Shown here: positions 1-42,809 of the stretch, piece by piece
How positions within the stretch are numbered: the stretch's first letter is position 1
Layout: every line of letters starts with the position of its first letter
Source of the DNA: Spirochaetota bacterium
GTDB lineage: Bacteria; Spirochaetota; Spirochaetia; DTKZ01
NCBI GenBank assembly: GCA_026418195.1
Contig: JAOABU010000152.1
Location: 1-42,809, forward strand
DNA: 42,809 nt
Reading direction: 5' to 3'
Notes under the pieces: generated by a model
Told to the model about the DNA's origin: nothing
Databases searched by the model: none
The model's input: the letters and a program-made list of their open reading frames with translations, nothing else
Position numbers and translations under genes: made by a program

Positions 1-268
1 CTGCCGAAGCCTCTAAATGACGAAGGTACACTTCCCGAGGGGTAAGATAGATCACCAAAGCAATTCCAATGGGAAGGATCAAAAGATCATCCAAATACCC
101 AAGGATTGGGATCCAATCGGGGATTAGATCAAGGGGGGAAACGGCGTATGCAACCGTAAGAAGAGCGATACCCTTGGCGAACCAAGGCATCTCCGGGTCC
201 TGGATACAGAAGTACAAGGCTCTTATTTTTCTAGCTAGGATATTCAATCGTTTTTCGAAACACCCCAT
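1..268 (-). CDS. DUF1232 (YkvA-like) small membrane protein, partial at left edge
   Basis: The minus-strand frame from ATG at 268 stays open to the left edge (89 codons visible). A hydrophobic hairpin around residues 35-75 contains the sequence SPLDLIPDWIPILGYLDD, the hallmark of the DUF1232/YkvA family: small membrane proteins of unknown biochemical role. The N-terminus is short, basic and soluble. The C-terminus lies outside the window. It diverges from the peptidase gene at 345. A promoter-like TTGATA-17-TACAGT ends seven bases before the ATG and there is no Shine-Dalgarno sequence. Family call is fairly sure; function is not known. Confidence 0.75.
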   Translation of the reverse strand, partial: MGCFEKRLNILARKIRALYFCIQDPEMPWFAKGIALLTVAYAVSPLDLIPDWIPILGYLDDLLILPIGIALVIYLTPREVYLRHLEASA

Positions 269-275
269 GGCTGAA

Positions 276-304
276 ACTGTATAGAGAGAAGAGGAAAATA
301 TCAA
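276..304 (-). promoter_or_regulatory. Putative sigma70 promoter for the DUF1232 gene
   Basis: Reading the minus strand, TTGATA (299-304) and TACAGT (276-281) are 17 bases apart. The -10 box ends seven bases before the ATG at 268, so the predicted transcript would be leaderless or nearly so. Prediction from motif matching only. Confidence 0.4.
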
Positions 305-344
305 CCAGTAGATTCTAGGGTTTAATTGCGATACTGTTAAACAC

Positions 345-1907
345 ATGAGACTACGACTCACCTTCTGGCTCCTTCTAGTATTGGTTCCTCTTTCTTGTTC
401 GTTGAGCGGAGGGTCTTCGGACTCAACAATAAGATTTCCAGAAACTCGAACCTTCAATGCACAGACCCTATCGGGCACATGGCAGGAACTAACAGCGGAT
501 CTTCGGTATGTGGGTACCCGCTGTTTAGTGTATGTAGAGGAAACGGAATCGGTCCGAATCCCTGATTCGGTAATCACCGAGATCGGAGAAACCTTTGATA
601 CCAAAGCCTACCCTATCGTGACCCAGTACTTCGGAGAACCGTACGATGTGGACGGAAACGAAAAGGTGATTCTCCTTCTTTTGGACATACAGGATGGGTA
701 CACGGAAGGAAGCAGCGGGTACGTGGCAGGGTACTTTGATTATAGCCATATGTATTCTGTAAATACGTTTAGCCGTTCCAACCAAGCGGATATGATTTTT
801 TTAGATACCTATCCGGGGCTACGAACCGTTACAGGGGCAATCGACCCCGAGGCTAAGGAGGACTTGAAGCTCACCCTCGCTCACGAGTTCCAGCACCTGG
901 TAAACTATAGTGAGAAGGTGATCAGGCAAAGATCTTCACCGATGGATACTTGGATTAACGAGGGACTTTCCTCCGCAGCGGAGTACCTGTACCTAGGTAA
1001 GCATGTTCAATGGAAGATCGACTATTTCAACCAGGTTCAGTACCAGGGACAATCTTATACTCCTTTGAACGACGCCAATCTCTGGGGGCAGTACTTCGTC
1101 TCCTGGGGGAAGTGGGGCGATCCCCTGGTGAACTATTCTACCGTGTACCTTTTCTTCCAGTGGCTTCGGATTCAAGCTACGAACTCGGAATCTGCTCCCG
1201 GTACTGCAGAGATCTACCGAAGCATCCTGCAGGATCCTTCAACAGATTATCGAGCAGTGGAAACAGCCTTTAGCAGGTATACGGGAACTACTTGGACTTG
1301 GAAGGAGATCTTTCGAACCTGGCTGTTCGCTAATCTTCTGAATCAGCCAACTGGAAGGTATGGATACATGCATCAACTGACTGACACAGCGGGAAAAGTG
1401 CGTTACCTGTACCCTCGATTTTTCGTAAGCCTCTCCTCTTCCACCAATGGAGTGTATGCAAGGAAGTCTTATCCACCCTTTCCTGTAACGGGTGATACAG
1501 CCGGAAAAGCGTACCTACTACCCGGGGATGCGGTGTATGTGAAACTCTCACAGGATAAGGCCTTATCAGAATCCGAAGCGATAGCGTACGGGGCTATTGA
1601 CCTGAACAGTTTTGTACCGAAGGTAGGAAGCGGGTCTTATAAGACTGGGGAGATCCTGCTAGCTGGGAACGTAAAGGGAGTCTACGATATGTACGTGTAT
1701 AGCACAGATACTCTCTTGAATCCTGTGGGATCCAGTACCATCGTGGGTATCAGTTCCTTTGAACCGCCTGGTGCAAGCGTAATCCCAAAGCAGGTCCCGG
1801 ACGGAGCATGGGGAGTCAAAAGAAAGAGCTCCCGAGGACGTCCTCATCCCATGGATGCCCTCTTAGGAACTCAAGAACAGGAAATAAACGAACTCTTGTT
1901 AAGGTGA
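345..1907 (+). CDS. Secreted M30-like zinc metallopeptidase, probable lipoprotein
   Basis: 520 aa. The N-terminus has a basic start, a hydrophobic stretch and a Cys at 18 (VPLSC), which fits a relaxed spirochaetal lipobox, so the mature protein is probably lipid-anchored. HEFQH at 180-184 followed by WINEGLS with Glu206 gives an HExxH...E zinc site like the M30/hyicolysin-type gluzincins. The rest is a long non-transmembrane domain rich in Tyr, Trp and Ser, with a beta-rich C-terminal part. It probably cleaves extracellular or periplasmic protein; the substrate cannot be told. Its 3' end overlaps the convergent metallophosphoesterase gene by nine bases. No Shine-Dalgarno site precedes the ATG; a weak -10-like element (GATACT/TACTGT) lies about eight bases upstream. 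Confidence 0.75.
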   Translation: MRLRLTFWLLLVLVPLSCSLSGGSSDSTIRFPETRTFNAQTLSGTWQELTADLRYVGTRCLVYVEETESVRIPDSVITEIGETFDTKAYPIVTQYFGEPYDVDGNEKVILLLLDIQDGYTEGSSGYVAGYFDYSHMYSVNTFSRSNQADMIFLDTYPGLRTVTGAIDPEAKEDLKLTLAHEFQHLVNYSEKVIRQRSSPMDTWINEGLSSAAEYLYLGKHVQWKIDYFNQVQYQGQSYTPLNDANLWGQYFVSWGKWGDPLVNYSTVYLFFQWLRIQATNSESAPGTAEIYRSILQDPSTDYRAVETAFSRYTGTTWTWKEIFRTWLFANLLNQPTGRYGYMHQLTDTAGKVRYLYPRFFVSLSSSTNGVYARKSYPPFPVTGDTAGKAYLLPGDAVYVKLSQDKALSESEAIAYGAIDLNSFVPKVGSGSYKTGEILLAGNVKGVYDMYVYSTDTLLNPVGSSTIVGISSFEPPGASVIPKQVPDGAWGVKRKSSRGRPHPMDALLGTQEQEINELLLR

Positions 1908-3089
1908 ACTCTTTGTATTTGTAAAGGAAATGTCTACCACCACAATTTCAGGAGGACTTCCGATCCGTAAGGGTGGACCCCAGGTGCCATATCCCGAGGA
2001 AACGATCACATGGGTGTTCCCCTTCCTCTTGTATCCATAATCTAATTCGTACACCTTCCTCGTGATCAGTTGGTTAGGCCAAAGCTGGCCCCGATGGGTA
2101 TGTCCGGAGAGTTGAAGGTCGATCCCCTCTTGCTCTGCCTCCTCCAACCCAAACGGTTGGTGATCCATCAATAGAATAGGGTGGTTTCGATCTACTCCTT
2201 CCATCAATTGAGACAGAGGTTTACGTTTGTGTCCATCGAACCGTTCACTAGCTCGATCGTCCCTTCCTATGAGGGTAATGGAGTTATGGATCTGAACTTT
2301 TTCGTCAATGAGTATCTTTACCCCGGCAGTTTGCAGGTACTGGGAAAATTCCTTTAAATGCCTTCCAATGTACTCATGGTTTCCTGGAATTGCATACACT
2401 CCGAGGGGAGGCCTGAGTTTCGCTAAGGTTTCTGTCATGTTCTGTTGCACGAAAGGTCCAAGATCCTCATCAAGAACGTCTCCCCCCAGTAACACGACGT
2501 CAGCCTGAAACGATTCGATCTGCTGTACCAGTTGTTCCAATCGAGGTTTCCCAATCAATGTTCCTAAATGGAGATCAGAAACGAATACGACTCGTAGTGA
2601 GTTTCGCGAGCTTTGCTTCGGAATCGTCAGGGTGTAATGTGTGATTCGTGGAGAGCGGGCTACCAACGCTCCCCACACCAGTAAGGAGCCAACGGAGAGG
2701 ATTGCCATACCCCCTAGGATTCGTCGTACTGAGGAGGATCGTAAAAATTCGAAGAGACTTTGGGATGGATATACTCGCGAAAGTAGGTAAAAAATCAGGT
2801 ATATTCCATCCCATATTAGAAAGAAGAGAAAAAAGTAGAGCATGGCTCCTAACCAGTACGCTCCCAAAGAATGAAGGCCTCTATAGAGGGGTTCAGGAAG
2901 GGTGTGGTTTCCTACTCTTGAAAGGATGTAGGAGTAAGCTACTAGTCCGAAAGTAACCCAATAGACCACGGGAGAAAGGGGGACCTGGAAGACTTTCAGG
3001 ATCTTCCAGCCATGAATCCCTATGAATACCTGTATAAGGGTATATATGGTGAAAACCACCGAAAAGAAAAGTGCGAAGGAAGATCTCAT
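1899..3089 (-). CDS. Membrane-anchored metallophosphoesterase (YkuE-like)
   Basis: 396 aa from the ATG at 3089, which overlaps the stop of the upstream transporter gene as ATGA; the open frame extends further upstream but that part is antisense-like and reads inside the transporter. The N-terminal 160 residues contain about four to five membrane helices. The C-terminal half has the calcineurin-like metallophosphoesterase motifs in order: SDLHLG, GGDVLDED, GNHEY, MDHQP and SGHTHRGQ, giving a complete two-metal centre. YkuE-type enzymes act on phosphoesters at the membrane, with proposed UDP-diacylglucosamine or lipid substrates in relatives; the substrate here is unknown. Translationally coupled to the EamA transporter. 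Confidence 0.85.
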   Translation of the reverse strand: MRSSFALFFSVVFTIYTLIQVFIGIHGWKILKVFQVPLSPVVYWVTFGLVAYSYILSRVGNHTLPEPLYRGLHSLGAYWLGAMLYFFLFFLIWDGIYLIFYLLSRVYPSQSLFEFLRSSSVRRILGGMAILSVGSLLVWGALVARSPRITHYTLTIPKQSSRNSLRVVFVSDLHLGTLIGKPRLEQLVQQIESFQADVVLLGGDVLDEDLGPFVQQNMTETLAKLRPPLGVYAIPGNHEYIGRHLKEFSQYLQTAGVKILIDEKVQIHNSITLIGRDDRASERFDGHKRKPLSQLMEGVDRNHPILLMDHQPFGLEEAEQEGIDLQLSGHTHRGQLWPNQLITRKVYELDYGYKRKGNTHVIVSSGYGTWGPPLRIGSPPEIVVVDISFTNTKSSP

Positions 3090-3952
3090 GCGTTTCCTCT
3101 TCTTTTTTCCGTTGGATTCCATTGACTGATTAGCATACCACTCAACATGAGGAAAGCCCCCAGAGTTTCTCGGAAAGTAAAGCGTTCTCCCAGTAAAAGG
3201 GCACCTCCCACTGCTGCAAAGAATCCCTCCATGCTGAGGAGGATGGCAGCATGGGTTGGATGAGCCTTCTTCTGGGCGATCACTTGAAGGGAATACGCAA
3301 TTCCCACAGAAAAGATACCACCGTACAGGATGGGGAGCCAAGCGGAAAGAAGGACTTTGATTTGGATTTTTTCGGAAAGGAGGGCAAGAACGATACTGCA
3401 GATGGAAACCACCATATACTGGAGGATGGAAAGGAGGATCGGGTTCATCTGTGGAGACACCTTCGCTAGGTAAAGGACATGGCAGGCAAAGAAAAAGGCA
3501 CTGATAAACACAAGAAAATCGCCTTTGTTGACGGTGAACTCCGTGTTCACACTGAGAAAGTAAAGCCCTAGGGTGGTGCTAATGGCTCCGATCCAACGGT
3601 ACTTACCGGACTGAGTTCCTAGAAAGGACCCGAGGATCGGAACCAGCACTACATAGAGACCTGTGATGAATCCTGCTTTCCCCGCAGTCGTGTACTGTAT
3701 ACCGATTTGTTGCAGACTCGCTCCGCCAAATAGGAGAAAGCCTGCAAACATTCCAGTTTTGAGGGATGGCGAGGTAAGAGCTAATCCCTTGTAATTAGTG
3801 GTAAACAGAATAGGTAGAAGAGACAATCCCCCTAAGGCGAACCGTACCCCGTTAAATAGAAAAGGTCCTAGGTATTCCATTCCTACCCGCTGTGCCACGA
3901 ACGCAAATCCCCAAATCGCTGCGGTAAGGAGGAGTAAAAAATTGTTAAACAT
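3086..3952 (-). CDS. EamA/DMT-family transporter
   Basis: 288 aa, ten hydrophobic helices arranged as two EamA repeats. The N-terminus (AAIWGFAFVAQRVG) and the GERFTFRETLGAFLMLSGM segment near the C-terminus are typical of drug/metabolite transporters. ATG at 3952 is chosen over an in-frame TTG at 3988 because TTGACC-17-TATAAA lies between 3960 and 3988; the TTG would fall inside the promoter. The ATG is seven bases after the -10 box, with no Shine-Dalgarno site. The gene ends overlapping the metallophosphoesterase start (ATGA), so the two form a pair. Substrate unknown. Confidence 0.85.
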   Translation of the reverse strand: MFNNFLLLLTAAIWGFAFVAQRVGMEYLGPFLFNGVRFALGGLSLLPILFTTNYKGLALTSPSLKTGMFAGFLLFGGASLQQIGIQYTTAGKAGFITGLYVVLVPILGSFLGTQSGKYRWIGAISTTLGLYFLSVNTEFTVNKGDFLVFISAFFFACHVLYLAKVSPQMNPILLSILQYMVVSICSIVLALLSEKIQIKVLLSAWLPILYGGIFSVGIAYSLQVIAQKKAHPTHAAILLSMEGFFAAVGGALLLGERFTFRETLGAFLMLSGMLISQWNPTEKRRGNA

Positions 3953-3959
3953 AGGGGCC

Positions 3960-3988
3960 TTTATAGGGAAATCGAGCGATTTGGTCAA
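3960..3988 (-). promoter_or_regulatory. Strong sigma70-like promoter for the EamA transporter
   Basis: TTGACC (3983-3988) and TATAAA (3960-3965) on the minus strand have the ideal 17-base spacer. The ATG at 3952 is only seven bases after the -10 box, so the start point should be at or within a base or two of the ATG. Best single example in the window of a leaderless arrangement. Confidence 0.55.
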
Positions 3989-4036
3989 CGGAACCCATGT
4001 TTAAGCCTTCATGGAATGATAGTTGGGATTTGAAGC

Positions 4037-6142
4037 ATGGAGGTGCAAAGTTCCCAGTTTCCTCCCTTTGTGTTTTTTTCCCGATTCTGTTACAGTAAAA
4101 TTGTGCTGGATGTTACGCACCTCCAAGAGATACTGGAAACCGTTTGGAACTGGCAATTCGTCTCATTTCGAAACACCCTTGTCCAGGCTTTATTGAAACA
4201 GATAGAAGAAGGAGAACAAATCCTAGATCTTCTGGAAGGCTTCTATAAAGGAGATAGTATACGGGGAGTCGGATCCGGCTCGGCAGGTGTTCTTTGCCTA
4301 ACGAATTGCCGGTTACTTTTCTTCCTATCGGGAGATACCTCCTCGGCTCCAGAGGTAATCCCTTTGGCCAGCCTTACTGCAGTTCGGCAGAAACGTACCA
4401 ATGCGTTTACCCAGCTCGTATTCCAAAAAAGAGAAGGGGAAGCGGTTTTTACCGTAGGGGGTAGGAATTTCAATGTGTCCAGTTTTATCGAGCATCTTCG
4501 AAGGCTTTCAGATTTTTTCGATACCCCCTCCACGTTTTCCGAAGCAGCTAAAGCAACTTCTGATAAATTGGAACCTGAGTTGGTAGAATCCCAAAAGGTG
4601 CGAAGCAAAGAAGGAGGGGATGTAACAAATCCCAGTGGGCAAGCAACAGATGCTCAAGTAATTTCAGTAAGAACGGTTGAGGAGAGAAGAAAGAATGTTT
4701 CTTTTCTCCTACAGGAAGCGAGAAACTTGAATCGGCTCCTGTTGGAGTATGAGCGTTTCAACAACGAACCTACGTTTCTTTTACGGTTGATCGATGATCT
4801 TCTTTACGTTGCCTATGCCTGTTTGGGATACGATTATCAAGTTTCAGAAGAAACGAAACTGTTTCTTCTCATGTGTTTCCTACCGTTGAAGCAGCAATTA
4901 GCGAAGGATCGAACCCTTATTGTAAATCTGTTCAAGTACGATTCCCTATCAGACTACCGTAAACAAGAGCTTTTAGAACATTGGAAAGTACTCAGTAACG
5001 AGATCTATAAGAAAGGAGGAAGTAAGCCCCGAACACACCTAAAGTCTCTACAGTATGTGGTGGCTTACGATGAGAAGAACGGCACGAACCATTTTGATCG
5101 ATTAGCTGCTGCATTTTTTACCTTTGCCCAGTTGGTCGTGAAGGCGGATGGAACGGTTACCAAAGCGCAGGCCCGTCGCTTGTTAAAGGTTAGAACCCTT
5201 ATCTATGGGGAACAGCGAGCTCGAGAAGATCAACAAGCCGAAGATTCCGAGAGGGCGACTTTAGTGGTTACGAAGGAGGAGGATGAGGAGGAGACCCTCG
5301 ATGAGGTAATGGAAAAGATTAACCGCCTTATCGGGATGGAGAAAGTGAAGGAACAGATCGCAACTTTTATCAATGTGATCAAAGTCCATAAGGAGCGAGA
5401 ACGAAGAGGACTCCCTGTCACTCCCCTAACCCTCCATGCGGTATTCTATGGCCCTCCGGGCACTGGGAAAACTACCATTGCTCGATACTTGGGGAAGGTG
5501 TACCGGTGCTTGGGATTGTTGAAGAAGGGACATCTCGTAGAAACGGATAGGGCAGGTCTAGTAGCGGGATACGTTGGGCAAACCGCCATCCGTACCGATG
5601 AAGTATTCCGAAAAGCCTTAGATGGAGTGTTATTCATAGATGAAGCGTATGCCTTGAGCAGCAAAGACTCTGGTAAAGATTTTGGTCAAGAAGCTATCGA
5701 AACTCTATTAAAACGGATGGAAGATCATCGGGACCGAATTGCGGTGATCGTAGCAGGATATCCAGAAGAGATGCGGGAGTTCATAGAATCCAATCCGGGC
5801 CTTCGAACTCGGTTCAATCGATTCTTTTATTTTGACCATTACACTCCCGCTGAGTTGGTGAAAATTTTCGAAGTATTCATGGAGAATGCCCGTTTCACCC
5901 TGACTCCGGGGGCAAGAAAGGCCTTGTTCGCGTATATTACTCGTAAATGTGAACAGAGGGATCGAACCTTTGGAAATGGAAGATTCGTTCGGAATTTATT
6001 TGAGCGAGTCGTAGAGAAACAGGCTAACCGCATTGCGGAAACCTCTCCTTTGACAGACGAAATCCTTTGTACCATCACTGCATGGGATATCCCCGAAATT
6101 GGGGAAGTAGATGAGATGGGACCCGAAAGGTTTGTGGAATAG
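4037..6142 (+). CDS. CbbX/SpoVK-like AAA+ ATPase with PH-like and TerB-like regions
   Basis: Up to 701 aa. The C-terminal AAA+ domain is of the CbbX/CfxQ/SpoVK type: Walker A GPPGTGKT at 472-479, the ETDRAGLVAGYVGQTA pore segment, Walker B LFIDEA around 531-537, and an NPGLRTRFNR arginine-finger region. Residues about 75-170 look like a bacterial PH-like fold (GVLCLTNCRLLFF, as in YokE/bPH proteins). Residues about 220-400 are helical and end in a TerB-like FAQLVVKADGTVTKAQ motif. Family members remodel protein complexes. The exact target is unknown. The start is uncertain: residues 1-22 look non-coding, and GTG at 4103 sits six bases after a possible TTGTGT-17-TACAGT promoter, so the protein may be 679 aa. 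Confidence 0.8.
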   Translation: MEVQSSQFPPFVFFSRFCYSKIVLDVTHLQEILETVWNWQFVSFRNTLVQALLKQIEEGEQILDLLEGFYKGDSIRGVGSGSAGVLCLTNCRLLFFLSGDTSSAPEVIPLASLTAVRQKRTNAFTQLVFQKREGEAVFTVGGRNFNVSSFIEHLRRLSDFFDTPSTFSEAAKATSDKLEPELVESQKVRSKEGGDVTNPSGQATDAQVISVRTVEERRKNVSFLLQEARNLNRLLLEYERFNNEPTFLLRLIDDLLYVAYACLGYDYQVSEETKLFLLMCFLPLKQQLAKDRTLIVNLFKYDSLSDYRKQELLEHWKVLSNEIYKKGGSKPRTHLKSLQYVVAYDEKNGTNHFDRLAAAFFTFAQLVVKADGTVTKAQARRLLKVRTLIYGEQRAREDQQAEDSERATLVVTKEEDEEETLDEVMEKINRLIGMEKVKEQIATFINVIKVHKERERRGLPVTPLTLHAVFYGPPGTGKTTIARYLGKVYRCLGLLKKGHLVETDRAGLVAGYVGQTAIRTDEVFRKALDGVLFIDEAYALSSKDSGKDFGQEAIETLLKRMEDHRDRIAVIVAGYPEEMREFIESNPGLRTRFNRFFYFDHYTPAELVKIFEVFMENARFTLTPGARKALFAYITRKCEQRDRTFGNGRFVRNLFERVVEKQANRIAETSPLTDEILCTITAWDIPEIGEVDEMGPERFVE

Positions 6143-6188
6143 GGAAGGGGACCGAACCTTGGAGTCCAATCGAGGGTCGATGAGTTCC

Positions 6189-7130
6189 TTATAGGGGAAT
6201 GCCCTCAAAAGAAATAGGCTCAACTCCGAACAAAGTTTTAAGAGCGGCAGAAAATCTCTTTGGAAGAGGTGCTCGTATATCTAACCGACCAGGCAGAACT
6301 AACCGATACGCATGAAGGAGGTATTCTCCGCGAAACCGTTGACCCCCATACTTCGTATCCCCAAGAAGAGGGTGGTGTTCGAAGGAAGCTTGGGCACGGA
6401 TCTGATGTGTTTTTCCGGTTACGATCCGTAGGATCGCTAGGGTAAGCCCTGAAGGGAAACGGGTGCTCTGAGCAAGGGGAAATACTTCGGTAATCCCGCG
6501 CTTATATTCCCCTGTAGATTCAGTGCCTAAGAGTGTTTTTCGATGCCGGGTATCCCTTATCAACGAGTGTTCCCAACGGACTGGCTCCCTAAGGATTCCC
6601 GTTAGGATACTCACATAGTATTTTTGAACAAGACCGGTTTGCAGAGCGGAAGAGAATACCCTTGCCCCTTCCAGACTCTTTCCGAAGACCAGTATTCCAG
6701 TAGTGTTGCGGTCCAACCGATGGAGGGGCCCTGGAGAGTAGGTCAAGGAGGCTGGGATTTTCCCATGAAGGTACTGAAGGACTGGTTTCAAAAGAGAGTG
6801 TTCCCCATGAACCGTCATTCCCTTAGGCTTGTTCAGAACGAGAAAATCCTCGTCCTCATAAAGGATTGGCAAGGGGAAAATGGATATAGGTTCGCTTAGC
6901 GTAAGGGCTTTCGGCCATACACTGGAAGGAATGGATAGAACATCCCCCTGACTTACTCGTTGAGCTGGGGAAACTTCCCTTTGATTGAGGGTAATCAATC
7001 CTTTTCGAATCATCCGATAGATGGAACCCAGCGAATACTGCGGAAGCAGGTTCCGAAGGATACGATCGATTCGTTTCCCTTGGTCATTTTTTCCTACGGT
7101 AAAAAAACGAATCTCAGGATCTTGCCCCAT
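6189..7130 (-). CDS. RluA-family rRNA pseudouridine synthase (RluC/D-like)
   Basis: 313 aa. An N-terminal S4 RNA-binding region (about 18-75: RIDRILRNLLP...GLITLNQ) is followed by the pseudouridine synthase domain. The catalytic motif LHRLDRNTTGIL has Asp140 as the nucleophile, and KTHQIRAQ is the conserved later motif. Length and order match RluA-type enzymes that modify 23S rRNA in the cytoplasm. The specific uridine cannot be assigned. It is a single gene, convergent with the AAA+ gene and divergent from the DUF212 gene. TTGACA-17-TACCTT ends nine bases before the ATG and no Shine-Dalgarno site is present. Confidence 0.88.
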   Translation of the reverse strand: MGQDPEIRFFTVGKNDQGKRIDRILRNLLPQYSLGSIYRMIRKGLITLNQREVSPAQRVSQGDVLSIPSSVWPKALTLSEPISIFPLPILYEDEDFLVLNKPKGMTVHGEHSLLKPVLQYLHGKIPASLTYSPGPLHRLDRNTTGILVFGKSLEGARVFSSALQTGLVQKYYVSILTGILREPVRWEHSLIRDTRHRKTLLGTESTGEYKRGITEVFPLAQSTRFPSGLTLAILRIVTGKTHQIRAQASFEHHPLLGDTKYGGQRFRGEYLLHAYRLVLPGRLDIRAPLPKRFSAALKTLFGVEPISFEGIPL

Positions 7131-7139
7131 AATCTTGAA

Positions 7140-7168
7140 AAGGTAGGGAGTAGGCTTGTCGATGTCAA
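7140..7168 (-). promoter_or_regulatory. Putative sigma70 promoter for the rluA-type gene
   Basis: Minus strand: a perfect TTGACA (7163-7168), 17 bases, then TACCTT (7140-7145). The ATG first base is 7130, so the 5' untranslated region would be at most a few bases. Confidence 0.45.
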
Positions 7169-7194
7169 GGTGTGAAAGAATCTCTGTTCCTGGC

Positions 7195-7223
7195 TTGACA
7201 AAGGATTGCCCACCGGTGAAACT
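7195..7223 (+). promoter_or_regulatory. Putative promoter for the DUF212-Rnf operon
   Basis: A perfect TTGACA (7195-7200), 17 bases, then a weak GAAACT (7218-7223). The ATG at 7233 follows nine bases after. This is the only promoter-like site I see before the rnf genes, so it may drive the whole 7233-16076 unit. Confidence 0.35.
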
Positions 7224-7232
7224 AACCCCGCC

Positions 7233-7712
7233 ATGCCTGGGAAACTCCTGTATGCTCTTTCCCGTTTGATAGAGAATCCTGTATTCCTCTCTACATTTTC
7301 CGCATGGTTTTCAGCCCAATTTATTAAGACCGTAGTTGAACTCTTTAGAACCAGAGGTCTGTCGGGACGAGAGATCCTGGCAAACCTATTCTGGAAGACG
7401 GGCGGTATGCCTTCTAGCCATTCTTCCTTAGTAACCGCTTTGACCACATCCGTAGGAATCATGGAAGGGCTCGATTCAGTTCTCTTTGTCGTGGTATTAT
7501 TCTATGGGATTCTCACCATTCGCGATGCCCTTGGAGTGAGACGATCGGCTGGGGTGCAAGCTCAATGGTTGAATCAATTGAGGGTCGAATTGTTTCAACG
7601 ATATGGGATTACCCTCAAACCGGTAAAAGAAGTGCATGGACATACTCCAGCGGAAGTGTTTGTGGGGGTTATGCTTGGTTTTTTCATTGCGTTGGGAATT
7701 TGCAGCTTATAG
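7233..7712 (+). CDS. DUF212 divergent PAP2-family membrane protein
   Basis: 159 aa. Membrane helices surround the motifs GGMPSSHSSLVTAL (phosphatase-like SH motif) and HGHTPAEVFVG, with RDALGVRRSAGVQA between them: the signature set of DUF212, a divergent acid phosphatase/vanadium peroxidase-related family of unknown substrate, possibly lipid or polyprenyl phosphates. ATG at 7233 is chosen over an in-frame TTG at 7206, because the TTG lies between the -35 and -10 boxes of the likely promoter. It is followed after ten bases by the 510-aa membrane protein that precedes rnfC, so it appears to be the first gene of the Rnf operon. Confidence 0.8.
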   Translation: MPGKLLYALSRLIENPVFLSTFSAWFSAQFIKTVVELFRTRGLSGREILANLFWKTGGMPSSHSSLVTALTTSVGIMEGLDSVLFVVVLFYGILTIRDALGVRRSAGVQAQWLNQLRVELFQRYGITLKPVKEVHGHTPAEVFVGVMLGFFIALGICSL

Positions 7713-7722
7713 GACCTTTTAG

Positions 7723-9255
7723 ATGCTGAAACAATTGGGGAAAAAATTCAAACAATGGGTTACCTACCATCCACTTTTAAGTATTACCCTAGGTGGATTC
7801 CTGCTTGTTGGGTTCTTGGGGACAGGAGTTTTCCTACCTGGCCCGAGTAGATGGAAAGGGTACTACCTCGTCTTACTGGATGGAAAAGCCGATTTAGCAC
7901 AAACGATTCTGCAGCTAAAAACAGCTGGTTTTCATGAAGTCCTTTCGTCTGTTACAGCTCCCGTCCTGATACAGAGTTTCTCTCACTTGGAAAGCGTATA
8001 CGTGTCTCAGCTGAGGACAAGGCTACAACCCGAGGATCCAAGATTCGATGGGTTTCTTTCCAAAATAGAAAGAGTATTTCAAACGGAATCTTCTGAAGGA
8101 CATGTAGTGTATCTCCCGATCCACTACCATCCCCTCTATGTGTTCTATCGTTTATCCACGCTTCTACCTGATAGGAAGTGCCTATTGGCGGATTGGGATT
8201 TCTACCGATCTCTGGGTTTACTCGTTTTATTCATCCTCTTTGTTTTATTCCAAACGATTCGTACCAGCACCTACCGCTGGGCAAAGATCTTAACTGGGAT
8301 TCCATGGGTTCCTGTGATTCTTCAAGGAAACTTGATGGGATTTATCCTTACGGTCTGGTGTTATCAGGTATTTAGTACTATTCTAGATTCATTATGGGGC
8401 GAGGTTGAACAATACCTGTACTATCATAAACGTACAGGTATAGATGCGATCATTTCTAAAACCTTGAACCACTTCGTTTTAATGGCAGGAGTTCTGGTCC
8501 TTATAGCTGACACGAGTGTAATTATTGGGATCGTTTTCGGGAGTGTTCTGTCTCTGGGGATAGGAATGGAACTCATCCTTGTACAGTTCTACCACCTGAA
8601 CCTAAGGGAGCACCGTATCTTCCTCCCTCTACCTATTCTCCCCTCCCATTGGAAAGAAACGAAACGAAGTGTTCTCTACGGCTCCCTAATCCTTATTTCT
8701 GTAGCTCCCCTGTTGTATATGATGCCAATCCAAGGGGGGCAACAACAGATTCCTTCCCCTCGAGGAAGTACAATTCATCGGTTTTGGGGGACCCGTTCTG
8801 CGTATCGGGATCTGTGGGTACTTCATAAGAAAGATCCATTGCCGAACTTGAGTGATTTTATGGTCCATGTAAAATACCAAAGGGAGTTCCCCTATGGAGC
8901 GACCTACGAGTTCCCATCCCCAGAAGAAGAGTTATCCTATCCACGGTTTCGGGAAGAGGGAGGAAAACTTACCTTTTGGAATGAAACCATAGTAAGATAT
9001 GATAAAACATGGTATAACCAAACTCTCCATGGTGCGAAAAAGGACAAGCTTGGGAATCTTTTCTATAGGCAGGGGGCACGAATAACGGTGTGGGAACCCA
9101 TTTTCAAGCGACTTTCGGGAACTCAGTTGTTAATTTACTATACGGTTGTTATTCTAGTGGCAACCGCCTCTTATAGGATCAGGATGCCCTTGATGCATAA
9201 ACCAATTCGATGGATCCTGGGTGTAATCACTCGGAGAAAGCAGCAAGAAGCATGA
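7723..9255 (+). CDS. Polytopic membrane protein of unknown function, coupled to rnfC
   Basis: 510 aa, not recognised. Predicted membrane helices lie near residues 17-38, 162-180, 190-218, 250-292 (two), 316-335 and 470-490. Soluble regions are 42-150 and about 337-468; the latter is rich in Tyr, Trp and charged residues. No Cys-rich cluster, nucleotide-binding or flavin motif is visible. A TAGGA Shine-Dalgarno-like site precedes the ATG. Its stop overlaps the rnfC start as ATGA at 9252-9255, which implies translational coupling and suggests an assembly partner or extra subunit of the Rnf-like complex. That role is inference from position only. Confidence 0.7.
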   Translation: MLKQLGKKFKQWVTYHPLLSITLGGFLLVGFLGTGVFLPGPSRWKGYYLVLLDGKADLAQTILQLKTAGFHEVLSSVTAPVLIQSFSHLESVYVSQLRTRLQPEDPRFDGFLSKIERVFQTESSEGHVVYLPIHYHPLYVFYRLSTLLPDRKCLLADWDFYRSLGLLVLFILFVLFQTIRTSTYRWAKILTGIPWVPVILQGNLMGFILTVWCYQVFSTILDSLWGEVEQYLYYHKRTGIDAIISKTLNHFVLMAGVLVLIADTSVIIGIVFGSVLSLGIGMELILVQFYHLNLREHRIFLPLPILPSHWKETKRSVLYGSLILISVAPLLYMMPIQGGQQQIPSPRGSTIHRFWGTRSAYRDLWVLHKKDPLPNLSDFMVHVKYQREFPYGATYEFPSPEEELSYPRFREEGGKLTFWNETIVRYDKTWYNQTLHGAKKDKLGNLFYRQGARITVWEPIFKRLSGTQLLIYYTVVILVATASYRIRMPLMHKPIRWILGVITRRKQQEA

Positions 9256-10601
9256 ATCGTATCTTTCGCTTACCAAAGGGTGGATTATACCTGCCCTCGC
9301 AGAAAGAAGTCGTAAAGGGATTCCCCATACGGAATGCGGTATTACCCCCTATCGCGGTAGTTCCTCTGGTTCAATCAGATGGAAATGAAGTGACTCGTCT
9401 AGTTCAGGTAGGAGATTTTGTTCAAGAAGGAGTATTGATTGGAAAAGGAAAGGGGAAACATTCTCTCCATATCCATGCTTCTATCCCTGGTACAGTCCAA
9501 GAAATCCGACCTATCCCCCTTCCCAGAGGCATCGAAGCACCTGCGGTATTTATCGAATTAGGAGGGGAGTTTGATCGCTTGGGTAAGAAAGAAGTGGTTT
9601 ACCCTTGGAGAAGTCTGTCCCATCGAGAGCTGAAAAATTTGCTCATTGAAAAAGGAGTGGTAGATGGAAACTTTCCCCTTGATGGACCCATCGAACTGTT
9701 GATTATCAACGGGATGGAATTGGAACCATACCTATGTTCCGAGTATCGTCTCCTAATGGAACGATCCGATGCGATACTAGAAGGAATTCGCATCCTTCAA
9801 AAATTACTCGATCCAGCACGTACTTTAGTAGTCTTGGAAGATAAAGCTCTAGATGTACAGGTCTCCTTGGGCGCTTCATTAAGGAACCAACAGATACAAG
9901 GGACAGAAGGGGCGAGTGGGAAAGAGATCGAACTAGTTTTGTTGGAAGGAAAATATCCTGCTGGTGATCCAGAGCAGCTGGTGAACATATTTTTTCACCA
10001 GAAGGTAACCCCAAAAAGAACGCTTGGAGAAATGGGGGTGACGGTGATAGATATTGCTACTACTTTTGCGGTGTATGAAGGGGTAGCATTAAGAAAACCA
10101 TTGATGGAGAGGGTTATTACGGTTAGTGGCAAGGCCATTAGGAGACCTGCAAACTTAAAAGTACGGATTGGAACACCCATTCTAGATATCATTGAAGAAT
10201 GTGGTGGTCTTACACAAACTCCTGTGAAAGTAGTGTGTGGTGGACCGTTCCGTGGCTATGGAATTTTTGATCTTCGCACACCCGTTACTAGGGAGATGTC
10301 TGGGATCCTCTTTTTAACAAAAGACGAAATCCACCCGGGAGTGAGAACTTCCTGTATCAACTGTGGCAATTGCCTTGAAGTATGTCCGGAAGGATTGCAT
10401 CCATCACGGCTCTTCAAATGGATCGATCATGGGTATTTTAATGAAGCATTGGAAGATTCTCTTTTGGGTTGTACCGAATGCGGCTGTTGTGCGTTTGTTT
10501 GTCCTTCTCGTATTCCCCTTGTACAAGGATTTCAGGTAGGTAAGGTTCATGCAGCAAGAGTATTAAATGGAAGGAGTAGCAAGGATCAGCCCAATGGATG
10601 A
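9252..10601 (+). CDS. rnfC: RnfC-like subunit with altered NADH/FMN loop
   Basis: 449 aa. ATG at 9252 overlaps the previous stop and begins at the conserved N-terminal part; an upstream in-frame extension to 9210 lies inside the previous gene. The barrel-sandwich region is recognisable (HIHASIPGTVQEI). Two complete 4Fe-4S motifs follow: C368-C371-C374-C378 and C407-C410-C413-C417, the second running into PSRIPLVQGF as in RnfC. In the usual protein a glycine-rich GGAGFPT loop follows the AGIVG segment; here residues 135-146 read GVVDGNFPLDGP and the ECEPY motif is ELEPY (156-160). The typical NADH/FMN entry site therefore seems lost. Family assignment is firm; electron donor is not. Confidence 0.9.
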   Translation: MNRIFRLPKGGLYLPSQKEVVKGFPIRNAVLPPIAVVPLVQSDGNEVTRLVQVGDFVQEGVLIGKGKGKHSLHIHASIPGTVQEIRPIPLPRGIEAPAVFIELGGEFDRLGKKEVVYPWRSLSHRELKNLLIEKGVVDGNFPLDGPIELLIINGMELEPYLCSEYRLLMERSDAILEGIRILQKLLDPARTLVVLEDKALDVQVSLGASLRNQQIQGTEGASGKEIELVLLEGKYPAGDPEQLVNIFFHQKVTPKRTLGEMGVTVIDIATTFAVYEGVALRKPLMERVITVSGKAIRRPANLKVRIGTPILDIIEECGGLTQTPVKVVCGGPFRGYGIFDLRTPVTREMSGILFLTKDEIHPGVRTSCINCGNCLEVCPEGLHPSRLFKWIDHGYFNEALEDSLLGCTECGCCAFVCPSRIPLVQGFQVGKVHAARVLNGRSSKDQPNG

Positions 10602-11685
10602 AACATTGATCATTACTGGAACTCCTCAAATATTTAACCGAACAACAACTGCTCGAATGATCTGGACAGTGTGTGTATGGTTAGCACCTGCTGCTCTGTG
10701 GGGAGTCTATCTGTATGGAATGGGGGCATTGAAAATCCTTCTTGTTTCTATTCTAACCTCGATAGGAATTGAGGGAGGGATTGGACTTTTGCGAAAGGAA
10801 TCGACTCTCCAGGATGGGAGTGCATGTTTGACCGGCTTATTGATAGGCATGCTGTTACCTCCAACGGTTCCTCTGTTCATTCCCATCTTGGCGGTAGTAT
10901 TTGCACTCTTGGTGGTGAAGTGGTCTTTTGGAGGATTAGGAAAGAACTGGATGAATCCAGCCCTCGGTGGCTGGGCCTTTGTCTGGCTTTCCTTTCCGGA
11001 TCAAGTTCATACTTGGTTATTCCCTGCGATGGTTCGGGGAGTCGATGCAATTACTTCTAGCACCCCTCTGATCCTTTTGAAAAACAAACTGTTTCTTGAA
11101 GGTGTAAAAGGCAGTTCTCCCATGGAGATCCTTGCCAGTGCAGGGTTCCCTAGAAGCCTCATGGATGGCTCTTGGACCGACTGGTTGAATGGGAAAATTC
11201 TAGAACCGTTGGGGATCCTACTTCCTCCAGGATACATAGATCTTTTCTTTGGGTTTACCCCCGGAGCGATCGGGGAAACTTCTGCTTTTCTCCTTTTAAT
11301 AGGCACGATCGCTCTAATTGGTAAAGGGATTCTCCCATGGGAAGTACCGTTGAGTGTATTTACTGTGTTTGGGACCCTGGTTTTTCTTTTTGGTGGTTTC
11401 CCCTATGGATTGGGATGGGGAACAGGAGATGTCTTGTTTCAATTCTTCACGGGAGGATTCCTTTTAGGAGCCTTCTATATGGCTACTGATCTGGTGACTT
11501 CTCCATTGACAAGGTGGGGAGGGATAGTATACGGGGCAGGGATAGGGGGAATCACTTTCCTTATTCGTATGTTTGGTGGGGCTGGAGAGGGGATCGGATT
11601 TGCTATTCTTTTCATGAATATATTTGTGCCCATATTGAATCGATTCCTTACACCAAAACCAAGGGTTAAGGATAAAAGGGTATGA
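10594..11685 (+). CDS. rnfD: RnfD, membrane subunit with covalent FMN site
   Basis: 363 aa. ATG at 10594 overlaps rnfC by eight bases and has an AAGGAT site upstream; longer in-frame starts lie inside rnfC. Multiple helices are present, with the conserved GGLGKNWMNPALGGWAF segment (about 113-129) and the flavinylation motif DAITSSTPL, Thr157 being the expected FMN attachment residue (phosphoester, made by ApbE, not in this window). It is paralogous to NqrB encoded at 41408-42328. Unlike RnfA, RnfE, RnfB and RnfC in this operon, the cofactor site looks intact. Stop overlaps rnfG as ATGA. Confidence 0.92.
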   Translation: MDETLIITGTPQIFNRTTTARMIWTVCVWLAPAALWGVYLYGMGALKILLVSILTSIGIEGGIGLLRKESTLQDGSACLTGLLIGMLLPPTVPLFIPILAVVFALLVVKWSFGGLGKNWMNPALGGWAFVWLSFPDQVHTWLFPAMVRGVDAITSSTPLILLKNKLFLEGVKGSSPMEILASAGFPRSLMDGSWTDWLNGKILEPLGILLPPGYIDLFFGFTPGAIGETSAFLLLIGTIALIGKGILPWEVPLSVFTVFGTLVFLFGGFPYGLGWGTGDVLFQFFTGGFLLGAFYMATDLVTSPLTRWGGIVYGAGIGGITFLIRMFGGAGEGIGFAILFMNIFVPILNRFLTPKPRVKDKRV

Positions 11686-12260
11686 ATCGATACCTTCCAA
11701 TCTGGGGTAGAGTAACGTTTCTTTGTCTAGTATCCGCTTTTCTATTAGGTTTAGCAAATTGGGGTGTTTCATACCAGATTCATAGACAAGAGAAGCAAGT
11801 CTTCGAATCTCTATTAAAAGGATGGAAACAAGATGTGCGCCTAGGTAAAGATCTAACCATAGGAGTAGAACGATCGGTACCCTCCATGAGGTTTGTAAAG
11901 AGCTACATCCCTATACGTGGCGTTGAAGGAAAAACGGAGCTTTTTATGGTACGGATAATTCCAGGAGGATACGTAGGTCATTATCAACTTTTGGTAGCAT
12001 ACACCAAGGAGGGAAAATTGGTGGGATATTTGGTGGAAAGAGAGATAGTTCCTACGATTTCTACCTATTCTAAACCATCCCCGGAGTTATATAAAATTTT
12101 CTTGGAAAAGGGCAGATGGACATATAGACCTACCGGAATTGATACCCTGCAACGGGAAGAAATCGAAGCTATCAGTGGGGCAACTAATACCTTCTTATCG
12201 CTATTAGAAGCCTTACAGGAAGGATCCTCTTTTGTCAAAGGGGGGGAGAAACGGCCATGA
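11682..12260 (+). CDS. rnfG: RnfG, periplasmic FMN-carrying subunit
   Basis: 192 aa: one N-terminal membrane anchor (about 10-30) and an extracytoplasmic FMN-binding domain. EAISGATNT places the flavin-accepting Thr at 168. The ETPGLG motif usual in RnfG/NqrC is replaced by EIVPTIS around 121-127, so the domain is diverged although the attachment site remains. Gene overlaps both neighbours with ATGA junctions (11682-11685 and 12257-12260), consistent with a translationally coupled complex. Confidence 0.9.
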   Translation: MNRYLPIWGRVTFLCLVSAFLLGLANWGVSYQIHRQEKQVFESLLKGWKQDVRLGKDLTIGVERSVPSMRFVKSYIPIRGVEGKTELFMVRIIPGGYVGHYQLLVAYTKEGKLVGYLVEREIVPTISTYSKPSPELYKIFLEKGRWTYRPTGIDTLQREEIEAISGATNTFLSLLEALQEGSSFVKGGEKRP

Positions 12261-12883
12261 GCTTCACGGAGCGAATGATTGCTAAGAATCCAGTCTTTGG
12301 TTTGGGTTTAGGGGTTCTTCCTGTCCTAGCGTTATCCTATCGGTTCGATACCGCTTGGATAACGGGATTTCTGAGTCTTATGCTTCTTCTGTTGGGGAAG
12401 GGGACTGTACGTATGGTGAAGGAACTGTTTCCTTCATCGATCCTATGGTATGTACGTATGATGGTGCTAAGCTTCTGGGTAGCTTTAACAGAAATCATCT
12501 TCGAGGCGTATATCCCGCAGGCAAGGGATTCCTTTGGTATCTACCTTTCCCTCTTAACTGTGAATACCTTTCTCCTAGAGGCCATTTTCCCTACGGAACA
12601 GGTTGAGCATAACGAATGGTGTGGAACTCTGCTATTAGGATTAGGATACCTTTGTACTATTGGGATTATGGGTGCTCTTCGAGAGATTGTTAGTTCTGGA
12701 ACCCTAACAATCGTTAAGTTACCAGGTTGGACATTGAGGTATGCCATTCTCAACAAACCCTTACTTCCTCTTCGATTTTTCGCCCTCCCAGCAGGAGGAT
12801 TCATCCTTTATGGGTACTTCAAAGCAGGATTCCGGATGGTGGCGATTCACAGCTATAGAAAGAGGACCGCGGAGGAACCATGA
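12257..12883 (+). CDS. rnfE: RnfE-like membrane subunit lacking both cluster cysteines
   Basis: 208 aa, six helices of the RnfE/NqrD fold, recognisable from KNPVFGLGLGVLPVLALS at the N-terminus and ALREIVSSGTL later. In Rnf/Nqr this subunit supplies two cysteines to an intramembrane [2Fe-2S] cluster, in LGxC and TNC motifs. Here the first position is Leu21 (GVLPVLAL) and the second is Thr104 (VNTFLLE). Both are therefore missing. The NqrD encoded at 40195-40800 keeps both. ATGA overlaps on both sides. Confidence 0.88.
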   Translation: MSFTERMIAKNPVFGLGLGVLPVLALSYRFDTAWITGFLSLMLLLLGKGTVRMVKELFPSSILWYVRMMVLSFWVALTEIIFEAYIPQARDSFGIYLSLLTVNTFLLEAIFPTEQVEHNEWCGTLLLGLGYLCTIGIMGALREIVSSGTLTIVKLPGWTLRYAILNKPLLPLRFFALPAGGFILYGYFKAGFRMVAIHSYRKRTAEEP

Positions 12884-13455
12884 GTTATATGGGTCTACTT
12901 TTCACTTTTGTGTTTGCGCAGAATGTGCTGCTATACTACTTTTTTGGCATTGATTCTGTGGAGGACATGAAGGATGATCGTTCCCGATTCCTGATTCAGG
13001 AAGGGTTGGTGCTTATAGGTGTTTGTTCATGTTCTGGAATCATGATCCGGTCCATTCACCAGTTCATCCTTCTTCCTTTAGGTTTGACGTATCTAAAGAC
13101 TGTGACTGCCGTGTTACTCATCCTTGTGGTAGGTAAAATCACAGATTCTATCCTGAAGCGCTTCAAGGTGTCCCTCAATGTATGGAGACTCATGGTGAAC
13201 TCACTAGTGGTGGGTATTTCCTTACTTGCCGTCCATGGGAAGTACTCATTAGGTGAAAGCTTCATGGCAGGGCTTTCTGCGGGATTAGGGTATCTCTTTG
13301 CTGTGTACTTGTTAGGGGTTTTGCAGGAACAATTCAAGAGGGAATGGATACCTAGATCTTTACAGGGTGTCCCGATCCTTGCAATTTCCGCGGGTTTGAT
13401 GGCGATGGCCTTTCTGGCCATCGATGCGGCTCTGTTAAAACGGATATTTGGGTAA
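12880..13455 (+). CDS. rnfA: RnfA-like membrane subunit lacking both cluster cysteines
   Basis: 191 aa, six helices of the RnfA/NqrE fold (FAQNVLLYYFFGI; LPLGLTYLKT; SAGLGYLFAVYLLGVLQE; LMAMAFLAID). The usual FLGxC and TNC cysteines are replaced by Asp25 (FFGIDS) and Ser108 (MVNSLVV). Two other cysteines, C49 and C51 (GVCSCSG), sit in the second helix and could in principle offer alternative ligands. The paralogous NqrE in this window keeps C29 and C117. Order rnfC-D-G-E-A-B is the common clostridial-type order. Confidence 0.88.
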   Translation: MSYMGLLFTFVFAQNVLLYYFFGIDSVEDMKDDRSRFLIQEGLVLIGVCSCSGIMIRSIHQFILLPLGLTYLKTVTAVLLILVVGKITDSILKRFKVSLNVWRLMVNSLVVGISLLAVHGKYSLGESFMAGLSAGLGYLFAVYLLGVLQEQFKREWIPRSLQGVPILAISAGLMAMAFLAIDAALLKRIFG

Positions 13456-13459
13456 TACT

Positions 13460-14131
13460 GTGTTAGATTTCGTTTTGAATATCCTATATGCTTTGGTGGC
13501 TTTAGGGGTAGTGGGAGGTATTTTGGGTCTATTACTTTCCCTCTCAGAGACAGAGGATGGAGAAAAAATATCACCTCCCCTGGAAAACCTAACCTGTTTG
13601 CCTTTACACTTTAAGGATGGATCCTACCCTCAGGTCCATTGCAAAGGAGGAGCGGGTAAAGCTCGATATGTCTTCATGTACAAAGGAATCAATGATTGTA
13701 CTGCCTTGTACCGGTTATTCAAAGGAAACAAACTCTGTAAATATGCGTGTCTGGAGATGGGGAGTTGTGTTCGCGTTTGTCCTAACGGAGCAATTCATCG
13801 AGAAGAGGGTGGAACCATGGTGGTGGATCCTGAAGTATGTATTGCCTGCGGTTCTTGTATCTCGGTTTGCCCCACGGGGGTGCTTAGGTACATCCCGAGA
13901 ACTGCAGATTACTATGTAGCCTGTAATTCCATAGAGGATGGCCCGAATACTACCGCAACCTGCACGGTGGGGTGTATAGGATGTCGCATCTGTGAACGAC
14001 GATCAGTGGATGGTGGCTTCATTATTGAACGTCACCTAGCGAAGATAAATTATTCTAAGCAGGGGGAACGGCATCATGCAGCAGAGGATTGTCCCACAAA
14101 ATGTATCGTCAAACATGAGTTCAATTCGTAG
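13460..14131 (+). CDS. rnfB: RnfB-like ferredoxin subunit, shortened
   Basis: 223 aa from GTG at 13460, which begins the expected N-terminal helix; TTG at 13448 inside rnfA is an alternative. After the helix (1-28) and a linker, the protein goes directly to the YKGINDC segment. The usual intervening domain of about 60-65 residues with its CGxCGxxxC cluster is absent. Two complete 4Fe-4S sets follow: C93-C97-C103-C107 and C127-C130-C133-C137. A third motif, C168-C172-C175-C178, lacks the usual final CysPro, and of the last cluster only C211 and C215 remain. Electron entry is probably altered. Last rnf gene of the operon. Confidence 0.88.
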   Translation: MLDFVLNILYALVALGVVGGILGLLLSLSETEDGEKISPPLENLTCLPLHFKDGSYPQVHCKGGAGKARYVFMYKGINDCTALYRLFKGNKLCKYACLEMGSCVRVCPNGAIHREEGGTMVVDPEVCIACGSCISVCPTGVLRYIPRTADYYVACNSIEDGPNTTATCTVGCIGCRICERRSVDGGFIIERHLAKINYSKQGERHHAAEDCPTKCIVKHEFNS

Positions 14132-14144
14132 AGGCAGGAATTGA

Positions 14145-16076
14145 ATGCCTGGAGTTCAATTGATTTTTGGAACGTATAATACTACCCCTTTAGGAGGATC
14201 CGAGTCGTTTCGAGAGGAACAATACCAGCAGTGTATCAAACCCTTTCTTAGTACCTTGTACCTTTTCCCTGAAATTCCTACCGTTCTATACTATTCCGGC
14301 ATTCTCTTACAATGGCTAGAAAAAAAACATCCCGAGTTTCTGGATGTACTAGGTGAAATGGTTTCCCGTAAACAGGTTGAACTATTAGGAGGAGCCTTCT
14401 ATGATCCAATTCTTACCATACTGCCTCGCTCAGATGCATTAGGGCAGATAGAACTATTCACAACGTATCTTAGAAAGAAGTTTGGTAAACGACCTCGAGG
14501 GGCTTGGATCCCAGAACTGGAATGGGAGCCTTGGTTGGCTTCTACTTTGCGAACTTGCGGAATGGATTATACCTTCCTTGGGGAATACCACTTCAATGCT
14601 GCGGGAGTCATGAAACGGTATGTACCCTACCTAACCGAGGACCAAGGGAAAACCATCTACGTATTCCCGATATTCGAACAAATCTCCGATTCCCTGGAAA
14701 AAACATCACCAAAAGAAGTAATACGCGCCATTCTAACTCATCAATCGTCTTCAGAAGATAGACTTGTTACTCTCCTTGTTCCCGGTCATTACTGGACCAA
14801 CAAAAAAATCGAAGAGTTCTTTCTAGAGCTTAGAAAAAATGAGCAAATCCGGTGCACCCAACCCAATCAATATGTACGTTCAACCCATGTAGGATATAAA
14901 ACCTATTTCCCCTGTGGATCTAGAGAACAGAGAATGGTGGAAGCCCTGCCTGCTGAAAGGGCCAAAGAATATAAGGCATTGAAATCACGCCTGGGTACCC
15001 TAAATGGAGAAATGCTCTTCGGGGGAGGTTTTTTTCGCCAGCTTCTTGCTCGATATCCGGAAAGTAATCTGTTGTATGCCAAGATGCAATATACCCATCT
15101 TCTTGTGAATGGTGTACGGAGGGATAAATACCGCAAAATCGCAGCCCGTGAGGAACTCTGGAAAGGACAACATGGACAAGCATATTGGTCAGGATCCGTT
15201 TCAGGGGGGAACCTAATTCGGAGGCAGGCATATAAATCTCTCATTACCGCTGAACGGATTACGCGGGAGAAAGGAGTCTTCATCCCATCCTTGGTAGTGA
15301 TGGATTTTGACATGGATGGAAAAGATGAGTTTCTGTACCAAGGTCACGACTTGAACGCATATGTTCACACGAATGGAGGAGCTATCTTCGAGTTGGACAA
15401 TCTTAATAAGGCTTGGAATTATGTAGATTGTTCGATAAGGAAAATTGGGGGCAAGGAGGTGCTTCGCAAAATCTTTCTGGATCATTTCTTCCCTATCGGC
15501 ACTGAGCCTCAGGAACTGTTCTCTCCTAAACAGGGGGATTGGGGAGATTTTATAAATCAATCCTACACGGTGGTGAAGTGTGACAAGGAGCGCAGTGAGC
15601 TTGTGCTGGAGCGAAGGAGTACAGTAAGACAAGCGAAGGAACAGATTCCCGTACGGTTAGTAAAAAAATACATTTTCAAGGGGAACACCATCAACCTCTA
15701 CTATTCCTTGACCAATACAAGTTCGGCATCTTTACGGATGTGTTTTGGTGTGGAGGTGAATTTTTCTTTTGCTGATAGAGAACAGGTTCGGGTTCTATGG
15801 CAGGAAGGGAAAAGCAGGAGAGAAGTACATCATACACCAAGCGAGCTATCGAATGTAAGCGAGATCTCTTTCGAAGACTCTTCCCATGGAACACAAATTG
15901 TCGTATCTACCTTGGAACCTTGTTCCGCATGGGATTTGTCCAACGAATGGAAGGTGTCTTCCGCTGATGAAAATGGCCTGGATCTTGGCTCCTGTTTCGT
16001 TTCATATTGGGCTTTGGATCTACCTTCTGGAGCGGTTTGGGAAAATAGGATCACCCTGAAAATGGGAACTCTGTAG
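14145..16076 (+). CDS. GH57-like protein related to 4-alpha-glucanotransferase, partly degenerate active site
   Basis: 643 aa, collinear with the 4-alpha-glucanotransferase branch of GH57 (about 660 aa): catalytic barrel, helical domain (DUF1925-like) and C-terminal beta-sandwich (DUF1926-like; FLDHFFPIGTEP, WGDFINQSY). The nucleophile motif is present as WIPELEW with Glu124. The HNHQP motif near the N-terminus reads YNTTP (11-15), and the DDGEKFG motif carrying the acid/base Asp is replaced by VPGHYWTN (about 212-219) with a deletion. It may be inactive on glucan or use another residue. It follows rnfB by 13 bases with an AGGA site, so is in the Rnf operon. Cytoplasmic: no signal peptide. 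Confidence 0.8.
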   Translation: MPGVQLIFGTYNTTPLGGSESFREEQYQQCIKPFLSTLYLFPEIPTVLYYSGILLQWLEKKHPEFLDVLGEMVSRKQVELLGGAFYDPILTILPRSDALGQIELFTTYLRKKFGKRPRGAWIPELEWEPWLASTLRTCGMDYTFLGEYHFNAAGVMKRYVPYLTEDQGKTIYVFPIFEQISDSLEKTSPKEVIRAILTHQSSSEDRLVTLLVPGHYWTNKKIEEFFLELRKNEQIRCTQPNQYVRSTHVGYKTYFPCGSREQRMVEALPAERAKEYKALKSRLGTLNGEMLFGGGFFRQLLARYPESNLLYAKMQYTHLLVNGVRRDKYRKIAAREELWKGQHGQAYWSGSVSGGNLIRRQAYKSLITAERITREKGVFIPSLVVMDFDMDGKDEFLYQGHDLNAYVHTNGGAIFELDNLNKAWNYVDCSIRKIGGKEVLRKIFLDHFFPIGTEPQELFSPKQGDWGDFINQSYTVVKCDKERSELVLERRSTVRQAKEQIPVRLVKKYIFKGNTINLYYSLTNTSSASLRMCFGVEVNFSFADREQVRVLWQEGKSRREVHHTPSELSNVSEISFEDSSHGTQIVVSTLEPCSAWDLSNEWKVSSADENGLDLGSCFVSYWALDLPSGAVWENRITLKMGTL

Positions 16077-16090
16077 AGCCTACCATCCCT

Positions 16091-17350
16091 TCAACGAGAT
16101 GACATGGTTTGAAGTACAGCATCTATCCATGGTTGGGTTTCACTGAAGTAATACCGCGTTGCGAGTAGAAAGTCCAAGACAGATTCCCGATACTGAGCTA
16201 AAAAGAATTTAGCTTGTCCCCGGTAGAAGTATACTTGTGATCGGGCTTCCTCACTTAGGGGAAGGCGGGATAGAAGGTCTAACTGCAAGATCACCTCTTT
16301 CCATTCTCTGTTCTTGAAAGGACCTTTCAGCACTGCCTGCAGCATCTGTTCCTCTTTCTGGCCGGTATCTCCTTTATTAAAGGGGAGGATGGTAGGGGAT
16401 GGAAGGGGAGATTGAGGTTCAGGAAGAGGGGCTACCAGATCCTGTAAAACTTTTAACGTAGAAGTGGGGATGGGTATCGCAGGAGGGACACCATACTCAC
16501 TAGGGCTTGGGAGTGGATTTCCGGATTCAAAGCTCTGTTTTAATAGATAGAACGGGAGGGGTATGGGGCGTATGTAGGTTCCGTTCAGGGGAGGAAGAAT
16601 AGATATAGCAGGAAGGGCAGTGTTAGGAAGAGGGATCTCTACGTAGGTGCTAGTGACATTGTTCCCTTTTTCTAATCGAGGAAGTTTCATCTCCAATAGT
16701 TTAGCATCTACTACCGCATAATAGTAGGGTACACCCGGAACAGGATAATCTGATACCTCTGTTTCACTGCTAGGGAATCGTTTTACTTCGGTAGCAGCGG
16801 TTAGCTGCTCTACTGAAAGAATCGGAACGGTACTCCGGTATAGAATGAGATCTCTGTCTCCTCGGGAAGCCACAAATCGCACGAGGATATGATCTTTCAC
16901 GACTTCGGCTTTGATCGAGGAGATGCGAGCGGCCCGCTCTTCTTCCGGAGCAACGGAATCCAATCGAACGGGTGTCACTGTCTTGTTTCGAAAGGGGATC
17001 AGTTCTTGGTAGGTAGTACCCGTTTCACTCTTGATTAATACTGCATAGTAGTAAGAACCTACTTGATCGGGGATGTCGATGAAATACCCTGTACCATAGG
17101 GAACGATCCCTACAAGAGTGGCTTTTGGCAAGGTTTCTAGGGTAATTTCTACTGGGCTTCTATATACTAACAACATCCCGGGGGTATCTGGAGAATCTTC
17201 CCAGGTGATTTTTATCTGAGAGCCTCGTACTCCAACTTTGATTTGCGAGACATACGGGGATGGTATGTCTGCTAGGAGCGGTACAGGGCTAGTACATAGT
17301 ATGGTGAATAGCACAAGTATGGTTTTCACCCTATTGTTGATCTTTCCCAT
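16091..17350 (-). CDS. Secreted protein with fibronectin-like repeats, unknown function
   Basis: 419 aa, not recognised. The N-terminus is a classical signal peptide (basic start, hydrophobic 11-25, cleavage likely after LLA near residue 27). Two similar segments, about 35-120 and 145-225, each end in a Tyr-Tyr-Ala-Val strand (YYYAVL, YYYAVVD), suggesting a tandem fibronectin-III-like fold. A Pro-rich linker follows (about 250-330), and the last 80 residues are helical, TPR-like. Probably periplasmic or cell-surface. Convergent with the GH57 gene and divergent from prfB. Confidence 0.65.
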   Translation of the reverse strand: MGKINNRVKTILVLFTILCTSPVPLLADIPSPYVSQIKVGVRGSQIKITWEDSPDTPGMLLVYRSPVEITLETLPKATLVGIVPYGTGYFIDIPDQVGSYYYAVLIKSETGTTYQELIPFRNKTVTPVRLDSVAPEEERAARISSIKAEVVKDHILVRFVASRGDRDLILYRSTVPILSVEQLTAATEVKRFPSSETEVSDYPVPGVPYYYAVVDAKLLEMKLPRLEKGNNVTSTYVEIPLPNTALPAISILPPLNGTYIRPIPLPFYLLKQSFESGNPLPSPSEYGVPPAIPIPTSTLKVLQDLVAPLPEPQSPLPSPTILPFNKGDTGQKEEQMLQAVLKGPFKNREWKEVILQLDLLSRLPLSEEARSQVYFYRGQAKFFLAQYRESVLDFLLATRYYFSETQPWIDAVLQTMSSR

Positions 17351-17360
17351 GTATATACTA

Positions 17361-17389
17361 TTATTATCGGTATAGATGGATTAAGTCCA
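17361..17389 (-). promoter_or_regulatory. Putative promoter for the 419-aa secreted protein gene
   Basis: Minus strand TGGACT (17384-17389), 17 bases, TAATAA (17361-17366), ending ten bases before the ATG. The region is AT-rich so alternative -10 registers exist. No Shine-Dalgarno site. Confidence 0.3.
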
Positions 17390-17393
17390 GAGA

Positions 17394-17422
17394 TTGTTTT
17401 TTCTAAAACTACACGGTATGCT
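17394..17422 (+). promoter_or_regulatory. Putative promoter for prfB operon
   Basis: TTGTTT (17394-17399), 17 bases, TATGCT (17417-17422). The start point would fall near 17429, giving a leader of about 23 bases that contains the Shine-Dalgarno site GGGAGG (17441-17446) before the ATG at 17452. This one is a normal leadered arrangement. Confidence 0.45.
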
Positions 17423-17451
17423 TTGGAAAACAGTTTGGTCGGGAGGCACGT

Positions 17452-18565
17452 ATGAGGGAAGAGATCATTAAGAACTTGGAAGAGCTGTATGAACAGATCA
17501 ACGAGACATGGAGGCATCTTTGACACGGAAAAGATCCGTTTTGAGATACAAGATTTAGAGATGGAATCTTCTCACCCAGATTTTTGGAAGGATAGGGAAA
17601 AGGCAGAGCAGACGTTGACTCGCTTGAAACGGTTGAAACAAAAGATTGAACCTTGGGAAAAACTGCTTGCTTCCATGGAGGAATTAAAGGAACTCTGCGA
17701 GATTGCCAAGGCTGAAAAAGAAACCTCTTTAGAGGAAGATATAAGAAAAGCTCTTCAGGAGAACAGGAAGGAATACGAGCGTTTACGAACCCTTGAGCTT
17801 CTAAGTGACGAATTGGACATTGCCTCTAGCTTTCTCACCATCCATTCAGGAGCTGGAGGAACCGAGGCATGCGATTGGGCGAATATGCTTCTTCGAATGT
17901 ATACCCGGTGGGCGGAGCGGAAAGGGTATAAAATAGAGATGTTAGATTTATTAGAGTCTGAAGGAGGGGTAAAATCGGTCACTCTTCAGGTCGTTGGAGA
18001 GTATGCATATGGGTACCTGAAGGGGGAAACGGGAATCCATCGATTGGTTCGAATTTCTCCGTTTGATGCGAACGCTAGAAGGCATACTTCGTTTGCCTCC
18101 GTGTATGCTAGCCCAGTGTTAGAAGATGAAATAGAGGTGGAAATTCGTCCGGAAGATATTCGTGTAGATACGTACCGTGCTTCGGGTGCCGGTGGTCAGT
18201 ATGTAAACAAAACGGATTCGGCTGTTCGAATCACCCATTTCCCTACAGGAATCGTAGTACAATGCCAGAACGAGAGAAGCCAACTAAAGAATAGGGCTAC
18301 TGCAATGAAAATCCTGAAATCTCGGCTCTATGAATACTATAAGGCTGAAAAAGAAAAGGAACGGGCCGAGAAGGCTATGGAGAAGAAGGATATTTCCTGG
18401 GGGAATCAGATTCGTTCGTATGTATTTCATCCTTATACGTTGGTGAAGGATCACAGAACGAAGTACGAGGTGAGCAATGTACAGGCGGTCATGGATGGGG
18501 ATATTGATGATTTCATCGAAGCCTATCTGCATTCTGCATGGAAAGAGGCAAATAAGGTGACATAA
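17452..18565 (+). CDS. prfB: Peptide chain release factor 2, with programmed +1 frameshift
   Basis: The product is made by joining 17452-17520 to 17522-18565 (370 aa). Frame one runs 23 codons from ATG at 17452 to an in-frame TGA at 17521. Skipping T17521 restores the frame that reads DTEKIRFE and the rest of RF2. Stop-codon recognition tripeptide SPF is at 202-204, and the peptidyl-hydrolysis motif GGQ is at 247-249. RF2 terminates at UGA and UAA, and low RF2 favours the shift, so expression is autoregulated. A strong GGGAGG ribosome site precedes the ATG. First gene of a unit that continues through a CheY-like regulator, a PEGA protein and ftsY to lolCDE. Confidence 0.95.
17510..17524 (+). 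promoter_or_regulatory. prfB programmed +1 frameshift site
   Basis: GGAGG (17510-17514), three bases (CAT), CTT, TGA, C. This is the classic RF2 arrangement: internal Shine-Dalgarno-like sequence three bases before the CTT slippery codon and a UGA followed by C, a poor termination context. Confidence 0.93.
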
Positions 18566-18568
18566 AAG

Positions 18569-18937
18569 GTGGTAGAAAAACGAATTTTGGTCATCGATGA
18601 TCTGCCCTTTATGAGGAGGGTCATCCGAGAGATTCTGGAAGGAACACGGCTTTTTTGGATCGATGAAGCTGAGAATGGTTTGGATGGTTTACATCGGTAT
18701 CGGGATATTAAACCTGATCTTGTCCTTTTAGATATCGTCATGCCAGTGATGGATGGAATTTCCACGTTGGAAAGACTCATAAAGATGGATCCAAAGGCTC
18801 GGGTGGTAATGTGCAGTGCTCTCGGACAGGAAGCTCTCATCGTACATGCCATACGGTTGGGTGCAAAGGACTTTGTAGTGAAACCCTTTCATCCTAATCG
18901 GTTAATTACGGCTGTACATCGGGCGTTAGAGACCTAA
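18569..18937 (+). CDS. CheY-like single-domain response regulator
   Basis: 122 aa receiver domain only. The acidic pair is in VIDD, the phosphoacceptor Asp in VLLDIVMP, the switch Ser in VMCSALGQ and the conserved Lys in FVVKPF. GTG start at 18569, three bases after prfB, with AAGG at 18554-18557. There is no output domain, so it must signal by protein contact, for example with a flagellar switch or a kinase. No cognate kinase is adjacent. It sits between prfB and a PEGA-domain gene. Confidence 0.88.
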   Translation: MVEKRILVIDDLPFMRRVIREILEGTRLFWIDEAENGLDGLHRYRDIKPDLVLLDIVMPVMDGISTLERLIKMDPKARVVMCSALGQEALIVHAIRLGAKDFVVKPFHPNRLITAVHRALET

Positions 18938-18945
18938 AACCACGT

Positions 18946-20400
18946 ATGATGTTTCTATCCTTCCTGATGGTAATGTGCATTGGTTCTTTTCAGGAACTTG
19001 GGGCGGAAAGTTTATTGAAAGAACCGGTAGAACTTCGATTAGGAGTTACGGAGTTCTTTACTAACATCGAATCCCCTACCATGAGACAGTTGGGTCAATC
19101 GGTAGGTCGGATGTTTGTTGAAAAACTGCAAGGTGTGGAAAAGAAACGAATCCATCCGATAGAACGGGAAGGATTCATTCGAGGACTGATTAAAAGAAAT
19201 AGGGTAGAGGAGCTAAAGAAACTGGATGAGTTGCTTCAAAAGCGAGATCAACTCGCTCTGTCCTCTCTTAAAGAGAAAGAGAAATCTACCTATATAGAAT
19301 TGACTACCCGTATCTATGGAACTCTCCAACGGTTACGAACGTTGGAGTCAGTGGATCCGTTAGGAATCAGCTTAGAGCAGGAAGAAAAACCCCTCAGATG
19401 GATAGAAACGAACCAGAAGGGAGATTTATTGCCTTACCTTCGTAGTACCTATAAAGATATGTGTAAGGTGTCCCGCACTGATTACCTCGTGACAGGAGTG
19501 GTGGAGGAGGTATTGGGGGATATACTTTCTGTTCGGGTTGTACTCTTCAGTGATATTGCGGAAATGATACTATATGAACAGGAAACGATGGGAACTACAA
19601 ATGAATTGGAAACCCTGATAGATCAACTCATTCCCAACCTCGTTACCGTTCTTCTGGGAGGAGAATGGGGAACTTTGGAAGTTGAGGTTCAACCAAACGA
19701 TGCAGGTATTTTCCTTAACGGGAAACTCATAGGAATTGGAAAAGTGAAGAAACCGTACCTTCCCGTAGGGGTGTATCGAATAGAGATTCAACGACCCGGG
19801 TATCAGTTTATCACAAAGGAAGTTCCTCTTTCGTCTAGGGAACGGAAGAAGATGGAAATACCCATGGAGGCCATAGCTTTTGAACCGTTTCAGATTGTAT
19901 CTCTCCCCCCCAACGCTACTTTCTATCTGGGAGCGGAGAGAAAAGGAGATACCCCCTTTTTTTTGGCAGAGGTAGCAGTGGATTCCATTGGCAGAATCGA
20001 AAAGGAAGGATATAAAGCTCATGTATTTCCATTGAAAAGTGAACCGCAAGAACTGCACGCTTCATTGCCCAAGGATCTTTTTCCCTGGAAAGAACGAATC
20101 GAGAGAAAAAGAGAAGACTTTTATAAAGCCTTTGGATGGTTTGTCCTTTCCTTGCCGTTGCCAATTTTACTCTACGGATACTATGAAAATGAATCCTTTC
20201 GGTATATACAGTATTCAAAAAGCAACAGATACGATCCATCCGAAGCGGGGAAGTGGTCAGATCGTTTGAATAGCATTTATTATGGATACCTAGGAACTCT
20301 TTTTCTGAGCAGTTCGTTCCTAGTAAATGCTATCGTATCCCTGATGGATTATCTGCAAACGGGGGAAGCTTCTGTGAAATATCCTGATCAAAAACCATAA
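18946..20400 (+). CDS. PEGA-domain envelope protein
   Basis: 484 aa. An N-terminal hydrophobic signal (1-20) exports the protein. Residues about 25-235 form an unrecognised helical domain with a long charged stretch (85-130). Two PEGA-type beta repeats follow: about 243-305 (NDAGIFLNGKLIGIGK...GVYRIEIQRPGY) and about 308-365 (PPNATFYLGAERKG). Two C-terminal hydrophobic segments near 385-405 and 440-460 suggest membrane anchoring. PEGA domains usually occur in surface or periplasmic proteins. No clear Shine-Dalgarno site; the gene starts eight bases after the response regulator, within the same unit. Confidence 0.7.
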   Translation: MMFLSFLMVMCIGSFQELGAESLLKEPVELRLGVTEFFTNIESPTMRQLGQSVGRMFVEKLQGVEKKRIHPIEREGFIRGLIKRNRVEELKKLDELLQKRDQLALSSLKEKEKSTYIELTTRIYGTLQRLRTLESVDPLGISLEQEEKPLRWIETNQKGDLLPYLRSTYKDMCKVSRTDYLVTGVVEEVLGDILSVRVVLFSDIAEMILYEQETMGTTNELETLIDQLIPNLVTVLLGGEWGTLEVEVQPNDAGIFLNGKLIGIGKVKKPYLPVGVYRIEIQRPGYQFITKEVPLSSRERKKMEIPMEAIAFEPFQIVSLPPNATFYLGAERKGDTPFFLAEVAVDSIGRIEKEGYKAHVFPLKSEPQELHASLPKDLFPWKERIERKREDFYKAFGWFVLSLPLPILLYGYYENESFRYIQYSKSNRYDPSEAGKWSDRLNSIYYGYLGTLFLSSSFLVNAIVSLMDYLQTGEASVKYPDQKP

Positions 20401-20411
20401 GGGAGAACAGC

Positions 20412-21281
20412 ATGTTGAAAACACTGGGGATGAAAATTAAAGGGTTGTTCCAAGGGGAAGGTTTGGGAAAGGATTTCTATGAAGAATTGGAAGACTTGCT
20501 GATTGAGGGTGATGTGGGGGCTAGTACAGCTCTTCGATTGGTTGAAACTCTACGGGAGGAGGTAAGGAAGCAGGGTATACGATCTCGGGAGGATGCCCTG
20601 AAGCTTTTCAAACAACAGATTCATTCCCTGTTACCAGCTGGCTCTCTCCCTCTGAGACGGGATGCATTGAACGTATTTCTCCTCCTTGGAGTGAATGGGG
20701 TTGGGAAGACTACAACCATAGCAAAACTCGCTTACTACTATCGAATGGTAGAAGGAATCAAAGGAATCGTGTTTGCTGCCGCAGATACTTTTCGAGCAGG
20801 TGCAATTGCGCAAATAGAAACTCTAGCAGATCGATTGCAGGTTCGTGTGGTAAAACAGATGCCTGGCTCGGATCCTGGTGCGGTTGTTTACGATGCATTA
20901 GAAAGTGCCAGAGCTAGAGGAGAAACGTTGTTGTTAGCGGACACTGCTGGACGGATGCACAACCGCACGAACCTAGTTCGGGAACTCCAAAAGATTGATA
21001 AAGTGATTACCGGTAAGGTAGATGCCTATCGGAAGATATTGGTTCTGGATGCCGTTACCGGTCAGAATGGCCTTCAGCAGGCAAAAATTTTCCATGACGC
21101 GGTAAAGATCGATTCCATCATTCTTACCAAATGGGATGGGACAGCCAAAGGAGGAATCATCCTTGCCATCGGCGGTGAACTGGGGATTCCCATTTCTTTC
21201 CTGGGGGTGGGAGAGAAGGTAACGGATTTGAAGCCGTTTGATCCTACCAGCTTCGTGGAGAATCTGTTGGAAGGAGTGTAA
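20412..21281 (+). CDS. ftsY: Signal recognition particle receptor FtsY
   Basis: 289 aa NG-domain GTPase. A short helical N domain (1-80) is followed by GVNGVGKTT (93-101), the AADTFRAGA motif, DTAGR, and TKWDGTAKGG. The long acidic A domain of E. coli FtsY is absent, as in many bacteria. It binds SRP-ribosome complexes at the inner membrane for co-translational insertion. GGGAG precedes the ATG. Being next to lolCDE fits a shared envelope-biogenesis theme. Confidence 0.95.
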   Translation: MLKTLGMKIKGLFQGEGLGKDFYEELEDLLIEGDVGASTALRLVETLREEVRKQGIRSREDALKLFKQQIHSLLPAGSLPLRRDALNVFLLLGVNGVGKTTTIAKLAYYYRMVEGIKGIVFAAADTFRAGAIAQIETLADRLQVRVVKQMPGSDPGAVVYDALESARARGETLLLADTAGRMHNRTNLVRELQKIDKVITGKVDAYRKILVLDAVTGQNGLQQAKIFHDAVKIDSIILTKWDGTAKGGIILAIGGELGIPISFLGVGEKVTDLKPFDPTSFVENLLEGV

Positions 21282-21283
21282 GG

Positions 21284-22420
21284 ATGCTCTGTACCTTGAG
21301 GAGAATTCTCTTCCATATGCAGGGTTTTCTATTAGCACTTTGTCTTGTACCTTTGGAGGGAGAAGAAACCGTATTCCTTTCAAATGAAATAGGGATGCCA
21401 TTGGAACTCCTCCAAAAAAGCCAGGAAACTCCAGAGTACAGATTGGTGGTGAAACGCCTCCCCGATGAGGAAATTCGAATCCTTTTGAATCGAGAAGGAG
21501 TAGAATTGAAGCGATGGGAAACACGCATGGGAGGTGGAGGGGTCCCCTTGGAAAAGAAGGAATTCAAAGAAGGAATCCTTCAGAGACGGAGCACGTATGA
21601 TCCTAGAGGAAGAATCATCCAAGAAGTAGAGTTTGAGGCAGCGAAAGAGACGGGTACCCTTGAATATCTCTATACTGGAAGTACTTACAGAGGGGTCGTG
21701 TTCAAACCCTCACAACCCGATTCAAGGGATCGAGATGTAGGATATAAAGAAGAAATACTCTACACACCCTCAGGTACCTATCGAGGGATCTATAGGCAGT
21801 ATGATTCTGGGGCTGTTCGAATTGCCCGTGCTTTACAATCAAAAGGCGTATTACAACGAGAAGTATTTCAAGGATTGGGGGTATCCTTCCTTGCTCGTTA
21901 CAACTCTAAGGGAGATGCTATCTATCAGGAGGTGCGTAAAGAGGGAGTGCCTATAGAACAATCGAGATTCTGGTACTCGGATAAACCTATCTATCATCTT
22001 GAAAGAATTGAAGCAGAAAACCTTACCACTGGTACACGGAAAGTTCTTTGGTACTCCGATAGCGGTTTGTTAGAAAGGGAAATTGAAACAATCAAGGACG
22101 TGTTCCTCCAGGAAACACGATATTCCTACCAGGGAAAACAACTGATTGGGAAGGAGCTTCGGACTCGACGCTCTAGGTACCGGTGGGAATACCGGTTTGA
22201 TGGGGATGGGAAAAAGGTAGAGGAGAAACAGTACGAAAACGATAGCATCTCTCTCCATATTGATTTCTCTCCTCCCGAACCCTTCTCTCGAATTGAAAGC
22301 AGGTACAAGGGAGGATCGCTGATCATGCGAACCTACTTCAAGGAAGATGCGGAGTTCCTTGTAGAATTCTATCGGGATGGAGTGTTGCTCCGATCTGTAA
22401 AGAAGGGGAATGCTCCTTGA
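21284..22420 (+). CDS. Secreted protein with MORN-like repeats, unknown function
   Basis: 378 aa, not recognised. Hydrophobic N-terminus (about 10-24) is a likely signal peptide. The body contains repeated short beta motifs such as YDPRGRIIQEVEF, YNSKGDAIYQEV, YSDSGLLEREIE and YRDGVLLRSVKKG, resembling the MORN-2/YwqK type of hairpin repeat. Probably periplasmic. AAGGAGTGTAAGG before the ATG gives a strong ribosome site. Its stop overlaps the lolC-type TTG start (TTGA), so it may be functionally tied to lipoprotein export; that link is inference. Confidence 0.65.
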   Translation: MLCTLRRILFHMQGFLLALCLVPLEGEETVFLSNEIGMPLELLQKSQETPEYRLVVKRLPDEEIRILLNREGVELKRWETRMGGGGVPLEKKEFKEGILQRRSTYDPRGRIIQEVEFEAAKETGTLEYLYTGSTYRGVVFKPSQPDSRDRDVGYKEEILYTPSGTYRGIYRQYDSGAVRIARALQSKGVLQREVFQGLGVSFLARYNSKGDAIYQEVRKEGVPIEQSRFWYSDKPIYHLERIEAENLTTGTRKVLWYSDSGLLEREIETIKDVFLQETRYSYQGKQLIGKELRTRRSRYRWEYRFDGDGKKVEEKQYENDSISLHIDFSPPEPFSRIESRYKGGSLIMRTYFKEDAEFLVEFYRDGVLLRSVKKGNAP

Positions 22421-23676
22421 AACATTGGGTACTCCTGGTAGCGAATCGATATTTCCTAAGCCCTCGAAGGGGAAGTAGCCATGTACCTACTTTTCTTTCT
22501 GTGTTGGGGATTGCTACTGGTGTGATGACTCTATTTACCGTAATAGGCGTAATGAATGGATTCCAGCACTCTACGATCGAGGCAATTTTAGAGCTAAACT
22601 CGTACCATATACGGCTTTCTGGGTATCCAGAGGATCTTTCCATACTGGATCGTATTCGAGGAATCCCTAACATACGTTCAGTATTTCCTTTCTCTGATAT
22701 GGAAACCTTGATACAGGGATCTTTTTCAGACCCAATGGTTTGCACCTTGAGATTCTTACCGCAGGATATCCTTCAATTGGATCCATCACTCCAAAGGATT
22801 CTCACCATGATCGATGGAGAGTTCGATTTAACCGATCCTGATGGGATTTTGTTAGGGGTAGAATTGGCACGGTATCTGGGAGTACGAGTAGGGGATACGG
22901 TGAAACTTCTCTGGCATGCAGGGGACTTCAATACCCTTTCCCCACAGATGAAACCTTTTCTCGTGAAAGGAATATGGAAGAGCGAGTACTATGAGCACGA
23001 TGCGGGATGGGGATTCTTACCCTTTAAAAGGGCCTATGTTCCTAGCACCAATGGATCTCCTGTTTACACGGGAATCAAATTGGTAAACCGGTTTGGGGAT
23101 GAACCGGTTAGACGGGCCATCGAGTTGGTAGTGCCACCATCGATTAAGGTAACCTCTTGGAGGGAGTACAACCGAGCTATTTTCGGAGCCCTCCGGATGG
23201 AGAAAACGGTAATGATGATCCTGATCGGACTAATCTTTCTTGTGGTAGGAGGAAACATCTATCGATCTCAACAGAGACATATTTCCGAGAGGATCGAAGA
23301 AATCGGGCTACTCCGCGCGATGGGAGCTTCTCCGACATCGATTCAAAGTGTATTTATCCTAGAGGGAGCTTTCATAGGATTCCTAGGAGCAGGGATGGGG
23401 GGAGCTCTGGGACTCTTCCTGTCTGGAAGAATCAACGAGGTATTTCGGGTGACAGAGAAAGTGGTGAACACAGTGTTCCACTGGGCGAATCTATCTTTAC
23501 GGGTATCCTTATTTTCTCCAGCCAACTTTTACATCTCCGAGGTGCGAGCGATTATTCCTCTGTGGGAAGCCTTTCTGATAGTACTTTTTGCTATCGGTTC
23601 GACAACGATTGCGGCTTTCCTGGCCTCTTATAAAGTGGCTACCATCTATCCTGTGGAGGTACTTCGGTATGAGTGA
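22417..23676 (+). CDS. Lipoprotein-releasing ABC permease, LolC/LolE family (first)
   Basis: 419 aa. Starts at TTG 22417 overlapping the upstream TGA, with AAGGGGA before it; the resulting N-terminus MKHWVLLVANRYFLSP is typical of LolC/E. First helix about 25-47, a periplasmic domain about 48-265, then three helices (about 268-290, 315-340, 375-402). The cytoplasmic coupling segment RIEEIGLLRAMGASP is conserved in MacB/Lol permeases. Works with LolD and the second permease at the inner membrane to hand lipoproteins to the outer-membrane route. Assignment between LolC and LolE cannot be made. Confidence 0.9.
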   Translation: MKHWVLLVANRYFLSPRRGSSHVPTFLSVLGIATGVMTLFTVIGVMNGFQHSTIEAILELNSYHIRLSGYPEDLSILDRIRGIPNIRSVFPFSDMETLIQGSFSDPMVCTLRFLPQDILQLDPSLQRILTMIDGEFDLTDPDGILLGVELARYLGVRVGDTVKLLWHAGDFNTLSPQMKPFLVKGIWKSEYYEHDAGWGFLPFKRAYVPSTNGSPVYTGIKLVNRFGDEPVRRAIELVVPPSIKVTSWREYNRAIFGALRMEKTVMMILIGLIFLVVGGNIYRSQQRHISERIEEIGLLRAMGASPTSIQSVFILEGAFIGFLGAGMGGALGLFLSGRINEVFRVTEKVVNTVFHWANLSLRVSLFSPANFYISEVRAIIPLWEAFLIVLFAIGSTTIAAFLASYKVATIYPVEVLRYE

Positions 23677-24349
23677 ACCTCTGCTTCAGGTAGAAAAGGT
23701 GCGCAAAGTCTTTACTACGGGTAGCGAAAATCTGGAAGTCCTGAAGGAGATCAGCTTTTCTACGCCGTCAGGGAACGTGGTAGTCATTACGGGACAGAGT
23801 GGTTGTGGGAAAAGTACCCTTCTTCATCTGATAGGCGGACTTGATGCGGTGACAGAGGGGTTCATACGGGTGGGAGAGATGGTGGTGAGCGAGATGGGGG
23901 AGGGGGATCTGACTCTCTATCGAAGGAAGACTCTAGGCTTTATCTTTCAATTGCATCTACTCTTGAAAGAGTTTACAGCGTTAGAGAACGTAGCGATTCC
24001 TGCTCTGATTTGCGGTGTACCGAAAGCGGAAGCTTTTCACAGAGCATCCCATCTACTATCTCTGGTTGGACTTTCCGGAAGGTTGCGTCACTTCCCTCAG
24101 GAGCTTTCGGGGGGCGAGCGTCAACGAGTAGCAGTGGCACGGGCTCTAATGAACGACCCTCTATTGATCCTGGCGGATGAACCTACGGGAAACCTAGACG
24201 AAGGGAACGCTCGAATAGTCCAAGAACAACTCTTTTCCTTGGTGAGAGAGTACCGAAAGACCCTTATCCTAGTGACCCACGATCGAGAGCTAGCTAAGGA
24301 GGGTGACCAAAGGTTCCTTCTGCAGGAAGGAGTACTGCACCCCTTATGA
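23669..24349 (+). CDS. lolD: Lipoprotein-releasing ABC ATPase LolD
   Basis: 226 aa. ATG at 23669 overlaps the permease end by eight bases; a longer in-frame start lies inside that gene. Walker A GQSGCGKST at 42-50, signature LSGGERQRVAVARAL, Walker B LILADEPTGNLD, and switch His in LVTHD. Size and placement between two LolC/E permeases identify LolD. Stop overlaps the next permease as ATGA. Confidence 0.93.
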   Translation: MSEPLLQVEKVRKVFTTGSENLEVLKEISFSTPSGNVVVITGQSGCGKSTLLHLIGGLDAVTEGFIRVGEMVVSEMGEGDLTLYRRKTLGFIFQLHLLLKEFTALENVAIPALICGVPKAEAFHRASHLLSLVGLSGRLRHFPQELSGGERQRVAVARALMNDPLLILADEPTGNLDEGNARIVQEQLFSLVREYRKTLILVTHDRELAKEGDQRFLLQEGVLHPL

Positions 24350-25644
24350 ATATTTCCCTTTTCCTTGCCTTCCGATACCTCTCCCCTCTCAGGACTGGTT
24401 CCATACGTAGGGTGCGGGGAGCGATTCTTTCGATTGGGCTTTCCCTCGTTCCATTGATAGTAGTATTACAAGTATCCGATGGGATGATACAAGGGATAAC
24501 CGCTAGGATTCTTGAGGTAGGGACTTACCATCTTCAAGTTTTAAACCCCTCTAACACAAGTTCCCCCGCAGAAGTGTTCTTGATTTCAGAACTCCGTACT
24601 GTTCGAACAGTCCTTTCTGTTACTGAGGAAACTCAAGGGGTCGCTCTGGCATATACGAAGGGAGGGAATGCGGGTGTTACGATACGTGCGGTACCTCCCC
24701 GGTTGTGGGAACTAGACAAAGGATTTGCCCGGTTCATGAGATTGGTGGAGGGTACGTTCGACCTTTCGGACCCTCGATCTGCGGTTCTAGGTGCAGAACT
24801 AGCATCCAAATTGAAGGTTCATTTGGGAGATACAGTGAAAGTAGTCACCCCCTACAGTATGGAAGGGGATTCGGTTCTATCCAGAGTTTCAACCTTCACC
24901 GTTAAAGGGGTGGTTTCTTCCGGATACCAGGAATTAGATAAACTTTGGTTATTCATTTCTCAGGAGCGTAGCAGAATTCTATCCCCGCGGGCTTCTCGGA
25001 AGTTGATTGGGATAAAAGTAGAGAATCCCTTCAGGGGCCTTTTGCCCGTTGTCCAAGAGGTATACCGCATCCTTCCTCGATCCTACAGAGTATACACGTG
25101 GGAAGAATTAGAAAGTTCCCGCTATCTCTCCTTTCGAACTACCCAGTATCTTCTGATCTTCATTATGGCTCTTATCCTTGCTGTTGCCTCAGTCAACATA
25201 TCCTCAACCCTTATTTTATTGCAAATTGAAAAAAGGGACGAGCTGGCAATTTTAAGAAGCATGGGGTTATCCTCGAACCAGACCATTCGGCTGTTCTATT
25301 ACATTGGGACGTGGTTAGGAGTACTGGGTACTTTGGTAGGAGTGAGTATTGGGTTGGCAATGGCCGTGTATATCAACGAGATAATTGGAGGCATCGAATT
25401 TTTACTGAATAACGGTTGGGAGGTGATCCGGAGTATTTTGGGAGGGACTGGTATGGTTGAGGAGGGGAGAAAGATCCTGATTCTCAATCCCCAGTTTTAT
25501 TTAGAAAGAATTCCCATTGTAATAGATCCGGCCAAGGTGTTTGGAGCAGCTTTTTTTGCGGTGCTCCTGAGTGTGTTAGCATCCATATTACCTGCTAGAA
25601 CTGCGGGAAGATTGAAGCCTTTAGAAGTGTTGGTGAAGCATTAG
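24346..25644 (+). CDS. Lipoprotein-releasing ABC permease, LolC/LolE family (second)
   Basis: 432 aa with the same architecture as the first permease: N-terminal helix about 24-46 following LFLAFRYLSP, a large periplasmic domain, and three C-terminal helices. The coupling segment IEKRDELAILRSMGLSSNQ is clear. The two permeases form a heterodimer with LolD, unlike the single LolF seen in some bacteria. Last gene of the prfB-lol unit; a likely new promoter (25684-25712) follows for mcsA. Confidence 0.9.
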   Translation: MNISLFLAFRYLSPLRTGSIRRVRGAILSIGLSLVPLIVVLQVSDGMIQGITARILEVGTYHLQVLNPSNTSSPAEVFLISELRTVRTVLSVTEETQGVALAYTKGGNAGVTIRAVPPRLWELDKGFARFMRLVEGTFDLSDPRSAVLGAELASKLKVHLGDTVKVVTPYSMEGDSVLSRVSTFTVKGVVSSGYQELDKLWLFISQERSRILSPRASRKLIGIKVENPFRGLLPVVQEVYRILPRSYRVYTWEELESSRYLSFRTTQYLLIFIMALILAVASVNISSTLILLQIEKRDELAILRSMGLSSNQTIRLFYYIGTWLGVLGTLVGVSIGLAMAVYINEIIGGIEFLLNNGWEVIRSILGGTGMVEEGRKILILNPQFYLERIPIVIDPAKVFGAAFFAVLLSVLASILPARTAGRLKPLEVLVKH

Positions 25645-25683
25645 CGATGTTAGATTTGGATTCGGTTGGTTTTGCGCTTGAGG

Positions 25684-25712
25684 TTGTCATAAAAAGGGAA
25701 ATGCTGTATCTT
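25684..25712 (+). promoter_or_regulatory. Putative sigma70 promoter for mcsA-mcsB-clpC
   Basis: TTGTCA (25684-25689), 17 bases, TATCTT (25707-25712). The mcsA ATG is at 25724, eleven bases after the -10 box, leaving roughly five untranslated bases and no room for a Shine-Dalgarno site. I see no CtsR-type tandem heptamer repeat in this interval. Confidence 0.4.
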
Positions 25713-25723
25713 CTTCCTAGAAG

Positions 25724-26227
25724 ATGGTGTGTGATATTTGTAGAAAAGAAAAAGCAGTGATACGTATTCGGCAGATGATGGGTGACGAAACAAAGGAACT
25801 TCGCCTCTGTGAAACATGTGCCAGAGAGCAAGGAGTTCTTGGAGTAGGAAAAGACCTGCAAGAGGGAATTGGTTGGCTTTTACAGGGTCTTTTCGAAGTT
25901 GTCACTCCTAAAACTACCAGTGGAGTCGCTTGTCCCTCTTGCGGAAGCCGGTTCCGGGATATTCGGACCAAGCATCAGGTTGGATGCGCTGAATGTTACC
26001 GAGTGTTCACCAAAGAATTACGGAAACTCTTAGGTATCAAGCAGAAAGATTGGATTTACCCAGGCCGATCACCCAAACGAATTGAAACCTATAAAGTGAT
26101 CCTTGTGGATCGAGTGAACTTGAAAACCCAATTGGAAGCAGCTCTACAGGTAGAAGACTATGAAACTGCTGCAGCCCTCCGAGATCAATTAGCCAAGTTG
26201 GATAAGGAGACCGGAGCTACCCGATGA
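25724..26227 (+). CDS. mcsA: McsA, zinc-binding partner of McsB
   Basis: 167 aa. Paired CxxC motifs (CDIC and CETC near the N-terminus, CPSC and CAEC at about 68-90) give two zinc sites. A C-terminal UVR motif spans about 130-165 (LEAALQVEDYETAAALRDQL). The order matches McsA, which activates the McsB arginine kinase and links it to ClpC in Firmicutes. Here all zinc ligands are present although the adjacent McsB has lost its active site. TGA overlaps the mcsB ATG (26224-26227). Confidence 0.9.
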   Translation: MVCDICRKEKAVIRIRQMMGDETKELRLCETCAREQGVLGVGKDLQEGIGWLLQGLFEVVTPKTTSGVACPSCGSRFRDIRTKHQVGCAECYRVFTKELRKLLGIKQKDWIYPGRSPKRIETYKVILVDRVNLKTQLEAALQVEDYETAAALRDQLAKLDKETGATR

Positions 26228-27303
26228 AGGAGCTCACTTTTCCGCTTCCGCATTGGTTGAAAGAAGAGGGTCCAGAATCCGATATTGTACTGGCAACTCG
26301 ATCTACCCTAATTCGTAACGTATCCAGTATTCCTTTCATTCCGAGTATTTCCGATGAACAATTAACCGAAGTAGCTACAAAGATCGAGGAAGCTTTAGAA
26401 GCCTTGGATCTATTGGATCTCTTTGTAAAGTACGAAATAGAAAAGCTCCCTGAACTAGGGTTACGGTATTTCGAAGAAGAAGGTACGATACCTGAAGATG
26501 TTCCCCGAGAACAGAGATACTTATATATTCAGGAAGAAGGTAGGCTGTTCATGACGGTCAATGTAGGGGATCACTTGCGTATCGAAAGACGACGCGGGGG
26601 GTTACGCATAGAGGAAGGATTCCAGAAGATTAAATCCATCGATCTTCAGCTGGAAACTCAATTGGATTATGCTTTTTCATTAGAATGGGGCTACCTTACC
26701 ACTAGATTGGAAGATTCTGGGTCAGGTTTATCCTTTACATTTGTACTTCATCTCCCCGGCCTTTCGATGAAAAATGAATTGGAATCCATCCAGCAAATGA
26801 TGAGGGATGAAGGATATATGATTAGACCTTTATTCCTCAGTACATCGGCCGATAACGAAACTGTAGCATTAGGGGAACTGTTTCTGCTGGAGTCTCTCCG
26901 ATTTACGGGAAAGCCGGAACAGGAAATCTGTAAAAGGCTTGAAGATAAGGTGGGTTCTTTATTACATTATGAGAGGGAACTGAGGCAACAGTTGCTGCAA
27001 GAGAAGCGATGGGCATTAGAGGATCGGGTGTTTCGGGCGCTGGGTGTATTAGAACGTGCTCGAATGCTTCAGTTGGAGGAAGCATTGGCAATGTTATCGC
27101 TGGTACGATTCGGTGCGTGTAGCGGTATATTGCCTGCCTCCTTGAGAGGTATTGTAGCTTCTCTCATTATTGAGAGTTGCCCAGCCCATGTAGCGATGCG
27201 GTTGGAGGAGGCTCAGAAAATAGATGAAGAAATCGAAGCCCTTGAACGGGCTCGTTATATCAATAGAAGTTTGAATAGTTTAAAAGGGAGGGACCGTGTT
27301 TAA
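26224..27303 (+). CDS. McsB-like protein, predicted catalytically dead arginine kinase
   Basis: 359 aa, collinear with McsB (GPESDIVL...RN at 16-32; DYAF...GYLT at 148-159; [14 protein letters not shown]). Residues essential in guanidino kinases are altered. The SRIRLARN nucleotide motif reads TRSTLIRN (25-32); NEEDH reads NVGDH (113-117), losing both Glu; the reactive Cys of TSCPTNVGTG is Arg161 in [10 protein letters not shown]. The GEGSEA loop is STSADN, and the C-terminal RPNER phosphoarginine pocket reads RLEEA. It is still held between mcsA and clpC with overlapping junctions, so a non-catalytic adaptor or regulator role is likely. Homology is clear by position and fold motifs; the lack of activity is inference. 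Confidence 0.85.
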
Positions 27304-29815
27304 AGGTTTGACTCAAAGGGCACAACGGATTTTAACCATTTTGGCCCAAGATGAGGCAAAACGCTTCCATTCTGAACAATTATTACCAGAGCACATTCTT
27401 CTCGCCATCCTTCGGGAAGGGTCGGGGTTAGGGTACAAAGTCTTACAGAAGGCCATGATCGATCCTCAAAAACTCCAAGCAGAGATAGAAAATGCCCTTC
27501 CCAAGAAGAAGGGAGGTTTTATTCTTGGGGACGTTCCACCTTCCCCTAGAGGGAAAAAGATTCTAGAAGATTCAGCAGAGGAAGCCAGGAACTTGGGGCA
27601 CGAGTACATAGGCACCGAACATTTATTATTGGCCTGCTGCCGGGAAGAGGGAAGCGTGATGGCCCGATTCCTCAGTAACAATAATGTGACTATAGAAATG
27701 CTTCGGGATATCGTGCAGGAGTTGACAGGAACTTCTTCTCAATCTACCTCGAAGAACCTTGCCTATGATGCAGGAGTGAAGAAGAAGGTCGTTCCACCCC
27801 AAGGGAAAAAAGCGACTCCCACGCTAGATGAGTTTTCGCGGGATCTTACTCAGCTAGCGGTAGAGAACAAACTAGATCCGGTGATTGGAAGAACACGGGA
27901 AATCCAACGGGTAATTCAGATTCTGGCTCGAAGAACGAAAAATAACCCTGTTCTTATCGGAGAACCGGGAGTTGGAAAAACCGCTATTGTGGAAGGATTA
28001 GCTCAACGAATCGTAGATGGGTCGGTTCCGGATGTCTTGATGGGGAAACGTGTTCTTACATTGGATTTGGCATCGGTAATTGCGGGGACCAAGTATAGAG
28101 GAGAGTTCGAGGAACGGTTAAAAAGGATCATGAAGGAAATCGTTGCGGCGGAGAATGTGATCCTCTTCATCGATGAGCTCCATACCATCATCGGAGCGGG
28201 AGGAGCCGAAGGAGCCATCGATGCATCCAACATGTTGAAGCCCGCCCTCTCCCGTGGAGAAATCCAATGTATTGGAGCTACCACCCTCAATGAGTACAAG
28301 AAATACATTGAAAAGGATGCAGCCCTAGAACGGAGATTCCAGACGGTATACGTGGAAGAACCTACGGTGGAAGAAACGATCGAGATCCTGAAAGGGATCA
28401 AGGAACGGTACGAGGAGCATCACAACGTCTCCTATACTACCGGGGCGCTGGAAGTAGCAGCTGTCCTTTCTCGAAGGTACATTACCGATCGATACCTGCC
28501 AGACAAAGCTATCGACTTGATTGATGAGGCAGGATCTAGGAAAAGAATTATGAACAATATCCGGCCTTCGGAAGTGGTAGAATTAGAGAAAGAAATCGAA
28601 CGACTCAATGCAGAAAAGATGGCCCTCGTAACTGCTCAGAACTACGAGAAGGCAGCAGCCATTCGGGATACCATCAAGCAACTTAGAGCTAGAGTGGAAG
28701 AACTGAAGAACGAATGGAAGGTAACCCTTAAATCCGATCAAAACGTGGTGGATGCATCGGATATTCAGCAGGTGATTTCCGATATTACGGGTATTCCCCT
28801 TGCTCGATTAGCTCTGGATGAGTCCGAACGACTTTTGCATATCGAGGAAGAACTCCACAAACGGGTCATAGGGCAGGATGAAGCGATTCGAACCATAGCT
28901 TCTGCCATTCGCAGGTCGAGGACAGGACTAAGTTCACCATCTCGACCAATGGGGTCCTTTATCTTTCTTGGTCCTACGGGTGTAGGGAAAAGCTTGCTGG
29001 CAAAAACCCTTGCTGAGTATCTATTTGGAAACGAGGATGCTCTTGTACGGATCGATATGTCGGATTACATGGAAAAGCACAATGTGTCACGACTTGTAGG
29101 AGCTCCTCCCGGATATATTGGATACGAAGAGGGAGGGATTCTCACCGAGAAGATCCGCCGGAGGCCCTACAGTGTCATCCTACTGGATGAGATCGAAAAA
29201 GCTCATCCTGATGTGTTCAATATCCTTCTTCAAGTACTGGAAGAAGGTCAACTACAGGACAATCTAGGGCATACGGTTTCCTTCAGAAACGCGGTACTCA
29301 TCATGACATCCAATGCAGGAGCTCGGGAAATCTCGAAAGATTCGTTCCTTGGGTTCCAACCCCAGCAGGGAGTCATGGACTATAAGGAGATTAAAGCCTC
29401 AGCCCTGAATGAGCTGAAGCGACTATTCAGGCCTGAGTTCTTGAACCGAGTGGATGAGATCGTAGTTTTCCACAGCTTAGATAAGAAACAGGTTGCTGCT
29501 ATCCTAGAGATTCTTCTGAAAGAAGTGGCTGACAGGTTGAAGGAACGAGATATCCGATTAGAAGTGACCCAGAAGGCAAAAGACTATCTGATTGAAAAAG
29601 GGTATGACGTAAAGTTTGGAGCAAGACCCTTACGAAGGGCCATACAGCAGGAAATCGAAGATCCTCTAGCCATGGAAATTTTGAAACGGCGGTTCGAAAG
29701 CGGAAGTACCGTGGTTGTGAGTGTCCGCAAAGGAAAGCTGGTGTTTCTCGAAGGCCCTAAAGAGAGGAAACCTGCTCTACCGGCTCCTAAAGAGGTGATA
29801 AGTCTTTCGAATTAA
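27296..29815 (+). CDS. clpC: ClpC, Hsp100 unfoldase of the Clp protease
   Basis: 839 aa. GTG start at 27296 overlaps mcsB by eight bases, with GGGAGG just before it. Clp-N repeats (1-145), AAA+ domain 1 with GEPGVGKT at 222-229 and ILFIDELHT, a middle domain with the UVR-like [10 protein letters not shown] motif (about 450), and AAA+ domain 2 with GPTGVGKS at 559-566 and [12 protein letters not shown]. The short middle domain distinguishes ClpC from ClpB. It unfolds substrates for ClpP in the cytoplasm. Adaptors are expected to be McsA, the McsB-like protein or the downstream zinc-ribbon protein. Confidence 0.95.
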
Positions 29816-29825
29816 AGAACGATAG

Positions 29826-30116
29826 ATGGACATGATGCGTTGTCCTGTGTGCCAGTCCATTACGTGGGAAGACTTGCACGCATTGGATCCTAATGTTCCA
29901 ACCCATTTCCGTTGTATCCGATGTGGAAGAATCGCTTCCCTTGGTTGCTGTAAGGCCTGTGGCCAAAAGGATTGGATTCGTAGATCGGAACTATTTGAAA
30001 AAGCTTCCAAACGTCCTATTGTCCGGTATCAATGTGGAACCTGTGGAAGGATGATCGGAATGTATTTAGATTCTGAACTCAGTAAGTTTAAACGAACCTT
30101 CCTCCGGAAGCTTTGA
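29826..30116 (+). CDS. Small zinc-ribbon protein downstream of clpC
   Basis: 96 aa, not a family I can name. Four CxxC pairs, C6/C9, C30/C33, C42/C45 and C70/C73, suggest two zinc-ribbon sites. No signal peptide or membrane helix; the last 25 residues are basic and helical. It starts ten bases after clpC, so is probably co-transcribed, and may be a ClpC accessory or a nucleic-acid-binding protein. Its last 29 bases overlap the convergent Sua5-type gene. ATG codons at 29832 and 29835 are alternative starts. Confidence 0.7.
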   Translation: MDMMRCPVCQSITWEDLHALDPNVPTHFRCIRCGRIASLGCCKACGQKDWIRRSELFEKASKRPIVRYQCGTCGRMIGMYLDSELSKFKRTFLRKL

Positions 30117-31110
30117 TCAACCTATTTCGTAAGGCACGTCCGATCCCCATTGGGGGAGGGTAATAGGCTAGGATCGTGGAAATACCTTCCTGATCTGCTT
30201 TATGGAACTGATAGAACAACTCTCGGGCGTACTCGTTTTCATTTTCGAATATAACCATCTCGATTCCAATCGAGACAATTCTATCCAAGGTTTCTTCTGA
30301 ACCCTTTTGTTTTATATAAAGCACTCTAGTCGAAGAAGGTACTTGAATCAAGGGAGAAAGGATCTCTTCCAATGCAGAGAAAAGGTATACTGTGGCCTTC
30401 GGTTTGTAATGGATGTATTTCATTCCGGGTGAAGCAGGCCTTTCATGAGGCACTTGGGACAAATCCATAACCTCGAGTCCGGACTCTTTTCCTAGTTCAG
30501 CGAGGGTTTCAACCGTTATAGAACCTGGCCGAAGGATCTCTAATCGATCGTTTTCTATCCGTACAACCGTAGACTCGAGTCCTACATCACACCTCCGGCC
30601 TTTGACAATGGCTGCTACTCTCCCTGCCATCGCATGGTAAGCCATTTCAAAGGTTGTGGGACTAGGTTCACCTGACCGGTTGGCTGAGGGCGCAGCGATA
30701 GGAACTCCAGCAAAGGAGATCAACTTTCTTGCTTCTACCAGGGAAGGGATTCGAATCGCAACCGTAGGCAGCCCTGCTGTGACAATATCGGGTATGTCGG
30801 GGGCTTTGGGTAACACGAAGGTAATGGGGCCGGGCATACATCGTTCCATTAATTTTACTTGTTGATCAGTGACAGTACGGGTATACTTGAAAATCTCCTC
30901 CCTAGAGGATAGGTGCACAATAAGTGGGTTGTCTGTGGGACGGCCTTTAGCTTGAAAGATTTTTCGGCATGCCTTGGGGTCTAGTGCGTTCGCGCCCAAA
31001 CCGTACACCGTTTCCGTGGGAAACACTACAAGTTCTCCCGCACGAATAAGTTCCCCCGCTTTCTGAAGATCTGTGTCCGTACAATCAAAGACTAGGGTTG
31101 ATTGAGTCAT
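30088..31110 (-). CDS. L-threonylcarbamoyladenylate synthase, Sua5 type
   Basis: 340 aa from ATG at 31110. The YrdC domain (about 8-205) shows FPTETVYGLGANA, KGRPTDNPLIVHL, APSANRSGEPSPT, GLESTVV and RPGSIT, the motifs binding ATP, threonine and bicarbonate. A C-terminal Sua5 domain (about 220-340) starts after the SPGMKYIHYKPKA linker. It makes threonylcarbamoyl-AMP for the t6A modification of ANN-decoding tRNAs. A longer start at 31173 is possible but would place TTGACG-18-TATTGT (31123-31152) inside the gene; with 31110 the promoter lies directly upstream. Confidence 0.92.
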   Translation of the reverse strand: MTQSTLVFDCTDTDLQKAGELIRAGELVVFPTETVYGLGANALDPKACRKIFQAKGRPTDNPLIVHLSSREEIFKYTRTVTDQQVKLMERCMPGPITFVLPKAPDIPDIVTAGLPTVAIRIPSLVEARKLISFAGVPIAAPSANRSGEPSPTTFEMAYHAMAGRVAAIVKGRRCDVGLESTVVRIENDRLEILRPGSITVETLAELGKESGLEVMDLSQVPHERPASPGMKYIHYKPKATVYLFSALEEILSPLIQVPSSTRVLYIKQKGSEETLDRIVSIGIEMVIFENENEYARELFYQFHKADQEGISTILAYYPPPMGIGRALRNRLIKASGGRFV

Positions 31111-31122
31111 GGGTGTAGGGGA

Positions 31123-31152
31123 ACAATAGGGTAGTTTGGTTTTATTCGTCAA
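31123..31152 (-). promoter_or_regulatory. Putative promoter for the Sua5-type gene
   Basis: Minus strand TTGACG (31147-31152), 18 bases, TATTGT (31123-31128), ending 12 bases before the ATG at 31110. No Shine-Dalgarno site. Back to back with the divergent promoter at 31157-31185. Confidence 0.35.
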
Positions 31153-31156
31153 GGGG

Positions 31157-31185
31157 TTGGATAATTTCTTCATGGTTGGTATATT
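31157..31185 (+). promoter_or_regulatory. Putative promoter for the HD-GYP-like gene
   Basis: TTGGAT (31157-31162), 17 bases, TATATT (31180-31185). The ATG at 31197 follows after eleven bases, with no Shine-Dalgarno site. An in-frame TTG at 31176 would lie before the -10 box and so is rejected as start. Confidence 0.4.
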
Positions 31186-31196
31186 TTAAAAACGTA

Positions 31197-32630
31197 ATGT
31201 CGCAAGAAATAGATTTAATTCCTTTAAATTCCTGTGTGAAAACGCAGGGGGCTGTCAAACGCTTACTCTCTTCGGGAGAGACAGTAGTATGTATACACAG
31301 GCAAAGTGGGAAAACTCGAAGAGTTGCGTTCAAAGCTCTCTATCAAAACAGCAAAGACTTTTGGCTGAATCCTCATTCTAGTTGGGAATACTTTCTGCAT
31401 AGAACCGTAGCGGAGCATCTGCAACTTCCTATCGAAGAAGGGGGCCCGAGGGTGGGGATTCCTTCTGAAATTTTAGATCTTCAGGAAGAAATTATAGAGG
31501 AAATAGATGAAGGTTTGTCGAAGACGGAAGAAGGGGTAGGGAGTATCAACTTTGGACCCGAGTATGAGCGAATTGAGAAACTTCCCCTTTCCCAGAGGAT
31601 AGACCTGCTTACTGAGTTTAAGAAACGGCTCGATGAGCTTGCCCAGAAGAAAGCTCCCTTGACCGAAGAAAAAGCGGAAGCCCTGGTAACTTCGAGTAGG
31701 GATGCAGCGCTTATCAACCGCGCAACGTTATGGGAAGCACTTAAGCTGGGAGATGAAGAAGCACGGCAGTTTACGCAAGGGGTAGTGACTGCAACTCGCG
31801 AGATGGTGAAGTCTACCGCTCGTTTGGTGGATGCGGAAATTTTCCAGCATGAGTTAATAAAACGCTTGATCGAACGTTCCAACGGTACCGTGGTGCAACA
31901 TATGACACGGGTATTTTTGAATGGTCTCAGTTTTCTTTCTTATTACAATGAGCAAATCCGTTCTACCAGTCTAACGAATCGAGTCCGAATTCAGTTTGCT
32001 AAACGGTATCGTCCATACTATCGGCAATTACTTCCCCATCTCCATCCAGAGGATGTAGTCCTGGAACGGGTATTTTACAAAGGAATGCAGGCTGTTCCAG
32101 AAGTTGATTTTCATCATTTCGCAACAGGTTTTCTCGTACATGATATCGGGAAAGCGGATGCCATCGAATACCATGAAGGGGAAGCGGGGTACAACAGGGA
32201 CATTATCGTGGAACATGTAAAAATTGGATACCAAGCGATTATGAATAAGACGAACTACCCACGGCAGGCAGGATTAATTGCCGGCTATCACCATGAATAC
32301 TATGGAGATCCTTCAGGATATGGATACTTCAGGGAATACCTATCTCAATATAGGAAGGCAAACCCTAAGGCAACTCAGGATTACTGCATGACCTATGAGC
32401 TAGAACCCATTTTGGATTATCAGGCACTGGCCTATTTCCCTGCCAAGGTATTGGAGATAGTAGATATATATGACTCATTAACGGATCCAATGAGAAGTTA
32501 TCGCCAAGCTCTGGAGCCTCAAGAGGCGGTGAGATTAATGCGAAAAGAGTTTATCGAAGAGAAATTAAAAATCGATCCGATTCTGTTCGAACTGTTTGTC
32601 CAATTTTTAGAAAGGCGGTTTCCTAATTGA
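31197..32630 (+). CDS. HD-GYP-like phosphohydrolase with variant GYG motif
   Basis: 477 aa. Residues 1-220 are an unrecognised region with an acidic helical stretch (90-165). The C-terminal HD domain starts near 230: QHMTRV, HDIGK with His315-Asp316, His340 (VEHVKIG), HHE at 365-367, and DIYDSLTDPMRSYRQAL, the signature of HD-GYP cyclic-di-GMP phosphodiesterases. The GYP triplet reads GYG (374-376) after DPS rather than DGS. Metal ligands appear kept, so hydrolase activity is plausible but the substrate is uncertain. A coupled small gene follows. Confidence 0.82.
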   Translation: MSQEIDLIPLNSCVKTQGAVKRLLSSGETVVCIHRQSGKTRRVAFKALYQNSKDFWLNPHSSWEYFLHRTVAEHLQLPIEEGGPRVGIPSEILDLQEEIIEEIDEGLSKTEEGVGSINFGPEYERIEKLPLSQRIDLLTEFKKRLDELAQKKAPLTEEKAEALVTSSRDAALINRATLWEALKLGDEEARQFTQGVVTATREMVKSTARLVDAEIFQHELIKRLIERSNGTVVQHMTRVFLNGLSFLSYYNEQIRSTSLTNRVRIQFAKRYRPYYRQLLPHLHPEDVVLERVFYKGMQAVPEVDFHHFATGFLVHDIGKADAIEYHEGEAGYNRDIIVEHVKIGYQAIMNKTNYPRQAGLIAGYHHEYYGDPSGYGYFREYLSQYRKANPKATQDYCMTYELEPILDYQALAYFPAKVLEIVDIYDSLTDPMRSYRQALEPQEAVRLMRKEFIEEKLKIDPILFELFVQFLERRFPN

Positions 32631-33070
32631 ACAGCGTACCTAAAACCATTGTAAACAAGTTTGTCAAAGATAGAATTGCCTACTACACCATACACTGGTC
32701 ACCCATTATTCGCGTGGATAAGTATGAAATTCAAAGAACGGTTCCTGCGATGGCTGGAATCTTCGAATTGTTCTATCGAGGGCAGGATCGGAAACTCCAT
32801 TTATTTCACTATGGGATAGCTTGGCTTGGAGGGTTGCGGGCGGTGATTCGTGAAATGACAGATCCGATCCTGATGAAGGATCGACCCGATATCCAACGAA
32901 TCTTAAAGGATCACGAATGTTTTTACCGATTCGTGGTCTGCGAATCAAGAGAGGATTTGGAGGATCTCGTATCGTTTTTCGGGAAGACAAAGGGAGCACC
33001 CCAACGAGCCGCTTCGGGCAGATACGAAAATGTTCGATTGAAAGAGCTGACCCCTGGAACACAGTTCTAA
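32627..33070 (+). CDS. Conserved-looking small protein coupled to HD-GYP gene, unknown
   Basis: 147 aa, not recognised. TTG start at 32627 overlaps the upstream stop (TTGA), so translation is coupled. No signal peptide, membrane helix or Cys cluster; alternating beta/alpha pattern with aromatic-rich segments (YYTIHWSP, FELFYRG, FYRFVVCES). Soluble partner or regulator of the HD-GYP-like protein is a reasonable guess from position alone. Convergent with the HAD gene 40 bases downstream. Confidence 0.65.
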   Translation: MNSVPKTIVNKFVKDRIAYYTIHWSPIIRVDKYEIQRTVPAMAGIFELFYRGQDRKLHLFHYGIAWLGGLRAVIREMTDPILMKDRPDIQRILKDHECFYRFVVCESREDLEDLVSFFGKTKGAPQRAASGRYENVRLKELTPGTQF

Positions 33071-33110
33071 CCTATGAGTTTTAACGATTTAGAAATTCCT
33101 AGTTTGGCAA

Positions 33111-33770
33111 TCAGGAAAGTACTCTAGGTGCAGGCGGAACGGGCAGGCTGTACATAGGACAGATACGCTTAGCTGTGTCATAGAGATCCGTGAATTGATG
33201 GGCCCGTATCCCTAAGCGGGAAGCGGTCTCTACATGGATAGCGATATCGTCTAGGTACAGAATTCCATCAGCTGGTTTCCCTGTGAGGCTTATGGCGTAC
33301 CGAAATATATCTTCTTCCGGTTTGATCAAGCCCAAGGCTCCAGAAACAACCTGATACTGAAAAAGTTCTTTCCAGGGTGCTGGTTCCACAACAGACCGAT
33401 AGAACCGTACAGGCATGTTGGTTAAAAGCCCGATATCGAAACCCTGATCCCGTAGCACCTGAATCCAGCGTAAGGTTGCCTCGTTCATTTGACTCCAGCA
33501 CTGGTCATCCTCTTGCACTAGCAGGGGAATGTCGTTGGAGTCTACAGTACTATCCAATGCAATGAAGATAGCTTTCCAGTATCGTTCGGTGTCCCAAGTG
33601 TCCCGATCGTAAAAAGGGCGGTACTTTTCGTAGGCCTCCCTAAGTTTCGAATAGGAAAGATGGTACTTTTCTGCGGTTCGGTTCAGGAACTGGGTTAGAT
33701 ATCCATTACTGGGGAGAGTAAGCACGTTTCCAAAGTCGAAATAGATGGTGTGAATCCTGTGGTTTGTCAT
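33111..33770 (-). CDS. HAD-superfamily hydrolase, subfamily IA
   Basis: 219 aa. Motif I YFDFGNVL (Asp nucleophile), motif II LLTNMP, motif III Lys in LIKPEEDIF and motif IV LYLDD identify a haloacid-dehalogenase-like phosphatase with a helical cap (about 15-95). Substrate unknown. GGGAAGG precedes the ATG at 33770. It lies 51 bases after aroC in the same direction and could be part of the aroK-aroC unit. Confidence 0.85.
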   Translation of the reverse strand: MTNHRIHTIYFDFGNVLTLPSNGYLTQFLNRTAEKYHLSYSKLREAYEKYRPFYDRDTWDTERYWKAIFIALDSTVDSNDIPLLVQEDDQCWSQMNEATLRWIQVLRDQGFDIGLLTNMPVRFYRSVVEPAPWKELFQYQVVSGALGLIKPEEDIFRYAISLTGKPADGILYLDDIAIHVETASRLGIRAHQFTDLYDTAKRICPMYSLPVPPAPRVLS

Positions 33771-33821
33771 GTGCCTTCCCTTTTTTAGTTTCTATTCAAT
33801 GATTCAAATAGGTTCCACGAT

Positions 33822-34877
33822 TCAATAAAACAGGGCCGCTTGTCGTTTGAAGCAGTCTTCTAGAACTATGGCAGCCATGGCTTCCACGACAGGTACAATC
33901 CGAGGGCAAATACACACGTCATGCCTACCTTCGGTGCGGATGATCTGTTCGTGCCCTTCAATATCAAGAGTATGCTGGGGGCGTCCAATAGAGGCTACTG
34001 GCTTTACGGCTATTCGGAAAAGAATTTCTTCGCCCGTACTGATTCCTCCAAGGATGCCACCCGCATGATTGGTTAGGAATCCAGAAGAGGACATTTGATC
34101 GTTATGCTCACTCCCTCGCATATCCGCTGCTTTGAATCCGGCACCAAACTCGATTCCCTTCACTGCTCCAATGGAAAGCATCGCATGAGCTAGTAGAGCA
34201 TCCAGTTTGTCAAATACCGGTTCTCCTAAACCTGCAGGCACACCCCGGATCCGGCATTCCACGATACCTCCTACCGAATCTTCCTCCGCTTTACGAAGTG
34301 CGATTACCTCCAACATCTGTTCCGCTGCTTCTAAATCACAGGCTCTTAAAGGGTTTTGCTCAATCACATCCGGGTCAAAAGTATTGCACTGAATCCCCGC
34401 TGCTCGGACAGTGTACGCTAGTATCTCGACCCCCCTCGTCCGTAGAATCTTCTTTGCTACTGCACCCGCTGCTACCCGAGCAGCAGTCTCTCTTCCCGAT
34501 GCCCTTCCTGAACCCCGGTAATCCCGAATACCGTACTTTTTCAAATACGTGTAATCCGCATGCCCCGGACGAAACATGTCTTTGATCGGAAGATACGCTT
34601 CGGGTCGTGCATCTGAGTTGTAAAGGATTAAGAACAGAGGGGTTCCCGTTGTTTTACCTTCAAAGGTTCCCGCTAGGATGGAAACTTTATCGTCTTCCTT
34701 CCGAGGAGTGGTAATTTCCGATTGGCCTGGTTTGCGGCGATCCAATTCTTTTTGAATGTCCTTTTCACTCAGTTCCATGCCCGGACATACCCCATCGATC
34801 ACCACTCCTACGGCGCCTCCATGGGATTCTCCAAAGGTGGTGATGCGAAACAGTTCTCCAAAACTATTTCCGCTCAT
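33822..34877 (-). CDS. aroC: Chorismate synthase
   Basis: 351 aa, full length. The N-terminal signature ITTFGESHGGAVGVVIDG and the GSGRASGRETAARVAAGA motif are diagnostic; RPGHADYTYLKKYG and RHDVCICPR are also conserved. It converts 5-enolpyruvylshikimate-3-phosphate to chorismate using reduced FMN, the last step of the shikimate pathway. GCAGGAG precedes the ATG, which overlaps the aroK end by 14 bases. Confidence 0.96.
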   Translation of the reverse strand: MSGNSFGELFRITTFGESHGGAVGVVIDGVCPGMELSEKDIQKELDRRKPGQSEITTPRKEDDKVSILAGTFEGKTTGTPLFLILYNSDARPEAYLPIKDMFRPGHADYTYLKKYGIRDYRGSGRASGRETAARVAAGAVAKKILRTRGVEILAYTVRAAGIQCNTFDPDVIEQNPLRACDLEAAEQMLEVIALRKAEEDSVGGIVECRIRGVPAGLGEPVFDKLDALLAHAMLSIGAVKGIEFGAGFKAADMRGSEHNDQMSSSGFLTNHAGGILGGISTGEEILFRIAVKPVASIGRPQHTLDIEGHEQIIRTEGRHDVCICPRIVPVVEAMAAIVLEDCFKRQAALFY

Positions 34878-35442
34878 TCAACGCTCCTGCATGAAGATGA
34901 TGTACCAATTCTTGTACCAAATCGTCGATGGTTTTCCCTGTGGTCGTGAGGATCCAATTCGCCGCTGTGCGATAGAGAGCGGTTCGATGTTCGTACAACC
35001 GATGAAAATCTCCCTTTGGATCCTCTTCGTTTAAAAAGGAAGGGATCCCTCCTCGTAGAATGCGATCTAGAAGGATCTCTTCTGTTTCTTCAAGATATAT
35101 AAAGTATCCAAATGGATCAAGAACGGAAAGGGCACTGGGGTTCTCAATTGTGCCCCCTCCCAGCGCAAGGATACAAACAGGGTTTTGGGAAGTGATCCCG
35201 AAAACTTCGATCAGTTGATTGATTCCTTCCACTTCTAGTTCTTGGAAACCGGACTTCCCAAGGGTGCGGAATATTTCCCGTATGGGCATGTAGGTTCCTG
35301 TTCGCTGGGTGTAGATTCTACTGACCCTATCATCTAGATCTTCAAAGGGCAATGATAGGGCCTTCGAAACATGTTGCCCTAGGGTAGTTTTCCCACAATG
35401 TTTCATTCCCATGAGAACCAGAATGGGCTTAGAAACAGACAT
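34864..35442 (-). CDS. aroK: Shikimate kinase
   Basis: 192 aa. P-loop GMKHCGKTT (12-20), shikimate-binding FEDLDDRV and the LALGGGT motif identify AroK, which phosphorylates shikimate with ATP. The lid and C-terminal Arg residues are present (HRTALYRTAANW). Coupled to aroC by a 14-base overlap; it supplies the substrate two steps before AroC. Start ATG at 35442 lacks a Shine-Dalgarno site and lies eight bases after a possible -10 box. Confidence 0.92.
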   Translation of the reverse strand: MSVSKPILVLMGMKHCGKTTLGQHVSKALSLPFEDLDDRVSRIYTQRTGTYMPIREIFRTLGKSGFQELEVEGINQLIEVFGITSQNPVCILALGGGTIENPSALSVLDPFGYFIYLEETEEILLDRILRGGIPSFLNEEDPKGDFHRLYEHRTALYRTAANWILTTTGKTIDDLVQELVHHLHAGALNERK

Positions 35443-35450
35443 ATGGCTGG

Positions 35451-35480
35451 ATGGTAGCCTAATCTTTTGCTAAGATGCAA
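35451..35480 (-). promoter_or_regulatory. Weak putative promoter for aroK
   Basis: Minus strand TTGCAT (35475-35480), 18 bases, TACCAT (35451-35456), ending eight bases before the ATG. Matches are moderate, so confidence is low; the placement agrees with other leaderless candidates. Confidence 0.25.
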
Positions 35481-35482
35481 GG

Positions 35483-35881
35483 GTGCACTTAGAATGGAAG
35501 GTTCGGGTTCTGAATGCTTTACAGGAAGCCGTCAAGGTAGTTGCTAACCGGAAGAAAAAAGCAAACGGTAAAGCGGACAGGTTGCCAATCGAAGGGGAAC
35601 TAGAAGCGATCACAACAATCGCGCTCTACAGGGTAGTGCTCCAGATGCGACCTGACCTCCGCAAACATCCGAATTATCGACATGCTTGTCGCGTACTGGA
35701 AGAACTGCCTCTTTGGTCAGTAGATCGGGAGTTTGCTATGGAAGTGATCGATTGCGTATCCTCCATCCTGGGGCTTCCGTTCCGGTACTATGCACGTGAT
35801 GAATCCTTTTGTACGGTAGACCAGGTACGAACGAAAAAAATCAAAGCAGTGGAAAAGCTATTAAAGGTGAATCTCCTGTAA
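35483..35881 (+). CDS. Small unknown protein divergent from aroK
   Basis: 132 aa from GTG at 35483, not recognised. Highly helical and basic, with RKKKANGK near residue 25 and KTKKIKAVEKL-like basic C-terminus; no signal peptide, membrane helix or zinc motif. It could bind nucleic acid, but that is a guess from charge. No clear ribosome site; a TAAGAT -10-like element (35471-35476) ends six bases before the GTG. Convergent with the GGDEF-EAL gene, 12 bases apart. Confidence 0.55.
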   Translation: MHLEWKVRVLNALQEAVKVVANRKKKANGKADRLPIEGELEAITTIALYRVVLQMRPDLRKHPNYRHACRVLEELPLWSVDREFAMEVIDCVSSILGLPFRYYARDESFCTVDQVRTKKIKAVEKLLKVNLL

Positions 35882-35893
35882 CCTTCCGTAGAG

Positions 35894-37963
35894 CTAAAAC
35901 AGCAACGGTAAAGGCTGGGAGAACAAGTACCCCTGCCCATAGTCCACACCGATGTCCTGTAGTTTTTTGCGTATTTCTTCTGATTCGACAAACTCTGCGA
36001 TGGTTTTCATTCCCATTACATGCCCGATATCGTTTACAGCCATCACTAATGCTAAATCGATAGGATTCTCCAGAACGTTTTGTACGTATGAACCATCGAT
36101 CTTCAGGTAATCGACGGGTAGGTTTTTTAAGTAGGAAAAAGAGCTGAATCCATTTCCAAAGTCATCCAATGCAAACGTACATCCAAACTCTCTTAGGTTT
36201 TTTATAAGGGTAGTAGCCCGACTGAAGTTCTGTATGGCTGCAGTTTCAGTGATTTCGAAGCAGAATAAAGCGGGGGAGACTCTATAAGCGAGGAATGTGG
36301 CAGTGATGTAGTCGAAGAGTTTTTCGTCGGCTATGCTAGCAGCAGAGATATTGATGCAGAACATGGGACTTTTGCCCGCTTCCCTTTGAATCAAGGTATG
36401 GGAAGCCTCTGCGACTTTGCGAATCACGAGTCGATCGATAGCAGGCATTAAATGATACCGCTCCGCCGCAGGAATAAATTCTGAAGGGGCTACCAGAGAT
36501 CCATCTTCCTGTTGAATCCGGATAAGGATCTCTTTTTTAGGAATTGGGCTTGTACCCTGTTGGAGAGGGACTATGTCGTGGGTAAAAAGGACAAATTTAT
36601 CCTGATCAATCGCCCGGGTCAATCGAGTGATCCACTGCATCTCTCCCCTGCGTTTCTGGAACAGGATGTTGCCGGATTCGTAGAACCGGCATCGATTTCC
36701 CCCCTCTTCTTTAGCCAACCTGCAAGCTTCTTCTCCCATGGCTAAGGCAGTGTAAGGATCCCGCACGGTTGTATCCAGTGTAGCAATTCCGATACTGGCA
36801 AAGATGGGAAAACTGCTCTTCTGCCAAGGGAAGACTCTCTGAACCTCGGTAAGCAGGGTAGTCCCAAGATTGAGTACTTCTGATTGGGATTGGTTCCAGG
36901 TGAGGATGCAAAACTCATCCGAACCGATACGTCCTACCGGAAACTCTTTTGGAACGTTTGTACGTATATCCAATGCTACTTGCCTGAGAAGCTCGTCTCC
37001 TGCATGATGTCCGCATACGTTGTTCACGATTCGGAAATTGTCCAGGTTCAAGTAGAGCAGCCAGCGATTCTGGATAGGTTTTAGGGATTCCGGAATTACT
37101 TTTTCAGATAGAAGGCTATGGAGGTGTTGGAGGATTTCTGCACGGTTGTCCAGACCCGTCAATAGATCATGGGTGGACTGATAGTCAAGACTATCCGTGA
37201 GGCGGCGGAGATGGCTTACATCCCTGAATGCGATTACCTTGCCCAATGTAGCACCATTCCGTTTACTGATGTGAGCTACGCTTCCCTCAATGGGTATTCT
37301 TCCTCCGTGAGCGGTTGCTAGAAGAAGGTTATCCAACAGTGTTGGAAAAGAATTATCACTCTCCAGCAGGATATGGGAAGGAATGGGTGAATCAGAAAGT
37401 TCATCGAAGAATTGGAACACCTGTTGAATAGGTTTTCCTTTCACTTCTGGTTCTTTATACCCTGTTAAGATTTCAGCAATCGGATTCATGAAATAGATTC
37501 GGTTTTCCGTGTCAATGGCAATGATGCCATCCCCAATTCCTTTCAGAATGGCAGACATCCATTGTTCCTGTTCGTGAAGTTTCCGTTCGATACCATGCTT
37601 GTATAGGACGATTTCTATGGTAGTAAGAAGTTCCCTTTCTTTGAAAGGTTTCAGGATGTAGCCGAAGGGTTCTGCTTGTTTTGCTCGTTCCAGAGTATCC
37701 TGGTCCGAATATGAAGTAAGGAACACTACGGGAATATCGAGGGAATGACGAATCTGTTTTGCAGCTTCTATTCCATCCATCTCCCCCTTCAGCATAATGT
37801 CCATGAGAATCAGGTCTGGAACTTCTTTTTCTGCAACGGTAAGAGCATCTTCACCCGTGGGGATAATTCCAATCACTTCGAACCCAAAATCTAGGAGCCT
37901 CCGTTTTAAATCCAGTGCGATGATCTTCTCGTCTTCTACAATCAGGATTCGTTCCCTTGCCAT
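35894..37963 (-). CDS. Response regulator-PAS-GGDEF-EAL protein
   Basis: 689 aa from ATG at 37963 with AAAGGAAGG upstream; an earlier in-frame TTG lacks support. Receiver domain 1-120 (Asp11 region, phosphoacceptor Asp55, Lys in LKPFKE), PAS about 130-250, GGDEF about 260-430, EAL about 445-685. The GGDEF active motif is GSDEF (347-351), so cyclase activity may be lost. In the EAL domain the first motif reads EIL (478-480) and the preceding QPI is HDI, but ALDDFGNGFSS, the Lys of YLKIDG and the AEFVES glutamates are kept. A cyclic-di-GMP phosphodiesterase controlled by phosphorylation is most likely. Confidence 0.88.
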   Translation of the reverse strand: MARERILIVEDEKIIALDLKRRLLDFGFEVIGIIPTGEDALTVAEKEVPDLILMDIMLKGEMDGIEAAKQIRHSLDIPVVFLTSYSDQDTLERAKQAEPFGYILKPFKERELLTTIEIVLYKHGIERKLHEQEQWMSAILKGIGDGIIAIDTENRIYFMNPIAEILTGYKEPEVKGKPIQQVFQFFDELSDSPIPSHILLESDNSFPTLLDNLLLATAHGGRIPIEGSVAHISKRNGATLGKVIAFRDVSHLRRLTDSLDYQSTHDLLTGLDNRAEILQHLHSLLSEKVIPESLKPIQNRWLLYLNLDNFRIVNNVCGHHAGDELLRQVALDIRTNVPKEFPVGRIGSDEFCILTWNQSQSEVLNLGTTLLTEVQRVFPWQKSSFPIFASIGIATLDTTVRDPYTALAMGEEACRLAKEEGGNRCRFYESGNILFQKRRGEMQWITRLTRAIDQDKFVLFTHDIVPLQQGTSPIPKKEILIRIQQEDGSLVAPSEFIPAAERYHLMPAIDRLVIRKVAEASHTLIQREAGKSPMFCINISAASIADEKLFDYITATFLAYRVSPALFCFEITETAAIQNFSRATTLIKNLREFGCTFALDDFGNGFSSFSYLKNLPVDYLKIDGSYVQNVLENPIDLALVMAVNDIGHVMGMKTIAEFVESEEIRKKLQDIGVDYGQGYLFSQPLPLLF

Positions 37964-38011
37964 CCAACCTTCCTTTGATCCCTTCAATCAGTTATGGCAT
38001 GAACGAGAAGG

Positions 38012-38461
38012 TCAGGGCAATAGCTTCTTTAAAATAAATGGATCAATTCTGAAAGGAGATCCTAAACCTTGAAGAAAATGGTGTTTTTCGAACAGATGGA
38101 GGGAAAGCTCAGAAAACAGGAAATAGGTTCCGGAGGGAAGGTGAGTTACCTCTGCGTTGGTTTTCCGAAAGATTCCATCCTCGAAGGGACAGGCTAGGAA
38201 CCCCCTGGCTTCAGTAACCTGGACTTGATAGATCCCTTTAACAGTGATGGGTTCACCTAGGCCTTTCCTTCCTTCCTCAAGAAGGTGATGGAGAAATCCG
38301 GAAGCCTCGTCGATGTCTATACCCAACTTCTGTAAAGTCTCTTCATCCTGCTCGATGATATCAACCAGATTCCGTGTATCCTCTCCCAAGAACCCTGCCG
38401 AGGTAATAACACCTGGTTGCATGTTTTCCTGTGCCCGTTTCAATTCTGGAGACATCTTCAT
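38012..38461 (-). CDS. Small unknown protein following nqrF
   Basis: 149 aa, not recognised. No signal peptide, membrane helix or Cys cluster. The N-terminal half is acidic and helical (about 25-70), the C-terminal half beta-rich (ITVKGIYQVQVTEARGFLACP; YFLFSELSLHLF). GGGAGG precedes the ATG, 12 bases after nqrF, so it is probably the last gene of the nqr operon and may serve the complex. A conserved association elsewhere cannot be tested here. Confidence 0.65.
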   Translation of the reverse strand: MKMSPELKRAQENMQPGVITSAGFLGEDTRNLVDIIEQDEETLQKLGIDIDEASGFLHHLLEEGRKGLGEPITVKGIYQVQVTEARGFLACPFEDGIFRKTNAEVTHLPSGTYFLFSELSLHLFEKHHFLQGLGSPFRIDPFILKKLLP

Positions 38462-38473
38462 GGCTTACCTCCC

Positions 38474-39595
38474 TTATGCGAACTTATCGAAGTAAATTTT
38501 ATCTGGTGGCACCTGGAACTTTTTCATTACGGCGATACAAGCATCTAGCATACCAGGGCTTCCGCAGAGGTACCCTTCCATTGGCTTGGTGCGATCGATT
38601 TGGGTAGTAAGGTACTTTTCCAAAACCTGTGTGATAAGGCCCGTCTCACCTTTCCAGTCGTCTTCGGGTTGAGGTTCAGAAAGAGCTGCAATGAAACGAA
38701 AGGAAGGCCACTGTTTTTCTATCTGTTTTAATTCTTCCAGATAGAAGAGGTCTTTTTTGGTGCGAGCTCCGAAGAAATACCAAACCTCCCGATCAGTTTT
38801 CCCCTTTTCTAGCATGTCATAGAAAATGGATTTAAAGGGAGCCATCCCAGAACCTCCCGCTACGCAAAGCATAGTGGCTCCTGTTTCCCGAATATGGAAC
38901 TCTCCAAAAGGACCGGTAACGGTAACCGTTTCCCCTTCCTTCATTCGAGTATGAACGTAGGTAGTGACGATACCCCCAGGTACCAAACGAATGAGTAGCT
39001 CTACGTGGTTGCGGTCCGAAGGGCGGGAAGACATGGAGTAGGCTCGTTCGGTTGGCTCTTTGATTTTATCGTACGGAGGGACCATGAGTTGAACGTACTG
39101 ACCTGCCAGAAAATCGATCTCCTTCGGCTCCTCCAACCGAATATACACTTCCTTGATGTCATGGGTAACGTTCCGGATCCGCTCCACTGTTCCTCTATAC
39201 CGTTTGATGTTGAACAGGGCATCGGGAATCTGGATGGAAATATCCTTCTTGAGCTTGATCTGGCAGGAGAGCCTGATATTTTCGGTTGTCTCCTCCTTTG
39301 TCATGTAGGGCAGTTCAGTGGGAAGGTGAGGTCCCACATCGGATGTGACCTTCACTTTACAAGCTCCACAGCTTCCCCTTCCTCCACAGGCGGAAGGAAC
39401 ATAGATTCCCACTTCAGCTAGGGAAAATAGGAGGGGAGCCCCGCCCTTCACTTTCAGCTGTCGTTTACCTTGGTTGATGTCGATGGTAACTTCACCGTAA
39501 TTGTTCACAATTTTATCGGTTATAGAGATCAGGAGGGCCAAGATGGCTGTAATGGCACCTACTGCAGATGAAGCAAGCAATACTGGAACGAACAT
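38474..39595 (-). CDS. nqrF: NqrF, NADH dehydrogenase subunit of Na+-NQR
   Basis: 373 aa. N-terminal helix (about 3-25), a plant-type [2Fe-2S] ferredoxin domain with C70, C76, C79 and C111, then a ferredoxin-reductase domain with RAYSMSS for FAD and GGSGMAPFKSI plus YLCGSPGMLDACI for NADH. This subunit takes electrons from NADH at the cytoplasmic face. It is the feature that separates this cluster from Rnf. AGGAGG precedes the ATG, nine bases after nqrE. Confidence 0.93.
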   Translation of the reverse strand: MFVPVLLASSAVGAITAILALLISITDKIVNNYGEVTIDINQGKRQLKVKGGAPLLFSLAEVGIYVPSACGGRGSCGACKVKVTSDVGPHLPTELPYMTKEETTENIRLSCQIKLKKDISIQIPDALFNIKRYRGTVERIRNVTHDIKEVYIRLEEPKEIDFLAGQYVQLMVPPYDKIKEPTERAYSMSSRPSDRNHVELLIRLVPGGIVTTYVHTRMKEGETVTVTGPFGEFHIRETGATMLCVAGGSGMAPFKSIFYDMLEKGKTDREVWYFFGARTKKDLFYLEELKQIEKQWPSFRFIAALSEPQPEDDWKGETGLITQVLEKYLTTQIDRTKPMEGYLCGSPGMLDACIAVMKKFQVPPDKIYFDKFA

Positions 39596-39604
39596 GGGAA
39601 CCTC

Positions 39605-40198
39605 CTATTGAACCTTCAACATACCCGAGAAGCCGATGAAAGCCATGGCCATGAATCCAATGGTGATCAGGGTTATGCCGGGACCCTTTAACCCGGCTGG
39701 GACAGGAGCTCTGTCTACTTTCTTTCGAATAGCCGCTAAAGAAGCGATTGCCAACCACCACCCTAACCCAGAACCTAGGCTGAAAATGGCCGATTGAAGG
39801 AAGGTGTAGTTTCTGATTTCGATGAATAACACTGCACCCAAGATTGCGCAGTTCACCGTGATGAGGGGTAAAAAGATCCCCAGTGTCATATAGAGGGCAG
39901 GGGACAAACGATCGATTACCATTTCCAAGATCTGCACTACCGCGGCAATCACGATGATGAACACGATGAACCGAAGGTAGTACAGTCCTAAAGGAAACAG
40001 GATATAATGGAGAACGGCCCAGTTCACTACTCCTGTAATGGTGAGTACTACAGTTACGGCTAACCCAAGACCGTTGGAAGAATCAAAATCCTTAGAGATC
40101 GAAATGAAGGAGCACATTCCAAGGAAGTTGGCTAAAAGGATGTTACTGGTAAAGATGGAGGCGAAAAAGAGGCTCAAAGGGGCAATTTGCGGACTCAT
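39605..40198 (-). CDS. nqrE: NqrE, membrane subunit
   Basis: 197 aa, six helices. The [2Fe-2S] cysteines are both present: C29 in NFLGMCSF and C117 in ITVNCAILG. GSGLGWWLAIASLAAIRKK and ITIGFMAMAFIGFSG are typical NqrE segments. Together with NqrD it holds the intramembrane cluster. ATGA overlap with nqrD. Serves as the intact comparison for RnfA at 12880-13455. Confidence 0.94.
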   Translation of the reverse strand: MSPQIAPLSLFFASIFTSNILLANFLGMCSFISISKDFDSSNGLGLAVTVVLTITGVVNWAVLHYILFPLGLYYLRFIVFIIVIAAVVQILEMVIDRLSPALYMTLGIFLPLITVNCAILGAVLFIEIRNYTFLQSAIFSLGSGLGWWLAIASLAAIRKKVDRAPVPAGLKGPGITLITIGFMAMAFIGFSGMLKVQ

Positions 40199-40800
40199 GC
40201 TTTCCCTCCTGTCATACGATTCTTAGCGATCCAGAGAAGGATGGCCACTAAAAAGAAGGCGCTGGGAGCCATTACCATGATGGTCCACTGGGGGAACCAC
40301 GCAGGGGCTACAGGGAATCCAAAGAGGGTTCCAAACCCGAGGAATTCCCGTACGAAGGCAATGGCCATCAAGACCCACATATACCCAATACCGGAGGTAA
40401 GTCCATCCCAGAATGCGGGGATGGGAGGATTGCTTTGGGCGAAGGCTTCAGCTCTCCCCATTAAAATGCAATTAGTAATGATCAGACCCACATAGGGACC
40501 TAAACTCTTTGAAATTTCAGGTAGGAACGCTCTTAGTAAAATATCTACAATGATTACGTAGAAAGAGATGATCAACACCTGCACGATCATCCGTACTTTC
40601 CGAGGTATCCAGTCTTTCATGAAAGCGATGGTCAAGTTGGAGAATGCCGCGGTAAATGTAACACCCAGAGTCATGATGAGGGTGTTGGTAAGTAGGTTGG
40701 TTACGGCCAGCGTCGAGCAGATCCCAAGGATCTGAATGAAAATTGGGTTATTGAACCAGAGGTTTTCCCTCGATATTTTCTTTAAATCTTTAGCTGTCAT
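40195..40800 (-). CDS. nqrD: NqrD, membrane subunit
   Basis: 201 aa, six helices. Both cluster cysteines are kept: C28 in LGICSTLAVT and C111 in IITNCILMGRAEAF. FVREFLGFGTLFG and LAPSAFFL-like MAPSAFFLVAILLW are conserved. ATGA overlaps with nqrC and nqrE. It is the intact comparison for RnfE at 12257-12883. Confidence 0.94.
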   Translation of the reverse strand: MTAKDLKKISRENLWFNNPIFIQILGICSTLAVTNLLTNTLIMTLGVTFTAAFSNLTIAFMKDWIPRKVRMIVQVLIISFYVIIVDILLRAFLPEISKSLGPYVGLIITNCILMGRAEAFAQSNPPIPAFWDGLTSGIGYMWVLMAIAFVREFLGFGTLFGFPVAPAWFPQWTIMVMAPSAFFLVAILLWIAKNRMTGGKA

Positions 40801-41411
40801 CTAGAGCCTCCCAGGATCTTTTTAAACACGGTAAGTTCTCCATTCAAAATGGTATCCATCGCTTGACTGGTACGGCTTGCACCAGTGATTCCGTCCGCTA
40901 TTCCTTCCTCTTTGTTGGCTTTGCCGCTTCCAGCCTCCGCACCGAAGGTTACATGGATTCTGCCATTCTTCACTTTCAAGCCTCGAAACTGGTCTTTGAA
41001 CCAGGGATCGGCCACTCGACCTCCTAAACCAGGAGTTTCGTTGTGGCTCACGATCTGGATACCCACGATCTGGGAAACCTGTTCGTCCACCGATAGGATC
41101 CCCGTGATCGTTCCCCAGAGACCGCTTCCACTGAATTCCTTCGCATAGATCGTTTTTCCACCTTGAGTGCTCTTGTAGAAACGAACTCCTTCTTTATCCA
41201 GGATTTCAATGGCTTTGTAGAGGGTATTTACTTCTTCATCGGTGCGGAAGGGAATAGCCATAGCTGAGAGAATCGCTTTCTGTCTGGCTAGCTCTTGGTT
41301 TCGCTGCACGATCCCCGAGGTCCCTTCATTTGCCAATGCCAGGAGAAACACGAAGAGGAAGGTAATGATGAAGCTGAACACTACCGTATAGAGAATCCCA
41401 TCTTTCCTCAT
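40797..41411 (-). CDS. nqrC: NqrC, FMN-carrying periplasmic subunit
   Basis: 204 aa. One N-terminal helix (about 7-27) and an FMN domain with HNETPGLGG (123-131) and the attachment motif DGITGASRTS (173-182). The flavin-accepting position is Ser179 where Thr is usual; ApbE motifs allow either, so flavinylation is still expected. ATGA overlaps on both sides. Confidence 0.92.
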   Translation of the reverse strand: MRKDGILYTVVFSFIITFLFVFLLALANEGTSGIVQRNQELARQKAILSAMAIPFRTDEEVNTLYKAIEILDKEGVRFYKSTQGGKTIYAKEFSGSGLWGTITGILSVDEQVSQIVGIQIVSHNETPGLGGRVADPWFKDQFRGLKVKNGRIHVTFGAEAGSGKANKEEGIADGITGASRTSQAMDTILNGELTVFKKILGGSR

Positions 41412-42328
41412 AGAGATGCCTCCTTTGGTGCAGAAGAGGTTGTCTTAGGGGTAGTGAGTTCATCGATTAAGGACGCAAAAGTATTTCCTAAAAGGAGAGC
41501 AAAGCTCGTCCCTTCTGGAAAGGCAGAGTACAATCGTAGAATGATCGAAAGGATTCCGATCAAAAGTCCATAGATCCATTGGGAAAGGTCCCGTTTAGGA
41601 GCACTCACTGGATCGGTTGCCATAAAAACGGCTACGAATAGGACACTCCCACTGAGCATGGAGTATAGGGTAGGGAAGGCCCCTTTTACCCCCAAGAGAT
41701 CTAAGATCGCCGAAGTCCCGATGGCTCCTATAACCGTACCCAACAGGGTTCGATAGGAAGCGGTTTTCGTAATTATTAGGTAGATAGCTCCTAAGAGAAT
41801 CAAGAGGATGGAGCCTTCTCCAATAGAACCCCCTTTAAATCCCAGGAACAGATCCTGAAGATTTAGGGAAGACATGTCCCCTGAACGAAGAATCCCCAAC
41901 GGTGTAGCGGTGCTCACTGCATCTGCATGAGTACCGAAAGCCCCCGGAACCATCCAGGAAGCGGCCAGGATATTGGGAAAGGTGATATAAACAAACAACC
42001 TCCCCGTAATGGCTGGGTTGAAGATGTTCCTCCCAAATCCCCCGTACACCTCTTTCCCCATGAATACAGCAAAAATGATTCCTACCCCGACGACCCAAAG
42101 AGGGGTTTTGGGGGGGAGCGAAAGGGCAAAGATCGTACAGGTTACCAAAACCGCTTCGCTGACCTTCTTATTTCGACCTTTTTCTACGATATATTCCGTT
42201 GCGACCCCTAAGATCAGGGATACCAGGAGGACTGCAACTGGCCTATATCCGTATAAATAAATGGAAAAGAGAAATAAAGGGAGGAGTGCGTAGAGGACCC
42301 TCCGCATAATGAGTTGTTTCTGGAACAC
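41408..42328 (-). CDS. nqrB: NqrB, membrane subunit with covalent FMN, short form
   Basis: 306 aa from GTG at 42328, chosen because AAGGAGGG lies four bases upstream. GGFGRNIFNPAITGR (96-110), flavin motif DAVSTATPL with Thr142, and VFMATDPVSAP near the C-terminus identify NqrB. Typical NqrB is about 400 residues with an N-terminal extension; here the protein begins at the first core helix, an RnfD-like length. No nqrA is found upstream, where a UxaB-type gene ends. First gene of nqrB-C-D-E-F. Confidence 0.9.
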   Translation of the reverse strand: MFQKQLIMRRVLYALLPLFLFSIYLYGYRPVAVLLVSLILGVATEYIVEKGRNKKVSEAVLVTCTIFALSLPPKTPLWVVGVGIIFAVFMGKEVYGGFGRNIFNPAITGRLFVYITFPNILAASWMVPGAFGTHADAVSTATPLGILRSGDMSSLNLQDLFLGFKGGSIGEGSILLILLGAIYLIITKTASYRTLLGTVIGAIGTSAILDLLGVKGAFPTLYSMLSGSVLFVAVFMATDPVSAPKRDLSQWIYGLLIGILSIILRLYSAFPEGTSFALLLGNTFASLIDELTTPKTTSSAPKEASL

Positions 42329-42331
42329 AAA

Positions 42332-42339
42332 CCCTCCTT
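42332..42339 (-). promoter_or_regulatory. Ribosome binding site fixing the nqrB GTG start
   Basis: AAGGAGGG on the minus strand, four bases before GTG at 42328. It favours the GTG over the internal ATG seven codons later. Confidence 0.75.
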
Positions 42340-42372
42340 CTAATGAAGCAAGATTCTAGACGTGTCCCTTAT

Positions 42373-42401
42373 AGATTACTGCACCTCTAATCTTATTGCA
42401 A
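42373..42401 (-). promoter_or_regulatory. Putative promoter for the nqr operon
   Basis: Minus strand TTGCAA (42396-42401), 17 bases, TAATCT (42373-42378). The -35 box overlaps the last codons of the upstream UxaB-type gene. Predicted leader of about 38 bases includes the ribosome site at 42332-42339. Confidence 0.4.
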
Positions 42402-42809
42402 GATTTGCTGGAGGGCGGGGTACATTCCCTTCTGGAGGATACTCTCAAGATACTGAGACACTTCTTTGACGAGGGATGGAGAAGAAAGATCAGTTCCCCA
42501 GAGGCTAGATTCGGATAGAGCCATCCGAACAACGCGGGGTATATCCAAGGAAGATACTTCTCTATCGAACCCTTCCGTTTGGGATATGACACCCAAAGGA
42601 ACCTTGGACCAGAGGGAACGGAAAAACTCAAGCACCTCTGGGTTATCCTTTATATTCTGAGCTTCTGAGGGATGTATGGTTCCACGATAGTAGAATAGGA
42701 GAGCTGCAAAGGAAAAACTCAAACCTTTGGGTGGTTGATCGAACTTCTCCTGATACTCCTGGATCGTGGGAAGTACCCGGGCTCGAAACTTTGCACAGGA
42801 GTTTAAGGC
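42393..42809 (-). CDS. uxaB: Tagaturonate reductase (UxaB-type mannitol dehydrogenase family), partial at right edge
   Basis: The C-terminal 138 residues are visible; the frame is open to the window edge, so the N-terminal NAD-binding part lies outside. NSCAKFRARVLPTIQEY, LSFSFAALLFYYRG and the final ESILQKGMYPAL match the C-terminal domain of the tagaturonate reductase branch of the polyol dehydrogenase family. It reduces tagaturonate to altronate with NADH in galacturonate use. Distinguishing UxaB from related mannonate or mannitol enzymes is less sure with only the C-terminus. Stop TAA at 42393-42395. Confidence 0.75.
   Translation of the reverse strand, partial: ALNSCAKFRARVLPTIQEYQEKFDQPPKGLSFSFAALLFYYRGTIHPSEAQNIKDNPEVLEFFRSLWSKVPLGVISQTEGFDREVSSLDIPRVVRMALSESSLWGTDLSSPSLVKEVSQYLESILQKGMYPALQQILQ

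Follow-up and report, generated by a model that had tools for sequence, protein, structure and literature searches.

Redox pumping is the known role of Rnf and Nqr, and the operon described here raises the question of what an Rnf complex does once the sites that carry its electrons across the membrane are gone. In the stretch analysed here (42,809 nucleotides of a Spirochaetota contig, hereafter the window), a tightly coupled single operon at 7206-16076 encodes a DUF212 protein, a 510-aa membrane protein (U510), all six Rnf subunits (RnfABCDGE, arranged RnfC-D-G-E-A-B) and a GH57-like protein (Table 1). All genes were confirmed in the places where the original prediction of a coupled operon had put them. 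From U510 through RnfB, each gene meets the next in an ATGA or short overlap; gaps of 10 bases separate DUF212 from U510 and of 13 bases RnfB from the GH57-like gene. RnfC and RnfD score above their NCBIfam cut-offs and RnfA, RnfE, RnfG and RnfB far under them, and no NqrF-like gene was found within 7206-16076.

Table 1. Genes of the rnf-like operon in the window
Product	Position	Strand	Match or feature
DUF212 (divergent PAP2-family) membrane protein	7206..7712	+	PF02681 E=5e-41; alternative start ATG 7233
U510, 510-aa membrane protein	7723..9255	+	no family match
RnfC-like	9210..10601	+	TIGR01945 331.8 bits; likely start 9252 (ATGA overlap)
RnfD-like	10567..11685	+	PF03116 E=5.5e-89; likely start 10594
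RnfG-like	11682..12260	+	TIGR01947 24 bits, under cut-off
RnfE-like	12257..12883	+	PF02508 E=2.7e-23
RnfA-like	12880..13455	+	PF02508 E=1.3e-15
RnfB-like	13448..14131	+	TTG start; FdI deleted, FdII kept, FdIII reduced
GH57 / 4-alpha-glucanotransferase-like	14145..16076	+	PF03065 + PF09095

Redox sites lost and kept in the window

Judged against solved Rnf chains and against the complete Rnf that the same genome encodes on another contig (C69), the Rnf-like subunits have lost redox sites selectively, as had been predicted. Alignment to the solved chains shows that the cluster cysteines of RnfA are replaced (Cys25 by Asp25, Cys113 by Ser108) and those of RnfE by Leu21 and Thr104, which leaves the membrane [2Fe-2S] site with none of its four cysteines. 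Compared with the C69 RnfB, the stretch between the TM helix and FdII has lost the FdI shuttle domain and its five cysteines; the FdII cluster motifs are retained. RnfC has lost the FMN/NAD loop GxGGAxFP, shortened to GVVDGNFP, and keeps both 4Fe-4S motifs (CINCGNCLEVC and CTECGCCAFVC). The FMN sites of RnfD and RnfG are kept as motifs, as originally claimed: the RnfD flavin threonine is Thr166 (TSSTPL), previously given as Thr157 by counting from the ATG at 10594, and the RnfG flavinylation motif EAISGATNT (Thr168) has Glu for the usual Asp. The genome encodes ApbE. An assembly artefact was rejected because related genomes assembled separately show the same losses.

In Rnf, the step from cytoplasm to periplasm runs from RnfB FdI through the RnfA/E cluster to RnfG (PMC12174285, PMC9588780). 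The route first proposed for this operon, from RnfB/C to extracytoplasmic flavins, does not hold as first stated: precisely this limb is missing, and electrons could reach the RnfD and RnfG flavins only through the remaining RnfC-RnfD limb run backwards. Going by these sites, the complex is not expected to work as a ferredoxin:NAD+ pump. The classical roles are covered by the complete C69 Rnf and by an Nqr at 38474-42328 in the window (NqrF at 38474-39595); Nqr had been suggested as the stand-in for ion pumping, and it is present, but not as the sole one.

The GH57-like protein had been thought to carry a damaged active site. It matches the 4-alpha-glucanotransferase 1k1w across the catalytic domain (E=1.7e-61), no signal peptide was seen in it, and alignment to 1k1w and to the family shows that the acid/base loop DDGEKFG is missing but the Glu at the nucleophile position is present, so that the protein lacks the pair found in active GH57 enzymes (nucleophile Glu plus acid/base Asp). 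In the family alignment this decay is class-wide and unconnected to the Rnf losses.

The same locus across Spirochaetia

The position of the locus is conserved throughout the class, with DUF212 as first gene in many Spirochaetia and an order with GH57 and prfB that is common to intact and derived loci; on this positional evidence, the window locus is the ancestral spirochaete rnf locus. Many lineages have a normal, intact Rnf at this place and others one without the electron path; at the far end of the range, no cofactor site can be recognised. On an rpoB tree the intact or derived status changed at least five times. The expectation that relatives would share gene set and losses thus stands for the locus but not for a fixed set of losses, since many copies are intact and the path was lost more than once. 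A limited literature search turned up no description of an Rnf complex that was retained after repeated loss of its electron route through the membrane. We abandoned the idea that derived loci require another Rnf elsewhere, because several genomes with a derived locus encode none and many with an intact locus do.

In the family of the window's organism, the RnfC 4Fe-4S motifs and the RnfD threonine are kept, as is the RnfG motif where covered (G000, G003, G005). Flavin sites are also lost in treponemes and Borrelia, and therefore electron transfer to flavins is not a function common to all derived loci. Both TP0147-0153 of Treponema pallidum and the Borrelia locus, which we infer to be BB0070-0073, are derived loci. 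The RnfD match in the T. pallidum genome (G082) covers the published position of TP0151, and TP0153/TP0154 fit the order DUF212/pseudouridine synthase. Missing from this locus are the ligands of the membrane cluster, the NAD loop and the flavin loop of RnfD; the T. pallidum genome yielded neither a PF02508 member above threshold nor a recognisable RnfB. Among treponemes, the RnfD flavin loop is absent, and in most of them no full RnfB can be recognised. Borrelia has an RnfC-RnfD fusion without Fe-S motifs, whose RnfC part weakly matches NqrA_N, and neither an RnfG-type domain nor ApbE was found there. The derived locus thus concerns many spirochaetes, including the agents of Lyme disease and syphilis.

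Of the 297 Spirochaetia genomes, 216 encode U510, which did not turn up in any listed genome from outside the class. It has two predicted extracytoplasmic domains and the conserved motifs DPRxDP and DYxxHxAYQ, and profile searches of Pfam and PDB with 29 U510 sequences returned just scattered weak matches. AlphaFold prediction from three sequences gave a mean pLDDT of 36.6, and therefore no fold backs any mechanism. U510 is a new, spirochaete-only, class-wide membrane protein, usually encoded beside the rnf-like genes, and it is amenable to knockout in culturable spirochaetes. Its putative link to Rnf is drawn from gene order and co-retention. Three genomes (G035, G047, G069) keep U510 and the GH57-like gene without the locus rnf genes, and T. 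pallidum retains rnf-like genes without U510; the two parts are therefore separable. In Borrelia the probable U510 orthologue is bb0071, and larval ticks yielded no transposon mutants in this gene (PMC6516651). The putative BB0070-0073 genes thereby gain a family and neighbours, and one of them matters for tick survival.

Selection and possible functions of the derived locus

The derived rnf-like genes that were measured are under purifying selection. Between the window and a same-genus genome, dN/dS is 0.079 for RnfC, 0.062 for RnfD and 0.137 for U510, the three genes covered, as the contigs of close relatives do not reach RnfE, RnfA and RnfB; comparison values are 0.01-0.08 for complete Rnf and 0.02-0.06 for Nqr. 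Derived loci elsewhere give 0.08-0.16 (Borrelia pairs) and 0.07-0.16 (a T. denticola-like pair), and in Borrelia no cofactor motif is left, yet the genes remain under purifying selection. A value of 1.8 for RnfG in G006/G007 was rejected as an artefact of ORFs in the wrong frame. The locus is thus conserved, accompanied by U510 and, with values well below 1 in all valid comparisons, without sign of relaxed selection, which agrees with the functional derivative originally proposed.

The electron-carrying parts have been lost yet the genes are kept by selection, and therefore they probably do a different job in these spirochaetes. With roughly even confidence, we propose that the Rnf scaffold has been co-opted for a second function without the ferredoxin-NAD circuit, probably together with U510. 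The ferredoxin-to-NAD+ circuit would have been removed from the ancestral locus and the membrane complex retained, with RnfD, the RnfA/E fold and the RnfC barrel serving as a putative membrane platform. The predicted extracytoplasmic domains of U510 could act on the envelope, and even without electrons the RnfA/E hourglass may still switch or let an ion through. In the window's family, electrons may still flow in one direction, towards the periplasm, along the remaining limb from RnfC (4Fe-4S) through RnfD to RnfG (both flavin), which treponemes and Borrelia have lost too. A bolder version, to which we give somewhat less than even weight, is that in several lineages including Borrelia and Treponema Rnf has become a non-redox envelope machine, mostly with U510, the Borrelia one being the first known Rnf-family complex free of redox centres.

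One-way export may instead be the whole function, cytoplasmic electrons passing via RnfB FdII or RnfC to RnfD riboflavin/FMN, RnfG FMN and a periplasmic acceptor with no return limb, an idea close to the original one. It is exactly this limb that the window's family retains, in a genome that encodes ApbE. We nevertheless regard it as unlikely: the FMN/NAD entry of RnfC is lost, the nearest RnfB and RnfC clusters lie 25 A apart in solved Rnf (PMC9588780), the operon has no dedicated acceptor, and the locus is kept in derived lineages that lost the flavin sites.

Slow decay of a redundant copy, given the complete Rnf and Nqr elsewhere, would account for derived genes evolving faster than their complete paralogues (RnfC 0.079 against 0.023), for RnfA/E identities to an intact copy that drop to 0.2-0.35 in most derived loci, and for the loss of the locus rnf genes from three genomes. 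Such drift is quite improbable, because the dN/dS values of the window (0.06-0.14 for RnfC, RnfD and U510) argue against it, the genes form uninterrupted, coupled reading frames, and whole families maintain the derived state, among them reduced genomes without a second copy (Borrelia, T. pallidum).

Least probable is that the complex still pumps in the manner of Rnf, with a changed metal site in RnfA/E and a different electron donor, the situation suggested for T. pallidum and its flavodoxin-linked RNF (PMC7512555, PMC11371664), since although the charged or polar RnfA position 25 (26 of 32 derived loci) could bind an ion, the window lost its four cysteines, FdI shuttle and NAD loop together, and treponemes and Borrelia have lost still more.

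Relation to known systems

Against the GH57 4-alpha-glucanotransferase 1k1w, the last protein of the operon shares the catalytic-domain match and the Glu, and differs in the absent loop. Against Rnf, the operon has the same six homologous subunits in C-D-G-E-A-B order, at a position orthologous to intact spirochaete rnf loci; it lacks the RnfA/E cysteines, RnfB FdI and the RnfC FMN/NAD loop, and has U510 in addition. Since it parts the scaffold from the chemistry, the derived locus makes it possible to study what the folds of RnfA/E and RnfD can do in the absence of electrons. A noncanonical RNF pump has been assigned to T. pallidum, with TP0151 as rnfD (PMC7512555, PMC11371664), and a flavin-driven one is built into current models of its energy metabolism (PMC7512555, PMC10194888, PMC11371664). 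This putative RNF is the same locus as the window's operon, additionally without U510, the RnfD flavin loop and a recognisable RnfB, and models that assume an Rnf pump need re-examination. Na+-NQR retains the NqrD/E cluster and NqrF, whereas the derived locus has neither. The NqrA subunit of Nqr has been viewed as an RnfC stripped of its cofactors (PMC4014512), an earlier example of an RnfC reduced to a structural role.

Operon layout and redox sites

The nine genes from DUF212 to the GH57-like gene form a single, tightly coupled operon, with ATGA stop/start overlaps at U510/RnfC, RnfD/RnfG, RnfG/RnfE and RnfE/RnfA, and 8-base overlaps at RnfC/RnfD and RnfA/RnfB. Beyond it lies the gene for a 419-aa protein, which many Spirochaetia (27 ORFs) share at this position, with GH57-like on one side and prfB on the other. 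The window also carries a Na+-Nqr operon, whose NqrA must lie past the contig end.

Coordinates of the operon and of other features in the window
Feature	Position	Strand
DUF212	7206-7712	+
U510	7723-9255	+
RnfC	9210 or 9252-10601	+
RnfD	10567 or 10594-11685	+
RnfG	11682-12260	+
RnfE	12257-12883	+
RnfA	12880-13455	+
RnfB	13448-14131	+
GH57-like	14145-16076	+
419-aa protein, weak Ig-like match	16094-17350	-
Na+-Nqr operon (NqrF, E, D, C, B)	38474-42328	-

We compared the Rnf subunits with solved Rnf chains and with the complete Rnf encoded on another contig of the same genome. All four membrane-cluster cysteines of RnfA/E are replaced (Asp25 and Ser108 in RnfA, Leu21 and Thr104 in RnfE), while their Clostridium tetanomorphum counterparts (Cys25, Cys113, Cys26, Cys109) are termed invariant (PMC9588780). 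FdI, the RnfB domain believed to move back and forth between RnfA/E and the cytoplasmic clusters, is cleanly deleted. The glycine-rich RnfC loop, which in RnfC and NuoF binds FMN and NAD, is shortened. Both RnfC 4Fe-4S motifs, RnfB FdII and the flavin sites RnfD Thr166 and RnfG Thr168 are kept. Electrons in Rnf pass from RnfB FdI to RnfA/E, RnfG, RnfD, RnfC and NAD+ (PMC12174285); with FdI, the RnfA/E cluster and the RnfC loop lost, the cytoplasm-to-periplasm step and the exit to NAD+ are therefore both absent. Judging from these sites, the complex encoded in the window would very probably be unable to run the classical Rnf reaction.

Compared with the catalytic residues of 1k1w, the GH57-like protein retains the nucleophile-position Glu and lacks the acid/base loop. 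Across the class, most copies lack one or both catalytic features, beside intact or derived Rnf alike, and dN/dS of 0.05-0.065 indicates strong purifying selection. This is probably a non-catalytic binding protein, tied to Rnf by gene neighbourhood only.

Distribution, loss and selection in Spirochaetia

U510, the 510-aa membrane protein, matches no family and has DPRxDP and DYxxHxAYQ motifs. Within Spirochaetia, 216 of 297 genomes, from 83 of 112 genera, have it; no listed genome from outside the class does. In many genomes it heads an intact rnf operon (normal sites kept), followed by GH57-like and often prfB. Since lineages without U510 share the identical rnf-GH57-prfB order, intact in all 10 syntenic loci read, the intact operon at this position is likely ancestral, and the derived loci, which lost electron-path sites, are its orthologues by position. 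U510 and GH57-like persist in three loci (L045, L073 and L082, in genomes G035, G047 and G069) where the intervening rnf genes are missing or have shrunk to a stub. The phenomenon is real, conserved and class-wide, and extends further than the original prediction of a rewired Rnf-derived complex could show; its parts are known families plus a new one, U510.

Cysteine columns, RnfC loop, RnfB FdI and flavin sites were scored in 77 loci, within contig reach, and 53 scored genomes were placed on an rpoB tree. Parsimony, which permits regain (one-way loss would raise the number), gives at least five changes between intact and derived, or eight when loci that lost the rnf genes or RnfB are also counted. 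These counts carry caveats: the tree is a quick one in which G022 forms a long branch, scoring was done by hand, and part of the contigs span the operon incompletely. The derived groups are f1 (the window's family), an f8 group, families f34, f14 and f7, genomes G055 and G026, Borrelia with f13, and treponemes with f42 and G093. Cysteines vary inside f1 (RnfE Cys23 and RnfA Cys113 are retained in G005-G007), and the loss was therefore stepwise. Locus L095 (G097) lacks RnfB and retains every RnfA/E cysteine as well as the RnfC loop, its sister genome having the full set; it possibly represents a first step of loss. The rnf operon of L040 (G076) is intact except for RnfA, which was not found between the RnfE and RnfB genes.

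The measured genes of derived loci are under purifying selection and not decaying. For the window, pairwise Nei-Gojobori dN/dS (custom script) against a genome of the same genus covered five operon genes: DUF212 (0.035), U510 (0.137), RnfC (0.079), RnfD (0.062) and an 82-codon stretch of RnfG (0.13). The complete Rnf paralogues gave 0.01-0.08, Nqr 0.02-0.06 and rpoB 0.006. Relative to the complete paralogues, RnfD is under similar selection, and selection on RnfC and RnfG is roughly three times weaker. Genome pairs gave 0.08-0.16 in Borrelia, 0.06-0.16 in T. denticola-like genomes and 0.07-0.29 in f34.

A candidate second function

All derived lineages share the RnfC barrel, RnfD and RnfA, most also RnfE, and all except T. 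pallidum and f7 have U510. That this scaffold, mostly with U510, is still shared leads us to think that selection would act on a second function of the Rnf scaffold instead of its redox circuit. The main rival is that the RnfC-RnfD-RnfG limb, intact on paper in the window's family, could export electrons. One hint at such a function is RnfA position 25: of 32 derived loci, 21 have D, E, K, R, N or Q there (26 polar when S is included), whereas polar residues hardly ever occur at positions 21-24 of helix I. The old cluster site might thus hold an ion or make a polar contact. Alternatively, the helix may just end there, as position 26 is frequently polar too.

Borrelia and Treponema pallidum

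Genome G027 is Borrelia turicatae 91E135 (plasmid match 100%). Its locus encodes DUF212, U510 with a lipobox, a 768-aa RnfC-RnfD fusion without Fe-S motifs (L036:9823-12126), an RnfA-like protein at the detection limit, and prfB; neither an FMN_bind protein nor ApbE was found in G027. From gene order and published product names, we infer that these genes are BB0070-BB0073. Larval ticks yielded no bb0071 transposon mutants (PMC6516651).

In G082, the probable T. pallidum genome, the RnfD match at 173952-174851 spans the published TP0151 position 174174 (PMC7162541), and the TP0153 and TP0154 products are those predicted by gene order (PMC4403809). The locus encodes DUF212, an RnfC that carries two Fe-S motifs, an RnfD without the flavin loop, very divergent RnfE and RnfA, and GH57-like. 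It has no U510, and no PF02508 member was above threshold in the genome; ApbE and FMN_bind proteins are encoded elsewhere. An RNF pump was reportedly proposed for T. pallidum in a 2015 paper. The literature treats the locus as such a pump (PMC7512555, PMC11371664), whereas its sequence is inconsistent with a classical one.

Follow-up and report, generated by a model that had tools for sequence, protein, structure and literature searches.

Loss of the four intramembrane [2Fe-2S] ligand cysteines from a native spirochaetal Rnf operon, and graded erosion of the complex in related lineages

What can an Rnf complex still do when the intramembrane [2Fe-2S] cluster, regarded as the pumping core of Rnf and Nqr, has lost its ligands? 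This question is raised by an operon on a stretch of 42,809 nucleotides from a Spirochaetota bacterium (contig JAOABU010000152.1 of GenBank assembly GCA_026418195.1; hereafter the window, meaning the whole stretch analysed), for which a sequence-only reading had claimed that RnfE and RnfA lack all four ligand cysteines.

Examination of the window revealed a complete set of rnfC, D, G, E, A and B genes in that order at 9210-14131 on the forward strand, with every reading frame intact and with ATGA overlaps joining rnfD, rnfG, rnfE and rnfA. A search against NCBIfam and Pfam gave good matches for RnfC (9210..10601; TIGR01945, 332 bits) and RnfD (10567..11685; TIGR01946). The diverged RnfG (11682..12260) was assigned from a weak TIGR01947 match and by alignment, and had no match to Pfam FMN_bind. 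RnfE (12257..12883; 208 aa) and RnfA (12880..13455; 191 aa) score under the curated NCBIfam cut-offs and over the Pfam ones, and RnfB (13448..14131) was recognised through its ferredoxin domains plus RnfB matches under cut-off. The operon contains rnfC and rnfB in place of nqrF and nqrA, neither of which is found in it.

Upstream lie genes for an RluA-type pseudouridine synthase (6189..7130, reverse strand; Pfam PF00849), a DUF212 (divergent PAP2) membrane protein (7206..7712, forward strand; PF02681, E 5e-41) and a 510-aa membrane protein with no Pfam or NCBIfam match (7723..9255, forward strand); a GH57-family glycosidase follows (14145..16076, forward strand; PF03065). The order RluA-DUF212-510-aa membrane protein-rnfCDGEAB-GH57 is that of the native spirochaetal locus. 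The RluA neighbour is common to loci of family f1, to T. pallidum-like and other Treponemataceae loci and to S. thermophila-like loci; the DUF212 and GH57 genes are conserved partners, GH57 adjoining native rnf in most lineages, and homologues of the 510-aa protein, conserved beside rnf class-wide, occur in 41 of the 60 relatives sampled, for the most part adjoining rnf. In the RnfC tree the window sequence joins those of its congener G001 and of G002 and G003 at 99-100% support, and all native copies separate from the type of Rnf encoded on contig C69 of the same genome (100/100). Horizontal acquisition of an odd Rnf was considered and discarded, given this grouping with native copies rather than with C69 and the synteny of the window with the intact copy of the sister genus G004 (rnf-GH57, then a release factor, a PEGA protein and ftsY) and with Treponema (RluA).

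In A. woodii the cluster is ligated, according to published work, by C25 and C108 from RnfE and by C25 and C113 from RnfA (PMC11889175). HMMER alignment places GVLP and VNT of window RnfE on GMCP and VNC of A. woodii RnfE (9eri_E), and GIDS and VNS of window RnfA on GICP and TNC of 7zc6_A/9eri_A; a multiple alignment gives the same columns, occupied by Leu21/Thr104 in RnfE and Asp25/Ser108 in RnfA, so that none of the four ligands is a cysteine. The absence that had been read from the letters alone is thus borne out by the alignment to characterised Rnf and Nqr subunits proposed at that time, as is the choice of the window Nqr as internal control. NqrE, NqrD and NqrC are encoded at 39605..41411 on the reverse strand, and NqrD (Cys28/Cys111) and NqrE (Cys29/Cys117) keep all four cysteines, as does a second, intact Rnf. 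The congener G001, 77-82% identical, has Phe/Thr in RnfE and Asp/Ser in RnfA at these columns, so the loss is not a sequencing error; alignment error was likewise discarded, as solved-structure alignments, MAFFT and profile-profile comparison are concordant. The AF2 model of RnfA (pLDDT 80) matches A. woodii RnfA (9eri_A) with a TM-score of 0.82, above any RnfE-type chain, and other RnfA/NqrE chains at 0.80-0.82; the six-helix fold is supported by this model for RnfA and by the profile alone (E 9e-26) for RnfE.

Asp and Ser ligate clusters in some proteins, and the congener shares C122/C133 of RnfE and C49 of RnfA; RnfA and RnfE might then still carry electrons through a cluster held by Asp25, Ser108, Thr104 or other cysteines. 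We consider this very improbable. Leu21 (Phe in the congener) is unable to ligate, no other cysteine of window RnfA or RnfE falls on any ligand column of the multiple alignment, the donor domain of RnfB is gone too, and A. woodii cysteine mutants are dead (PMC11889175). The suggestion in the sequence-only reading that C49 and C51 of RnfA might substitute was dropped: C51 is Phe in the congener, and both residues sit in TM2, the wrong helix.

The loss extends to other sites of the operon. RnfB retains its TM helix and C-terminal [4Fe-4S] domains and lacks the central ferredoxin domain with one [4Fe-4S], its match to 7zc6_B beginning at residue 101 of that chain; this domain, which donates electrons to the RnfA/E cluster (PMC12174285), is missing in the window genome and in G001 and present in G004. 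In RnfC, aligned to 7zc6_C, both [4Fe-4S] motifs are retained (8/8 Cys) and the FMN/NADH site (GxGGxGFP + ECEPYL) is gone, with VDGNFPL for GMGGAGFP and ELEPYL for ECEPYL. The R67-E115 ion pair of RnfE, implicated in Na+ binding (PMC11889175), is lost as well, the R67 equivalent being Leu and no Glu standing at E115; both residues were found in every intact native copy scored at residue level outside the window's family. RnfD, aligned to 9eri_D/7zc6_D, retains the covalent-FMN Thr and the riboflavin equivalents of N123 and D249, and in RnfG the flavin Thr (ISGAT) and GY persist but the ETPGxG stretch is gone.

Three options were offered earlier: another route for electrons, use of C49/C51, or a complex that has ceased to carry electrons across the membrane. 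With the donor domain of RnfB, the NADH/FMN site of RnfC and the Na+-gating residues also missing, the last of these fits best, as regards transfer by the known route. A. woodii loses Fd:NAD+ activity and no longer grows on H2+CO2 once the B8 cluster of RnfB, the AE1 cluster or the flavin sites of RnfG or RnfD are removed (PMC11889175). By this standard the loop Fd-RnfB-AE-G-D-C-NAD+ could not run in the window complex: no [2Fe-2S] cluster would form on RnfA/E, and redox-coupled Na+ pumping would cease with the ferredoxin:NAD+ loop. We regard the window operon as probably the native spirochaetal Rnf, with its pump dismantled and the complex still retained, probably for a task other than pumping. 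Three RnfA/E-type pairs are present in its genome (3.13 Mb, 98.6% complete): those of the eroded Rnf and the Nqr of the window and, on contig C69, that of an rnfCDGEAB set which is intact and has all four [2Fe-2S] cysteines; energy pumping would fall to the latter two. Elsewhere in the sample, G018, G043 and G050 have 8-11 RnfA/E-family matches each, which corresponds to roughly four or five Rnf/Nqr sets.

Intermediate states are found close by. Nine members of the order of the window genome were sampled, all of one family. The copy in G004 has four cysteines and a full RnfB, with the RnfC motif (GMESAVP) and E115 already altered. G005-G008 (g3) have two cysteines left (RnfE Cys1 and RnfA Cys2) and no rnfB match in their loci; the G005 contig stops soon after rnfA, and in G006-G008 the region 3' of rnfA holds unrelated genes or nothing Rnf-like. 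In G003 RnfE Cys1 is present and Cys2 gone, the contig stopping before rnfA, and the window genome (G000) and G001 have no ligand cysteine. Throughout the family RnfD and RnfG retain their flavin residues, except for Ser in place of the RnfG Thr in G006 and G007 (L041, L042), where GVS may represent a Ser-FMN or a loss. The order of events was likely loss of the NADH site and Na+ gate, then of half of the ligands, and finally of every ligand together with the donor domain of RnfB. The family offers a natural series in one gene family in which four ligands give way to two and then to none, matched by loss of the donor domain and the Na+ gate, and could help to tell the parts of Rnf needed for pumping from those serving another purpose.

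Read from sequence, the erosion comes in degrees and recurs in several spirochaete lineages, apparently including the agents of syphilis and of relapsing fever/Lyme disease. The sequence-only reading had left room for an absence that was clade-wide and already described. Several lineages are indeed eroded, yet about 23 sampled genomes have a native-type copy with all four cysteines, and no description of the ligand loss or of a graded series was found in the papers searched, mostly open-access ones. Family f8 (G015, G040 and G058, the first two of which we take to be S. thermophila) has no ligands and no rnfB found in its loci. Family f31 (G055) also has no ligand cysteines, and the alignment of its RnfD is ambiguous. 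In Treponemataceae RnfA Cys1 is replaced in all 14 loci read and RnfE Cys1 retained in just three; because RnfE Cys1 survives in these, in G003 and in g3, at least this one ligand must have been lost several times, and a single loss event is uncertain. Treponemataceae, f8 and f13 no longer have the RnfD Thr, and RnfG SGAT is missing from those read. In f13 C and D alone were seen, plus, in one of two genomes, an RnfA-like ORF with poor support (13.6%). G027 and G049, which we presume to be Borreliaceae, encode RnfC and RnfD as one protein of 768-770 aa without FeS cysteines, followed by an RnfA-like protein (L110 3823-6702; L111 3932-6810).

Orthology of the most diverged members was assessed by profile-profile comparison with negative cross-controls, which supported the Borreliaceae proteins (C, E 2e-22; D, 6e-14; A, 2e-9; 510-aa, 4e-18) and the Treponemataceae RnfE and RnfA (E 4e-16 and 6e-13). 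When intact RnfA is the sole reference, the RnfA-like protein of Borreliaceae reaches only 30%, and its assignment leans on intermediate eroded sequences. These comparisons suggest a candidate function for unannotated conserved Borrelia genes.

Could the window operon be a redundant copy in slow decay, functionless since a second Rnf or Nqr became available, that has merely not yet acquired stop codons? Against the congener G001 (dS 0.73-0.93), dN/dS is 0.143 for RnfE, 0.133 for RnfA, 0.109 for RnfB, 0.079 for RnfC and 0.051 for RnfD, with 0.027 for the DUF212 gene. The intact C69 copy, measured against G002, gives 0.021-0.023, so that constraint on the window genes, with values about six times those of intact Rnf (0.02), is relaxed. 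Moreover, G020, G045, G035 and G047 have lost rnfE/A or the entire rnf part while the flanking genes stay; the interval from the 510-aa gene to GH57 is free of rnf in G035 and G047, and the 510-aa gene stays beside GH57 where rnf has gone. Decay is nevertheless improbable in our judgement. The open reading frames are all intact, and dN/dS of 0.05-0.14 at dS of about 0.7-0.9 indicates that the window rnf genes are under purifying selection, relaxed yet clear, and are no pseudogenes. Additionally, all 40 sampled Treponemataceae genomes have RnfD homologues, most including a divergent native-type copy; the native locus is retained in genomes of 0.9-1.2 Mb; and RnfC keeps 8/8 FeS cysteines in every eroded lineage bar Borreliaceae. 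The earlier statement that this is not simple decay therefore stands, with intact frames, RnfA/E dN/dS of 0.133-0.143 and the close fit of the RnfA model to the known fold.

A further explanation is that the first RnfA ligand position (Asp25) has become a new site with a transport or binding role. This position is often Asp, Glu or Lys across eroded lineages: the window and its congener have Asp, g3 has Lys or Gln, Borreliaceae have Glu, and Treponemataceae have Glu, Lys, Asn or Asp. In the pump RnfA and RnfE work by alternating access, and RnfD is related to ammonium/urea transporters. We consider this explanation unlikely, as f8 has Ser and f31 Ala at the position, the Na+ residues R67/E115 are lost, and the retained FeS cysteines of RnfC are hard to square with a pure transporter.

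The same syntenic locus occurs in G078, which we infer to be T. pallidum and which is among the 14 Treponemataceae loci read; the designation of family f25 as Treponemataceae depends on this identification. The G078 RnfD, at 173.9-174.9 kb, carries Val260, as has been reported for TP0151 (PMC7162541). RluA-DUF212-rnfC-D-G-E-A-GH57 is kept (L127 4431-11013), with no 510-aa homologue detected at this locus and no recognisable rnfB beside it. The genome has one RnfD-family match (65.6 bits) and no PF02508 match. Most other sampled Treponemataceae have an intact second RnfD (330-372 bits) alongside the native one. At the ligand columns the RnfE-like ORF has Gly/Arg and the RnfA-like ORF Asp/Gly, all four being non-Cys as in the window. 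Unlike the window genome, G078 has also lost the residues that bind flavin in RnfD and RnfG, and it has no intact Rnf. A chemiosmotic "noncanonical" or "atypical" Rnf has been proposed for T. pallidum (PMC7512555), and the proposal was repeated for tp0151, whose product is called RnfD (PMC11371664); both treat the system as a redox pump. The proposal is in tension with the sequence: at the one Rnf-like locus of the genome, neither the cluster ligands nor the flavin residues of RnfD/RnfG are present, and no RnfB is recognisable beside it. Our findings bear on energy conservation by this putative Rnf.

Comparison with known systems helps to narrow what may remain. The window shares with the RnfABCDGE complexes of A. 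woodii (9eri), C. tetanomorphum (7zc6) and A. vinelandii (8ahx) the rnfCDGEAB order, the RnfA fold, the RnfC [4Fe-4S] motifs, the RnfD FMN/riboflavin residues and the RnfG flavin Thr, and differs from them in lacking the [2Fe-2S] ligands, the RnfB ferredoxin domain, the RnfC FMN/NADH motif and the R67/E115 pair. Cofactor loss with subunit retention has a precedent in the Na+-NQR of V. cholerae, where NqrA is an RnfC that lost its FMN, NAD and FeS sites and retained a structural role (PMC4014512); unlike the window operon, Na+-NQR retains the NqrD/E [2Fe-2S] cluster and includes NqrF. E. coli Rsx, the SoxR-reducing Rnf homologue, resembles the window operon in its assigned non-energetic role and differs in having no reported lack of [2Fe-2S] ligands.

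In the window complex a half-circuit from the RnfC [4Fe-4S] through RnfD riboflavin/FMN to RnfG FMN would remain. As a tentative proposal, it could act as a one-way relay from cytoplasm to periplasm in the window lineage, and where the flavin sites are lost the complex could serve structure or transport together with DUF212, the 510-aa protein and GH57; the relay is qualified by the lost ETPGxG stretch of RnfG and by the absence of candidates for the electron donor and the periplasmic acceptor. The retained function need not be redox, since sister lineages lost the flavin sites yet keep the genes. We give even chances to the broader proposal that an Rnf-derived complex shed its redox cofactors stepwise and took on, or always had, a non-energetic role with DUF212, the 510-aa protein and GH57, important enough for the complex to persist in T. 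pallidum and, FeS-less, in Borreliaceae; in that case the putative Rnf of T. pallidum would not pump.

The AF2 model of the 510-aa protein is confident (pLDDT 84), and an RND-type fold was not adopted for it, the PDB matches of that type being weak (E 2e-3, TM about 0.2). The Borreliaceae homologue begins with a lipobox-like signal. From its position and annotation ("putative lipoprotein"), bb0071 of B. burgdorferi may be this homologue; no bb0071 transposon mutants were recovered from larval ticks (PMC6516651). Beyond GH57, the window encodes at 16091-17350 a 419-aa protein without Pfam match, and a similar protein adjoins GH57 in the sister genus (L044 5231-6628). Finally, a UVR-motif protein, an ATP:guanido phosphotransferase (McsB-like) and a ClpC-type ATPase are encoded consecutively at 25724-29815, forming an McsAB-ClpC-like set.
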